This document shows, one piece after another, positions 1-64,000 of a stretch of DNA of 64,000 nt (position 1 is its first letter; the number at the start of each line of letters is the position of its first letter). The notes below the pieces were generated by a model. The model was not told where the DNA came from, did not search any database, and was given only the letters and a program-made list of their open reading frames with translations. The position numbers were made by a program, and so were the translations under genes. Source of the DNA: Amanita rubescens (Eukaryota > Basidiomycota > Agaricomycetes > Agaricales > Amanitaceae); assembly GCA_015039365.1 (NCBI GenBank), contig WION01000053.1:161480-225479 (forward strand). Reading direction: 5' to 3'.

Positions 1-575
1 CAGAAGTAGCTTCTCGACACTGCTTTGTCTTTGTTCCGCAAACCCCACAAACCCGTTTCAAGGTGAGCTCGGCTCAAAAATTGTGGACAGCCAAAGCATT
101 ACAACCACGTTCTTCCCCTACTCGCGTGACCACCGTCGCATGTATTCTTGTCCTACGGGTACCATTAATTTCGGCTACGGATCAATGAGCGACTCTTCCG
201 TTCGGCATGCGTTTGCTAAGGTGACGTTTGTTCTTGTGGCTATCCACATCAGAACTCGAGGATTCGCGACCCTGAGGTAGTCTTACTTCAGGGTGAAAGT
301 CAAGAAGCAAAGACATCGTTTTAATTTGCGCCTGCGAGGCCTCAGGGTTAACGACATCTTTTGGTTCCTTTCGTTAGCCATGCCACAGACTAACAGGGTT
401 CGGGAGGTGGAGAGTATATATTATGCTCGCTGCTCGCAGAGAATATCCACAGCCCACATCCGATCGTTTATCTCAGCCAACTTTACTCGCCTATTATTAA
501 CCCGTGAGCCAGCACCATCATTCATGCCCGTTATCCGACTAAGTCTCCCCTCCCCTTCAGCCTCACTAACTCATA
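1..575. other. Left edge: no supported gene, promoter of first gene at its end
   Basis: No reading frame here has convincing coding character, although the far left could be the tail of a gene outside the window. A TATATATT box at 415-422 lies about 155 bp upstream of the first credible start codon at 576, so the end of this stretch is probably the promoter and 5' UTR of that gene. Confidence 0.4.
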
Positions 576-881
576 ATGTGCCACGTTATTTCCCGGAGCT
601 ACGTCTGTGGACACTTGTACCACGTCGAATTTATGTATTGCAACAAATATCGTGGCCTAAAGCCCGTTCGATGCTGCCTCACCCTTGGAAAACCAGACGC
701 TATCCATATGCCTCACGCGTGCAAAAAATGCATAGACGAAAAGATGGCTACGTTGAAGCCAGGCGAGATGACAATCATGTGGGAGAAGTGTAGGAGGTTG
801 TGGAAACATGAATTGGAGGAAATGAAAAGGCAGGAGGAAGAAGAGAAGAAGCAGAGAGAATTCTACGCAAACGGCGCTTAG
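576..881 (+). CDS. Small Cys-rich hypothetical protein (101 aa)
   Basis: This is a single-exon frame with an ATG at 576, preceded by a TATA box at 415-422. The first half holds seven cysteines and several histidines in a zinc-binding-like arrangement (YVCGHLYHVEFMYC, then RCC, then HACKKC). The last third is a charged, helix-forming Glu/Lys/Arg-rich tail (MKRQEEEEKKQRE). The CGH...C...CxxC pattern recalls short zinc-ribbon or RING-like proteins found in many fungal genomes, but I do not recognise a named family. It is short enough that a spliced longer form cannot be excluded. The next gene starts only 137 bp downstream on the same strand, so the two are transcribed separately or the intergenic spacer is very short. 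Confidence 0.5.
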   Translation: MCHVISRSYVCGHLYHVEFMYCNKYRGLKPVRCCLTLGKPDAIHMPHACKKCIDEKMATLKPGEMTIMWEKCRRLWKHELEEMKRQEEEEKKQREFYANGA

Positions 882-1018
882 GCTTATTTTCTATTAGACT
901 CTTGCTCGTCTTTTCGGATATCATATTGCATCACGATTAGATATTAAGCATAAAGATCGGCCATAAACTAATCGAGCACCGGGCCACCGGCCCGCCACTT
1001 TAGGTCCGAACTTGTCTC

Positions 1019-2122
1019 ATGGCAAATCAGCGCTTAAGCACCATCTATGATTATGCCACCCTTCGCTTACACCGTGACGGAACCCGCGTACAACAATCTG
1101 ACGAAAACTACCATGTGCCTAAAAGAAAGCAATTTGCGATCAGGGACGCAAACGGCAACTGGATAGCAAAGGATGCAGGAGGGTTAGGAATGGCAAACAA
1201 GACAAGATATGTCAGGCGGGAAGAAGATGATGGACAAGAGTACGTGTCTCTTGGAGGTGGAGAAGAAGAGCAGAAGGTGGAAAAGACGGACGAGTGGGTC
1301 CTTCTCGAGAGAGAACGAACACAAAAGAAGGACCACCGAACCGAGAAGAGGCGACGATTCGACGAAAATTTGGACTTTCTTGATATCTCTCATAATGCTT
1401 CCTCGACCTCGACACCGACTCGAGAGCCTTCTTTACCGGCGCCTTCTTCCGTGCGTCGTTCTTCACTAGACCTCTAGCAACGTACTAACGCATTGGACAG
1501 GAACTCCTCAAATCTATACACTATTTCACAGCCTCGTTTTACACTGATCAAAACGAGCTGTTCGACCTTGGTAAAACATACAGGGATAGAAAAAAAGCCA
1601 GAGAAAGGTTAAGATACGCGGCAAAAAAGGGAAAGCGAAACCACGTCCAGCAGAGCGAAGAGGACGAGGAATCTCATAGCAGTGAACAAGAGAGTTCTGA
1701 AGCATCCACATCTATGACAAAAACGTCATATGGCCTGGCAAAGACCAGGCGCAACGTTCGAAAGAAACACCAACAGGACATGTACAAAGTAATGGATGGT
1801 ACAGCGTTAATGGCACTTGGTCCGTTCATTTCTTATTCTGTTTTTGAATTCATTAATGGCTGTTGTTGCAGGTATGCTAGTACAGGAACATGTTGCAAGG
1901 TTGGTGCAAGGAAAGGTCCCAGACGGATGGGAGGAAGAAATGCGGGGAGTTGATGAGTTAGGAGAAAGAGAAGTCGACGGCAGTGAAGTTGACAAGTCTT
2001 CCAGCGAGGAGATTGACGAAGCTCCGTCAGAGGTCGCAGAGGACAAACCTAGCAGAGCCGCAGACGCATCCGAAAGTGGTGATGACGAGATCGAGGGGAG
2101 GAATAGTGACGATGAAGGGTAA
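1019..2122 (+). CDS. Conserved-looking hydrophilic protein, three exons (333 aa)
   Basis: Exons 1019-1450, 1501-1819 and 1872-2122 join in frame into 333 codons plus stop. Intron 1 (50 bp) starts GTGCGT and has a textbook branch point TACTAAC before CAG. Intron 2 (52 bp) starts GTCCGT and ends GCAG. The N-terminus (FAIRDANGNWIAKD) is followed by an acidic/basic linker. A compact core spans exons 2-3 (ELLKSIHYFTASFYTDQNEL, then YKVMDGTALMALG joined to MLVQEHVARLV). The tail is strongly acidic, Ser/Glu/Asp-rich. The exon 2/exon 3 join restores a continuous hydrophobic helix, which supports the splice choice. The style is that of a nuclear protein, possibly RNA-polymerase-I-factor-like, but I do not recognise the family and assign no function. 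Confidence 0.7.
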
Positions 2123-3299
2123 AGGCACCGCGTACTTTCCCACTTTCGTTTTCACTCAAACATCCTCCATAAGGAGGGACGCCTAGTAGAAGAAAGTCTG
2201 ACTATTGCGGGCCTTGATTCAAGGAGATAAACGAGACGAAGACGAAACCGTATACGAAAGTATACGAGAGCAGCCCAGCCGCTTCACCAACGACCATCGA
2301 CATACGGAGATGCTGGACGCGTTGTACGTCGGCTTCCGGTCAAACTCCAAATATACGTTTAATTCAGACTATTGCCGTGGTCAGCGCCCCATACGTTAAC
2401 ATTTGTCGCCCAGTGCCCGGATTTTGCATTAAAATGGGGATTTGACCTGGCCGATGAAACCCTATTTGCACTGATGCCCTATTTCTATCCGTTTGTAACG
2501 TGATGACATTGTGTAACGAGAGGTATATATGATTGATATTTGATACACCATATATCACGGCATACTCGATAACACTCACTTTGATTCCACGCATGCCGAA
2601 GAGACCGTGCTGATTTCCGTAGATTTACCCGATCAAAGAGAATGGGTGCCAGCGGTAAGATGCCAAGGTGCGCGGATCACTAGTACTACGGTCTCAGGAA
2701 CTGGTCTGGAGCAATTGGCAAGACGCCGATTTCAGAGTCCGCTTGACGTCGTGGAAATGCTGCAACTCATTCTTCACCTGCCAACGCATCGTCTGTGCGG
2801 GATAGTCGTATTGCGTGCGGCTCGTGAAGATAAACAGCACTTTGTGGGTAAGATATTCCAGACATGACTTGCAATTTGGTACTGCTTATACTCATTTTTA
2901 ATCATGATCGCATAGTGTTTAGGTGAGCAAAAGCCGAGTTTTCATTCGCTCATACCAGTTAGTAATTAATAACTAATCCGTCAGCCGCGGAACAAAGGGA
3001 AGTGAAATCATGGTGGCCAGATTCTATCCGTTACGACGTGATCAATATTGATCGATTTAAGTAATGACGAAGAAAGAACGATCCCGACTGGATTATACAA
3101 CGGACAACGACAACAATGAAACGGGCCTCTCAACTCGGTAGGCCTGGGAGGATACAAGTTTCCCTATATGCGAGGTCTCCGCATTAGATAGCCTATTTAT
3201 AAACTTAACAACTAGACATACGGCGTGCTCTCACTCCCTCCGTCATTATAACATCGGACAGGCCGAGTAGTAACAGCCGAGACCTTTTGTTGATCTGCC
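2123..3299. other. Gene-poor stretch
   Basis: Only short frames without splice support or family resemblance are present. No LTR, TIR or clear repeat was seen. Confidence 0.4.
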
Positions 3300-3332
3300 A
3301 CCATTATGCTGACACAATCAGAAGGTGAAAAC

Positions 3333-3520
3333 GAACGGTTCCACGCGGTTCAAGGGAATGTGGATGTCAGTGAGATGGCAGCGGTGGGTTATTCTTTACT
3401 CCGTGCGGTTCTGGGAAATGCGGGGGATGATGTGATGGCAGCGGTGGGTTATTCGTTTCAATTCTTTGCTCCATGTGGATCAGGGAGACCGGCGAGATGG
3501 CGGCGGCGGTTATTCTGAGT
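3333..3520. repeat. Short imperfect tandem repeat (about 3 units of 60-75 bp)
   Basis: The segment GAGATGGCAGCGGTGGGTTATTC recurs as GTGATGGCAGCGGTGGGTTATTC and, more diverged, as GAGATGGCGGCGGCGGTTATTC, with related flanks (GGTTCAAGGGAATG and GGTTCTGGGAAATG). The repeat lies in a non-coding region and explains the repetitive short frame seen there. Confidence 0.5.
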
Positions 3521-4190
3521 GAAGCGGCGATACTGCGCAGAGCATTGGCGCCCATGGTGAATGGGAGTTACTGACAAGAATCAGCCGGGTACCTGTGCGT
3601 CCTGGTCTTCGACTATGGACCTTACGGTACATGGACCCTAGCAAGGAATAAATTTGATTACCAACGAGCGTCCAATTCCCTGAAAAGCGTGACCACCCCC
3701 AATCGAGCGGAGGAAAATGGCGAAGGTTTTACGTCGAGACCACGGAATTTAGTAGTCGCATTCACTGTACAGCAAGATACGGACCTATTACCCTATTCTC
3801 GCCCTGTAATTTCGCACCCCCCCTGTAAACATCTGACTCAAAAATCATTGGTAAGTGAGGTGTGGCATTCGGGCCCATGAAGAGTACCGCCACGGAAGCC
3901 GAAAACGCGTTGCGCACAAACTATTGAATGTTTGATATCTGGCTTAGAGATCTCGGGTTCGGACTTCGCTTGAGTTAACTTCACACACCCCCATTTGTCA
4001 TCGTCCGCTCAAAAAATATCGTTTAGCGTTAGTGAAACGATCGCCAGAACCCTACTTTTTTCATCCTCGTTTAGGCCTCCTTGCACCACGGACGCAACGC
4101 GGAATAGCATACAACGCGCTTTTTCATCCTTTCCGGTACAATGCCCATCTTCATTTGCTCGATTATTTATCTCTCACTGGCAGGGACCAG
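3521..4190. other. Gene-poor stretch upstream of ZnF copy 1
   Basis: No supported gene was found. The right end probably holds the promoter of the zinc-finger gene that starts at 4245. Confidence 0.4.
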
Positions 4191-4198
4191 TATATAAA
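4191..4198 (+). promoter_or_regulatory. TATA box of ZnF copy 1
   Basis: TATATAAA lies 47 bp before the ATG at 4245 of the two-finger zinc-finger gene, which implies a very short 5' UTR. Confidence 0.55.
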
Positions 4199-4244
4199 GA
4201 TCGCCTTGAGCGTTCAGGTTCATCCAATAGGCTTGTGACGACCA

Positions 4245-4669
4245 ATGGCTCACAACAACACAGTTACCCCTGGCATTGACTTCCAACTTGACTTATGGAA
4301 CCTTTTCAATGCCATCTACGTGAGGTCTCATTAGTATTTGGTCGTGTTCGATATCGTAACATTAACCTTGAGTAGTCAATTGATTTTGCCATGCAAGACA
4401 TAGAGGATGCCATGACTCCCTCCGCTACAAGTCCTCAAAGGCCGTCCTACAGGATCGAAATGTCCGACATTAACGGCTCACCTGTCTACCGTTGTGAGTG
4501 CGGTAAGAAGATTAAAAGAATGGGAGACTTAAAACGCCATTGGAACACGAGGAGACACGGGGGACGCGGATTTTACTGTGTCAGGTGCCGGAAGTCGTAT
4601 TCAAGACAATACATGCTCGACCAACACACGTGTCGGGCCACTTCTAGTGATGCGAATGTTGACATGTGA
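4245..4669 (+). CDS. Small two-zinc-finger protein, family copy 1 (about 122 aa)
   Basis: Exon 1 is 4245-4319 (MAHNNTVTPG..., 25 codons), the intron is 4320-4375 (GTGAGG...TAG, 56 bp), and exon 2 is 4376-4669. Exon 2 carries two fingers. The first is C-X1-C-X12-H-X5-H (CECGKKIKRMGDLKRH...RRH). The second is C-X2-C-X12-H-X1-C (CVRCRKSYSRQYMLDQHTC). A conserved GGRGF linker joins them. The same architecture, including a short 5' exon ending in an aromatic/hydrophobic stretch and the same intron position, occurs at 25101 and 39278. The stop TGA overlaps a GTGAG that looks like a second donor, with an acceptor at about 4719; using it would change only the last residues. A DNA- or RNA-binding role is inferred from the fingers alone, and no closer family is recognised. 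Confidence 0.7.
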
Positions 4670-4726
4670 GAGGTCTATGCACCATCCTTTTGTTATCGAC
4701 TAAGGCATTGAGATACTAGTTCTTGA

Positions 4727-5225
4727 TCCCAATGGAGAAAGTGTTCTTGACGTTTTCAGTTCGTTTATTTTCGTGATATGTCCATTAAATGCATATATAT
4801 CGAGTTAACATGGAATGTGTGGTCATGGACGTGAAAAATCTTTCTAGAGGACAAGAAGCGAAATTGTACATAGCTCTGTGCTGACGCCACTGAGGATGCT
4901 TAGACCCTTAGACATCTATCAATCGGCTTGCCACTATCAGAGAGGAGATTGAAAGGATGAGGCGCGGTTCCGGCAATAATATTGGGAATGCTATACGTAG
5001 TTTCTCAGGCTTGATTCCGTTTTCAACCAAAGGCGAAATTATAAGTACATACTTTGAGGGATAGACCGGACGAGTATGACGTGTGCGTTTGCGTTTTTAT
5101 CATCGACGCGTCAGAGGGTTACCTAGAAATTAGAATGAAGCTGTGGAATTTAATTTTTTTCTTAAAATAAAAAATATTTTTGCTGTTTTTCCCGTGACTC
5201 AGTACACAACTTCAAACAAATGGTA
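4727..5225. other. Non-coding stretch after ZnF copy 1
   Basis: No supported gene. An AT-rich run lies at about 5150-5180, just before the tandem repeat. Confidence 0.4.
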
Positions 5226-5770
5226 TGGTTGCCGCTTCTATTTCCGGGTCCGTTCCGATGGAAACGGCCCATGATGATATGATCGTACCATCTAATCGCA
5301 ACAAAATGGTCTGTTATCTCACTTAGGGACGCGTCTAATTTCTCATGGTCATTACAGGCTGCCGCATCTGTTTCCGAGTCCATTCCAATAGAAACCGCCC
5401 ATGATGATATGATCGTACCACCTAATCGCAACAAAATGGTCTGTTATCTCTTAGGGACGCGTCTAATTTCTCATTGTCAATGTCATTACAGGCTGCCGCA
5501 TCTGTTTCCGAGTCCGTTCCAATAGAAACCGCCCATGATGATATGATCGTAAGTTTTGTGCCGTATACTACCGTGCAACCTTCTAACCCCACGGCCTAAT
5601 CGTAACAAAATGGTCTGTCATCTCACTTGGGGGCGCGTTTAATTTCTCATTGTCATTACAGGCTGCTGCATCTACTCCCGAGTCCGTTTCGCAATAGAAA
5701 CCGCCCATGATGATATGATCTTTTTTGTCGTATACTATGCAACCTTCTAATTCACAATACACAACAGTCC
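5226..5770. repeat. Degenerate tandem repeat, four units of about 110-170 bp
   Basis: Four successive units begin near 5228, 5358, 5492 and 5661. Each contains a GCTGCCGCATCTGTTTCCGA-like start, a GAAACCGCCCATGATGATAT core, and an AACAAAATGGTCTGTTATCT plus ACGCGTCTAATTTCTCA end. Units 3 and 4 carry a shared extra segment (TCGTATACTA..GCAACCTTCTAA) absent from units 1 and 2. No coding role is supported. Confidence 0.75.
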
Positions 5771-7974
5771 ATATGCTCAACGAGTCGCCGCTGCGATGGA
5801 CGCTCGCTCGCCGTTCTTTTTTTCCCCGAGTATATGAATTCTGACAAAACCCATAGCAGTGTACACCATAGCAAATGCAAATGTAAGTCAAGTTTCGTGA
5901 AAGTCAACGAAAGGGAGCATGTCAGAGTAGGAGTGTACCGTGAAAAGTACCAGGTACTAGTCAGTGCACGCAGTGCAGAGGTAGAGGAAAGACTAGATAG
6001 TTAGGATATAAAAAAAGAGCTCACTTCTACTGCCTACCAACCACAACATAGGTTATTACGCAACCTGTCTCCGGATTTCGCAAGGACTTGGCACACACAT
6101 AGGAATCCTGACTTAAGTCATTTAACGCAGTAGTACGCCCGCCGATGGGCATGCATTATGTTGCATATATGGTGGTAGCGGCTGGGTTTAAGCTCGCATC
6201 GCCCGGATTCTGGTACCCTACTCACCTGAGTGGGACGCCAGGGACCGAATCAGCGGGTGGTGAGCGGACGAGAACTTCTCATCGCCACGGCGATCAAGCC
6301 GATAAAAGAGGGCGCTGCCTTCTGACATTAGGAATATGGTATAGGATAAATGATCGAGCTAGGAGGGAGACTCGATGGAAGACGATGTCGATTAATGAGG
6401 TAGAGTATCGGCCCTCGGGGGGTTCCCACAGTGGTGATGGACCGCATCGCCTGTGCCAGAACCCCCTTACTACTGGCTCAACGGCCCATTATAACATATG
6501 TCTCAGGCACAGTTATCACAATTATTCTTGTGAAAATTGCCACCCGTGGCTGATATCAGCTTACTATTCCTGCTACGTAACAGCGAACTTACAAACACGG
6601 GCAATGACGTAGAAATGAATGAACCCGACAGCTTCTTAACTGTAATGGACATGGTAGATAAGAATGGTTAATATTTTGGCCACTTTCGCCCACATAGCGG
6701 GACTTGCGGCACATGTGCCGCCCTCCTCCATTTATTACTGGTACGTATGGTCTCGTCGTGTTGCGTCATATGTGACGCGTGACGTATAATACTTCCGTGC
6801 GTGACAGAAGTTTTGTGGCCGCACTCAAAGTATATACTCAAAACTGAGCTACATTTCGTCAGCCTGAGGGCAATTAACAGCCCACCCCAAGCTTACGGAT
6901 CTGCATCACAAAAGACGGGGCAGTGCCTTGCTCATGCATGTCACCAACTTGATTGAAATGGGTCCACAGCCTCAACCTCAGCGTGAGAGGCCATCATATG
7001 TATCGAAACAGACAGGCAAATTGCTCGGAAATGAGTCACGCGAGATTTTGTTTAAGGGGTGCAGCAAGAGACACGTGCAGGATGGCTATACTACTTTATC
7101 AAGCTTCGTATGTTAATAGTAATGTTATACCCTAAATCCACCACCACGACCTATTCATCAAAACCGCTGGAAAGTACTACTAGTACTACCTGTATGTAGT
7201 GGCGTTCCGTGTATTTGACGAGAGGAATTGCCAAATAAATTGAATACTAATACAGACATTAACTAAATGGGAGAGTAACGTATGAAATAGGCGGAGGTCG
7301 TGTCCAACTTGTCGTGTCCCCACATTCGAACGCTCTGTCGAGAATACGGCCTTCGTTTCTGTCAGCTGCCATGCCCACCCACTATGACACTATTGTAGTT
7401 TCATTGACTGTACAGCCCTCCTTTGCGCAGTACGATGCACAGCTAGTAGACTAGTATAGGAAGCGCTTAAGAACATGGCGCCGTGCTACGCCGGTTGTTA
7501 AGCCTTCTATTAGGGTAAAGAACAAGGTACTATGCTTACAAGCATTTTCGAAATTCGGTGAATAGTGTCACGGTTCGGTTTGATAATCGTCACCGCAAGC
7601 GTCATTGATTGACACCTTACCTATGTGCGCTGTGTAACGCCAATCTTATTTTCATGACAGATTAAGTAGCTTCAATAGCGCCTTTCATTGATCGAACTTA
7701 GCCCCAATAATTCAAGAGATTGATAAACTTCCAGACGCAGAGATGATGGTAGCAATTTCTATAGCCATCTCCCATAACGTATCGCCAGTTTTGCCATCTG
7801 AAAGTGACGCCCTGGAAGGAGAACAAGTTGAAACAAGCCCGATATCATGTTATCCTGAATTGATCCGTGTGGTGCTGTGGAGATTCGCAAGGAGGGCCAT
7901 CACAGGAACTGAAGTGGCGTCAGTAATCAAAATGCTCTACACAGTGAACCGCCTCACGGGGAGCACGATAAGCG
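5771..7974. other. Gene-poor region left of the Copia element
   Basis: A frame of 155 codons starts at 6145 with an ATATAAAA box at about 6006, but it shows no family resemblance or splice support. A 78-codon frame ends with its own TGA at 7977-7979, inside the Copia target site. I call no gene here. Confidence 0.35.
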
Positions 7975-7979
7975 CTTGA
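7975..7979. repeat. Target-site duplication of the Copia element (CTTGA, left)
   Basis: CTTGA directly precedes the LTR at 7980 and is repeated at 24955-24959 directly after the right LTR. Confidence 0.9.
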
Positions 7980-8386
7980 TGACGAAGAAGACAGGTCTAC
8001 GCGAGAGCGTGTCCACAGCATGAGCAGGTGCAATAGCTTACCTATTGCGATATGATCTTAGCACTACCCTTCGGCGTAGTAGTGATAGTAAGAGGAAGAG
8101 AATGGATTGTCCTATTCTACGATACAGGACAGGTTTATATACTAAGAGAGAACAAATATGTGTCTACATATGTGTAAGCGTATAGTATAGATGGGAAGAT
8201 ATGGCGTGCTAAGCACACCATAAGATGTGATCATGAGTCTATCATGATGTCACCATGATATCATAATGAAGTCATTATGATGTCATCTCTATGTCATACA
8301 TAAAGGATGATGCGAGCGATATGAGTAACATTGATTGTAGTTAATCAGTAGTTAATCATTCTATAAATATAATTCTATATTTAACA
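7980..8386 (-). repeat. Copia 3' LTR
   Basis: 407 bp, TG...CA, paired with 24548-24954. The purine-rich GCGAAGGGGTG (minus strand, just inside at 8387-8397) is the likely polypurine tract. Confidence 0.95.
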
Positions 8387-8408
8387 CACCCCTTCGCTTA
8401 GATATCCT

Positions 8409-11324
8409 TTATTTAAAATCTATGATGTTCTCGTCATAGAAGGGATCTATATCCGATTCCTGTTGATCAATAAGACCATCAAGAAGTTCCATCAACTTCT
8501 TGTGTGATAGACGATCAATATCATCTAATTCAAGATTTTGCCAATCAAGAATAAATTTCGTCAGATCACGGATTTCCTCAGTCTCTAATCGATCTGGTCT
8601 TTTGATTAATGCATTTGTAGAAGTCGGATATTCTTCTAAGGAAAGTCCCAATCGTTCTCTAAAGAATTTGACCTTTTCAAAGGATAAATTCTTAGTCATG
8701 AGATCCGCATTCTGTTCGTTTGTTGGTATATATTCGAGGACTACCTTTTTAGTCTCGATCAACTCGCGAACGAAATGATAGCGAATATCAATGTGTTTGG
8801 AACGATGTTCTTGTGCAGGATTTTGTGCCCAAAATATAGCGCCTTGGTTATCTACGCTAAGTAAGATGCTTTTAATAGGTGCACCTATTTCGTAAAATAG
8901 ATTTTCAACCCATGCAATCTGTCTTGCAGCATCTGATAAAGATATGTATTCTGCTTCAGTTGAAGACAGAGCTACAGTCTTTTGTTTTCTACTCGTCCAA
9001 GCTACCGCACCACCAGCTAACATTAAGACATAACCGTTTATAGATCGTCGTGTATTACGATCAGCGGCCCAGTCAGCGTCAGCGTAGGCTCTAAATTTAT
9101 TATTGCCTTTGGCGCTATAAACGATTTTGACGTTTAAGGTATGAGCAATGTATTTGACTATATACAATGCTTTTTGAATGTGTTCTTGAGACGGGTTTGA
9201 TGAAAATTGGGACATCAAAATTACTGCATAAATTATATCAGGCCTAGTTCCTAAGGCAAGATATAGAAGGGATCCTATTATCTGTTGATAATAAGAACGT
9301 TCCTGTGGTGTGCATTCTCCTTCATTCTTTATAGGAGCATACCCAGCAGGTAACGGTGTGCGTACAGACTTGCAATCTTCAAGTCCAAATCGTTTAACAA
9401 CCTTCAAGGCATAAGGGCCTTGATCTATAACTAAGAATCCTAAATCACGGTTGTAATTGACTTGGATTCGGAGATACTCTTTGATCTTTCCAAGATCACG
9501 ACATTCCCACATCTCCATAAATTTCTTTTTAATGGATACGATGGTGGAATCGTCATTTCCCATAAAGAGTATATCATCGACATACAATATGCATATCGTG
9601 ATTGTATTCTTGCTTTTACGAACGTAAACGCCAGAATCAGACAAGCATCGCTCGAAATGCAATGATTTCAACGATTTATCAGCTTGTTTATTCCAGGCAT
9701 ATGATGCCTGTTTCAATCCATATATGGCTTTCCTCAGCCTATATACTTTAGATTCTTGTCCTTTTACAACGAAACCTTCTGGCTGGGCCATGTAAATATC
9801 TTCATCAAGATCGCCATATAAGAAGGCAGTTTTTACATCTAGGGCTTGTATATCCCAGTTTTCAAGCACTGATGTGGCCAGAAGTATTCGGATTGTTTCA
9901 TATCTCGCTACAGGCGAGAATGTTTCGTCGTAATCTAATCCGGGACGTTGACTAAAACCTTTAGCTACGACGCGAGCTTTTTTGCGTCCATCGGTTTTTA
10001 AGTCGAAAACCCAACGACATCTGATTAGGTTTCGTCCTTTTGGAAGATCAACTAACTCCCAAATATCTCTAGATTGAAGAGATTTAAATTCGTCATCCAT
10101 TGCAATCTTCCATTGTTTATACAATTGAGGATTACTGGAGCGCATTTTAGATATATCTCTATAGTCATATGGAATATTATCCACAAGGGGGACAGCCGCT
10201 TTTAGAAGAAAATGAAGTAATTCATTTCCAGATTCATTAATCATTCGGGTTAAATGATCATGTTCTGCAGATTTTAATTCAGACTTTAAAGCAAAGATTT
10301 CTTTGAGTAGAGAAGCAGATTCATTCATTCTATCAGGGTTCCTGTCTGCTGACGGTGGATCCTGAGTTGAAGAACTCGGAGTTTTATCTTTTAACTGCTC
10401 TCGTAAAGCATCTCGCTTTTGCTGAATTTCAGCTTCTATCTGTGCAGGAGTTTTATCTCCATACGCGTTGTCTCTTTGTACCCTTGGAACTGGAAAACGA
10501 CCAGAACGGCGAGGACCTATTTGTACAGAGGGTGGACCAGGATCAGATATGATCGGTGGAGGAGGTCTAGGTCTCTGAGCAAATTCTCTAAAACGATCTC
10601 TTTGACGTTGTTCAAATTGATCAAATTCTCGATCCGTCATAAATGGGTTTTCTATTTCATCACGATCTCTTTGATTCAAAGAGAAGGGATTATCTTCATC
10701 CATAGGACTACGAGGTGAAGGTGGCCTAGATACATATGGTATCGGAGTTATAGGCCTAGAAGGAACAGGAGTCTCCTCTTTTATTTGTGGAGAGGGAGTA
10801 CGTCTAAAGGGTTCAGGAGTTTTACGTTTCTTAAACATATCACTCATTTGACGTTTGAATTGATCTCGTAAACGAGACTGTTTATCAATTCCTTGACCCT
10901 TTTTCCAATCATCGCGTTGTCTACGATAATTGTCACGTCTTTCTTGTTCTCTTTCTTCTCTTTGCCTTCGGATATTATCATCCAAGAAATCTCTTCGACG
11001 ATCGGCAAATTCATCACCATCGTCATCATCGTTTGAATCATCAGAAGGGTCTGATTGCTGTCTATCAGGAGATGCACCCCTTCGATCCAAACCGGGTGAG
11101 CGTCTTCTGCTCGGAGAACGTCTACGGTTCTCTGGGAGTAAGTCATCTAAATCCAAATTTTGTGGAGGGCGGTTAGGTTCCTCTTGAGGAATCGCCTCCC
11201 AGATCGGACCAAGATCTTCAGTAATTATATCTGCAGTCTTTCCTTTACGCGGAAACCTGTTTTCAAAGAATGTAGCCTGGGGATTCTCTAAAACGATCTC
11301 TTTGACGTTGTTCAAATTGATCAA
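8409..11324 (-). CDS. Copia pol, reverse transcriptase and RNase H part
   Basis: This frame (971 codons as an open stretch) holds a Ser/Arg/Asp/Glu-rich linker in its first third. The Copia-type reverse transcriptase follows from about residue 400 (WELVDLPKGRNLIRCRWVFD, the polymerase box YVDD near residue 583, and YGLKQA). Copia RNase H comes next (AYADADWAADRNTRRS, ALSSTEAEY, then HIDIRYHFVRE, and NADLMTK). It copies the element RNA into DNA inside virus-like particles. Its apparent start at 11324 is an artefact: the true polyprotein continues upstream (to the right) into integrase, but the 700-bp duplication at 10583-11982 is not a multiple of three and breaks the frame. The stop at 8409 lies about 20 bp from the 3' LTR, which is normal for Copia. 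Confidence 0.93.
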   Translation of the reverse strand: MINLNNVKEIVLENPQATFFENRFPRKGKTADIITEDLGPIWEAIPQEEPNRPPQNLDLDDLLPENRRRSPSRRRSPGLDRRGASPDRQQSDPSDDSNDDDDGDEFADRRRDFLDDNIRRQREEREQERRDNYRRQRDDWKKGQGIDKQSRLRDQFKRQMSDMFKKRKTPEPFRRTPSPQIKEETPVPSRPITPIPYVSRPPSPRSPMDEDNPFSLNQRDRDEIENPFMTDREFDQFEQRQRDRFREFAQRPRPPPPIISDPGPPSVQIGPRRSGRFPVPRVQRDNAYGDKTPAQIEAEIQQKRDALREQLKDKTPSSSTQDPPSADRNPDRMNESASLLKEIFALKSELKSAEHDHLTRMINESGNELLHFLLKAAVPLVDNIPYDYRDISKMRSSNPQLYKQWKIAMDDEFKSLQSRDIWELVDLPKGRNLIRCRWVFDLKTDGRKKARVVAKGFSQRPGLDYDETFSPVARYETIRILLATSVLENWDIQALDVKTAFLYGDLDEDIYMAQPEGFVVKGQESKVYRLRKAIYGLKQASYAWNKQADKSLKSLHFERCLSDSGVYVRKSKNTITICILYVDDILFMGNDDSTIVSIKKKFMEMWECRDLGKIKEYLRIQVNYNRDLGFLVIDQGPYALKVVKRFGLEDCKSVRTPLPAGYAPIKNEGECTPQERSYYQQIIGSLLYLALGTRPDIIYAVILMSQFSSNPSQEHIQKALYIVKYIAHTLNVKIVYSAKGNNKFRAYADADWAADRNTRRSINGYVLMLAGGAVAWTSRKQKTVALSSTEAEYISLSDAARQIAWVENLFYEIGAPIKSILLSVDNQGAIFWAQNPAQEHRSKHIDIRYHFVRELIETKKVVLEYIPTNEQNADLMTKNLSFEKVKFFRERLGLSLEEYPTSTNALIKRPDRLETEEIRDLTKFILDWQNLELDDIDRLSHKKLMELLDGLIDQQESDIDPFYDENIIDFK

Positions 11325-11982
11325 ATTCTCGATCCGTCATAAATGGGTTTTCTATTTCATCACGATCTCTTTGATTCAAAGAGAAGGGATTATCTTCATC
11401 CATAGGACTACGAGGTGAAGGTGGCCTAGATACATATGGTATCGGAGTTATAGGCCTAGAAGGAACAGGAGTCTCCTCTTTTATTTGTGGAGAGGGAGTA
11501 CGTCTAAAGGGTTCAGGAGTTTTACGTTTCTTAAACATATCACTCATTTGACGTTTGAATTGATCTCGTAAACGAGACTGTTTATCAATTCCTTGACCCT
11601 TTTTCCAATCATCGCGTTGTCTACGATAATTGTCACGTCTTTCTTGTTCTCTTTCTTCTCTTTGCCTTCGGATATTATCATCCAAGAAATCTCTTCGACG
11701 ATCGGCAAATTCATCACCATCGTCATCATCGTTTGAATCATCAGAAGGGTCTGATTGCTGTCTATCAGGAGATGCACCCCTTCGATCCAAACCGGGTGAG
11801 CGTCTTCTGCTCGGAGAACGTCTACGGTTCTCTGGGAGTAAGTCATCTAAATCCAAATTTTGTGGAGGGCGGTTAGGTTCCTCTTGAGGAATCGCCTCCC
11901 AGATCGGACCAAGATCTTCAGTAATTATATCTGCAGTCTTTCCTTTACGCGGAAACCTGTTTTCAAAGAATGTAGCCTGGGA
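10583..11982. repeat. 700-bp perfect-looking tandem duplication inside the Copia pol
   Basis: 10583-11282 and 11283-11982 are the same sequence, head to tail, in the linker between integrase and reverse transcriptase. Because 700 is not divisible by 3, the frame entering the left unit from the right hits a stop soon after the junction. Both units look identical, so the duplication is either very young or an assembly artefact. Confidence 0.9.
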
Positions 11983-12138
11983 GGATATGACCAGTGTGTT
12001 TGTCGACGTCATGAACCTATAGCCTTTGGTTCCTGATTCATATCCTACAAAAGTGCATAAAACGGATTTTTCGGACAGCTTATCCGGTCTCCGTTGATCA
12101 GGGATAAATACCCAGGCTTCACATCCAAATACTCGAAA
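11263..12138 (-). pseudogene. Copia pol, end of integrase and start of linker (broken fragment)
   Basis: Reading leftwards from the Gypsy insertion point, the frame continues the Copia integrase C-terminal part (FRVFGCEAWVFIP, FVGYESGTKGYRF) and passes into the Ser/Arg-rich linker. It then ends just inside the duplication junction, so it does not connect to the reverse transcriptase. The same linker is repeated at 10583-11282 in the frame of the reverse transcriptase. This is the right-hand flank of the frame break, separated from the rest of integrase (20294 onward) by the nested Gypsy element. Confidence 0.85.
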
Positions 12139-12143
12139 GTATG
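12139..12143. repeat. Target-site duplication of Gypsy 1 (GTATG, left)
   Basis: GTATG directly precedes the LTR at 12144 and is repeated at 20289-20293 after the right LTR. Confidence 0.9.
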
Positions 12144-12595
12144 TGTTACGAACTCGTTAATCTCAACCTAAGTTGCAACGGCAACTCTAGTCACGATTAC
12201 AAGTCTTAAGTCAAACGTTAAGATTATAAGTTCGATACTAAGTCAAGACGTTGACTTAGGATCTGAGGACGATTGTGGTAGATGAGTTTAAGAGCAAGGT
12301 TATATTGCCAGACGACAATAAACAGCTAAGTCGAACTTAAGGTTCGACTCTAGAATACATGCGGTCTTTATACTAGCAAGTACAAGAGAACGTACTAATT
12401 AGTGAACAAGTGTAAGTACGAATGTAGGTATAAGGACGGCGTCATATGTGGAACAAGGGATGGTATATGTAAGTAAACGAGTTAGTCCGTATGAATCGAG
12501 CATAAGGGGAATGACGAGTAAGGTATGCATAAAGAAATAAACATGTCCGACGTATCATGTAAGCATAATGCGGGAGTCCGTACCGTGTTGTAACA
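12144..12595 (-). repeat. Gypsy 1 3' LTR
   Basis: 452 bp, TG...CA, matching 19837-20288 base for base as far as I could compare. The adjacent inner sequence, read on the minus strand, is GTAGGGGAGAGCTAG, a polypurine tract. Confidence 0.95.
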
Positions 12596-12610
12596 CTAGC
12601 TCTCCCCTAC

Positions 12611-12628
12611 GTTGTTGACCGCAACAAC
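12611..12628. other. Perfect inverted repeat between ORF3 stop and polypurine tract (Gypsy 1)
   Basis: GTTGTTG-ACCG-CAACAAC forms a 7-bp stem with a 4-nt loop. It lies between the ORF3 stop (12636) and the polypurine tract. Gypsy 2 has an unrelated but similarly placed hairpin at 34030-34048. Confidence 0.6.
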
Positions 12629-12635
12629 AAAACGT

Positions 12636-14393
12636 TCAAGTGTTCATGTTGTGCATGGCGTCGTCGTCGTGCTGATAGCCGTAGTCGCCGTAAAGATCGC
12701 AGGCGTCGTCGTCGGCTCCGTCGCACTGTCGTCCGTTGACGCATGCCTGACACTGTGACGCGTGGTGTGCCTTCTTCTTTCCCTTCTTCTTCGGCTGATG
12801 AGGGCGGCGGCTAGTGGAAGCGGGGGTATTGGCGGCATCTGTGGTAATTCGAGAACGTCCTTTCTTCTTAGTGGAAGGACCGGGTGTCGGATCGCGTCGG
12901 CGCGTGGGAGCGCGTGGAGGTAGAGTAGACATAGGAGGAATTGCAATAGCAAGATGATGATCCTCAGAGGCATGTTGACCTCGGCAGTGGATGCAGCGGT
13001 TGTAACGATGAGGGTGTTGGTTGGCGGCATTGGTCATACTGCGGGTCGTAGGTCGTCGAGCAGGCGGAGTGTCGTGTCGTCGAGTAGTGGGGACAGGAAT
13101 ATTCCAGACTCCGTGGCGAATAACGGTGGTGGTTGGGGGTGATGCGGATCGAGGAGGAGGAGGAGCCTTCTTATCTCGTTTCGGTTCTTCCTCAATGAGA
13201 TCGCCTGTTGTACGGATTCGGCGATGAAGATCGAGATCGCTGATCGCATTATTGATCTGCGCAATGTGGTCGCTAGTGAGTTGATGCAAGGGAACTCCAT
13301 CTGCGAATTCGGCTGTTGTCCATTCTGTGTCTCCTTGGATACTGGACAAGAGGTCTCGGATCTTTCCGGTGAGGCACCAGATTTCTCTCGATTTACGATC
13401 TGTCTCCATAATGCATCTAGTTGCTCGGTGTCGGTCGGGTGTAGCTTCGGTAGCGCGAAACCAATGGTTGACAGCGATGCGGTTATTCTGATCGTGGGGC
13501 TGTATTTTTAGTCCAAACCTTTGATCGTCAATGCCTTCTATAGCTAGGATGATATAGCGCTCGACGTCAGCTGTGAGAAGTCGTCGTAATAGATCTATCG
13601 CCAGCTGATCCAGGTTTCCTCCTTTCGGATGAACGTCTTCCCAGTATAGTGACGTAACGTTTACAAACGTTTCGATTAAATCGGCACAATGATAATTGTA
13701 CTGATCTCGGGCTTGACCGGCAAGGGTAGTGGCGGTTCGGAAGTCCATGAGAAGTCGCCAGACTCGAGCTATCCTTTCTTGGTCAAAGACGTCGACTTGT
13801 AGTCTAGCGGCGTTACAGATCAGAGTGACGCGGTCTCTAACCTTGGTGTAAGTAGTAATTCCGTGATAACTGAGATAGAGATCGGGGGTGGTTCGTATGA
13901 TGGAGCTAGCCATATCGCGGTTAATCCCATCTGTACCGTGACTCTGGTCGTTGCCTCGAATAGATTCGTTATGAGGTTGAGTCGAAGCGTGACCGGCAGA
14001 TACCGTCTCTCTATGTAAGGTAACGCTAATGTCTTCAGCGTTTCTAGGTGGGATCGGTCGGCTATTGCGATCTTCCGTAATTCGTCCAGGTACAGCCAGA
14101 GTTTCTGATGTTCCGTGATGGGTTTCCTGGGTTTCGGTGGGAGTGACCTGGATCGTTTGAGACGAGGTCTGATCGGAAGATCTGTAGGGAACATCAACGA
14201 AGTCGTTCGGGTCAGTGTCTTCTTCGTCGGTGTCGGTGGTATGAAGAACGAGTCGAGGTCGGTAGGGTTCAGTGAGAGTGGTGAGTCGGGTGTCGGTGTT
14301 CTCTCCAGCGTAGAATTCAGACCAGGGGAAGTGCTGAACGGCGTCGGTGGTGTCGTTTCCATTTTGCATAATAACTTGGTATGTGAATGACAT
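12636..14393 (-). CDS. Gypsy 1 ORF3, extra protein after pol (585 aa)
   Basis: The ATG at 14393 follows the pol stop by 1 nt, so the two are arranged like stop-restart cistrons. The protein has an acidic, Ser/Thr/Pro-rich N-terminus, a folded-looking middle with a helical segment (KIRDLLSSIQ... then INNAISDLDLHRRIR), a basic low-complexity region, and a knuckle CIHCRGQHASEDHH (C-X2-C-X3-H-X4-HH) near residue 469. A Lys-rich patch and a second Cys cluster (CQACVNGRQC...C) sit near the end. Gypsy 2 has a homologous ORF in the same place with the same knuckle spacing. No signal peptide or membrane segment is evident, so it does not look like an envelope protein. The function is unknown; nucleic-acid binding is a guess from the knuckle and basic tail. 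Confidence 0.85.
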   Translation of the reverse strand: MSFTYQVIMQNGNDTTDAVQHFPWSEFYAGENTDTRLTTLTEPYRPRLVLHTTDTDEEDTDPNDFVDVPYRSSDQTSSQTIQVTPTETQETHHGTSETLAVPGRITEDRNSRPIPPRNAEDISVTLHRETVSAGHASTQPHNESIRGNDQSHGTDGINRDMASSIIRTTPDLYLSYHGITTYTKVRDRVTLICNAARLQVDVFDQERIARVWRLLMDFRTATTLAGQARDQYNYHCADLIETFVNVTSLYWEDVHPKGGNLDQLAIDLLRRLLTADVERYIILAIEGIDDQRFGLKIQPHDQNNRIAVNHWFRATEATPDRHRATRCIMETDRKSREIWCLTGKIRDLLSSIQGDTEWTTAEFADGVPLHQLTSDHIAQINNAISDLDLHRRIRTTGDLIEEEPKRDKKAPPPPRSASPPTTTVIRHGVWNIPVPTTRRHDTPPARRPTTRSMTNAANQHPHRYNRCIHCRGQHASEDHHLAIAIPPMSTLPPRAPTRRRDPTPGPSTKKKGRSRITTDAANTPASTSRRPHQPKKKGKKKAHHASQCQACVNGRQCDGADDDACDLYGDYGYQHDDDAMHNMNT

Positions 14394-14394
14394 T

Positions 14395-17300
14395 TCAGAG
14401 TTTCCTTCGTCTTTTATATTCTAGAAGGAGGTCTTCCATATGCGTCAAGTTATTTTCTGGTTCCCATGTGTTTTCGCTGGTGTCATAGCCTTTCCACTTT
14501 ACTAGGAATTGTAATTTCCCTCTGAACTTGCGATGTGCAAGCAGTGCTTCTACTTCGTATTCTTTTTCTCCTTCGATCAGATCGGGAGGGGGCCTTGTTT
14601 CTGTTATTCCGTGAAAGGAAGTTTCTTTGAACGGCGTTAGTAAGGCGGCGTGGAATACGTTATGAATTTTCCATTGTCTTGGTAGCATGAGACGATATGT
14701 CACTGGTCCTAAGACTTCTTTGATGGAAAAGGGACCTTCTCGTTTAGGTGCGAGTTTTCTGCTCTGATAAGGAATCTTCAGGTTCCTAGATTCTAACCAT
14801 ACTTTGTCATTGACTTTGAACGGTTTAGTCTTTCTCGTTGTTCTTTCCATCATCTTAGCTCGTGCTAGATCATGTGCGGCGAGTGCTTCTTCTCGTGCGC
14901 GGAACAGAGAGTTGATGCGGTTATCGGCGGTTGGTGTATTTGTCTTGTTTGAGACAAGGGGAAGTGCAACCGGGGATGTTCCATACATCAATTGAAAGGG
15001 TGATTGTTTCAACGCTTCATGAGTGCGTGAATTATGCGCGAATTGTGCTATTGGTATCATCTTGTTCCAAGTATCTGGTTCATAGGCACAGAATATTCGC
15101 AGATAAGCTTCTAATTCGGCGTTGTATCGCTCCGTTTGTCCATCAGTTTGTGGATGGAAGGCGGTACTCATTTTATGTTTGATCTTTAATGAGTCCATTA
15201 TGCCGTTAAAGACATGTGATGCGAACTGTGGTCCTCGATCGGAGATCATGATGTCGGGTAAACCGAAATTTTTGAATACATTCCGAATGTAGAGGTCGGC
15301 GGTTTCGTCGGCGGTGATAGTTTTATTACAAGGCATGAGAATTACTCCCTTTGTAAGTCCTTGATCGACCACGATAAAGATAGAATCAAAACCGTCACTT
15401 ATGGGTAGGTCGGTTATGAAATCCATGGTTATTTGTTGGAAGGGTCGGTGTGCGTGAGACTTGATTGGCATCAGGGGTGCGGCGGTAGGGTGAGTATTTG
15501 ATTTCATTTGTTGACATGCCGTGCATCCGTCAATAAACTGTTTAACCATTTTAGACATTAATGGCCACCAGTAATATTCCTTTAATAAGGCTAGCGTTTT
15601 GAAGAAACCGGGGTGTCCGCTTGTTGGTGATTCATGAAAATCTCTAATAATATCTCGGCGAAGATCGGTGTCAGGAGGGATAAAAGATTTCCCTTTGTAT
15701 AGGATTAATTCGTTGTCGAGGGTCCAATCAGAAAGGGCTGTTCGCAAAGGCGGTGTTCCTTTTTCTTTTAGGCATTTCTTGATTGATTGAGCGAATTCAT
15801 CTTTGACAGTTATTTCTATTGCTCTGTCACGGAGATCTTCGGCGATCGTGCGAACAAAGAGTTCTTTTGGGAGCATTGTTATTAACTCTTCTGGTTCGTC
15901 TTTTGTCATATGATCGGGTCGGCGGGATAAGGTATCCGCTATTATTAGTTTTGCTCCAGGAACATGCGTTAATTTAATATTAAATCGAGACAAGTCGTTC
16001 CACCATCGTGCTTGGCGGTTTGTAAGACGTTGTGGTTCTCGATAGTAGAGTAGGTTCTTGTGGTCGCAATGAATAATGACAGGGTGTTCTGCTCCTTCAA
16101 GCAGGTATCTCCATTCGTTGTAAAGAGCGTAGTAAATGGCGAATAACTCTCGGTCGTAGATTTGCCATCGTGTTTCAGTCGGTGTTAAAGCGTGGGATAG
16201 GTATCCGCATGGGTGTAAGTCGCCATTGTCATCTTTCTGCATAAGAACTGCTCCGATAGCGCGGTCTGATGCGTCCGTTTGTAGGATGAAAGGTTTATTA
16301 ACGTCGGGCATCATTAAGACAGGCGCGGATGTGAAGCGTTCTTTTAATAGATCAAATGCGACTTGGCATTCTGCGGTCCATGTCCATAATTTGTTTTTCT
16401 TTGTTAGGTCGTGCAGGGGTCGTGCAAGATGGGCGAATCCGAAAATAAACCTTCGATAGTAATTTCCGAATCCTAAAAAGGATCTAACTTGTTTAACGGT
16501 AGAAGGGGTTGGCCAGTCCCTGATTCCGGCAAGTTTGATCGGATCCATTTTTATTGTATTTTTGGATATGACGGTGCCTAGAAAATCAACTTCTTTGGCA
16601 GCGAATTTACATTTTTCAAGCTTGAGGTAAAGATCGTGTTTCTGTAATCGTTCAAGTACTTGTTTTGTTCGAATCTCGAGTTCTTCTTTAGTGCGCGCGT
16701 GTATTAGCATGTCATCCATGTAGATGACGAGCCATCCTTTTTCTGTAAAATCCCTAAAATAATCGTCCATCATAGCTTGGAACGTTGCTGGTGAATTTCG
16801 TAATCCAAAGAACATGACGTTAGGTTCAAATAAACCTCGATTGGTGATAAAGGCGGCTTTCCATCTGTCAGATTCTTTGATTTGAACGTTATTATATCCC
16901 CAACGGATGTCCAATTTCGTAAAGTATTCCGAATCCTTGAGTTTAATCATAAGATCGGAGATAAGGGGTAATGGATATGCGTTTGGTTTAGTGTATTCGT
17001 TCAAATATCGATAGTCTTGGCAGGGTCGTAGTTTTTGTGCTTCTTTCTTTTCTACAAAGAAGAAAGGTGATGCCTGCGGCGATTTCGATGGTCTGATGTA
17101 GCCTTTTTCAACATGTTCTTTGATCCATTCATCCAGTGTGTTCTGCTGTTTCGGAGATAAGGGATAGATTTTTCCTCTTTTTGGTATGAAATCATCGCGA
17201 AGTTCTATCTGGTGATCCCAAGATCGGCTTTCCGGGAATCGTTCACTTGCTTTTTTCTCGAATACATCTTTCCATGCCGAGTATTCAGGAGGGAGCGTGT

Positions 17301-18006
17301 AAACCTCCTCTGTTTGATGGTATTTGTGTTCCATTTGTTGAGCTGGTGTATATCGTGCGATAGTTACTTGGTCGTATTCGTCTTCTGACCAGCTTCCTAT
17401 ATCCTCAAATGTATGCGCGTTCCATCTGTGATCTGTCGTCTGTGATCCTTTGTGTGACATCAAATATCCGATGACGAGATCTTCTTCCCATTCAGGCATA
17501 GCTATTCTGTCAATCTGTTGACAGATGCTCCGAAGTGATGCCTTGATTTTGTCCTGTTCAGAGTCTCGGAACTCTAGAGTCTTTTCTCTCCAATTTACGT
17601 CAGGGTTATGCTTCTCTAACCAAGGAAGCCCCAGTATAACCGTTTGTTTTCCTATTGCTGATACGTAAAACCATTCAGTCATGCGTTTTCCGTTCATTTC
17701 GAAGGTGATTAGACATTGTTCATCAATTTCTCCTTCTTTGTTTATGGTGCCATCGACGTTATAAACTCTAATTGGTCGTAGAGTTTTTCGTTTTCTCCAT
17801 TTGTGTGCTATCCTTTTGTCGATAAATATCCCTTCGGCTCCGCAGTCGACAAGGGCAACGAGGTTTTCAATGTTGTTTTCAGTTTCAACTTTGATAGGGA
17901 CAGATAATCTTCGTTTCGAAATAGATTGTACTGTTACATGAGATATATCGAGAGTTGAATCTGGTGTGTCTGAGACTTCATCCATTGTCATGAGTCCCAC
18001 TGTCAA
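14395..18006 (-). CDS. Gypsy 1 pol polyprotein with chromodomain (about 1203 aa)
   Basis: Domains in order: aspartic protease near residue 53 with LVDCGAEG (Cys in place of the usual Ser/Thr after the catalytic Asp); reverse transcriptase from about 290 with the YMDD box near 432; RNase H (LQTDASDRAIGAVL); integrase with an HHCC zinc domain (HPGFF...CTACQQ) and DDE residues in MDFITDLP, SDRGPQF and TDGQTERYN; a C-terminal chromodomain (FLVKWKGYDTSENTWEPE). The frame is -1 relative to gag and overlaps its end, with no ATG needed at the start. A T-run at the gag stop (18005-18009) is the likely frameshift site. The protein makes and integrates the cDNA, and the chromodomain is known in the family to direct insertion to modified chromatin. 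Confidence 0.95.
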   Translation of the reverse strand: MTVGLMTMDEVSDTPDSTLDISHVTVQSISKRRLSVPIKVETENNIENLVALVDCGAEGIFIDKRIAHKWRKRKTLRPIRVYNVDGTINKEGEIDEQCLITFEMNGKRMTEWFYVSAIGKQTVILGLPWLEKHNPDVNWREKTLEFRDSEQDKIKASLRSICQQIDRIAMPEWEEDLVIGYLMSHKGSQTTDHRWNAHTFEDIGSWSEDEYDQVTIARYTPAQQMEHKYHQTEEVYTLPPEYSAWKDVFEKKASERFPESRSWDHQIELRDDFIPKRGKIYPLSPKQQNTLDEWIKEHVEKGYIRPSKSPQASPFFFVEKKEAQKLRPCQDYRYLNEYTKPNAYPLPLISDLMIKLKDSEYFTKLDIRWGYNNVQIKESDRWKAAFITNRGLFEPNVMFFGLRNSPATFQAMMDDYFRDFTEKGWLVIYMDDMLIHARTKEELEIRTKQVLERLQKHDLYLKLEKCKFAAKEVDFLGTVISKNTIKMDPIKLAGIRDWPTPSTVKQVRSFLGFGNYYRRFIFGFAHLARPLHDLTKKNKLWTWTAECQVAFDLLKERFTSAPVLMMPDVNKPFILQTDASDRAIGAVLMQKDDNGDLHPCGYLSHALTPTETRWQIYDRELFAIYYALYNEWRYLLEGAEHPVIIHCDHKNLLYYREPQRLTNRQARWWNDLSRFNIKLTHVPGAKLIIADTLSRRPDHMTKDEPEELITMLPKELFVRTIAEDLRDRAIEITVKDEFAQSIKKCLKEKGTPPLRTALSDWTLDNELILYKGKSFIPPDTDLRRDIIRDFHESPTSGHPGFFKTLALLKEYYWWPLMSKMVKQFIDGCTACQQMKSNTHPTAAPLMPIKSHAHRPFQQITMDFITDLPISDGFDSIFIVVDQGLTKGVILMPCNKTITADETADLYIRNVFKNFGLPDIMISDRGPQFASHVFNGIMDSLKIKHKMSTAFHPQTDGQTERYNAELEAYLRIFCAYEPDTWNKMIPIAQFAHNSRTHEALKQSPFQLMYGTSPVALPLVSNKTNTPTADNRINSLFRAREEALAAHDLARAKMMERTTRKTKPFKVNDKVWLESRNLKIPYQSRKLAPKREGPFSIKEVLGPVTYRLMLPRQWKIHNVFHAALLTPFKETSFHGITETRPPPDLIEGEKEYEVEALLAHRKFRGKLQFLVKWKGYDTSENTWEPENNLTHMEDLLLEYKRRRKL

Positions 18007-19060
18007 AAATCCTCGTTATCATCGGCAAGAGATAGTAATAGATCATTCTTTTCGTCGGTTGACATCCCTTTCATCAGCGCTCGGATGTTCTTGGTGTAAT
18101 TTGGTTTAGACTCTCGGACTTCTTCTTCTTCCCAATTTCCGTCACCATCATTTGATGTGGCTCGAATGTGACGTTTGGGCGTGAATCCTCTTTTCCTTCC
18201 TCCTTTAAATCGGCCTTTCCCTTTGTTTCTTTTCTTCTTCGGGCATTGCCCTGACATGTGTCCTTTGATTCCGCAGATAAAACATAAACCGTCTTTGATG
18301 TAGCGTTCTCTTTCTTCTTTGGACATAGATCTGATCATGAGTTCTAGTTCTGGGTCTTCTTCTTGTTCTAGAAATTTATGATCGATCTGCATAGCCCATG
18401 ATTCGTCGTTATGAGAGGATGATGAATGACCATTTCCAGATCGGGGGAATAAGCGTATGAACGGGTTCGGATGTTGTCGAGTTTGATAGCAATGTCGTAC
18501 CAATCTTGTAATGTTTTTGGGTTCATGAGCATTGCTTTTTCGAACTCGGGTGCTGTAAGTCCTTTTCCGAACATATGGAATGCTGCTTCTCCTTCGATTC
18601 CTGCTTTCGTGATTTGTTCCTTGAACTGATTGACGTAATTAGGCAAGGTCATCTGTTTCTTTCCTTTCATGGACGATCTGTTCTGTAGATTGAGAATTTT
18701 CGTGTATGCATTTCCGCTCGGATCAACTTCTCCCCAATCTGTCAAGAATGATAGTTTGAATGCTTCCCAGTCATCGAATAAAGCGGGTCTTGTGACGCCT
18801 CCTTCAACGGTAGCGCGTGATTTTCGTAACTCCGCTAATTTATTCTTTTTCCATTGTCTAGCTCCATCTGAGATTTTGTTCAGGGCAGCAAGGATCTTTA
18901 AACGGTCTGTATTCATCCGTTCAGGATTCATGTCAAAGAAGATTTCAATATCTTCTATGAACGTATTGGCATCCTTTCGCTTCCCCTTAAATTCAGGGAG
19001 ATCTCCGATGAGACTAGGGGTTCGTGGGTTGGGTATAGGGTCTGTACTTCCTCCAGACAT
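18003..19060 (-). CDS. Gypsy 1 gag (with a 1-nt frame break)
   Basis: The first ATG is at 19060 (MSGGSTDPIP...). The N-terminal part holds the retrotransposon Gag core (FKGKRKDANTFIEDIEIFFD, ARQWKKNKLAELR, ILNLQNRSSMKGKKQMTLPNY). The C-terminal part, in another frame from about 18440, has a CCHC knuckle (CFICGIKGHMSGQC) and an Arg/Lys/Gly-rich stretch. The two frames switch at a run of five Gs at 18443-18447. One more base in that run would make gag continuous, so this is either a recent mutation or a base-calling error. Gag packages the element RNA. An open, AUG-less extension lies upstream (19061-19760). Confidence 0.85.
18005..18009 (-). other. Probable -1 frameshift site at Gypsy 1 gag/pol junction
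   Basis: Gag ends GAG GAT TTT TGA. Slipping back one base on the T-run gives TTG ACA GTG and opens pol. Gypsy 2 has the parallel GGT TTT TAG. Confidence 0.6.
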
Positions 19061-19760
19061 TCTTGGTGATGGTGGGGGTGATGGATCTCTGCGCGGTGGA
19101 GTTGGATCGGGTTTAGGTTCGTCTACTTCGATTCTGTCAGAGTCAAACGGGTCTTCTTCGTCCTTTTCTTCTTTAGGGTTCGAAGGACCTGGTTCGGGAT
19201 TGGTCGGTTGTTGGGCAGGTGTTGGTGTCGTTCCAACTGAAAGGTCACTGAGAAAATCAAGAGATAGATCGGGTTTTTGATCTGTTTCTTCTTCTTTCTC
19301 GGATTCACTATCGTTTAGGCCAAAATTTGCTTTCTTTTTGCCTTTTGTAGTTGTCTGTATGGAAAGGAGAGTTTTCGGTCTTAAGTTTTCCGGTAGAGCA
19401 TCAACAGTCCCCTTTTATCCAAGTAGGGGTGTTGAAGTATTCGTTAGGGACAAAGTCTTGTGTCTCGGATGCTATCCAACGTTCTGTGAGGTGATCGAAT
19501 CTGATGTGTTGTTCCTGAAGATATAGATCTGCGAAGTAATAATATGATTCGTTTGGAGGTCTAGTTTCTTTTTGTGGTATCCAGAATTCTTGTTCTTTAA
19601 CTGGATTCCCTCCTGTATCTTCCCAGATTCGTTTTGCACCGTTTAGTCTGACGTAGTATCCGTCGAGAACGTAGTTCCCTTTACGATCTCGTGTAGCTCT
19701 ATTTGGTGGAGCTCTCCAATCCGTTTTGACAACGTGGCCAGTAACCTACGGGCTGGCTTT
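19061..19760 (-). CDS. AUG-less N-terminal extension of Gypsy 1 gag (frame-broken)
   Basis: Between the 5' LTR and the first gag ATG the sequence stays coding-like but contains no suitable ATG. The right-hand part encodes a segment with VLDGYYVRLNGAKRIWED and FWIPQKETRPPNESYYYF, clearly related to the corresponding part of Gypsy 2 (FWVKQKLGRPPNQSFPFEGG). The left part is an acidic linker that runs straight into the gag ATG frame. The two are out of frame by one base at a run of four Cs (19409-19412), again a homopolymer. How translation would begin is unknown: a non-AUG start or splicing are the options. Confidence 0.6.
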
Positions 19761-19822
19761 CCGGAAGTTCGTCGAAGTGTGTGTTATCAAATGCCAATGA
19801 ATCGATATTCAGGCTTATTGAT

Positions 19823-19834
19823 AAGTTCGACTTA
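19823..19834 (-). promoter_or_regulatory. Gypsy 1 primer-binding site complementary to its own LTR
   Basis: On the minus strand TAAGTCGAACTT lies 2 nt after the 5' LTR. It is the exact reverse complement of AAGTTCGACTTA inside the LTR (20020-20031), about 34 nt past a TATAAAG box (20059-20065). No tRNA-type TGG primer site is present. Confidence 0.75.
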
Positions 19835-19836
19835 AT

Positions 19837-20288
19837 TGTTACGAACTCGTTAATCTCAACCTAAGTTGCAACGGCAACTCTAGTCACGATTACAAGTCTT
19901 AAGTCAAACGTTAAGATTATAAGTTCGATACTAAGTCAAGACGTTGACTTAGGATCTGAGGACGATTGTGGTAGATGAGTTTAAGAGCAAGGTTATATTG
20001 CCAGACGACAATAAACAGCTAAGTCGAACTTAAGGTTCGACTCTAGAATACATGCGGTCTTTATACTAGCAAGTACAAGAGAACGTACTAATTAGTGAAC
20101 AAGTGTAAGTACGAATGTAGGTATAAGGACGGCGTCATATGTGGAACAAGGGATGGTATATGTAAGTAAACGAGTTAGTCCGTATGAATCGAGCATAAGG
20201 GGAATGACGAGTAAGGTATGCATAAAGAAATAAACATGTCCGACGTATCATGTAAGCATAATGCGGGAGTCCGTACCGTGTTGTAACA
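19837..20288 (-). repeat. Gypsy 1 5' LTR
   Basis: 452 bp, paired with 12144-12595. It contains a TATA box at 20059-20065 and the probable transcript start near 20031, read leftwards. Confidence 0.95.
20059..20065 (-). promoter_or_regulatory. TATA box in Gypsy 1 5' LTR
   Basis: TATAAAG on the minus strand, 34 nt before the AAGTTCGACTTA segment that matches the primer-binding site. Confidence 0.65.
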
Positions 20289-20293
20289 GTATG
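20289..20293. repeat. Target-site duplication of Gypsy 1 (GTATG, right)
   Basis: Second copy of the GTATG found at 12139-12143. Confidence 0.9.
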
Positions 20294-20640
20294 ATACGTC
20301 TGGTTTTTTATTAAGAAGATTTTCCAGAGGGGTCTTCCATTTAGTCCGTTTTAGGGGAGTGCGGTTGTACACATGCACAGCCGTTCTGAATGAGAACTCC
20401 CACCAAGATTTCGGACATCCTGCGTCTAATCGCATAGCCTCAGCTTTGTCTGACAAAGTCTGATTCATGCGTTCAACGCGACCATTTTGTTGTGGGGTGT
20501 AAGGAGCTGTCTGTTGATGTTTAATTCCTTTGGATTTAAGGAATTCTTCAAAGGCTTTATTTACAAATTCCCCCCCTCGATCAGAACGGAGGTGAGAAAT
20601 AGGTTGTTTAGGATCTACAAACTCATGTAAAATATTCTAG
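20294..20640 (-). pseudogene. Copia integrase, middle part (split from the rest)
   Basis: Read leftwards in the corrected frame, this encodes the second and third catalytic motifs of a Copia integrase (SDRGGEF and TPQQNGRVERMNQ) and the following FRTAVHVYNRTPLKRTKWKT segment, then runs into the Gypsy insertion. It is one base out of frame with the gag-pol frame to its right: the switch occurs at about 20635-20640 in AATATTTTACAT (minus strand). It is therefore bounded by a frameshift on one side and by an 8.1-kb insertion on the other. Confidence 0.88.
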
Positions 20641-23094
20641 AGTTTGATCTTTGGTTTTTAATAAACCAATCCACGTATACGAAGTGAAATCGTCTACGAT
20701 GACACCAATATACTTGTATTTGTGGTAAGATATGGCCGGTACGGTCATAAGATCCATATGGAGTAACTCGAAGGGACGAGTAGCTCTCTTCGAAGACAGT
20801 TTATAAGGTTTTGCCTTCATTTTGCCTTTTAGACAACCTTCACAACGTAATTTTCCTTCTGGAAGTGTAACTTCTTTCCATCCATTAACATTTAACGGTA
20901 TCTTCGAAAAGACTTCGTTAGATGGATGACCAAAACGTTTATGCCAGGTCTCGTAGTCTAATAGTTTTTCTATAGACTCTGCGTTTGGTTTATTTGTCGG
21001 TCTTCCAAGAATTAATTTAGAATTCCTGTTGGCTAAGCCAGGACCGGAAACCAGTGTAGGATTCATTATAATAATCCTACCTCGAGCGTAAACTAATGTA
21101 TCATCGGGCATAAGATAATGTCCTTCGATACACGTTCTACCCGAGTCTGTAAAGGAAAAGACTACCATCTTTTCATCTTGTTTACAAGTTAATCCTTGTC
21201 GGATCAATCTGCCGTTTGAAATCAAGCGTGCAGTTGCCCGTGGCATATATAATACCGGGAAGAGCTTTACGAGTGTTGCTTCTCCTGTGGATAACTTGTG
21301 TTCAAGGATAACTGTGCCAAGTCCCTCAAGACGATCTAAACCATTAGCAGTTTTAACACTGTGGTTTTCATTTGCAGGAAATTCTCTGTATTCAGAGAAG
21401 TCTTTCCTACTAAAGGTAAAGTGATCGGATGCACCGGAGTCACACATCCATAGTGTATCTCCAGTACGTTTTTCTACACATTCCGGACAGGGACATGTCG
21501 GATGTACTTTATCCTTAAATTTTCTTTTATTGACCGCTAAACATGTAAAAGGTTTCTTAAACATGTTACCAATATTATATGATCGTTCGATCATATTTGC
21601 ATTATAAATGGCAGTATCACACGACTTATCTCTTACGAGGCAGTTTTCGTCTAAATTTTCTTTATAATTTATACTATCATATAGTACAGATTGTTCAAAG
21701 AAGGAATTTATAGTACGACGATGATGTCCCAATTTAGGGAACACCATTTTCATTGCTGCCTCTATAAAGAGAAAGTTAGCCATTTCCAGCTTCTTAATGG
21801 TTTCATACCATTGTTCGCCGTTGTCTTCATAGTAATAATCGTCATAATATAGTTCAGCTTCCTGATCTATATCCATGTTTTTATAGTCGATATCGTCTGA
21901 CGATATCCCCATTCCTCGGTTCGATTTATAGGACTCAAAGTCCAGTTCATCCTTTTCTCTTTGTTTGCCTTTGCTGGAGCCGGCAACTGGCTCAGTGATG
22001 TCATAAGGCCCAATACGGGCAACGGTATGTGCAGAACTCATAGTATGTTCTGCTGCTTTGGCAGCCTTCTTCTCGGCTGCATCTGCCTTTCGGCGTTCTC
22101 GGTTCCTCTCCCAGTTAGGACCACGTGTTTGGCCCTCAACTTTACCCGGCCAATTTTGATTTGCCGGAGGAGCAGTAGGAGCCGGTGTCTGAGCGCCTTG
22201 TGGAGGCCTAGAATAAGGCCTCCCCCCACGTCCACGACCTGCTCCGCGGCCACGTCCGCGAGCACGTCCTCGTCCTCGACCACGTACTTGTTGCCATGGT
22301 TGCTGCTGTTGTTGCGACGTATTAGCCGTCGCGGCAGATTCAGGGTGCCTTCGGCGCCACTCATTCTGAATTAAGGGAAGTATCCCTTGGATCGTAAGAT
22401 CCGATGGTTCTGTTGTGGCTAGAACCACAGCGGCAAAATTGTCCCAATGACGGGGGACGGCTGAAAGTACAATCATTGCCTGTACATTTTCAGGCAATAC
22501 AATTCCGCTAGATGATAAGCGGTTTATTATGGCGAGGAGGTCGTTTAAGGATTGTGTGGGATCCTTTTTATCTTGAAACTTCCAAGTAACGGCTAATTGG
22601 AAGTCATTATAGATTCCGGCAGACGTTGTCACACCGTATTGATTTGCTAAATTCCGCCATAAAACTCTGGCGGCATTTACTTCTGAATTGATCTGCTGTA
22701 TGGTAGCAGAACATTTCATATTTATGGATCCGAGGATGCGATCATCCTCGACAACCCAATCTTCAAAAGCTTTTTTAACGGCCTTTGCATCATCGACCAT
22801 TTGTTGGGTGATAGCCGGTTCACCCTCAACGGCTGGGATTGCAGGTGTTGCTGGATGTGCACCATGTGCGGCAACTGCTGCTACCGCAGGTTGTGCAGTT
22901 ATGGCTGTACGAACACCTGTGTCGATGAAAAATTGTTGTAGCGGAGTAATCCGCGGGGGATGAACATAATCATCCTTAAGGTACTGAAACAGTCCCTTTG
23001 TTTGTAATAGGAAACGCATCATGCGTTCCCATTCTTTATAATTAGTTCCATTCAAGACGGGAATGGAACTAGGAATCGTCAAGTCGTTAGACAT
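20641..23094 (-). CDS. Copia gag, protease and integrase N-terminus (about 820 aa)
   Basis: The ATG is at 23094. Residues 1-45 match the Copia gag N-terminal pattern (LNGTNYKEWERMMRFLL) and the UBN2-like Gag core follows to about 255. Instead of a CCHC knuckle there is a run of RG/RGG repeats (about 270-290). The protease motif WMCDSGASDHF is near residue 550. The integrase HHCC domain (WHKRFGHPSNE ... CEGCLKGKMK) is near 720-760, and the first catalytic Asp is in VDDFTSYTWIG near 800. The frame ends early because of a 1-nt shift at about 20640. The gag start is 1 nt after the stop of the upstream ORF0. Confidence 0.92.
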
Positions 23095-23095
23095 G

Positions 23096-23728
23096 TTAGA
23101 CGAGGAAGGCGGAGGTGAAGATTATGATATAGGCGGTTAGAAGACGCCAAAAGAAACGAAAGTTTCTTTGATTTTCGAGGTTTTCGACCTCTTGATTATC
23201 TCTTTCGAGATTACGGCGTGTACGCCTATTTGCTATGTGTTGGGCTACTGAAGTGCCCCTGGGTGGAATCCAAAGATCTAAGGTGGGTGTAACACCTTCT
23301 TCGATAGCTGCTTGTCGACGACGATGTATTATTTCGTCTTGCAAGGTACGACCGTTTCTAAGTCGCGCGGCTAGGAAGTGATCTCTTCGATCGTGAACTG
23401 TGACAGGTCCACGAGTTGTGACACCGAATCTGGTATCAGGGTTGACAACACGAACTATCGTCCTAGAGTAGGACGAAGATGGAATTGGTGCCGGTGTATC
23501 AATAAAAGTCCGGTTCCCTAAGGTTAAGGGAAACGGTGGGATTGGTGCGTCGTAAGAAGGAGGTAATCTCCGGACAGGCGGAAATGATTCTCCTTCGGCT
23601 TCGTAAACTGGTAACGGAGTACTAGTTTCGGAATCCAGTTTTTCTTTCCTAAAAGAGAATTCAATGAGCTTAAAGCTTAATTAAAGCTAAAAGTCTAATT
23701 CGTCTTTATTAAGTTACCAGGGTGCCAT
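23096..23728 (-). CDS. Copia ORF0: spliced extra ORF upstream of gag, membrane-tailed (187 aa)
   Basis: An open frame of about 550 bp runs from 23648 to the stop at 23096. It has no ATG of its own, but a GTAACT...TTTTAG intron (23717-23649, 69 bp) joins it in frame to an 11-nt exon ATG GCA CCC TG (23728-23718), giving a start MAPWKEKLDSE and exactly 188 codons with stop. The N-terminal half is Pro/Ser-rich, the middle is very basic (HRRRQAAIEEG, NRRTRRNLERD), and the C-terminus is a hydrophobic segment (FFWRLLTAYIIIFTSAFLV) that looks like a tail anchor. The stop is 1 nt before the gag ATG. I know of no standard Copia protein with this plan. Coding status is inferred from the open frame and the exact splice fit. 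Confidence 0.6.
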
Positions 23729-24547
23729 AGACTAGAATGTCAGACTATATAGAGTTCCTCGGTTACGAGTACAGTCCATATTCGGTTAAACCAACCGACC
23801 CTGAATAACTTAGTTACAAGCCAAGCTTAGATAAAGCTCAGGTCCACAGGTCCACTCGGTCTTGAAAGCTCGGATCATCCCTGAATGCTGTAAATGACAT
23901 GCAAAATCAATCGCTGGCTCAAGCACTCTTGGGCGAAGCCACGGTTTTACCCGTTGCGATTGTAGATAGAAATAATGTCTGGTCCATTAAACCCCCCAGA
24001 CCATTATATCAGCACGACCGGTAATCAATATGAAACTTCTAAATGGGATTATGGGATCACCATAGAGCCCAAACTTAGAATGATCCTAACGATCATTCCG
24101 ACTAAAGGAGTCCCTAAGGGCGCATCCTTAATAGACTGCGTGTACCACCCACAATGAGGTGTCAGCACGTCCTTTATACTAGAAGTTTCTATATACGAGC
24201 CATATTGTATTATAAAGCCTCTAGGGGCTTATGATGTTATATCGTGCATGAATACCCCAGTCACATCACAGAGGGCAAGTATAACTCTGTGGGGGCCGAC
24301 GTTGCCATGCCAGCGTCGAGAAACATAGGAAGTACCCTTATCCCTGGGTGTCTAGGAGATCCCCCTAAAGCCCTAGGGTCCGGGCGCATGTCATTAGCGC
24401 ATATGCCATATCAAGGATTAGTGATATCAAGATGATAAGACCATATCAGGCTCGCTGCGATACTATACCAGTGGGACATCATGTCGGATGACGAGCAAGC
24501 GAGCGGCGATGTGGGTCCTGGCAATATCGACGGCGGGGCCCATAACC
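23729..24547 (-). other. Copia 5' untranslated leader
   Basis: About 820 bp between the 5' LTR and ORF0 on the minus strand. It contains several short frames on both strands but nothing coding-like, and no repeat was seen. Confidence 0.6.
24536..24547 (-). promoter_or_regulatory. Copia primer-binding site, initiator tRNA-Met anticodon arm type
   Basis: GGTTATGGGCCC directly follows the 5' LTR on the minus strand. It complements GGGCCCAUAACC, the anticodon-arm sequence of C33-type initiator tRNA-Met (it contains the CAU anticodon). Copia of Drosophila is known to be primed by an internal fragment of initiator tRNA. Confidence 0.7.
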
Positions 24548-24954
24548 TGACGAAGAAGACAGGTCTACGCGAGAGCATGTCCACAGCATGAGCAGGTGCA
24601 ATAGCTTACCTATTGCGATATGATCTTAGCACTACCCTTCGGCGTAGTAGTGATAGTAAGAGGAAGAGAATGGATTGTCCTATTCTACGATACAGGACAG
24701 GTTTATATACTAAGAGAGAACAAATATGTGTCTACATATGTGTAAGCGTATAGTATAGATGGGAAGATATGGCGTGCTAAGCACACCATAAGATGTGATC
24801 ATGAGTCTATCATGATGTCACCATGATATCATAATGAAGTCATTATGATGTCATCTCTATGTCATACATAAAGGATGACGCGAGCGATATGAGTAACATT
24901 GATTGTAGTTAATCAGTAGTTAATCATTCTATAAATATAATTCTATATTTAACA
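24548..24954 (-). repeat. Copia 5' LTR
   Basis: 407 bp, paired with 7980-8386 with about two differences. Confidence 0.95.
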
Positions 24955-24959
24955 CTTGA
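24955..24959. repeat. Target-site duplication of the Copia element (CTTGA, right)
   Basis: Second copy of CTTGA at 7975-7979. Confidence 0.9.
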
Positions 24960-25100
24960 TTGGGGTGGATGAGCGCTCCGAGCCGAGAGATTGTCGATGT
25001 AAGCACCTAATGGTTGTACATAAGGATGCCATTGCGTAAGAGTCGAAAGTATCGTCTCACAGCGCGCCGTACGCAAACCCCCAAGCAGAAGCGAGATAAT

Positions 25101-25694
25101 ATGAATATGAACACAACGTTCCATCCGTCCGACTCCGAGTTACCAGGTACATCGCTTACACCCGATGCTGGCGCCCCCAGCTCTGACTTTTTGCGCTTTC
25201 TCGAGCTTTTCATCACCTTCAACGTGAGAGCCCTGAATTGTTCCATCTTGTATCGCATTGACTAGTCGGCTCCGCCGTGCAGGATTCTGCGACCCCTTCA
25301 ACTCCGCCAGCAATAGGTGGTGATGGATCGGTAACCGGTACACCGCTCGGTGTTTTGGCGGACTTCGAGATCCAAGCTACAAACTCCAAGAAGCCTTCCT
25401 TCAGGCGGGAGAAGTCTGAGATCGATGGGTCACTTGTCCACCGCTGCGAATGTGGTAGAGCAATTAAAAGGAAGGGTGACCTGAGGCGCCATTGGAGCTC
25501 GAGAAGGCATGGAGGGCGTGGATTCGATTGTCTCAAATGCAGCAGGTCATTTTCAAGGAGATACATGCTTAATCGACACATTTGTTGGGCTAAGCCTGCA
25601 ACGACGCAGACTGTCGAGACGATGATCAATACGTGAGAGTTTCATCCAGATTCTTTGTTTCATGCTAATACGGTTCGCTAGACCCTCGTTCTGA
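25101..25694 (+). CDS. Small two-zinc-finger protein, family copy 2 (about 161 aa)
   Basis: Exon 1 is 25101-25223 (MNMNTTFHPS..., ending FLELFITFN), the intron is 25224-25282 (GTGAGA...GTGCAG), and exon 2 is 25283-25632. A possible second intron is 25633-25681 (GTGAGAG...GCTAAT...GCTAG) with a few codons after it. If the second intron is retained, the frame ends at TGA 25634-25636. The fingers are CECGRAIKRKGDLRRH...RRH and CLKCSRSFSRRYMLNRHIC, with the same spacing as the other two copies. The 5' region is cut off by the Copia LTR only 146 bp before the ATG, and a Gypsy element begins about 270 bp after the end, so the gene sits alone between two retroelements. Confidence 0.7.
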
Positions 25695-25955
25695 TGGAGG
25701 ATAATTGTTAGAGCTGATCGACATTCTGTATTTGTCGCAACATGGCGGTTCGTCGGCTTTAGAATATAATTGGTCGAAATCCATTCCTGAAAGAGCGTCG
25801 CTTCTAAGTACTGTGTGTTCACGGATGAATGACTTGAAAAACATACATAGTTGTGTAGTTTGCGTACGACTGCATCAGTCTCCTAGGTTGCGCCAAGATA
25901 GCCGCTCAACCGCAGCACTTGTACTACCCATTAAAATATCGCTTGAACTTGAAGG
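25695..25955. other. Spacer between ZnF copy 2 and Gypsy 2
   Basis: No supported gene. Confidence 0.4.
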
Positions 25956-25960
25956 CAAGC
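25956..25960. repeat. Target-site duplication of Gypsy 2 (CAAGC, left)
   Basis: CAAGC before the LTR, repeated at 34504-34508. Confidence 0.9.
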
Positions 25961-26434
25961 TGTTACAAACGTACGTCATGGCCTATCTTTTTTTTATCTT
26001 ATCATCTATGTCATTCCTCCTATGTCATTATTTGCATATGCGTTCCTTCCGGAACATTCATCGTTTATCATATGCCAATTACTTTTATCACATGTATGTC
26101 GTTTTCACATGTTAACCGTTTCATTATCACATGTAACCGTTTTCATTATCACATGTAACCGTTTTCATTATCACATGTAACCGTTTTCATTATCACATGT
26201 GTATATACTTACCATATTTGCGTATGTACTTTGTACTATATAAATCACGCAAATATACGACTAGACCTCAGTCTAGTTTTAACAGTCAGAATCTGTCTCG
26301 TTATCGTCTAAGTTCCCTTGAGGACTTATCCAATAACACTCTTATTCTTTGAACGTTCTTAAGTGCCGGAACTCCCTTGAGGAACCTACGGTACCTGATA
26401 GGCTTGACTTATCAGTGAACGAACAAACGTAACA
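25961..26434 (+). repeat. Gypsy 2 5' LTR, with four-unit 22-bp repeat
   Basis: 474 bp. It contains four tandem units of the CGTTTTCATTATCACATGTA type at about 26107-26200, where the 3' LTR has two. Confidence 0.95.
26237..26244 (+). promoter_or_regulatory. TATA box in Gypsy 2 5' LTR
   Basis: TATATAAA, 33 nt before AGTCTAGTTTT at 26270, the probable start of the transcript. Confidence 0.65.
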
Positions 26435-26436
26435 AT

Positions 26437-26447
26437 AAAACTAGACT
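26437..26447 (+). promoter_or_regulatory. Gypsy 2 primer-binding site complementary to its own LTR
   Basis: AAAACTAGACT lies 2 nt after the 5' LTR. It is the exact reverse complement of AGTCTAGTTTT at 26270-26280 in the LTR, as in the self-primed Tf1 element, where the first nucleotides of the RNA fold back and prime synthesis. Confidence 0.78.
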
Positions 26448-26471
26448 CCTCTCCGAGCACGATAGCTTTAA

Positions 26472-28274
26472 CGCTCTCACCTCCCAACATTCACCATTGC
26501 TCCACGACAATCTAAAAGTACCCCTCCGAATAACGCCAAACGAAACCCCCTTGACCATCTCTATTATCTCGACGAACATTCCATTCATTGGGATAAACGA
26601 GAAAACGGCTGGTGTTATACCGCTTCAGGAAAACCCGTACCAGGTCACCAGTTTTGGGTAAAACAAAAACTTGGAAGACCACCAAATCAATCCTTCCCGT
26701 TCGAAGGAGGATTATATCTAAACGAACGCAAACTTGCCTTCCACGAAGGAAGTAAACGTTGGTACGCCACTGAATCAGAAACAGGAGAAGAACCGTACTT
26801 TATTAGAGACGAATACTTTGAAGGAGAACCCTTCATAGGAGGAAAAGAGGAGTTAACACGAACTGCGCTACAACGTTGGAAGAAAGCGAACGAACCAGAA
26901 ACTTTAATCACTAGCCAAGAAACTCCCGTTGTATCACCACACGTTCATTACAGAGAAAGCGCTGAACCGTCAGGAGAGTCCGATAAAGAAGACAATAAAG
27001 ATTCCTTCTCTGAACAAGAGAAAGAAGAAGAATCCCAAGATAAACTTGAATACGCACCTGGAACCGAAGACGTTGTTATACCCACAGTAGAACAACGAGT
27101 TGAAGACGAAACCTCAGCTCAACTCATCGCTTCCTTATCCCTTGCAACCGAATCTAAACTCGAAGCTACACGACCCGCACCATCACCCCCTGTCGTATTT
27201 CCATACTTGTTTGCCCCACCAACCAACCCATTTCCTTCTAGAAAAGGAAAAGAACGAGATATGAGTGGATCAGGACCCCGGACCGAATCAAGGTCAGATC
27301 TACCGAAGATCAAACCTCCTAAACCGTTTGAAGGAGATCGAAAATATCTCAATCCGTTCATAGCGAAAGCCGAATTATTCATGAAAATGAATAAAATGAC
27401 GGATGCTCAAGATAAGATACAGTTCATTATGTATCATATTGATGGCAACGCTCAACAATGGCGCGACAACAAAATAACTGAATATGACGCCGAAACGACA
27501 AAATATGCCAACTATGATGCTTTTATTAAAGAACTGAAAGAAGATTGGGGACAAGTAGACGAAGCAGGACTAGCCATGCACAGATTACTCACATGGAGAA
27601 AACTCCCAAAGCAATCAATTAATCAATATATTGCGCGCGTCGATCGAGACATCAATTTAGCCAAAATCACTGACGATACAACGAAATGTCATCTCCTAGT
27701 TTTAGGATTACCAAACACCTTACGAGAAAAACTACGACTAGGAGGTGCCCCGACAACCTATAAATCATTACGAACTCGTATCCTTGACATAGAAGTGGCG
27801 AACACCTTATTCTCCACTTTTGGCCAAGTAAAAGAGTTTGATGACAAAATGGAAGTCGACGAGGCTGTACTAGAATTAAACCGACAAGCACGACAAATGC
27901 AGATTGCTGAAACCTCCATGGAATGGGTAAAAACCGCTGTATGCTATGGATGCGGAAAAACAGGACATTTAATCTCGGACTGCCCTAATCCCAAAAAGAA
28001 ACGACAAAACCTTGGGAATTCACGAGGAAGGGCAGCCCCTAGAGGACAATTTCGAGGAAAACCACGCGGCCGAAATAATAACCGCAACAAAGGGAAAGGA
28101 AAAGGAAAAAGAATCAGAGCGCTGGATGCGGATAGCGAAGAAGACGACAGTGGCTCATCAAGTGAAGAATCCAACAGTGAAAACGACGAAGACCAGAGAA
28201 TCGCCGTCATACGAGAAATGGCGAAAACATTACCACGTAGCGCCCGCCGAAAATTGAACAAAAAGGGTTTTTAG
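26472..28274 (+). CDS. Gypsy 2 gag with AUG-less N-terminal extension
   Basis: The frame is open from a TAA at 26469-26471 to the TAG at 28272-28274 (600 codons) but its first ATG is at 27261 (MSGSGPRTES), the same relative place as MSGG in Gypsy 1. The 260 codons before it encode a compact domain (GWCYTASGKPVPGHQFWVKQ, LGRPPNQSFPFEGG, GSKRWYATESETGEEPYF) and an acidic linker; Gypsy 1 encodes a related segment. An ATT in a good start context (TTCACC-ATT-GCT, 26496) is one candidate start. After the ATG come the Gag core (FEGDRKYLNPFIAKAELFMK, AQQWRDNKI, INQYIARVDRDINLAKI), a CCHC knuckle (CYGCGKTGHLISDC) and an Arg/Gly/Lys-rich tail. Confidence 0.88.
   Translation, partial: RSHLPTFTIAPRQSKSTPPNNAKRNPLDHLYYLDEHSIHWDKRENGWCYTASGKPVPGHQFWVKQKLGRPPNQSFPFEGGLYLNERKLAFHEGSKRWYATESETGEEPYFIRDEYFEGEPFIGGKEELTRTALQRWKKANEPETLITSQETPVVSPHVHYRESAEPSGESDKEDNKDSFSEQEKEEESQDKLEYAPGTEDVVIPTVEQRVEDETSAQLIASLSLATESKLEATRPAPSPPVVFPYLFAPPTNPFPSRKGKERDMSGSGPRTESRSDLPKIKPPKPFEGDRKYLNPFIAKAELFMKMNKMTDAQDKIQFIMYHIDGNAQQWRDNKITEYDAETTKYANYDAFIKELKEDWGQVDEAGLAMHRLLTWRKLPKQSINQYIARVDRDINLAKITDDTTKCHLLVLGLPNTLREKLRLGGAPTTYKSLRTRILDIEVANTLFSTFGQVKEFDDKMEVDEAVLELNRQARQMQIAETSMEWVKTAVCYGCGKTGHLISDCPNPKKKRQNLGNSRGRAAPRGQFRGKPRGRNNNRNKGKGKGKRIRALDADSEEDDSGSSSEESNSENDEDQRIAVIREMAKTLPRSARRKLNKKGF
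28265..28271 (+). other. -1 frameshift heptamer GGGTTTT at the gag stop
   Basis: Gag ends AAG GGT TTT TAG. GGGTTTT fits the X XXY YYZ slippery pattern and lies immediately before the stop. A -1 slip gives TTA GAA CGA and the pol frame, which is open from here through the protease. Confidence 0.7.
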
Positions 28275-31200
28275 AACGAGACGACGATGAATCAGCGTCC
28301 GTCGTCTCTGAAGACGAACAACTATGTATAAATGGTGTAACAGTATCTTCTATATCCAAAAATAAAATCACCATTCCCATTACCAAATGTTCGAATCTAA
28401 AAACCGCTGAAACCAAAGCCCTTATCGACTCAGGCGCACAAGGAAAATTCGTCGATAGCTCACTCGTCAATTGGAACGAAATCACTCGCTTAAAGAAACC
28501 CATCCCAGTGCGAAATGTGGACGGAACAAATAACAAGTCTGGAGATATACGGTATAAAATCCAGATAAGCTATAACATCGAAAACAACCGGTTTAAAGAC
28601 TGGTTTTATGTCACACGACTAGGCGATCAACGACTGATACTAGGATTACCTTGGCTCCGAGAAATCAACCCCAGAATAGATTGGTCTGAAGGAACAGTTA
28701 GATTCCCCGACGAAAGGAAGATCGATCCGGAAGAAGAAACTACGTTTGATTATGACGAAGAAACCGAAATGTACCTTCGGTATATCCAAAAAGAAGAAGA
28801 ATTGAACGCAGATGAGGACGAAGATCTCGAGACTGATCACCTTTGGATCCAAGCGAAAACATCAGCGTCTCAAATGCTCGCACATGAACACGAAGATAAA
28901 TCTACGAAAGTAAAATTACCCCCTGAATATGACAAATGGAGAAAAGTTTTTGATAAACAGACATCAGAACGATTTCCCATTTCACGACAATGGGATCATG
29001 CGATAGATCTAAAAGAAGGGTTTAAACCTAAAGTGGCGAAGAACTACCCGTTATCAATCCACGAGGAACAGCTAATGAATAAATGGGTCGACGAACAGCT
29101 CAAAAAAGGCTACATTCGACCATCACAATCTCTGCAAGCGTCTCCTTTCTTTTACGTTGCAAAGAAAGAAAAAGGAGAATTGAGACCTTGCCAAGATTAC
29201 CGATACATCAATAGCTGGACGAAACGAAATGCCTATCCCCTTCCTTTAGTATCCGACTTATTATTAAAACTAAGAAAAGCAAAATACTTCTCCAAGTTAG
29301 ACCTCCGATGGGGTTACAATAATGTGCGAATAAAGAAAGGCGACGAATGGAAAGCCGCGTTCACGACAAACCGTGGTCTCTTCGAACCTACTGTAATGCT
29401 CTTTGGATTATGCAATTCACCGTCAACATTTCAAACGATGATGAACGAATACTTCCGTGACATGATAGCCGAAGGATGGCTAGTCGTCTATATTGACGAT
29501 ATGTTGATATATGGAGCGAACGAGGAAGAAACGAGGGAGCGCACTAAGCAAGTCTTGCAACGGCTGAAAGAAAACGATCTGTTCCTGAAACTAGAAAAAT
29601 GTAAATTCGTCGCCAAGGAAGTCGAATTCCTTGGGATGATCGTCAAAGAAGGAAAGATCATGATGGACCCCGTAAAACTCGCTGGAATCAGCAAATGGCC
29701 CGAACCGAAAACTGTTAAACAAATACGGTCATTTCTAGGGTTCGCGAACTTTTACAGGAAATTTATAGGAAATTACGCCGAAATAGTAGCTCCACTCACG
29801 GAACTTACGAAGAAAACAGTTCCCTTCCGATGGGATGCAGAATGTCAGAAAGCATTTGACACGTTAAAGGAGAAATTCCTAGAAGAACCGGTTCTAGTTA
29901 TGCCAGATCCAACGAAACCGTTTTTATTAGAGACCGACGCGTCAAACTGGGCGGTAGGAGCTGTCCTGAAACAACGGGGATCTGATGGAGAACTGCACCC
30001 ATGCGGATTTATCAGTCATCGGTTAAGCGATACCGAACAAAGATATCAAGTATACGATCGCGAGTTATTAGCAATAAAGAAAGCGTTTGAAACCTGGAGA
30101 CACCTTCTTAAAGGAAGCCCACATACGATAATGATCCACTGTGATCATAAGAATTTATCATATTATAAACATCCGCAAAAGATGACCGCCAGACAATCAC
30201 GCTGGTGGCAAGAAATCACGGAGTTTGATATCAAGTTAGAACATGTCCCTGGATCAAAACTTATTCAGGCAGACGCTTTATCGAGACGCCCTGACCATAT
30301 TAACGAAGAAGAGGCAAAAGCAAAAGAAATCCCACAAACCATGATCTCTGATGACATGGTTATCGCCGCAATCAATGTATCTTGGGCAGACAAAATCACC
30401 GAATTATTGCCACAAGATAAATTTGCTAAAGTTGTAATCGACGGTCTCAAACACGGAAAACTACCCCTCCGATCAAAGTTTAATGACTGGAAGAACGATA
30501 ACAACATCATTCGTTATCAAGGACGCGTTTATGTTCCTCAAAACGAAAAATTACGAAACGAAATAATCAAGTCACATCACGACCCCGTAGTTATGGGTCA
30601 CCCTGGACGATTGAAGACACTAGAGCTTATCCGCCGCGACTATTATTGGCCTGGAATGACAACGACCGTATCTAAATGGGTCGAAGGCTGTGCCTTATGT
30701 CAACAAATGAAGGTTAATACACATCCGATCACACCGGGTTTGATGCCTATTAAATCCCACGCCACACGCCCATTCGAACAAGTTTCAATGGACTTCATCA
30801 CAGATCTGCCAATTATCGACGGTTTTGATTCTGTTTTGACCGTGGTCGATCAAGGCTTAACAAAGGGCGTAATATTCATACCATGCAAAAAATCTTTCAC
30901 CGCTATGGATACCGCCAACTCTTACATTAACGATGTTTATAAACGATACGGGTTACCGACAACCCTCATCTCTGATAGAGGACCACAATTTACCTCTAAA
31001 GTTTTCGAAGAAATCTGCAAGATCTTCGGAATTAACCATAGAAAGTCGACCGCCTTTCATCCGCAAACTGACGGAGAATCGGAACGACTCAATCAGGAGC
31101 TAGAAACCTACCTCCGGTTATACTGCGTTGATCATCCAAAACAGTGGAAAGATCACCTGCCATTAGCAGAATTCGCGCACAATCAACGGATACATCAATC

Positions 31201-31861
31201 TACCAAGATGACGCCGTTTGAAATCATGTTTGGAATAGAGCCTGTGGCTATCCCCACAGCATTCCCGCGAATCAACGTACCCGCCGCTGAAGACCGCTTC
31301 AAGGTCTTAACACAAATACGAGACGAAGCTCTCGCCGCACACGAATTAGCTAGACAGCTAATGACTCAACGTGTCAAAGGGAAATCTCCCGCATTTAAAG
31401 AAGGAGACTTGGTATGGCTAGACTCACGAAACCTGAAAACTGGACAAATAAGAAAATTCTCGCCTAGACGAGAAGGACCGTTCAAGATCGAAAAGATCTT
31501 AGGACCTGTCACCGCTAAACTTGAACTTCCCCCAAGATGGAAGATTCACCCCGTTTTTCATGTTTCACTCCTTACCCCTTATCATGAAAACGAAACACAT
31601 GGTCCAAACTTTACTAGACCAACCCCAGACCTTATAGATAACAAAGAAGAATACGAAATCGAGACGATTGTCTCGCACCGAAGAAAAGGAAACCAATGGC
31701 AATTTTTAGTCAAATGGAAAGGTTATCCGACATCTGACAATTCATGGGAAACCGAGGAAAACTTAGAACACTCCGAGGAGACCTTAAACGAATATAAGGA
31801 ACAACATGGAATTACAGCAATTGTCCCCACTACTCGTAAATCACGAAAACGCCGTTCTTGA
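28272..31861 (+). CDS. Gypsy 2 pol polyprotein with chromodomain (about 1196 aa)
   Basis: Read in the -1 frame from the slippery site. Protease is near residue 53 (LIDSGAQGKFVDS), reverse transcriptase from about 260 with YIDD near 406 (VVYIDDMLIYG), RNase H near 553 (LETDASNWAVGAVL), and integrase with an HHCC domain near 768 (MGHPGRLKTLEL ... CALCQQMK). Catalytic residues lie in MDFITDLP, SDRGPQF and TDGESERLN (about 840-933). The chromodomain is at about 1126-1183 (FLVKWKGYPTSDNSWETEE). The whole frame is uninterrupted. It is the counterpart of Gypsy 1 pol, whose protease has DCG instead of DSG. Confidence 0.95.
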
Positions 31862-31865
31862 AACC

Positions 31866-34016
31866 ATGTCCTCCCCCATTAACAACCCATCCGCCGCTGC
31901 TACTCCAGCCGCTTCAACAGTCGTCGAGGAAACCGTCCCTCCGACCCCTTCTAGGGAGGAATCGCCCGCACCATTACCAATTCCTCCTCCTACCTGTATG
32001 TTACATTATATATCCATCGGCACAGAATGGTTCCCTATAGTTCCTTCTGACGAGGAATTCGTACCTCGAAATGAAGATTCTTCATCTTCTGACTCATCCT
32101 ATACCTTCCCATCATCAAACACTTCTACGATAGAAGAACTAATGCGAAACGTCACAGATATGGGGAACGCTATTCTCCCTAACACTCCTGTGCCACCTGA
32201 AATGCAGGAAATGGTAACTCAAGTATTCGCCACCAGAGACCAAATGGTCATCACCTACGCACGCGGACCACGTCCTGACACCACCCCTGAGGATATCCGG
32301 ATCATGCGAGAAGGACTACTCATGTTCAATACCACCGCTTTTACCCTGGGAGTTCCTCCCATTGATGAAGAACTCGTCGACGACTACCTTGAAAGGGCAA
32401 GAACCATCGCCGCCACCAATGCTGCAACCACCGCCGCCATCTCTGCCGCCGCTAATGCTGTTGCCGCCGAAATCGATACCATCACCGTTAATGCTGCTAT
32501 CGATGACGAGATCAATGAAAGACTCGTCAATCCCATCTCGATCCCTATTGTCTTCCCAGAAGACACTCCATCGCCAAGGCCCCTTTACACCCCGTTGGAT
32601 TTAATGAGGGAAACCCACGCTCGATCCATGAGCCCAATACCTAGACTCCCTGCCGAAGGACCTATTCCTAGGTTCTATTTCCAGCACGCCTCTGTCAATG
32701 ACGACAACTTTAACGTGCCCGCACCCGACATTCCCGCTATAAACGTCATCTTGACACATTACGCCATCCCCTCCTTCATCGATCCAATAATTCGACGAGC
32801 CTTTTACCGAATCTGGACGCTCTTCACGTCCTGGACCTTTGCCAACAACTATCTATTCATCTTAAATAGATATGTTCGCCCTGATCTGATGGCCCTCGTT
32901 AACGTCATCATTAATCTCACCCGTCGGTTCCGAGAACCACAACGTAACCGCTGGATCACTTTGATGATCTGGAATAATATTCATTGGTTTTGCGACCTAC
33001 GAGGAGACGTATACCTCGAAGAAGCAACCCGTCTTACCACCGCCGGACATCGTCACCATTTCATCCAACCGACACGACAACCCGCTTTAGACACTGGCAT
33101 GGCCTGGATGCACGGACGCCCTGTATTTCCCCGCACTCCCGTCAATGCCACGTTCGAACGAATTCGAACCCTTAGTGACCGACTCAACCCGATGATGACC
33201 CCTGATGGTTGGGACATAACTATATTACGACAACTACAAACGACGATTAACAATCTCGTGTGGAGGCACGATCGTAACCCTAATAGACCCAATGCCAGTA
33301 ACGAATACCAAGACGCCGCCGTCATCGCACTCCAAACAGGACATACAATTGAAGGACGCGATGTCCCTATCCTTGAAAACCCGACACGTCGCACCATCTT
33401 TCACCTGCACGGACCTGATCCCTCAGCCGAACGATTGGTATCATTCGAACCGAATAACCTAGCCTTCGAGGGAGAAGACATCCCTGGAACTCAAGGTTGT
33501 TACATGTGCGGAGCCCCGCATCACACTACCGAACACCATCAACGACGAGAAATACGCCGAGGACCGGTACATGAGGAAACCCCGCCTCCCACTTATCCAG
33601 ACGCTATAACACAATCATCGCTGCCCACGCCATTTGAACAAATCCCTGAAAGACGAATTTCTACCGCTTCGCCTGCTACTACTATCGATTCCGCCCAACT
33701 CGAACAAGGCGAACCTTCCCCGCTTATCGAAAGAAGACGACGAGGGACAAATACTCGTCCTCCAGGCAACCGCTTCACTACTACTACTACTGGACCTCCA
33801 CCATCACGACGAAACCTTGGAAACCGTCGAGGCCAATCCACACGAGGACAGTCGACACGACATGTCGCCACTATGACCGCCTCGAATACACGAGAAGAGC
33901 GACCGACTCTTCAAGAACGACTTACTGACAACCGCCGCCGCCGTCGTCATCCCTGGCAAGGAAATGAAGACTCTTACACCTACGACAGCGATGCTGAACA
34001 CAATCGTGACACGTAG
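31866..34016 (+). CDS. Gypsy 2 ORF3, extra protein after pol (716 aa)
   Basis: The ATG at 31866 (MSSPINNPSAAAT) is 4 nt after the pol stop. The protein has a Pro/Ser/Thr-rich N-terminus, an Ala/Thr-rich helical stretch, and a folded-looking central region rich in Trp/Phe (FYRIWTLFTSWTFANNYLF). A helical segment follows (RIRTLSDRLN... then LQTTINNLVWRHDRN) that aligns with the same region of Gypsy 1 ORF3. A knuckle CYMCGAPHHTTEHH sits near residue 544, with the identical C-X2-C-X3-H-X4-HH spacing, and the tail is basic. No signal peptide or clear membrane anchor is present. An additional frame after pol is known from some Gypsy elements, usually env-like; this one does not look like env. Function unknown. 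Confidence 0.85.
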   Translation: MSSPINNPSAAATPAASTVVEETVPPTPSREESPAPLPIPPPTCMLHYISIGTEWFPIVPSDEEFVPRNEDSSSSDSSYTFPSSNTSTIEELMRNVTDMGNAILPNTPVPPEMQEMVTQVFATRDQMVITYARGPRPDTTPEDIRIMREGLLMFNTTAFTLGVPPIDEELVDDYLERARTIAATNAATTAAISAAANAVAAEIDTITVNAAIDDEINERLVNPISIPIVFPEDTPSPRPLYTPLDLMRETHARSMSPIPRLPAEGPIPRFYFQHASVNDDNFNVPAPDIPAINVILTHYAIPSFIDPIIRRAFYRIWTLFTSWTFANNYLFILNRYVRPDLMALVNVIINLTRRFREPQRNRWITLMIWNNIHWFCDLRGDVYLEEATRLTTAGHRHHFIQPTRQPALDTGMAWMHGRPVFPRTPVNATFERIRTLSDRLNPMMTPDGWDITILRQLQTTINNLVWRHDRNPNRPNASNEYQDAAVIALQTGHTIEGRDVPILENPTRRTIFHLHGPDPSAERLVSFEPNNLAFEGEDIPGTQGCYMCGAPHHTTEHHQRREIRRGPVHEETPPPTYPDAITQSSLPTPFEQIPERRISTASPATTIDSAQLEQGEPSPLIERRRRGTNTRPPGNRFTTTTTGPPPSRRNLGNRRGQSTRGQSTRHVATMTASNTREERPTLQERLTDNRRRRRHPWQGNEDSYTYDSDAEHNRDT

Positions 34017-34029
34017 TCACAAGTAAATT

Positions 34030-34048
34030 CAATATTCGGCGAATATTG
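34030..34048. other. Perfect inverted repeat before the Gypsy 2 polypurine tract
   Basis: CAATATTCG-G-CGAATATTG, a 9-bp stem, between the ORF3 stop and the polypurine tract (GTAGGAGAAGGGCTA, about 34058-34073). Confidence 0.65.
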
Positions 34049-34073
34049 GACTTCGTATGTAGGAGAAGGGCTA

Positions 34074-34503
34074 TGTTACAAACGTACGTCATGGCCTATC
34101 TTTTTTTTATCTTATCATCTATGTCATTCCTCCTATGTCATTATTTGCATATGCGTTCCTTCCGGAACATTCATCGTTTATCATATGCCAATTACTTTTA
34201 TCACATGTATGTCGTTTTCACATGTTAACCGTTTCATTATCACATGTAACCGTTTTCATTATCACATGTGTATATACTTACCATATTTGCGTATGTACTT
34301 TGTACTATATAAATCACGCAAATATACGACTAGACCTCAGTCTAGTTTTAACAGTCAGAATCTGTCTCGTTATCGTCTAAGTTCCCTTGAGGACTTATCC
34401 AATAACACTCTTATTCTTTGAACGTTCTTAAGTGCCGGAACTCCCTTGAGGAACCTACGGTACCTGATAGGCTTGACTTATCAGTGAACGAACAAACGTA
34501 ACA
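34074..34503 (+). repeat. Gypsy 2 3' LTR, with two-unit 22-bp repeat
   Basis: 430 bp, paired with 25961-26434. Confidence 0.95.
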
Positions 34504-34508
34504 CAAGC
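34504..34508. repeat. Target-site duplication of Gypsy 2 (CAAGC, right)
   Basis: Second copy of the CAAGC at 25956-25960. Confidence 0.9.
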
Positions 34509-34770
34509 AGACGAATATCAGTCTTCATGAAGTGTAGAACGATTCGAGCACAGTAGTATTATGATGCTTTCTGCATTCTGCCTGGAAATCTGAGGTGCGG
34601 AGGAGCATGACACGTATCATTATGATGGCAAAAGACCTTGAGTGATTACTAACTCTATTCAATGGAGATAGCCCTGAAATTGGATATCATACGGATAGTG
34701 AACATGTCGATTATTTGTTGCCAGTGAATGATATGGACTCTAATATGGAAGTTGTCAGTGTGATATTTTC

Positions 34771-35985
34771 TTTGCTCCGCGAAATTGGACAAAACCCACT
34801 GATCCATTGTGATCATTGATGATCGTGATGGATCTTGATGGATCTTGATTTTTCACTAAACGATCATCATGAATGATCGTTATAAGTAGTGATCACTCCT
34901 GAATCATGAGTGATCATTAATGATTCATGATTATCCCAAGTGAACAGCCATGAGTAGTAGTTATTGGATCATGAATAGAATTTTTCAAATATTTGAATTC
35001 TGTCATGAAAACTCATTAAGCACAGTGAATCATGGTGAACAACTGTTGAGACCATCCAAAGTCCTTTTATGATCAATTGTAGCTTAATTGTGGCTCATCA
35101 TGAATCATCATGGTCCATTCATGATCACTCCACATCGAAATTTTGATGTGCCTTCCAAATTTGGAAGTTGGTATGCCCAACTCGCTCAATATTCCCACGG
35201 GAGTACTTAGTGCACTAAGTCTACTTAGTTGTGTCATAGTTCCCACAGTTGAATTGAGCTTGTGCCACACTGCTCATCCTCAGATATCAAGTTAATGCCT
35301 TCAACCTTGGCCCTTAACTTGACATTCAACTTGTAATCTCAATTGATGTTTGACTTGACTTGTAAACATTGCCAATTGGCTGTATTAATGCTCTCGTATT
35401 CTCTCTTATTCTTTCTTATTCTCTCTTTGGCCATGTTTGGCATCCTTCTTCTGGGCAATGTTTGGCACTTTTCCTGGCCACTCTCTGGTCCCAAGTTCAT
35501 TGTTTAATATGTATAATGTGCTGGTACATGTAGCACTAACTGTGATTAGAGCCTATGAATAAGCATTACAAGAACTGTCTTGTATTGGAAATCTATTCAA
35601 ATGAATATTCAGGTCTTGTAAAAAAGACATTCACTTCATTTGAATCCTTTCATTGTCAAAAGTGTTGTTAAAAGCATGGTAGTGATCATCAATGATCACT
35701 AATGATTAAGAATGATTACAGATGGTTAATGATGAATACAAATTCTCTAAATTTCACTCTATATCATGGTTCATAATGGTTCATAATGGTTCATGGGGGC
35801 ATGATCCAAGAAGAAAAAAGCAATCATGATATGGCCATGATGAATCCCTTCCATTCATGACTGGATAAGCATGATTCACAATGATCTATCAAGATCATCA
35901 TTGATCACTGATGATCATGACAAATTATGATGGATCATGAGAATTTCGAGGAACAAAATAGGTTTTGTCCAATTTCGCGGCACAT
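34771..35985. mobile_element. Non-autonomous DNA transposon (MITE-like) with about 20-bp TIRs
   Basis: CCGCGAAATTGGACAAAACC at 34777-34796 is repeated inverted and without mismatch at 35961-35980. ATATTTTC flanks the element on both sides (34763-34770 and 35986-35993), consistent with an 8-bp target duplication as in hAT or KDZ elements, although the AT-rich motif could recur by chance. The 1.2-kb interior has no coding frame and consists largely of degenerate GATCAT/ATGATC/TTGATGG words. Superfamily assignment is open. Confidence 0.7.
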
Positions 35986-35993
35986 ATATTTTC

Positions 35994-38900
35994 CCACTGT
36001 GTCAGGGACTTCTCCGACTTCGAACACACGCCGCTTAAGGCGGAGTTATGGATACTGCAGACTTGGGTTGGGGAATCAGGCCGACGTAACCACACATTGA
36101 AGCCAAAGTGGTAGTACCCCAGTTTGAAGAGGCCCGTGACGCGTGAAGCTTGAAGTCTAACAGCGAGCCTCGGGCTCTGGATCGGTGATTGTTGTGCCGT
36201 GTTTGGCCCATAGCGGCGTGAGTTCAAATTCCTATTAGGTCATTGGTATATGACGGCGACGGAGCACAGGGTGTACCTCAAGCGTCACGACGGAAAGAAG
36301 CCAAAATCAACTAAGCCGATCAGGAGGCATGATGAACCTAGAAATGGAGATGTTTGATATTCTAATATGGAGATTGTTTCGTGGGAATGTTTGCTCATGG
36401 TCAATTGCAAGCGCAAAAAATCTCGAAAGATATGAGTGTTCGCCCATGCGAGCGGGTTCTCCTTCTCAAACCGCATTTGCTATTTCTACATATCAGATGA
36501 GACCTCGCAGCTCGCCTACCGCTACACAACCCCGCTATCACTTCTCACTTTGCCAATTCCGTCTCCAGGGCCAAAAGCTTATCACAGTACCACGATGTCG
36601 CGTAAGTCAATACGAAAGAGAAAAAAGGATTGTTCAAATGAAACTGAGCATGACGAGACTGCACGCATCGGAAAGTTAGTCAATCCCGTCTTGCCGTGCT
36701 CGATGGTTGACGACATGTGTCATTATCATTGCGCCGATTGTCACATACGCGAATCTGGTCCACCAGTCCAAGCCATGGTTGGCAAGATGAAAGACAGCTA
36801 GATCGATGGAACAGGTCCGAGTCGAGCTGTCAAAGCTTCTACGTTGATTCCGCCTCGGAGAAATTCGCAGACATCCCTACCCAGACTCATTTTCGACACT
36901 ATTGCATTCCCTTACCGAAGGAAGAAATAAAATGGCTTCTGTCAGCATCTGCCATTCGGCCCAGGGCGAGTCGGCAAAGAGCATTCTTCTCGACCTTATC
37001 GCGGTAATATCATGCGATGGTAACCTTGCCCTGGTACTCATAATACTCGGCCGACAAACCTGCATGTGATTTCCGCCTGATCGGGTCCACCACCTTTGAT
37101 TTCAGAGAGAAATACCCGGATATGGATGTTCAGGCATGGATATCTTACACTGTAACAGTGCTTCTCCCGACATCATAGATCAAACCTCCTTCTGGTGGCC
37201 TACGGAATCGGTACGCACACTACTACTATGTACATCAATGTCAATGTTTAACAATAACCATCGTCATGTTTGCTGAGTTAACCTTGGAACACCCGTTGTG
37301 CAGTTCGTCTATACATCTTAAAGCTGGAATATTCTTAACACTTATTGTGACGTGGATTACAGACGAGCTTACAGATCGCTTGGAGGTGTCTCCCAATGCG
37401 GACTGGGTTCTCCGTCAAGGATTTGAAGACGACGCTGTGGGACGTTGCCCATGTGTCTCTTTTGTTAAACCAGGACCGATTTCCCGAGGATTGTGGGAAG
37501 CGATTTGACAAAAGAGGATATTAGTGTCATTGATTCCAGAAAGAATCTGATCAATATCTTTCCTACTATTGAGAAGGCTAATCTGGGGTGATCCGTTTTT
37601 AGACTTTAAATGAAGGGCGGACTCGTATGCATATGGCCATGCGCACACTTGACCTGTCGTGCTAGCTGAGTTTCGTGTTTAGCGACAAGTCTTCTTCTCT
37701 GCCTCGCCCGCACCTCCTCCACTCCCAGTTCCTTCATACATTGTGTTGCTTGACCAGGTCGCACCGCGCAAAACTAATTATAAGCAACCGGAATCACCGT
37801 CGACGGCAGCAACTGAGTATGGCGGACCCGGATATTTTAAATGTAATGATCAAGGTGCCAAGCTATACACTCCACAAGTTCTATTTAGTTACCCCCGGCT
37901 ATTCCAGGGCACTACAGGCACAAGGTAATCCGAAATATTCGAATCCTTATAAGAGAACAAGGAAAGGAAATGAGCATGGTATACACGTGTATCAAAGCGC
38001 CCGTTGGCACAAAAAAATGGAGATAGTAATGGTACTAGGTGCCGAAGATTCTACCTCGACTTGCCAAAATGGGTAATAATGACCTTGCTTCCCAAGGAAG
38101 GTTTCATGTTCGCCTCCGTAAATGTGGGAAATGCAGTGGGGGGCAAACGGCGTCAAGGCTGGACGTCTGTTCCATATCAGGGCCCTTTTCGTCAACAGCA
38201 CCATTGGTAGCACACAAATGGTGCCGGACTAGGAGACCAGTCATCCGTGTTCCACTTGGATCTCTTGATTTTTGGGTACCAAGTCATTCAGTTGAGATCA
38301 GTCGATCGCGGCCTTGCTCGACGTCGTAAGGGGCTCGCTCCCTCGGATTGTGCTCAATCATTTAACACGACCAGGGGAGACAGCTACGCGAACGATACTG
38401 AGGGGAACGTCCTGTCAACTGATCGACTCCGAAAGCGAATTGGTCAGCATGATGAAACTTCTCGTAAAGCTGACCGTTGACAGATGAATAAGTTAGAACA
38501 TGGCGTTCGGGTACCTACGCACCCTGGTCGTGTCCTTCCGGATCCTCTGGTCCGAAATGGTCCGCCAGTGGCTCTCTGGTGGTGATCGGACATCCTAGTA
38601 AACCAAGACAGAAAGGACGTCAACAGAAGGGTGGTTGTGTGCATGAGAGCAATGACGACAGCCTCTCTACAATGAGACAGGAGAGCGGGGGAAGTTCATG
38701 TGAGGAGAGAACCATAGAGCGGCATACTGGCACATAATCGCGTTTCGGATGTTCGGCGGGTCTGGGTTATGTCCTGTCATTGCTAGAATTGGCCGATACA
38801 ATGGTACCGATGTCATAAAAGAAGCGTCCTCGGCCATCCTCGCAATCTCGTGAGTCGTGTGCCTTCATATTGGGGGGTCGAATTAAGCCACAAAGCCCCA

Positions 38901-39230
38901 AGTTCGGCGCGATAGTTGATTAGGCTCTTTTGGCGAAAGCGTTCCTGACTACTAGCTGGTCGCCGAACCTCAGTGCCCCATTTAAGTCAGTCTCGGCGGC
39001 GATATGAATTGTCGCCACACATTTTGTCCCGTAGACCATATACATCAAGGGTTTTTGCCTTGCCATCAGTGTATTTCAAATCAAAGTTCTTGATCTTGCC
39101 CGTGCAGCCATGCATGGCGAACGGTGATTTGTAACTTCGCAGCCATCTAGGGAAAACGGTCGAAAGCCATCATAGGTCCCTGCGCCATGAAATGGGCAGA
39201 GGGGCACGGTAGCCAGATCCGCCAGAATAA
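35994..39230. other. Long gene-poor stretch
   Basis: Many short frames occur on both strands. The best is a 68-codon frame from 36595 with a small Cys/His cluster (CHYHCADC), but no splice partner or family was recognised. The region may hold a decayed gene. No LTR or TIR was seen. Confidence 0.35.
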
Positions 39231-39238
39231 TATATATT
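39231..39238 (+). promoter_or_regulatory. TATA-like box of ZnF copy 3
   Basis: TATATATT, 47 bp before the ATG at 39278; copy 1 has its TATA box the same distance (54 nt start to start) upstream. Confidence 0.5.
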
Positions 39239-39277
39239 GAAAGCCGAGGCAATGGGCTTTCTTCATACCAGGGCCTA

Positions 39278-39866
39278 ATGGACCGCTACCACACTTCCAT
39301 TCCCAGCGTCGACAGTCTTGCCTTTTGGTATTTGCACGAGGCTTGGGGTGCCATTGACGTAAGGGTTTCGACTTGGTTCTGCCCGGCATGGGATTGACCT
39401 TGAGTAGTCAGTCGATTCTACTATACCAAGCGTAGAGGAGGCTATGCCTCCTTCGACCCCACCGACGATTAATAATGCGCAGGTCATCAATACATCCTTG
39501 GGTGGATCCTCAGGCACTGGGACTGAGATCCAAGATACAAGTTCCGAGCCCTCCTTCACGTTCGAGACATCAGGGATTAATGGCTCTCTTGTCCACCGCT
39601 GCGAATGTGGCAAGGCGATCAAAAGGATGAGCGACCTGAAGCGCCACTGGAAGTCGAGGAGACACGGTGGACGTGGATTTGGTTGTTTTACGTGCCGGAG
39701 ATCGTATGCCAGGAAATACATGCTTGACCAACATGTGTGTCGGGCTAGACCTGTCGGTAATGTGATGGAGGGTCGACATGTGAGAGCTCTGCTCAACATC
39801 TTCGTTCTATTGGCTAATGCAATAAGCTAGTCCTATGTTCCGACGGAGGGTACTGACCGTTCTTGA
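39278..39866 (+). CDS. Small two-zinc-finger protein, family copy 3 (about 162 aa)
   Basis: Exon 1 is 39278-39358 (MDRYHTSIPS..., 27 codons), intron 1 is 39359-39407 (GTAAGG...TAG), exon 2 is 39408-39779, intron 2 is 39780-39830 (GTGAGAG...GGCTAATG...GCTAG), and exon 3 is 39831-39866 (SYVPTEGTDRS). The parts join in frame. If intron 2 is retained, the frame instead ends at 39828-39830. The fingers are CECGKAIKRMSDLKRH...RRH and CFTCRRSYARKYMLDQHVC. Here the second donor is not part of a stop codon as it is in copies 1 and 2, so this copy best supports a real third exon. Function unknown; nucleic-acid binding is inferred from the fingers. Confidence 0.7.
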
Positions 39867-40424
39867 GATTTTAATATGTTCCTTTTCGCGACCTGTTTAC
39901 TGATTGTACGATATAAATGCGCATGGATGTATATGTCTTTGATGTAGTATTTCTTCTATGAGCTGTGTTCATGGACGTGAAACATTAGTAATTGTGAAAG
40001 GTTATCTTGAAGGCAAACAGACCCAATATTGGCTGTCGTGATGCGTGAGACACTTCCTGTGAGAACCCAATACGTTCGTCGTAATTTTCAACGATGACAG
40101 AGTACACGGACCCAGGCTGGAGTCTGATCCTTACGATGAGTCCACAATTTCCCAAACTCAAGTTCAGGCGCGTACCGTTTTCCATCCAAATTTGCGATTG
40201 GTGACGATCGGTTACTAGTGTATTCTTCTACTTCGTTCGAAACGCTAGGAGATAGCACAAATCGGAAAAGTGGGATATCACTTGGTTGGACAGCCGCGGT
40301 GAGCTGGCAAAGTCAGGGTCATGCTGTGAAATGCTGTGAAAGTTCCCCCGAGTGCCCATGATCTCACATGCCCATCACTGCCCATCAGCGTTCACTTCGT
40401 TGTCAACGTTGGCAACGGCCTTTG
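39867..40424. other. Non-coding stretch
   Basis: No supported gene. A short direct repeat (GCTGTGAAAT twice) lies near 40325-40340. Confidence 0.4.
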
Positions 40425-40808
40425 TCAGCTTTGTTGGTGGCCCAGATTCTTTCGCTGAGTGGCACGTCACTGGCATGATCACGTCCGAGTCCATTCATTA
40501 TTGTTCATTATCTTTAGATCTTTCAATATGAATGAACCGCAAGTGCTTACGCGTTGGTCAGTGGTATCAAGTTTCAGTTTGGTATTCCATCTCTGTGGCC
40601 TTGGTATCGTTACAAGTATCGATTAGTGTTGACACGGCGGCTTTTGTCAAAACATACCATATGGGCATATACACGTGCCATAAGATCAAGAATGATCAGC
40701 CCGAACCTGAACACTTCCGTTACAATTGGACTGATCACTCTCGGTTCTTCTTTCCCCTCCATCCTCGCCCCTCCGCACGCCCATCGCCCGAGCTACCCCG
40801 TAAATGGT
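40425..40808 (+). repeat. Diverged copy of the promoter at 42554-42940
   Basis: About 380 bp match the promoter upstream of the coiled-coil gene, from CTTTGTCAGCTTTGTTGGTGG through ACTTCCGTTACAATTGGACT to GAGCTACCCCGTAAATG, which corresponds to the start-codon region of that gene. Indels and substitutions are scattered throughout. It is not followed by the coding exon here. Confidence 0.8.
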
Positions 40809-40971
40809 CACATTGCTTAATCGATTTTTGTTATACAGTGTATCGAATGCGATTGATAAGACTCGCATCTCTAGCTGCGCGTTCATTCGCGCGCATTGAA
40901 AGCCATAGAATTGCGGAGCAGGCACACCTTAATAGCTTATGTATCAGAACCTAGTAATCCAGCAGCCTATA

Positions 40972-42530
40972 TTAACAAACTAACGCCTCAAGCTTGCGCA
41001 TTAATACATCATCAGATACAAATGGACCACCGAAGTAGACAGGGACTTGGAATCCATCTTCATCTTCATCCCAAAAAAAATGATCAAAAATTTCAGAGGC
41101 ACCGCAGGCGTAAGACACCCGACAGATTGCCAGGTGGAGGTTGCAGATCCTCGGGTCGGGGAGTGTAACTTGATGACCACCAATGCCCGCCCCAAAATCT
41201 ATTTCATCACCGTCCCGCAGCAGTATGTAGCGTACCACCTTATCCGGTCGAACAACTCGGTAGTAGTACTTGTACTAAGTGATATGTGAATTCAAGATCG
41301 CAACCAAAACAAAAAAAAAACTCACTTGACCACCAGAGGATATCGCTTCGATTCCCCAGGCCAGATGCTTATCCATCGAATCGTGAGCATTAGTCTCGAG
41401 ATTCAACGCATTGCGTGGATGGTTTATGTTATCATGTATGGTTTGGGCGTCTAAAGCAGAGCCTGTAAACATTTCAATCGCAGCATGTGTTTGTGTCTAG
41501 AGAAATATTTAAATAAGGAAAGCGTCGTCCAAGGGATAGCGTTACCTTCGAATGGATAGAAAACGGGATGATATGAGCGCAGCGGGCCACCACTGCATTC
41601 GGAGGGAAGAAGGGCGCTTCCGTGAGCAGACAGTTGCCGCCATCGCGGAGCATGATCTACAACGGACCTTAGCCTAATATCCAATGAGTCAACTTGTCGA
41701 ACTTTCCAGGTCCTTTAAAGCCGATTGGCTCCTACTAGTAGCTTGTGTTAACAAGTCCTCGATTTCCTCGATGCGTCTACGATTCGGAGTAGAATGAACA
41801 CTATCTTGAGGTGTCTGTCTTCCACCGGGATTTCGAACTTGAAAAAGTAGAATGTCAACGCAAACTGGCTAACCTTGTGGCAAAAGAACCACATACAGGG
41901 GATCACCAGATGAGATAAGTAGTGACTCCCCAGCTGCGTAACTGTCGAGAGGTCGCCAGGGGACTCGGACTCCTGGAGTTCCTGAAGAACTTTAACTGCC
42001 CATTCATCTGCTGACAAAGTGGAAACCTCGCCATACACTTCCTCGGCTTAAAAGACATTCAGCAAGTAGAAAATCAAATCAACGAAGCAACAAACCCAAG
42101 GTTTTTACATGTCCATTCCCACACTTGCCAAGTTTAATTAACAACTCTTTAGCGATAGTTTCTGGGGATTGCGCGTGGGTGATCAGAGCTTGTAGTATTT
42201 TATGCGCCGGTAAGTCGAATGTTGAAGATTCTACGCCAACACGTCTGGCGATTCCTAGAGGCGGCTGTCCAGTGGATTCGTATCTCTCGTCCATTAGTTT
42301 CAAGAGGGTCAAAGGATAACTTGTGACTTGGGACATTCCCGCTACGGCGCAACCTGTAAGGTGAAGAGTTTTTCCGATCCGAGGCCTGAAATCTCTTGCT
42401 CGGACGAGACAACGGCGATACGCAAGCAGTCCAAGCAGCGCACGTCACATCCCGGCGAGACGCGAGACATCTTACGCTCTTCCGAGTCCTGATTGACTGC
42501 GCTTCCTGCATTTGTTCTCCGGTCCAACAA
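40972..42530 (-). CDS. HNH-domain protein, multi-exon
   Basis: On the minus strand the best-defined exons, in transcript order, are about 42336-42085 (MSQVTSYPLTLLKLMDERYE ... LITHAQSPETIAKELLIKLG), about 42050-41860 (ADEWAVKVLQELQESESPGD), an exon ending at 41546 with CAHIIPFSIHSK, 41496-41326 (DAQTIHDNINHPRNALNL, then HDSMDKHLAWGIEA) and 41274-40972 (YYRVVRPDKVVRYILLRDG ... DPRICNLHLAICRV). The CAHIIPFS, INHPRNALNL and HDSMDKHLAW blocks are the HNH nuclease core of a family expanded in Agaricomycetes. Introns at 41545-41497 and 41325-41275 have GT..AG ends. The N-terminal start is uncertain and may lie upstream of the MSQV methionine in the 42342-42530 region. Cellular role is not known. 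Confidence 0.7.
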
Positions 42531-42553
42531 CTCATCACTTCATTATCAACCAA

Positions 42554-42935
42554 CTGTCTTTGTCAGCTTTGTTGGTGGCCTGGCCAGATTCTTTCGCTGG
42601 GTGGCATGATCATGTTCGTTCATTATATTTTAAATTAGATCTTTCGATGAAACGAACTGCAAGTGCTTACGCATTGGTCAGTGGTATCAAGTTTCAAAAT
42701 TCAGTTTGGTATTCCATCTGAGCTCTGCGACCTTGACTGGCATCGTGACGCGGCTTTTGTCAAAACATACCATATGGGCATGTACACGTGCCATTCGACC
42801 AAGAATGATCAACCCGAACCCCGATAGCCGTAATGAACACTTCCGTTACAATTGGACTGATCACTCTCGGTTCTTCTTCTTTCCCCTCCATCCTCCTCCA
42901 TCCTCGCCCCTCCGCACTTCCGAGCTACCCCGTAC
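42554..42935. promoter_or_regulatory. Shared promoter between the HNH gene and the coiled-coil gene
   Basis: About 380 bp separate the two divergent genes. Its sequence is repeated, diverged, at 40425-40808. A pyrimidine-rich CTTCTTCTTTCCCCTCCATCC run lies just before the ATG at 42936, as is common in fungal promoters. No TATA box is clear. Confidence 0.55.
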
Positions 42936-45900
42936 ATGAGCATTCCTGGCCCAGATGCAGCACAGCCAACACGACCAGCGACACCCGAGAGCCTTTATAG
43001 CGCGACACCTACCATCGAAGACTTGACAGCTGCTCTGGCAGAGTTCTCCCAACGAGTTCCGCCTCCGGACCCTCCGCTTCGTCTCACTTGTTGTTGTGGG
43101 AAGGATGAATGTGAGAATTTGAGCAATTGGTTGGAAACAAAGGGGGGACTAGAGACCCGGTTGAGGTTGAGCGCCGGTAAGGTTGCAATCCGTTACTCTC
43201 TATGCTATTGACGTATGGTTGTTGTCAGAGGTTGGCCAAGCGTTGTTACGGCGCCACGAGGCTTATATGCATCGACATGAGGTTCGTTACCTTTCTACTG
43301 CGTTCTGGTGCCATTCTGACTCGGATCGCGATGGTGATACGATTCCATTTAGACACTTCCTAAGCGACAAGCTTCGATAACTAAGAGCACTGATAGTATC
43401 AGTTCCTTTGTGATCCATGGGTCACAAGAAGAAAGAGATAGCTATGTTGCCGAGTTACTCAAGGAGAAGGCTTTGTTGGAGAAGGTCCGTCCATGTTCGA
43501 TTCATTTTTAACGTTTCTTAAGATCTATCCTTTAGCGCCTGAACCAAGCACTCATCAACAGTGAGGTATCAGAAGCATCGACCAAGTCTATCCTTCAAGA
43601 GCTGGAAGAAGCACGAGCTACGATCTCACGACTGACAGCTACTCAAGCCCGTTCCACTGGCTGGGACATCCGCCTGTCCGCCGCGATGAAAGAGAGAAAC
43701 GATATACAACAAGAACGTGACGTCGAATCGCAGAGGGCTAGGTTGGCTGAAACGAGGTTTGCCGCTCTCAAAGAGAAAGCAGGTGTGTCATGTCCTTGAA
43801 TTTACGTTACTGGTTTCTCAAACTCTGGTATCGGTAGCTAAACTTCAAACGGAGGTCTACCAGCTTCAGGAAGCACTCGAGTCCAAGCGCGTCACTCATC
43901 TGGAGTCGTCCGATTGTACCCTACAAGATGCGCGCGCGCACATTCAACTCATGCAAAATGGGCAGCTTCCGCGTAGCGCGCATGATGAGCTGGCGAAAGT
44001 TCTGGAATCTCTGGTCAATGATAACGAGATCATCAAACGCGACAATGCGGAATTACAACAGCTATTATCAGATTGTCGGGAAGATTTTCATGCTTTGCAA
44101 GAGGAAGTGGAGGAACAGCGGCTTAATCAGGAACTACCGCGTAAGTGTCAGTTATGTCTTGCCTTGATTGATTGATCATGTATTCCTCAAAGCTAGAGCC
44201 CTGAGACACAAACAGAGTACAGCACCATCGTTTTCCATAAAAGAATTCTCAGTGAGTCTGTGTTGTCGCGCATAAATTAGCTGTTCTGACTTGAAAACCT
44301 TTGAGATACCTGTTCCGGACCAGCGAAGTACTAGTCTGGAACGGAGCTCGCGCGCATTCGTAAGATACATTTTATTTCATTTGGTCTACGAATTGATCCG
44401 GTAAAGCAGGAACCCCTGACACCAGAAACTAACCACCGTCCTCTTTCTCCCACAACACATCTGTCAACACCATCCGAACCACGATTATTGTACCATCCAC
44501 CCTGTTCCAGCAGCAGCCTATACCCAGCATTACAAATCAGCTATGATTTGGATCCAGATACCATCGACGAAGATGACGAACCTATTGGAAAGTCTATGCA
44601 TACCAAATCCACACCGACACGTTCTCGCGGCGTGCAGATGAACGGGACCTGGTCAACCTCTATACCATTTTCACAGTTTCGCTATCTCACTCCGTATGGC
44701 GCCTCTCTTCACCCTCCGCCACTTACTAGCAGTGACCCGCGTTCGGAATCTTCATCTTTTTCGTCCGAGACTCTCACATCACACATTGCCGTTCTCCTGG
44801 AACGATTGACCCAGCTCTTTTCCAAACTTGCTCAAGCGGATGCCCTCACTCTCACGAACCGTCTCAAACGCCAACATCTATACCATAACCCTGGCGATGT
44901 CAAGCACCTCTCGCGGTCAACCATTAACCAGATATTGGCTGATGCTATAGCATTGAAGTCTCAGTTCCGAGTATTACTAGAAGACGAAAAGATGGTTGCG
45001 GTGTGTACGAGGAAGGAGGTGCGGACTCTCTTCAGATTGATGAGAGAGATGTTTGGAGAGATGGGGAGACTGAGGGTTGTGCTGAACGATGTGATCTTGG
45101 ATCCAAGCCAGGCGCCGAGGGTGAGCGAAGCTGGGATGGATCCAAAGAAGAGGGAAGAGGATGGGTTGGGGGCTGGATCGAAAGATGGATGGGATGGGAC
45201 GCTGAATTGGATGGGTCCGTTGTCCAAATTGTTCTCCCCGGGTAACAGGACAGAGAAACGTCAGACGGAGGATCGACTGTCGGCCGGACCGCCACTTAGC
45301 AAGTCTACCAGTAACCAAAGCGCTGCGTCCGGAATAACAAGCTTGGGTGTAACAGGAGCAGTTGGAGGCCCCCGGTCCCGGCCGATAACTGTTCCAAAGA
45401 ATGCGCCTGCACTGGCTGCTTCGGCTACGACTGTCAACGTCGAGTTCTTGGGCGCGGGGCTCAAGGGCAAGACAGTGACTAATACATTCTCGAGCAGTGA
45501 TGGCCCCGTGCCGCCTTTGTTCTCTGTTTCTCCGGACAACCATAATGCCGAATGGCAGATGCAGCGCACTATTTCCGGTGCGGGAGGATCGAGGAACGTC
45601 ATGGACATTTTTGCCGGTGCGCCGTCAAAGGTGTTGGACCCTGAGCCATGGGTTGTGTTGCCTAGGACACCGCGGAAAGCCAGGTCAGCGATTATCCCAA
45701 CAATGGATTTAACGGGGAGGTCTAGTCCCACTCCTCGACCTACTGTGGAAAGCGGCGTAGGACATGGACAACCTGCGGAAGATGGAATGGGAAGAGTCAT
45801 AGGTGGACTCTCGAGATATGTTGATGCGGTCATCGACCCTGTCTTTGGCCGTGCATCAGGACCGTCTGATTACCTCCCGACGATGTCACCTCTACCGCTA

Positions 45901-46539
45901 ACGACCAAGGAAGACCAACAACGCAGCGTTTCAAACGAGAGACCAAATCAGGCCAGTGAACAGCCGAGTCGACCGCGTCTAAGGCGTGGATTGTCCGATT
46001 CTTCCATCCATTCTACGTTTACAAGTCAGGCTATGGACGAGGAGCGGTCTTATCCGCATTCACCCGTTGCTCCAAATTCAGGGCCAAGCGTCGGAGTGGT
46101 ACTGAACAGACAGCCTCGGTTTCCTGCCATGTGGCCTGATAGACAGTCGGTGCTGCAAGCGCTTAGTAGGACGATGCAGAATTTCAGGTTGGGACAGGGA
46201 GGAGCGAGCTCTGCCAAAGCTCGGACCACATCGTCAACGGGTAGCGCGGATGCAAGTAGCAGTGAGGTATCTCAAGAACCGCAGCCTCAATTGCCCGCTG
46301 AAGAAGCCAAGGTGCCGGTAAACGGGGAATTTCGAGCGACAAAGACGAGCGGGAAAGCTGGTGATCCTCATACTACTCCGCGGAAGGGAATGCGAGTGAA
46401 GCCGCGCAGTTCGACACCTACGGATTTGGGTGTGTCATACTATGAGTATCCAGCGCCGGGTGCAATGGGTACTTCGGCTCTTCTCAACTCCCTGCCTGCT
46501 CGCGCCAGTATGCGTGATCCGTTTGTGTGGGAAGCATAA
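42936..46539 (+). CDS. Coiled-coil protein with long Ser/Pro-rich C-terminus, about 8 exons
   Basis: Exons 42936-43176, 43229-43281, 43353-43484, 43536-43782 and 43838-44140 join in frame. One or two short exons follow at about 44217-44350, and the last exon is 44410-46539. The first part is Pro-rich (MSIPGPDAAQPTRPATPESL) with a CCCGKDEC motif. Residues encoded at 43410-44140 are a long coiled coil (AELLKEKALLEKRLNQALI, LQELEEARATISRL, RDVESQRARLAETRFAALKE). The last exon holds a helical segment (HIAVLLERLTQLFSKLAQAD ... TLFRLMREMFGEMGRLRVVL) followed by a low-complexity Ser/Pro/Gly region. The architecture suggests a cytoskeletal or scaffold protein. I do not recognise a named family. The joins between 44141 and 44409 are the least certain. 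Confidence 0.75.
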
Positions 46540-46844
46540 ATGCGGATCTATTCTATCTATGGAGTGTTTGAGTGGATTTTACGGGATGATTTATGGATAC
46601 TACATCTACGTCTATGTATTATGTATGTAGTCTTTTTTGGTTTACAAGGAGACTAGATTGCTTCCGTTTATGGGGATTTTCGATTTACGTAAACAAAGAA
46701 CTCCGACAACGCCGAATTTCAAAGCGCTGGCAGCCAACCGGCTAACAACAACTCCTTGATCAAGTGATCGTCCATCCTTGCCCCAACGTTCCCGTAAACC
46801 CCATTAGACATAGAGATTTGTTTGGGGAGGCCTGGGAGCGCGGA
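46540..46844. other. Intergenic spacer
   Basis: Holds the 3' end of the coiled-coil gene and the promoter side of the TMEM135-like gene. Nothing distinct was seen. Confidence 0.4.
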
Positions 46845-49096
46845 ATGGAAAATGATACCCAACCTTCAACTGCCCCTGGTTCCGGCCGGTCTTCTCCACG
46901 ACTTGACGCTGGCGAAAGCACCCCCGGAATTACCTTTACGCCCCGTCGCGCGATGGCTTCGTTTGATAATCTGGTCGCGCTGGCGAATCACCAGGAGCGG
47001 TTGAGGGAGGCGCGGAAGATGATGTGGAGGGATAGAGGAGAGCCTGTGGTGGAATTGGATAATCTGAAAGACTGCTTGAGGCATGCGGCAAAGGGTAGTT
47101 TTCGTGAGTTGAAGTTTGAGCTACTTTGCTTTTGGCGTTTGACGTAGTATGTACGAAAGGATCGGCAACCCTGGCATTTAATATTCGAGCCTGTGTTAAT
47201 TTGGTGCTGGCGTTGATGCGCTTGAATAGGGTACCAAGGTTTTTTCTTGTCCATCGAGTTGTATCAACGTTTTTTTCTGATTGGTGCTGTTAGAGATCAC
47301 CGTTTCGCGATGGTTAGGCATGCGGTGTTTGGTGAGGACACTTGGAGATTTGCGGCCATGCTAGGTGCGAGAAACTTTTATTCAGGCGCGACACGATAGA
47401 TTAACGCCCGCGTACATGTAGGGACCTTTACAGGACTTTACAAGTTTTTGATAAATGCGCTGCCAATATTTTTCCCTGCCATCAGCCCCGAGACTGAACA
47501 GTCAAAAAAGGCATCAACTGCTGATGGACCGACTCTGGACAACCCTGCTAAGACAGTGGAGGTTACGCTCCCTAAGCACAATGCTCGACTATCATTAAGC
47601 GCTCATGCACAACTTGTCTTTTTGAGGAAGAGAACGCGGAGATGGCATGCGGCATTGGCTGGAGCCATCGCTGGTGGTTTGGCCATCATATGGGAAAAGA
47701 GGAGCAGGAGAGAAATTGTCGCGCAGCAACTATTTGTCCGGTATGTTTCCCCACCTTTCCTTGTCAATGCAATGAATGACAGTACCTCAGCGGTCTTCAG
47801 GGATCCTATAATTCATTTACAACCAAACATAATATCCACATTCCTCACGGTGATGTATTATTGTTCTCGCTGGCGTAAGTATACTCGCCATCACAACCGA
47901 AAAAGTACTAAAGCATGTCGTAGATGTGGCCAAATTTTGTATGCGTTCCTACTTCGCCCAGATACCCTCGACAAGTCCTACAGGGCCTGGTAAGAAGCTC
48001 CTTGCTTTCGTATGATCATAATGAACTCCTTTTTTTAGGATAGGTCAGGCAGCCAAAGTTCCGCCCGGATGTCTGCGTATGAATTACGGTCTCGTAAAAG
48101 AAGATACGTTCGACGTGCGGGACCTAGACCAAATATGCGCGTTGTCGGTAAGCACCATTCTTCTCTTCTCTTTATCTCTTATCTCATAAGTCGTTTAGGA
48201 CATTACACCAACAAATCTAACAGATCTCAGTATTATGCGGGAGCAATTCTTCCCGTCTTCCTCCTCTCTAGATATCCCCCCATATCGCCCTAGATATGCT
48301 CCTTGCTCGGCAGTGCACCCTGCATTATCATCGTGCATGTCTGTTCCTCTTGATCGGTTCTTTGCCGTCTTCAAGTGGATGCTTCCTATCTATAGCGTTT
48401 TACATTTCGCCCCCGCGATATTGTTTAAATGGAAGTCCTTTATCCGAGATCCAGGAAACGTCCTCGTTAAATCTGGTTTGGGTAGCTTGAGAAGCTCGGC
48501 ATTCCTAGGAGTTTTTGTTATAATATACCAAAGTGAGTTGACAAACATTTTTATCGTCGCCCGATGAATGACAAGTACACGTCAGGCTTATTTTGTTATA
48601 AGCATTATCTCCATAGAGTTTTATCCGAACTGAAGCTATCATCATCCGCCTCCTCTAATCCGCTATCGAGGATACCACAACATGTGATTGACTACTTAGT
48701 TTCCAAATTGTCTTTTTGGTTCGCTGGCTTTGCAGCGGGACTGTCGTTATTTGTGGAGGAAAAGAGGCGGAGAGGTGAACTGGCCATGTATGTCCTGCCG
48801 AAGAGTTTAGAGAGTTTGTGGATTGCGGCGCGGGGGAGGGGGTTGGTATTCAGAACTGGCAAATGGGGCGAACCATTGGTAAGTGTAAGCGGGACGTTGG
48901 AGAGATCTGAATATAACGATATTTTTCAACAGTTGGCTACGATCGGAATGGGAATGGTCATGGTAAGTCTCTTCGCGTTTCGCCTAATGTCGCGAAGCGA
49001 ACTGAATTCCACTTTCAGAGCACTTACCAAAATGATCCACAACATTTATCTGGACTTGTTAGACGGATTCTATACCAATTTATTGGTCCCAATTGA
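46845..49096 (+). CDS. TMEM135-like multi-pass membrane protein, about 11 exons
   Basis: The start ATG at 46845 gives MENDTQPSTAPGSG. Joined exons read KDCLRHAAKGSF, then NIRACVNLVLALMRLNRVP, then GTFTGLYKFLINALPIFFPA, then WHAALAGAIAGGLAIIWEKR, RFFAVFKWMLPIYSVLHFAP, SFWFAGFAAGLSLFVEEKRR, AMYVLPKSLESLWIAARGRG, and end LATIGMGMVM plus TYQNDPQHLSGLVRRILYQF and IGPN. These are the hallmarks of the TMEM135 family (Tim17-like membrane proteins linked to peroxisomes, mitochondria and lipid storage in animals; also found in fungi). Last introns are GTAAGTGTAAG...CAACAG and GTAAGTCTC...TTTCAG. The 3' end was copied to 56311-56670. One early acceptor (near 47161) would be an unusual AAG. Confidence 0.85.
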
Positions 49097-49647
49097 GGCG
49101 AATTGGTGAGATATTTGACGTGCTCCATGTAATACTGTTGTCGAATTCTGATATTGTAGTTATGTCCCGTGGTCTCAGAACGAGCGCGCGAATCGCAGAA
49201 TCATGATATCTTAGACAGGTGTTGTCGACGCGCCAAGAAACGTCGATACTGGACGAAATGAGCAAAGATCCCTAAGTATGGTTCAGTAATGTATTTTCAT
49301 TCGAAATATTCTTTTGCTCGTACAGATAACCTGTATACCAACTCAATATAGCTCTGTAACTTAACTGATGAGGGACGCCAACAGTGTTCAGGCACCTTCG
49401 GATGTTTTCAAGGTGCGTACATGCAAGACGAGCCGAGGAGACAGACACCAATCGCTGCTGTTGGTACTAATCTAAGCTCCCGCCGACTTTGAGTTTGCTT
49501 GCTAGATCATCGCCACGCCATTTTGCCCCGCTCGTCCTCAATTTCAAGGCCTCGTTCTTCCCATATCACGCAGCTGCACTCTGAGAGTTATGTGTTTATT
49601 ATAATTATGTACCTTCAATACTTATATTGTAGCAAACACTCTGAGAG

Positions 49648-51673
49648 CTATGTAAAAGCCAAACCAAGCTGTTTCACCAAATCACCAATTGTAGGTCTAT
49701 CACTCGGACTCTTAGACCAGCATAGGCAGAGAAGCTGCCACATTCGGTCGTCCAACCCACGCTTGACAACACGCTCGTCTATGGGATGCTTGGGTAATTC
49801 ACCCAGCCCCTTACTGAAAACCACCTGGATACTTTTTTTAATATCCGGGTATGGCATTTCGTGTGTAAACAGCTAACAAATTTTCAGCATACCAATATCA
49901 AACGTGAAAGAACGTCTGACCCGACCTCTAGAATGGTCATGCCGAAGCTGTATATATCTCCCTTGGCCGACATGGCAGCTTGAATTTCGAATATCTCTGG
50001 TGCACACCATCTACAACTGTCGGACTGGTTAGTGGTTTGGGTGATCAGATTACCCTCAAGCTATAAGAATGCGACTAAACCGTGGATACGATGCAGAACA
50101 GATTGGCGGTACATACCTTTGCAAGCGCAAAATCCGTGATTAGCGGCTGGCCTTCGTCTCCGATAAGCACATTTTCCTTGTAAAGGGTCAGCATACTCCT
50201 ACGCCAGTGTCGTGAAAGGACGCAAACGGCTCTCAAATTTCCGTGTACGATAAACATAGAGTGAAGGACCTCGATACCTTCTGCTATTTCGAGAATCTAC
50301 GACGATCAATATTCCAGCAGGAACAAGTGGATAAAGTAACGCACTAGTTTTTTGTAAATATCTTTGACATCATCCTGCTTCTTGACATAACTCAACGCAT
50401 TTCCATTCTTCATCCATGGGCTAACCAGAGCCCTGGTATGATGACGCTATAACGATGGACACTAGATGTCATTGTCGAGACTCACAGACAAAGGCCATCA
50501 GGGGAGTAGAAACCATAGAACGGTATGATATGCTTTCCCTTGTCCTTTTCATATATTTTCACCCACACTTCGACCTCACGCCTAATCCTCTGAGGGTACT
50601 ATGTGAATCACGAGGGGAAGATCCGACGCCAGTGAGACGTACCCTGACATTATTCTCATCCCTCATATTGATGCCACGGATGACCTTAATTCTGACATCT
50701 TGACTGTGGAGATATCTTCCTTTGTACATATCGATGTTATTGCCGTCTTCAATGCGTCTCTCTCCGGCCCATTCGACCTCTTTGGGACTTAGTTGGCATT
50801 CTGGTGGGATTCGACCAGATGATTCCAATAATTTGTATAGGTTCTCTGCCATACGTTTGCGTTCCCCCTCTGATACGGTCTCCAAGTTCTAATCTCGAGC
50901 ATCAAGTAGCTAGTCTAGGCTTGAATGTACAGTCGACGTACCCGTTGTATCATCGCCGAGATCTTCCTTTGATCATCTTCCGTAATTCTGCCTTCCTTTA
51001 CCTGCTGCATTACTTGTTGTGCGAAATTGGGAGAGGCAAACCGGTCCATCATATCTTTACTGTTGACATCGAGCACCTCTTTCAGCTGTTCTCCCTCTTC
51101 CCACTGGTATGCCAGCCCTTCCATGTGCGCAACCGTCTGAAAGGCCGTCAAGAAGTATTCCCTCTAGATATAGAGTGCTTACAGTGAAGATAAGTAGGCA
51201 TTCAGATATTGCTCTGTCGCAGCCATCCAAATCCGCCTTAAAATCGGCTTGGTGCGTTAGCATATAAAGCCGGCCTTTCCCATCCCATCTCGTCATCGTA
51301 TCCTTGACCTGGTTGAGACATCTATAGGTCATCAGTAAAATGGATTGTGGAGGACGCCGGCTACTGACCTGAATACATGGTCTCGGTATTCGACTGTCTG
51401 CTTGGGGTAAGGCAGGTTTTCGTACTGCTCGAGAGAAGCACACAGGTTCTTGCATCTCTGAGAGATGTGGCGTGCAGCGTTCCTATCAACAAGTTAGAAT
51501 AGTTGATTGTGTCGCGAGAGCTGCGATACATATACATACTTGTTTACAGGGACCATTTCACATAATTGATAGATGAGGGTGAGGGTGTCCCCACCAACCG
51601 ACACACCAGGAGATAGTGCGGAAAGAGCAGCGTTTTGGATCGCGGGCTTGGGGGAGGAGGAGAGAGCACCCAT
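49648..51673 (-). CDS. MLKL-NTD-like plus pseudokinase protein, multi-exon
   Basis: The start ATG at 51673 gives MGALSSSPKPAIQNAALSAL. The N-terminal region (SVGGDTLTLIYQLCEMVPVN, CKNLCASLEQYENLPYP, MTRWDGKGRLYMLTHQADFK, LDGCDRAISECLLIFT) is a helical bundle of the kind found at the N-terminus of fungal MLKL-like proteins. A middle helical region (AQQVMQQVKEGRITEDDQRK) leads to a protein kinase fold: beta-3 lysine in VRIKVIRG, catalytic loop HGNLRAENVLIG, metal motif TDFALAK, WCAPEIFE, GDIYSFGMTILE and SDRPTIGDLVKQL. The HRD Asp is Asn here and DFG reads DFA, so catalysis is doubtful. The stop is at 49648, convergent with the TMEM135-like gene. Membrane or cell-death function is only inferred from the MLKL likeness. 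Confidence 0.75.
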
Positions 51674-52142
51674 GGCAGGGATAGAACACGAGGACTGAAT
51701 GGGCTCCCTTCCCTCGCACAGCTATTTCCGAGGCCTTACCTGATAGGACTCGTGCGGCATCATCTTCCATATCTAGATATAAATACGGCAAGACCATGGC
51801 CAGCCTTTCTTCCAGTTTCGCGTCCTGGTCTCAGCTAACGGCGAGCGCACACTTGTCATTCGCCAACGAGACGACTTGAAAGAAGACCGAGAGCTCGCTG
51901 TGCCTCATGCATTGAAGCGAGCTGAAACGAGAAAATGAAAAGCTTAATCCGACCAGTACCAATCCGTACGTGGAAGCATGTCAGTTTCCTATTTAAAATA
52001 TCCGCTAATTGTACACCAGTACCGCCACGATATATAGCCGCTCCCAATCACAGCCACCAAGAATATACACCTGAAGGCATGTATAAAAAGTGATCCTAAC
52101 GGCAGCATTGGATTACCTGAGACCGATCAATGGTGCGCCGCC
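51674..52142. other. Spacer upstream of the pseudokinase gene
   Basis: A short frame (MEDDAARVLSGK..., minus strand) and a TATATAT motif near 52033 occur here, but no gene is supported. It is likely 5' UTR and promoter. Confidence 0.4.
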
Positions 52143-54386
52143 TTACATTGGCAAAATCTCTCCTTTGGGCTTTGCTCTCAACTTCTTATCGACCTTCTTG
52201 ACTGCGTAGTTGACAAGGTAAACAGGCCATCTAAGCCCTTGCCAGAATGTCATCTCCTCCTTTATGTTAAACCAGCGGCTACATTGGAAGGCGATAAGGA
52301 CCCATATCGTCACCACTGTCAGGCCGCATGTCGCCTCAAAGTATAGTGATAACGTGGTTGCCCCTGGACTATGCATGCCAAAAAAGCCCTTCACAATGTC
52401 AATATACGAAATCCACATGCGAATGTGGTAACGTACCGCCATAAACGTTGCTGGGAGGAAAATCATGGTAAGAACGGCTATTTGCTTTATCTAATTTGAT
52501 GGTAAACGTCGAAGTTTCGCTTAGTACAGATACTTACAACTGGATCAAGCTAATTCAAACGCAATTCTGAGCAGCAGATGCACTCGAGACTTACCAGCAC
52601 TGTCCCCGATCGTAGCCTCCGTCATCCTGTGCAGGGTTCTATTGTCAACCTTCAAAAGGATTAAGTACTACTACAGAGACCAGTGCGTTGCGAGACGTAG
52701 TACGCACCAAATCCACAATATGCTTCAGGCGTTTCTCTTGCATTGTGCACTCTTTATCCAACCGATCAATCTCCCCTAGCAAAGTTGCACACTCCTGACG
52801 TAACAAGGGAGCGGACACTCCTTTTTGGGCACGAGTGAGAGCGGGATTTGGGGTGTTCGATATGAAGTCAACCGTCCTCTTGAACGCAGCTAGCAGAGAA
52901 GAATAGTACAGAAGATGTGCACGTGTGGCATGAAGCCTATCCGTAAAATCATTACTAGTAGACGATATTCGGATTAGGTCCATTTCCTACATGCAACTAG
53001 GTCATAGCTTATTCGTCCATGATATGATAATAACGAACCGTTGCGCATATATCCTCGTAAAGATGTTGAAGGGATTCATCCCATGCGTACATCGTATGCC
53101 ATAAAAAGATCAAAAGGAAAAAGGTCGGGTCATCAGTGCGTTTTAGCACCCTTTGCCAATAGACACTGAGACCTATCTATCGAGTAAACCATTGGATAGC
53201 ATGACCATTGTTAGACTTACCGGCATAACGTATTCTTTCGTGTAGATAATAGGCTTTCGTAGTCGGAAGGTTCATATCTGCATGGAATGAAATCAGAGTA
53301 TTCCCTACAGTATTGCGTATCAAATGTACTGAGAGCAAATCGATAATGAGCGCCTTAGTTTCTACGATGCGATCAGCGAAATCATCCATTTTAGGTATAT
53401 ACTATGGCTCACTGGACCCGAGTTTCAGAGGCGCTTGTGTGTCGATCGTCTGAGAAACTACTCATTGTTCATTGAGTCTGAACTCAAGAATAACCAAACG
53501 AGAGGGAAAAACATACGCAATTTTCTATGGCCCCGAAGGCTTTGCATCTCTTTTCGATCACATTCATGATGTAGAACTTCTGCATCTATTGACTGAACGA
53601 AAGGAAGGGTAATTGTTATGTCTAAATGCTGTTAGAACAGGATTTCACAATTAGTGGGTACCGCGCACGATCGCCAATGCTGGGTCGCAAGTCTTCTTGA
53701 TATTGTGAAGGGATCCAGTTTAATGATGAAGAAAAGAAGACCGGTTCAATGTTGTACCTGCGATTAAGTCGGGGGCATTAGCTTCGAGAGTCCCGTTGAG
53801 GTAATAAAGGCTGACCAACTTGGCGCCGACCATCCGCAGAGCAGGCCCCGCCATCTTCTCCACAAATAGTGCCCTCACTCGCACATCCGATTTTTGCTAC
53901 AAAGCATATTAATTACTTTAACTGGCTGAAAAAACGAACGAACATTGTCACCCAACAACCGACCCCACTCGTCGTCAACCAAAGCGGCGTTATACGATAG
54001 ACCATGTACGCCAGCATCGTGAAATATACCGCTGCAATCAACGTCCAGCTTGTATATTACACAGTTCTTCTTGGGGTCATATGTAGTGATGGCGTTGAAA
54101 ATATTGCTTTTTATCAGTTGATTAGGTGTCCAGTTAGGAAAACGAGACTGGGGGTATCCTTTCCAGCACTCGCCGTCGCAATCCCTGTGGTTGCAATCTT
54201 TGGGGACAGGTGCTGCCTCTATGTTTAACCATGTCTGATCAATATCTGATGATAATCAGCTGATTTTAAAGCTTCTGCCAACGAAATGCCAAACTGACTA
54301 TCCGATGTGTCTACCCACGGCCATGGCCCAGCAGCCACCGCATGTCGGTAGGGAGGAGGAGGCGGAATGTGATCAGACTCGTCCAT
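52143..54386 (-). CDS. CorA-like two-transmembrane protein, multi-exon
   Basis: The ATG at 54386 gives MDESDHIPPPPPYRHAVAAG; a probable first intron (GTAGAC...GATCAG, 83 nt) leads to TWLNIEAAPVPKDCNHRDCD. Later exons read MDDFADRIVETKALIIDLLS, HADMNLPTTKAYYLHERIRY, MDLIRISSTSNDFTDRLHAT and HLLYYSSLLAAFKRTVDFIS, with helical linkers. The C-terminus is MIFLPATFMA joined to FFGMHSPGATTLSLYFEATC and VTIWVLIAFQCSRWF, ending KGEILPM. This resembles the end of CorA-type Mg2+ channels (a TM helix, then Gly-Met-Asn, then a second TM helix), but the signature reads GMH instead of GMN. A transport function is therefore uncertain. Introns were placed by eye. Confidence 0.65.
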
Positions 54387-56310
54387 AAGCGCAGAGAAGA
54401 GGGCAGAAAGAAGAATACTGGAGATCTCCTTTTATATTACATTTGGTTCGAGTTCTCGGGTGATTAAGTTCAGTGCTAAAGTCTTGCGCAGACTTCAGCA
54501 CAGAAGCGCCCGATGACCAAAATGCTGTGCGTTCTGTAAATCTATAATATTAATAGGCATAATCCGGTCCGAAACAAGCGCTCTGCGAGGCCAAACTTCT
54601 AGTCCAAAGAATGGCAATGTGCACTGGATTTGATACTTCATTAGTTTTGCTCAGTGGTTGAACTCTCAGGCCGTCCTATCACCTGCATAGACAAGACAAC
54701 ACGAGAAAGCCACGCACCGAAAGCATTCTTGCATTCTATCATTTTCACTACGGTCCAGCCGATCAATTCCGATAGGGAGCTAACCGAAAGTGTCCAAGCG
54801 GCATGTGCAACTTGACGAACCTGTCAGAGTGCGATCATCGCCACGTGGCCCACGCCGTCAGCACTCTTCTCGCGCCTCGCCGCGTTCCTAACAAAACCGC
54901 ACCGCCCACATTCATCTGCTGCACACGGGCCGGCTTGCTCCAGCTCCTCCTCTTCGCCCGCCTACACCTGCATCCGTGATCCCCATCATCACCCGTCTCA
55001 TCCGTCCCCAAATGAAGGTGTCCGTCTCCAAATGAAGTTGTTACTCTCCGATCTTAATGCAAGGCAGTTCTGCCACTGCCCACTCATCCTTGCTTCAAGG
55101 CCACATTCCTCTCCCTCTTTAACTCGCTCTTGATTTCTGTGTGTGTCGTGAGCCACTCGGTATCGACGGGCTCCACTCTAACTAGACGGTGACTTATGTT
55201 CGGATTGAAAGGCAATTGTCCCGTGATTGCGTGAGCGAAGTCTCCAAAAACGTTATGCTGTCCGGGGCATTCTTGATTTCCGCCTTCTGCATCCTCAAAA
55301 CAACAGGATCGAGGGACTAGAAGAACCGTGGGATTCCGCTGAAGATGGAATAAACGCGCCGTAGCGTTTCGCAGTGATCCTGATCAACTTACGTGTTCAA
55401 GTCTTTGCGGGCGTAAAGTAAGCTGAAATGGATATTGACTATAAATATGTGGTTACTTTCACTCACCTTGTGAAATATAAAGGTCCCCATTTCCATGTAG
55501 GCATACAGCAGATCCTCGCCGGGTGCTCATGAGAAAAGGTGAACCAATGTTGAGGTAGCCACAACGACCCTGCCCTTACGAAGTTGCGGGTAAAATCAAT
55601 TTGAGCTTATCTCCGAGATTAAATATGTGAAAACGACAATAACCATGCACAACATTCCGAATTATTATCTAGCTCCGGAATGCGAGATTTCAACCTTCTG
55701 ACTCCTGTGCGGTCGAATATGCGAACGTATGCACCCCTGTCGCAGTAAATGGTGGTCATACCACTTACCAGTCGACGAAGTACACATATCAGAAAGACCG
55801 ACCCTCCCGGTGTATTACAGTAAATCCAGTAAGTCAAAATTATAGAATATATGTGCAATCGCGCACTGACCGACGCCAGGTTGGCCTGTGACAATCGTTG
55901 CATGACATGGATGGGAAAACCAGAAGAGCTTGCCAACACCGATCTTTATATTTCAGAACGTCCCAGAAAATCTCATAAATTGGAACAAGGAGTTTTGGGA
56001 CCTCGGTAGTGAATGATTCCTCTGACCTAGGAGATCGATAACTACCAACTCCAGCGTCTCCGAATTACCATCCAGTTCTGATGACAATGAGTTGGGGATC
56101 TGGACATAACGCCTGACAAATATACGCTCCCCACGCTGCCAAAAACTCTGGTGAATGGCGGGAAACTAAAATGACCATCTGTAAAACAACATCAGCACCA
56201 TGACTCACCCGGGCACAAGATGAATGTTATATACCTAGTTCTAAGCCATGGAATGCACGATTGGAGATGGGGGCATGGCATCTGCGCATTACATAACACT
56301 TGACCCCCTC
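54387..56310. other. Gene-poor stretch with a possible decayed P-loop gene
   Basis: On the minus strand at about 55620-55960 a fragment reads ATIVTGQPGVG and, after a possible intron, SVFLICVLRRLVSGMTTIYC. This resembles a GxxGxGK P-loop protein without a clear Lys-Ser/Thr. Flanks contain frame breaks. No other gene is supported. Confidence 0.3.
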
Positions 56311-56670
56311 CAAGTTTAGAGAGTCTGTGGGTTGCAGCGTGGGGGAAGGGTTTGGTAAGTGTAAGCGGGACATTGAAGAGATCTGAATATAACAATATTT
56401 TCCGACAGTTAGCTACGATCGGAATGGGAATGGTCATGGTATGTGTCGCGAAGCGAACTAAATTCCGCTTTCAGAGTACTTACCAAAATGATCCACAACA
56501 CTTATCTAGGCTTGTTAGACGGATTCTATACCAATTTATTGGTCCAAATTGAGGCGAATTGGTGAGATATTTGACGTGCTCCATGTAATACTGTTGTCGA
56601 ATTCTGATATTGTAGTTGTGTCCCGTGGTCTCAGCACGAGCGCGCGAAAGTCAGAATCATGATATCTTGA
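56311..56670 (+). pseudogene. Duplicated 3' end of the TMEM135-like gene
   Basis: It matches 48801-49215 closely, including both last introns (with small changes), the final codons LATIGMGMVM and TYQNDPQHL, and about 100 bp of downstream sequence. Relative to the source it has lost about 31 bp (TATTCAGAAC...GAACCATTGG), between repeated TTGGTA motifs. It lacks the first 80 percent of the gene, so it is a dead 5'-truncated duplicate. Confidence 0.85.
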
Positions 56671-57345
56671 ATACCCTCTGGTGAAGGACGGGGTTTTATA
56701 TGTACAGAGGTTGGAAATGAAGGGTAGGATCAAGAGGCGGTGTAAACCCAATCATTCCGCTTTACATTATATTGTACCATGTGGGATGCCGTTGTAGCCA
56801 TCGGTGTACTCGTACCATATTTATCAAGCGCGGATCAGATGCGTCACGTCACTCTGTGACACCTTTGCTTTTTCAATTTCCGCGACTCTCCCTTTCTACA
56901 TAACTGGGGCCGGCGCTTGGATGAAGTTTAGGTGCGTTCTTTTTCACCTCATTCTTGCTTATTATCTAACAACCGCAGTCCTTATCAGTTGTCATAACGG
57001 TGTAAAAGTGTGAATTTGTGAGGAGTGAAGAACATTTTCTAGAACCGGGAATTCTGATATCGGTGGGCGCCAATCAGGAATGAATTCAACGAGGGAACCC
57101 CTTATTCATCTCATGTCAGGTGCACGTCAAAGAAGCTCAGATGAATTGCCTAACATAGCCATTCAGCAATTCCAGCATTTATGGCACGCACGAATTAGAT
57201 TCGGTCATTCCGCGTTACGTACAAAGACACCGCCATCCTCGTGATCAAAGGGAGAAGCAAGATATAAATTGCATCGTGCCAATTGGGTCGCCTCCCCTCG
57301 AAGGCCCGTGCTCTTCCCAACACGAGGCGTCCCGACCCTTCCGCT
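56671..57345. other. Spacer and promoter of RBR gene 1
   Basis: A TATAAAT box (about 57263-57269, in GATATAAATTG) lies some 80 bp before the ATG at 57346. The block from about 57030 is related to the upstream regions of the next RBR copy and of the third fragment. Confidence 0.5.
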
Positions 57346-60087
57346 ATGAGCAACGGACGTGTATGCAGATACTTTGGTACAACGGAAGGCTGTAAATACG
57401 GCGACAAATGTCGATTCTCCCATGTGGCAGAGGTCAGTGGCGCTATGCGGCACGCCTCAATAGCGCAAATTGACTTTATTTCCCTTCATAGAGCGCATCC
57501 TCACCCAAGAGTCCTTCCTCACCGGCCTCACCCAAGGCTGGTTTCTCTTCAGGGGTTCGTTCGATTGCCATTGCATCGACGAGTGCAGCCAACAATCGGA
57601 GGCCAACCATTCATGACGCCGCCTCCACGTTCAAGAAGCAGATTCCCTGTCAATTTTATCTTCAGGGACATTGTAACAAAGGAAATCAATGCCAGTGGAG
57701 TCACGAGTACAAGACGGTCAGGGTTTAATCTTCATCACGATTGAAAACTCGCGGGCTGACAGAAAGAACAGCAAGAAGATGTCGTCAAGAAGGAAGCAGA
57801 GAAGACCATCCAACGCATCGTACTTGGAGAATCAACTCTAGTCACGTGTGGTGCAGGCATGCAAGTGCAGCACATCGTATGCGGCTTTGATTCTTGTTAC
57901 ATTACCGTAAAGAATCTTCCGCAAGACGCTGGCCGTGCGGAAATCGAAGAGCTCTTCATTCAGCAGGGTGTAGACGCTACACAGTTCCACGTCTTCAAGA
58001 TCCGCACTTTGAATAGCAAAGTTGAGGCCAAGGTTTTCGTGGACGCCGAAATCGGCGAGACCTTGGCTGTTGGTCTCGACGGGATCCCGTTCAAAAACGA
58101 GATACTGGACACCGCGGTCGACCATGATACTGGCCCAAGTAAAATGGGCTCATCAGCACGGAACGTCAATGTGCTCACGGTATCATGGAAACAGCCGCCA
58201 TTTTTGCTCGACTCGAAAGCAGTCGAAGGAGGCCTCAGGCGCATCGTGGAAGGGATCGTTGGTTTCCAAACATACGAAGTTAGTCCAGCGAATCTTAACA
58301 GGGTAAACACGGAAGTTCGTATACGATTTGATTCATGGGAGATTGCCAAACGGGCGCATGATCGGCTACTACAGCCGAGGCCTGGTTACCCAAAGTTCTT
58401 CCTTCGGTTACCAAAGCCAATCGAATACTTTATCAAGATACCTATTGCCCAGTACCGTGCTCAACAAGCCCGTTGGGATTCTCTGTCTGAACAGGGCGAC
58501 CGCAAGATGGCACATGTAACCATCAAGGAAAACGCTGACCACGCATCTATCCGCGTCCTTGGGGAGGATAAAAAGACGGTTGGGCAGTTAAAAGTAAGGG
58601 TAGAGAGTTTGGTCGCTGGCGAGACATTGGATGCCTCGCTATGGCATAGGTCATTCTTGAGCAGGCCAGGACAGCAAATTCTTGACAACATCAGTACACG
58701 AAGCGAAACCTTCATACGATGCGATTGGAAAACGAAATCTCTGAAACTTTACGCTGATGGCCGTGCTAAGGAAAAGGCTTTGAACCTGCTTAAAGAGAGG
58801 GTGAAGAAATTGAACGAATCAGAGTTTTCGATCCCCATCAATCGAGGTGCAGTGCGCTTTTTCACGCGCAAGGGATTGGCTGTGTTGAGGGATGAATTGG
58901 GGGATGATGCGGTGACACTCGAGCTGATGCCATCTCCTCGATTGGTAATTCGAGGCGGCGAAGAGGCCCATCTTATCGTCGACCGGCTTATTCAGGAGTC
59001 ACGAACCAGTTACCAGCTCCATGCAAAGAACGCAGAAGATATGTGCCCTGTCTGCTTTGACGAACCATCTTCTCCTATACGGCTTGGTTGCAAACACATT
59101 TATTGCACCGAATGCATCCGTCATTTTCTCTTGACTGCTTCCGAGAGAAAACAGTTCCCTCTCGTTTGCGCGGGTGACGACGATCAATGCAAAGTGCCGA
59201 TTGCAATTCCCAAAATCCAACAGTTCCTTTCTCCGCAACAATTCAACGAACTGCTCGAGGCGGCTGTTGCCAGTTACGTAGAGAAACAACCGGACAAATT
59301 CCGATATTGTACGACAGCTGATTGCCAACAAGTGTATCGGCGAGGGACGAAAGCAAATACGTGCCCTTCCTGCCTCGCGAGCATTTGTACAAAGTGTGAT
59401 AAAGAGGCACATGAAGGCATGACTTGCGCCGAGCGTGAACTCCTGGACAATCCCGCAGAACAAGAACGTCTCAATGAACAATGGGCTTTAACTGCTGGTG
59501 CGAAGCGTTGTCCGAGTTGTCGTGTATATGTGCAAAAGACAGAGGGTTGCAACCATATGACGTGTCGCTGCGGTGTACACTTTTGCTGGATTTGTTCAGA
59601 GGTGTCGGATCCCAACTCTATCTATCTGCATATGAATACGGAGCATGGCGGTATCCATACCGCTGATATCCCGCAACCGATTCAAGCGATTCAACAACAC
59701 CCCCAACCGGTTCGAACGTACCAACAGCTCGCTGCAAACCAGCAGATTCGCGCGACCCAACCTGTCCGTGTAGACGAACAGATCCGGGCAGACCTTGAAT
59801 ATGCTCGGCGTCTGCAGCAGGAAGAAATTTTACGTGGTCGACATGCTGACTTGGGCAATCTGGGTCGTCTTCAACAAGCTATTGGCCAAGAAGGACCAGT
59901 TCGAGAAGCGATGAGGAGGATTCAAGCAAGGAGGGATGCTGAGGAAGCAATTCAGAGGAGACGAGCTGAGGAGCATCGTGCTGCTGAAGCGCAGCAACTC
60001 GCATGGAGACAGGCTGAGGAACGTCGTGCTGCTGAAGCGCAGCAACACCCACGGGAAGAGCGTGGAAGCTGGTGCATTATAATGTGA
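57346..60087 (+). CDS. CCCH-CCCH-RBR E3 ubiquitin ligase, tandem copy 1 (878 aa)
   Basis: Exons 57346-57432, 57492-57716 and 57763-60087 join in frame. Two CCCH fingers come first (CRYFGTTEGCKYGDKCRFSH, residues about 7-26, and CQFYLQGHCNKGNQCQWSH, about 78-98). An RRM-like region follows (HIVCGFDSCYITVKNLP), then a KH-like region (KVRVESLVAGETLDASLWHR). The RBR unit begins with RING1 near 531 (CPVCFDEPSSPIRLGCKHIY), followed by IBR (YCTTADCQQVY, CPSCLASICTKC) and RING2 near 685 with the catalytic Cys in EGCNHMTCRCGVHFCWIC. RBR ligases move ubiquitin through that Cys. The end is Gln/Arg/Glu coiled coil and a CaaX box, SWCIIM. RNA-binding plus ubiquitin ligase on a lipid anchor is inferred. 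Confidence 0.88.
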
Positions 60088-60545
60088 CCAAACCAGCCGT
60101 GATTCGTTTGTGTGATACTTGTTGTATTTTGCACGATAGCAGAGGGTAGTATAGTAGTCACTCCCGTGAGAATCTTGAATATGAATCATTTGGTTTTAAC
60201 TTTATCACGCGCGGATCAGGCGTTATCGCTGCTCAAGTACTTATCAATAACAGTAGCAGGCTTCAGGTATGGAGAACATTCTCTAGAACTAGGAATGCCA
60301 ACATCGGTGGGCGCCCAGTCAAGCTAGTCAAGAACGAATTCAATGGGAGAAGGTCCTTATCTCCAGTGGCCAGGTACATGATGTGCCTAACATAACCTTA
60401 ATGGCTATTCAGCGCTCAGCAATGTTAACATTCATAGGAGTTAGACGTTCGGTTATTACGTACATCGGTACCGTGATCTGATACTACACCATATTTGAAA
60501 CATCGTGCCAATCATAGTTGTCCCCTGAACCTGTGTCTACAGACC
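60088..60545. other. Spacer between RBR copies, including a repeated promoter block
   Basis: The block from about 60108 (TTGTGTGATACTTGTTGTAT...) to about 60325 (AACATCGGTGGGCGCC) recurs after the third fragment (63770-64000) and, diverged, before copy 1 (57030-57070). Confidence 0.6.
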
Positions 60546-63359
60546 ATGACAAAACGGGCCCGCGCGACGAGCAATTGGAAGAATGATCGCGTATGCAGAT
60601 ACTTTGGTACAACAGAAGGCTGTAAATACGGCGATAAATGCCGGTTCGCCCATGCGATAGAGGTCAGTAGCGATTTGCAGTGCAACCCCTACAGCTATAG
60701 TTTGATGTTTCTCTTCCAGAGCTCTCCGTTTGCCAGGATCTCTTCCTCATCCAAGGTTGTTTCGTCTTCCCAGCGTAATCCGTCCGATGAATGGAGACCA
60801 AAAACCGACGATAACAATGCCTCCATGACTTCGGAGAAGCAGACTCCTTGTCGGTTTTTCCTTCAAGGACATTGTAGGAACGGAAATTTATGTCGAAGGA
60901 GTCACGACTCGTTGGAGCACATGACGGTCAGGGTCCGATTTCGATCACGACGACAATTTGTAGGCTGATATAAAGGACAGCAAGAAATCATGAAGAAGGA
61001 AGCGGAGACCACCATTCAGCAGATCGTCTTCGAAGAGTCGACTCTCGTTACGTGCGGCGCAGGCATGCAAGTGCGGCACATCGTATGTGGTTTTGATTGT
61101 TGTTATATTACCATCAAGAATCTCCCACAAGGCGCTGACCGTGCGGAAGTTGAAGCCCTCCTCATTCAGCAGGGCGTGGACGCTTCCCGGTTCTACGTCG
61201 TCAACATGCGTACTTTGAATCATAACTGTGAAGCCAAGGTTTTTGTGGATGCCAACATCGGCGACTCGAGACTTGCCGCCGTTCTCAGCGGGAGGGTGTT
61301 CAGAGGCGGAAAAATCCCGGACGTTGCTATTGACGACGATTGGGGCTCGAGTAAAATGGCCTCATCACGTAGCGTCACTGTGCTCACGGTGTCATGGAAA
61401 CTTCCGTCAGCGACATATTTGGTTCACTGTCATAACAGGTCGCACACACAAAAGGTTATCGACGAGCTACACAACACCATTCGTCATGGCCAACGGATTC
61501 AAGCCGTGGTCGGAAGACGATATTTCCGTGGATATTATTATGCCAGATCGGTGATGGTCTCAGGTCTACCTGTGGGCGCATCGCTTGACGTAGAGAATCA
61601 CTGTTGCATGGTCACAGATATTACTTCACCAACTTTCAATGCCGAGGAAGTCGGGCTCGATCTCAGACGCGCTATGGAGGGAATGATCGGTTACCAAACG
61701 TATGAAGTAGGCTCAACGAATCCCAACATGGAAGTTCGTGTGCAATTTGACTCATGGGCCAATGCCGAACTGGCATATGATAGGCTGACACAACCACTAA
61801 AGCCTAGCTACCCAAACTTCGATCTTCAGTTACCACCAAGGCAATTCGAGTACACTATTGAGATACCTTTCACCCAGTACCGCGCCCAGAAAGTCCGCTG
61901 GAATTCACTTTCTAGAGGGACAGAAAACGGCGCATGCTTAAACATCGCGGTCATGGAAAACGCGAAGCACGTACTTGTCCGTGTCCACGGGGAAGATAAG
62001 AAGAAGGTTGGACAATTAAAAGTACGAGTTGAGCATCTAGTCGCGGGCGAAACGTTGGATGCGTCCTTATGGCATAGATCATACTTGTCCGTATCTGGAC
62101 GACGCGTACTCAATGATATCGGTAACCGGAGCAATGCCTACATAGGAATCGATGAGAAAACGCAATCTTTGAAACTTTATGCTGATGGTCGTGCGAAAGA
62201 CAATGCTTTGAAATTGCTCAAAGAAAGGGTGGAACTTGTGAACAACTCGAAATTTTCAGTCAATCTTGACCCAGTTGCAGCCTCTTTTTTCATGCACAGA
62301 GGAGTGGCTGCATTGAAACAGGAAGTGGGAGATCATGCAGTGGCGGTTCAGCTAACATCACCCACCCAATTGGTTGTCCGTGGCGATGAAAAAACCCGCC
62401 ACATCGTCGATCGACTTTTGGAGGAGTCTCGAACGGGCTTCCAGCCTCACACAACAAACGGAGAAAATATATGTCCTGTCTGCTTTGACGAACCATCTTC
62501 TCCACTGCTACTTGGTTGCAAACATGTCTATTGCACTGAATGCATTCAACATTTCCTCTTTTCCGCTTCCGGAAGGAAGCAATTCCCTCTCGTTTGCGCG
62601 GGTAACGACGATAAGTGCAAAGTGCCGATCGCGATCCCTGTGATCCAAAGGTTCCTTTCTCAGCAACAGTTTGTTGAACTCATCGAGGCGGCCGCTACGA
62701 GTTACATCGAGAAACACCCTGGCCGATTCCAATATTGTAAGACGGCTGATTGCAAGCAAGTGTATCGACGAGGGAAGACTGCACGTCCATGCCCTTCCTG
62801 CCTCGTGAGTATTTGTACAAGCTGTTATAAAAAGGAACACGATGGCATGACTTGCGCCGAACGAGAATTTCTGGACAATCGCGCGGAACAAGAACGTCGG
62901 ACCGAACAATGGGCTTCAACCTCTGGTGCGAAGCATTGTCCAAGATGTGACGTATTTGTGCAGAAAACGGATGGTTGCAACCATATGGAGTGTCGTTGTG
63001 GGGTACATTTTTGTTGGATTTGTTTACAGGTGTTCGACCGCCAGGTTATCTATCAACATATGAGGTCGGGACATGGGGGTATCTTCGGAATGAACCAACT
63101 GCAGCGTGCAAACCAGCAGATGCGGGCAGACTTGGAGTATGCTCGGCGTCTACAGCAGGAAGAAATGCTCGACTTGGGCGTTAGGCAGCTCCAGCAAGCC
63201 ATTCGCGAAGAGGAAGGACAGATTCGGGAAGAGAGGGAGCGGGGGGAAGAGCAGCGACGTGGGCAGGAAGAGAGGGGACAGGGGGGAGAGCAGCGACGTG
63301 GGCAGGCAGAGCAGCGACGTGCACAGGAACAACGCGGAGGCTGGTGCGTTATAATGTGA
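60546..63359 (+). CDS. CCCH-CCCH-RBR E3 ubiquitin ligase, tandem copy 2 (about 900 aa)
   Basis: Exons 60546-60662, 60720-60926 and 60981-63359. The plan is that of copy 1: fingers CRYFGTTEGCKYGDKCRFAH and CRFFLQGHCRNGNLCRRSH, RRM-like and KH-like regions, RING1 CPVCFDEPSSPLLLGCKHVY, IBR (YCKTADCKQVYRR), and RING2 with DGCNHMECRCGVHFCWIC, whose catalytic Cys is present. It has about 70 extra residues in the middle (around LVHCHNRSHTQKVIDELHNT to YYYARSVMVSGLPVGASLD), which look like a second RRM that copy 1 has lost. The tail is a Glu/Arg/Gln repeat (EERERGEEQRRGQEERGQGG) ending in the CaaX box GWCVIM. The copies have diverged considerably, so the duplication is old. Confidence 0.88.
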
Positions 63360-63514
63360 TTAAAACGTGCGGTGGTTTGTTCGCGTTATACTTACTTTGG
63401 ACTTTGTATTCTGGTGCCCTGAAGAATTTTGAACACGAGCTTTTTCTGCTATACATTCTGTTCACGGCTTACTAGACTCTGCCACGCACAATCCTATTAA
63501 AGTCACGAGGCCTG

Positions 63515-63760
63515 CAGACCGATCCGGGCAGACCTTGATTATGCTCGGCGTCTGCAGCGGGAAGAAAATTTACGTGGTCGATGTGCTGACTTGGGCAATG
63601 TGCTTCAACAAGCTATTGACCGGGAAGAACAAGGAGGAGAATTTAAGCAACGAGGGTTGCTGAGGAAGCAATTCGGAGACGGGCTGAGGAGTGTCGTCAG
63701 GCTGCTGAAGTACAGCAACGCGCACGGGAAGAGCATGGAAGCTGGTGCATTATAATGTGA
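63515..63760 (+). pseudogene. Third RBR copy: 3' tail fragment
   Basis: The sequence matches the last part of copy 1 (IRADLEYARRLQQEE region, then the Gln/Arg tail) and ends in the same SWCIIM codons and stop, but carries several frame breaks and internal deletions and has no RING region. It is followed by the same downstream block as copy 1, so it is a tandem unit that lost its body. Confidence 0.8.
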
Positions 63761-64000
63761 GCAAATCTTTGTGTGATACCTGTTGTATTTTGCACGATAG
63801 TACTAGTAGGGGGTATATATAGTACATTAGTCATTACCGTGAGAATCCCGAATATGAACCTTTTGGTTTTAACTTTATCACACCCGGCATTATGAATCAC
63901 TTTCAAATCTGCTCAAGTACTTATCAATAACGGTAGCAGGCTTCAGGTACGGAGAATATTCTCTAGAACTAGGAATGCCAACATCGGTGGGTGCCTAGTC
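63761..64000. repeat. Downstream block of the RBR tandem unit
   Basis: It matches about 60100-60330 after copy 1 (for example GTACTTATCAATAACGGTAG and AACTAGGAATGCCAACATCG), and runs off the right edge, so the array may continue outside the window. Confidence 0.75.

What the first reader, a model, noticed from the sequence alone, without database searches (positions are those of the whole stretch)
57346..63760. CCCH-RBR ubiquitin ligases ending in CaaX boxes
Both full copies and the fragment end in SWCIIM or GWCVIM, the C-a-a-X form (X = Met) recognised by farnesyltransferase. The combination of two CCCH fingers, RRM/KH-like regions, RBR with the catalytic Cys (GCNHM), and a lipid tail is unusual. 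It suggests an RNA-sensing ubiquitin ligase on membranes, possibly in defence against transposons or viruses in a TE-rich region.
Basis: partly seen in the sequence, partly recalled or inferred. Interest (0 to 1): 0.75.

Follow-up and report, generated by a model that had tools for sequence, protein, structure and literature searches.

The report
Farnesyl-tailed RNA-binding RBR ubiquitin ligases
Two neighbouring mushroom genes encode ubiquitin ligases that carry RNA-binding-type domains at one end and, at the other, a conserved lipid-attachment signal on a nearly lysine-free stalk, which suggests they mark proteins at membranes when they meet certain RNAs.

Summary
The window is Amanita rubescens DNA. 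Two intact three-exon genes (57346-60087, 60546-63359) encode two CCCH fingers, RRM folds, KH-like folds, RING1-IBR-Rcat, then CIIM or CVIM. The 3' fragment (63501-63760) is a frameshifted remnant.

The ending is not chance. Of 47 homologues with an Rcat motif, 39 end C-a-a-X, with Met as X in all 39. In 40 such members (one more recognised by its tail) Cys and Met are invariant while the rest of the tail varies. Fourteen named mushroom genera show it. The genome encodes a farnesyltransferase beta subunit. Several divergent paralogues in the genome lack the box.

New here: the tail is nearly free of lysine (41 Lys, 972 Arg; 26 of 40 have none), but a sister gene without CaaX shares this.

Best reading: an RNA-binding RBR ligase held on membranes by a farnesylated, lysine-poor stalk. 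Membrane anchoring is strongly inferred, RNA binding is likely, antiviral or anti-transposon function is untested. It resembles ZAP-L combined with its ligase partner in one protein, without shared descent being shown.

The parts
57346..60087 (+). Copy 1, CCCH-RRM-KH-RBR-CaaX gene; exons 57346-57432, 57492-57716, 57772-60087; 875 aa
   Evidence: spliced translation identical to deposited protein P0011
57364..57423 (+). Copy 1 CCCH finger 1
57648..57704 (+). Copy 1 CCCH finger 2
57880..58419 (+). Copy 1 RRM region (P0011 residues 141-320); lacks about 70 residues that copy 2 has here
58402..59034 (+). Copy 1 segment predicted as three consecutive KH-like folds
59044..59652 (+). Copy 1 RING1-IBR-Rcat (RBR); presumed catalytic Cys codon 59548-59550
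59653..60072 (+). Copy 1 Arg/Glu/Gln/Ala-rich tail with no lysine; predicted long helices (P0011 754-795, 812-862)
60073..60084 (+). Copy 1 CaaX box CIIM
60546..63359 (+). Copy 2 gene; exons 60546-60662, 60720-60926, 60981-63359; 900 aa
   Evidence: own gene model; differs from deposited P0002 at the 5' end
62472..63077 (+). Copy 2 RBR; presumed catalytic Cys codon 62976-62978
63078..63344 (+). Copy 2 lysine-free charged tail
63345..63356 (+). Copy 2 CaaX box CVIM
63501..63760 (+). Degenerate 3' fragment of a copy-1-like gene; frameshifted; last codons read SWCIIM

Best explanation
These are RNA-binding RBR ubiquitin ligases held on the cytosolic face of membranes. Farnesyltransferase is inferred to modify the C-terminal C-a-a-M Cys. 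The preceding Arg/Glu-rich helix is inferred to act as a spacer that holds the RBR head and the N-terminal RNA-binding array off the membrane; being almost free of lysine, it would escape ubiquitylation by the ligase it carries. The CCCH, RRM and KH-like domains are inferred to select an RNA or RNP at the membrane, and RING1-IBR-Rcat to pass ubiquitin through the Rcat Cys to proteins bound there. Shown here: gene structure, domains, conserved Cys and Met, lysine depletion, FTase beta in the genome, domain-wise rates. Inferred: prenylation, membrane position, RNA binding, substrate, RNA-triggered activity. A role in defence against RNA elements is the boldest and weakest step (about 0.25-0.3).
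For: C-a-a-M in 39 of 47 Rcat-bearing homologues, X always Met; in 40 CaaM members Cys and Met 100%, Trp at -5 in 72%, positions -6 to -30 variable; box in every larger branch of a quick family tree, absences scattered at tips; FTase beta in the own genome, E 6.7e-51 to the Cryptococcus enzyme; complete RBR aligned to ARIH1/ARIH2/RNF216; CCCH, RRM, KH-like; 41 Lys vs 972 Arg in 4663 tail residues, mean K/(K+R) 3.2% in tails vs 38% in bodies, lower in 40 of 40; dN/dS in four comparisons among copies 2 and 3: RBR 0.12-0.36, KH 0.45-0.80, RRM 0.52-0.61. Precedents: ZAP-L farnesylation (PMC8568172, passages); lysine deserts of ligases (PMC10169902, abstract and passages).
Confidence: 0.6

Rival explanations
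1. Membrane-localised housekeeping or developmental regulator: the ligase binds the cell's own mRNAs at membranes and tunes translation or RNP turnover, with no defence role.
For: Found in many mushroom genera; RNA-binding ubiquitin ligases are discussed as regulators of post-transcriptional control (PMC5707401, abstract start and passages); copy 1 under purifying selection between contigs, dN/dS 0.18.
Against: Tandem copies, a copy 2 with five stops on contig C123, a degenerate fragment, and KH dN/dS up to 0.80 between copies 2 and 3 are unusual for a housekeeping gene, though relaxed constraint explains the last as well.
Confidence: 0.4
2. The CxxM end is conserved for another reason (for example a docking motif or S-acylation) and is not farnesylated.
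For: No direct evidence of lipid; Trp at -5 in 72% of members is a preference beyond the CaaX core.
Against: a1 and a2 vary only among I, V, L, T, M and X is fixed as Met, as expected of an FTase substrate; CVIM is the K-Ras4B box (recalled).
Confidence: 0.1
3. Decaying tandem duplicates whose conserved ends only reflect recent ancestry.
For: One fragment and one copy with five stops exist.
Against: Copies 1 and 2 of the window are open throughout, RBR dN/dS is 0.12-0.36 among copies 2 and 3, and homologues at about 40% identity in other genera keep the ending.
Confidence: 0.03

Closest known systems
ZAP-L (ZC3HAV1 long isoform), vertebrates
   Same: CCCH RNA-binding end and a C-terminal farnesylated CaaX (CVIS) that brings it to membranes; PARP domain and CaaX are needed for optimal interaction with TRIM25 (a ubiquitin ligase, recalled) and KHNYN (PMC8568172, passages). 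Foldseek ranks N4BP1 and KHNYN KH domains 2 to 6 for the KH model, at E 1e-3 to 3e-3.
   Different: ZAP-L has an inactive PARP domain, not an RBR; resemblance in design, descent not shown.
DEAH11/DEAH12 helicase-RBR proteins
   Same: DEAH11-type KH models match 3 (KH_DEAH11, best E 3e-4) and 5 (KH_DEAH11_2nd, best 0.0022) of 25 members at E up to 1, next to an RBR; homologue P0022 is named DEAH12 by its depositor. That DEAH11/12 carry an RBR is recalled.
   Different: No helicase match among the families shown; CCCH pair and CaaX present.
RBR ligases ARIH1, ARIH2, RNF216, RBCK1
   Same: RING1-IBR-Rcat with the Rcat Cys.
   Different: Without a CCCH/RRM/KH array or CaaX (recalled, not tested).
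RNA-binding ubiquitin ligases (MEX3, MKRN type)
   Same: Ligase plus KH or CCCH in one chain (PMC5707401, passages).
   Different: The named ones with such domains are RING type; no RBR-plus-CaaX form in the passages seen.
Lysine-desert UPS proteins (San1, Slx5/8, BAG6, ANKIB1)
   Same: Long lysine-free stretch in ligases and partners; deserts retain arginine (PMC10169902, abstract and passages).
   Different: Here it is the stretch between the Rcat and a predicted lipid anchor.

Membership tests
RBR E3 ubiquitin ligase | RING1, IBR and Rcat in order | tested here: met
RBR E3 ubiquitin ligase | Catalytic Cys in Rcat | tested here: met
   P0011 C697 listed as invariant in the 25-row alignment and aligned with the GGCNHM Cys of ARIH1; that this is ARIH1's catalytic Cys is recalled
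RBR E3 ubiquitin ligase | Ubiquitin thioester and ligation activity | not testable with these tools
   needs assay
CaaX (farnesylated) protein | C-terminal C-a-a-X with X suited to FTase | tested here: met
CaaX (farnesylated) protein | FTase present in host | tested here: met
   beta subunit; alpha subunit not searched
CaaX (farnesylated) protein | Lipid actually attached | not testable with these tools
   needs mass spectrometry
DEAH11/DEAH12 helicase-RBR family | DEAH helicase core | tested here: not met
   no helicase family among the matches of P0011 or the 7 other proteins, nor among the 25 of 44 families shown
DEAH11/DEAH12 helicase-RBR family | DEAH11-type KH domains before the RBR | tested here: inconclusive
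   best E 3e-4 in relatives; in P0011 E 0.066, 13.4 bits against a cut-off of 27
ZAP (PARP13) family | PARP and WWE domains | tested here: not met
   no PARP-domain or WWE match; a PARP12-type CCCH model matches copy 2 exon sequence weakly (E 0.045, below cut-off); WWE as a ZAP feature is recalled
ZAP (PARP13) family | RNA-binding CCCH array plus CaaX | tested here: met
   two fingers here, four in ZAP (recalled); RNA binding itself not tested
Lysine-desert ligase | Long conserved stretch without Lys but with Arg | tested here: met
   sister genes without CaaX likewise

The most novel reading that the evidence does not exclude
Mushrooms have evolved a single-chain counterpart of the vertebrate ZAP-L plus TRIM25 arrangement: a farnesylated RNA sensor with its own ubiquitin ligase, posted on endomembranes where RNA viruses or retroelement RNPs assemble, carried on a lysine-free stalk that keeps the sensor from ubiquitylating its own anchor while it marks the foreign RNP.
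Probability: 0.25. Interest if true: 0.85.

Novelty: new variant of a known kind. Interest (0 to 1): 0.6.

Why it matters
A lipid-anchor signal kept on an RBR ligase across mushroom genera, in one chain with RNA-binding-type domains, would be a new way to tie RNA recognition to ubiquitin at membranes. Fungal immunity against RNA elements is mostly discussed as RNAi (recalled); a ligase-based sensor would be a second arm and could be tested in Coprinopsis cinerea, whose homologue P0046 ends CTIM. The lysine-free stalk gives a clear, mutable prediction about how a tethered ligase avoids destroying its own tether.

Full report
What is there. Searches place the window in a 75.7 Mb assembly whose matching deposited proteins are Amanita rubescens (F5887DRAFT). 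Copy 1 has three exons, and its spliced translation equals deposited protein P0011; copy 2 reads through three analogous exons to 900 aa in my model. The deposited protein for copy 2 (P0002) begins elsewhere and has no CCCH pair, so the annotation hides part of the architecture. The fragment at 63501-63760 resembles the end of copy 1 and is frameshifted. On contigs C90 and C123 a third tandem copy follows on that side; the window's contig ends first. C123 carries a copy 2 with five stops inside the match.

The C-terminus. Three homology searches gave 59 homologue ids, P0002 to P0060. I dropped P0026 (an Ariadne-like hit at 5e-20) and P0054 to P0060 (matches over 6-17% of the query), leaving 51; 47 contain the Rcat pattern and 39 of these end C-a-a-X, always with X = Met. 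Three of the 51 rows (P0002, P0004, P0011) are named A. rubescens. P0027 also ends CLVM but failed the Rcat pattern, giving 40 CaaM members. In these 40, Cys and Met are invariant, a1 and a2 are I, V, L, T or M, the residue before Cys is Trp in 72%, and at positions -6 to -30 no residue exceeds 70%. Named genera with the box: Amanita, Tephrocybe, Hypsizygus, Galerina, Hypholoma, Pholiota, Tricholomella, Hebeloma, Gymnopilus, Mycena, Crepidotus, Roridomyces, Coprinopsis and Agaricus (names; tails). The 8 without it are P0010, P0021, P0034, P0037, P0038, P0040, P0041 and P0048; four of them end 20 to 28 residues after the Rcat. On a quick tree of 51 rows (48 of the family and 3 own paralogues) the box-less rows are scattered, not clustered. 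In the same genome, sister RBR genes at C633, C230, C90:371k, C123:91k and C727 share another ending, C278 ends GPIM, and a degenerate relative at C473:96.8k and C555 ends CIVM; further weak paralogues were not resolved. The genome encodes an FTase beta subunit (E 6.7e-51 to the Cryptococcus enzyme). ICMT-family matches are also present, but that family rang in 5 of 14 control genomes in the same call, so they are weak support.

The stalk. From the end of the Rcat pattern to the C-terminus there are 94 to 294 residues (median 155.5), rich in Arg, Glu, Ala and Gln and, in P0011, modelled as two long helices. Counting from 40 residues after the Rcat to the box, the 40 tails hold 41 Lys and 972 Arg in 4663 residues; 26 have no Lys at all; Lys/(Lys+Arg) averages 3.2% against 38% in the rest of the same proteins and is lower in 40 of 40. 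Charged windows inside the bodies have 190 Lys to 691 Arg (49 non-overlapping windows; overlapping count). In 20-residue bins Lys is 0.0 to 0.8% from the Rcat end onward. A result that narrows the claim: the sister genes C633, C230, C90 and C123 have no CaaX and also 0 Lys (13 Arg) in tails of 177 to 180 residues. The desert therefore goes with being next to this Rcat, as proposed for lysine deserts in ligases (PMC10169902, abstract and passages), and not with the lipid. P0034, which has no box, has 14 Lys in its tail; P0041, also without, has 7 Lys to 54 Arg.

Evolution. Between copies 2 and 3, dN/dS (Nei-Gojobori, own script) is 0.29 to 0.36 for RBR, 0.66 to 0.80 for KH, 0.58 to 0.61 for RRM and about 1.2 for the tail; between the copy 2 genes of C473 and C90 it is 0.12 for RBR, 0.59 for KH and 0.52 for RRM, and between the copy 3 genes 0.17, 0.45 and 0.61. 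Between copy 1 and copy 2 the domains differ little (0.24 to 0.32, tail 0.41), and copy 1 is conserved between C473 and C90 (0.18 overall) and identical between C90 and C123. Counts are small in several cells. This fits faster change of the recognition half in the younger copies, but relaxed constraint explains it as well.

How it most likely works. Shown: the anatomy, the conserved box, the depleted lysines, the host enzyme. Inferred from the established behaviour of CaaX, RBR and RNA-binding families: farnesylation, membrane position, RNA binding and ubiquitin transfer to membrane-proximal proteins. [quoted passage not shown] The fungal protein would combine a sensor and a ligase in one chain. 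It is not filed as a ZAP (no PARP or WWE match) nor as a DEAH11/12 (no helicase match).

Scores. The kind is known (RNA-binding ubiquitin ligases; PMC5707401, passages), but the RBR plus CaaX plus lysine-free stalk form was not found described in searches.

Noticed in passing
L009, L010, L011, L014 (G000 C633, C230, C90:368-376k, C727): Sister RBR genes without CaaX lie beside long TPR-repeat genes; the one scanned (C633) has TPR, NPHP3-type TPR and a weak DUF7779 match, like fungal NLR-type proteins (that likeness is recalled). On C90 and C123 the sister genes lie about 30-45 kb from the CaaX array.
   Followed up: partly
window 8409-34016: Copia-type and gypsy-type retrotransposon regions with long open frames (types judged by eye from the translations); the two frames scanned match RVT_2 and Ty3_capsid.
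   Followed up: no
window 48537-49109 and 56304-56552: The short frame upstream of copy 1 repeats part of a larger frame at 48.5 kb (compare SLESLW...GLVSVSGTL.RSEYN, by eye), so a neighbouring gene was partly duplicated towards the array; it recalls TMEM135 (recalled).
   Followed up: no
window 57772-60087: Copy 1 lacks, in frame, about 70 residues of the RRM region that copy 2 has; this seems to fuse parts of two RRM-like units (inferred).
   Followed up: partly
P0034 (Pholiota conissans): A homologue without the CaaX has a lysine-bearing tail ending in a Lys/Phe/Leu-rich stretch, possibly another way to reach a membrane.
   Followed up: no
G000:C123:50736-53114: Copy 2 on C123 has 3 TGA and 2 TAA inside the match: a broken allele or an assembly error. 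Copy 1 of C90 and C123 is identical over the part compared while copy 3 differs.
   Followed up: no
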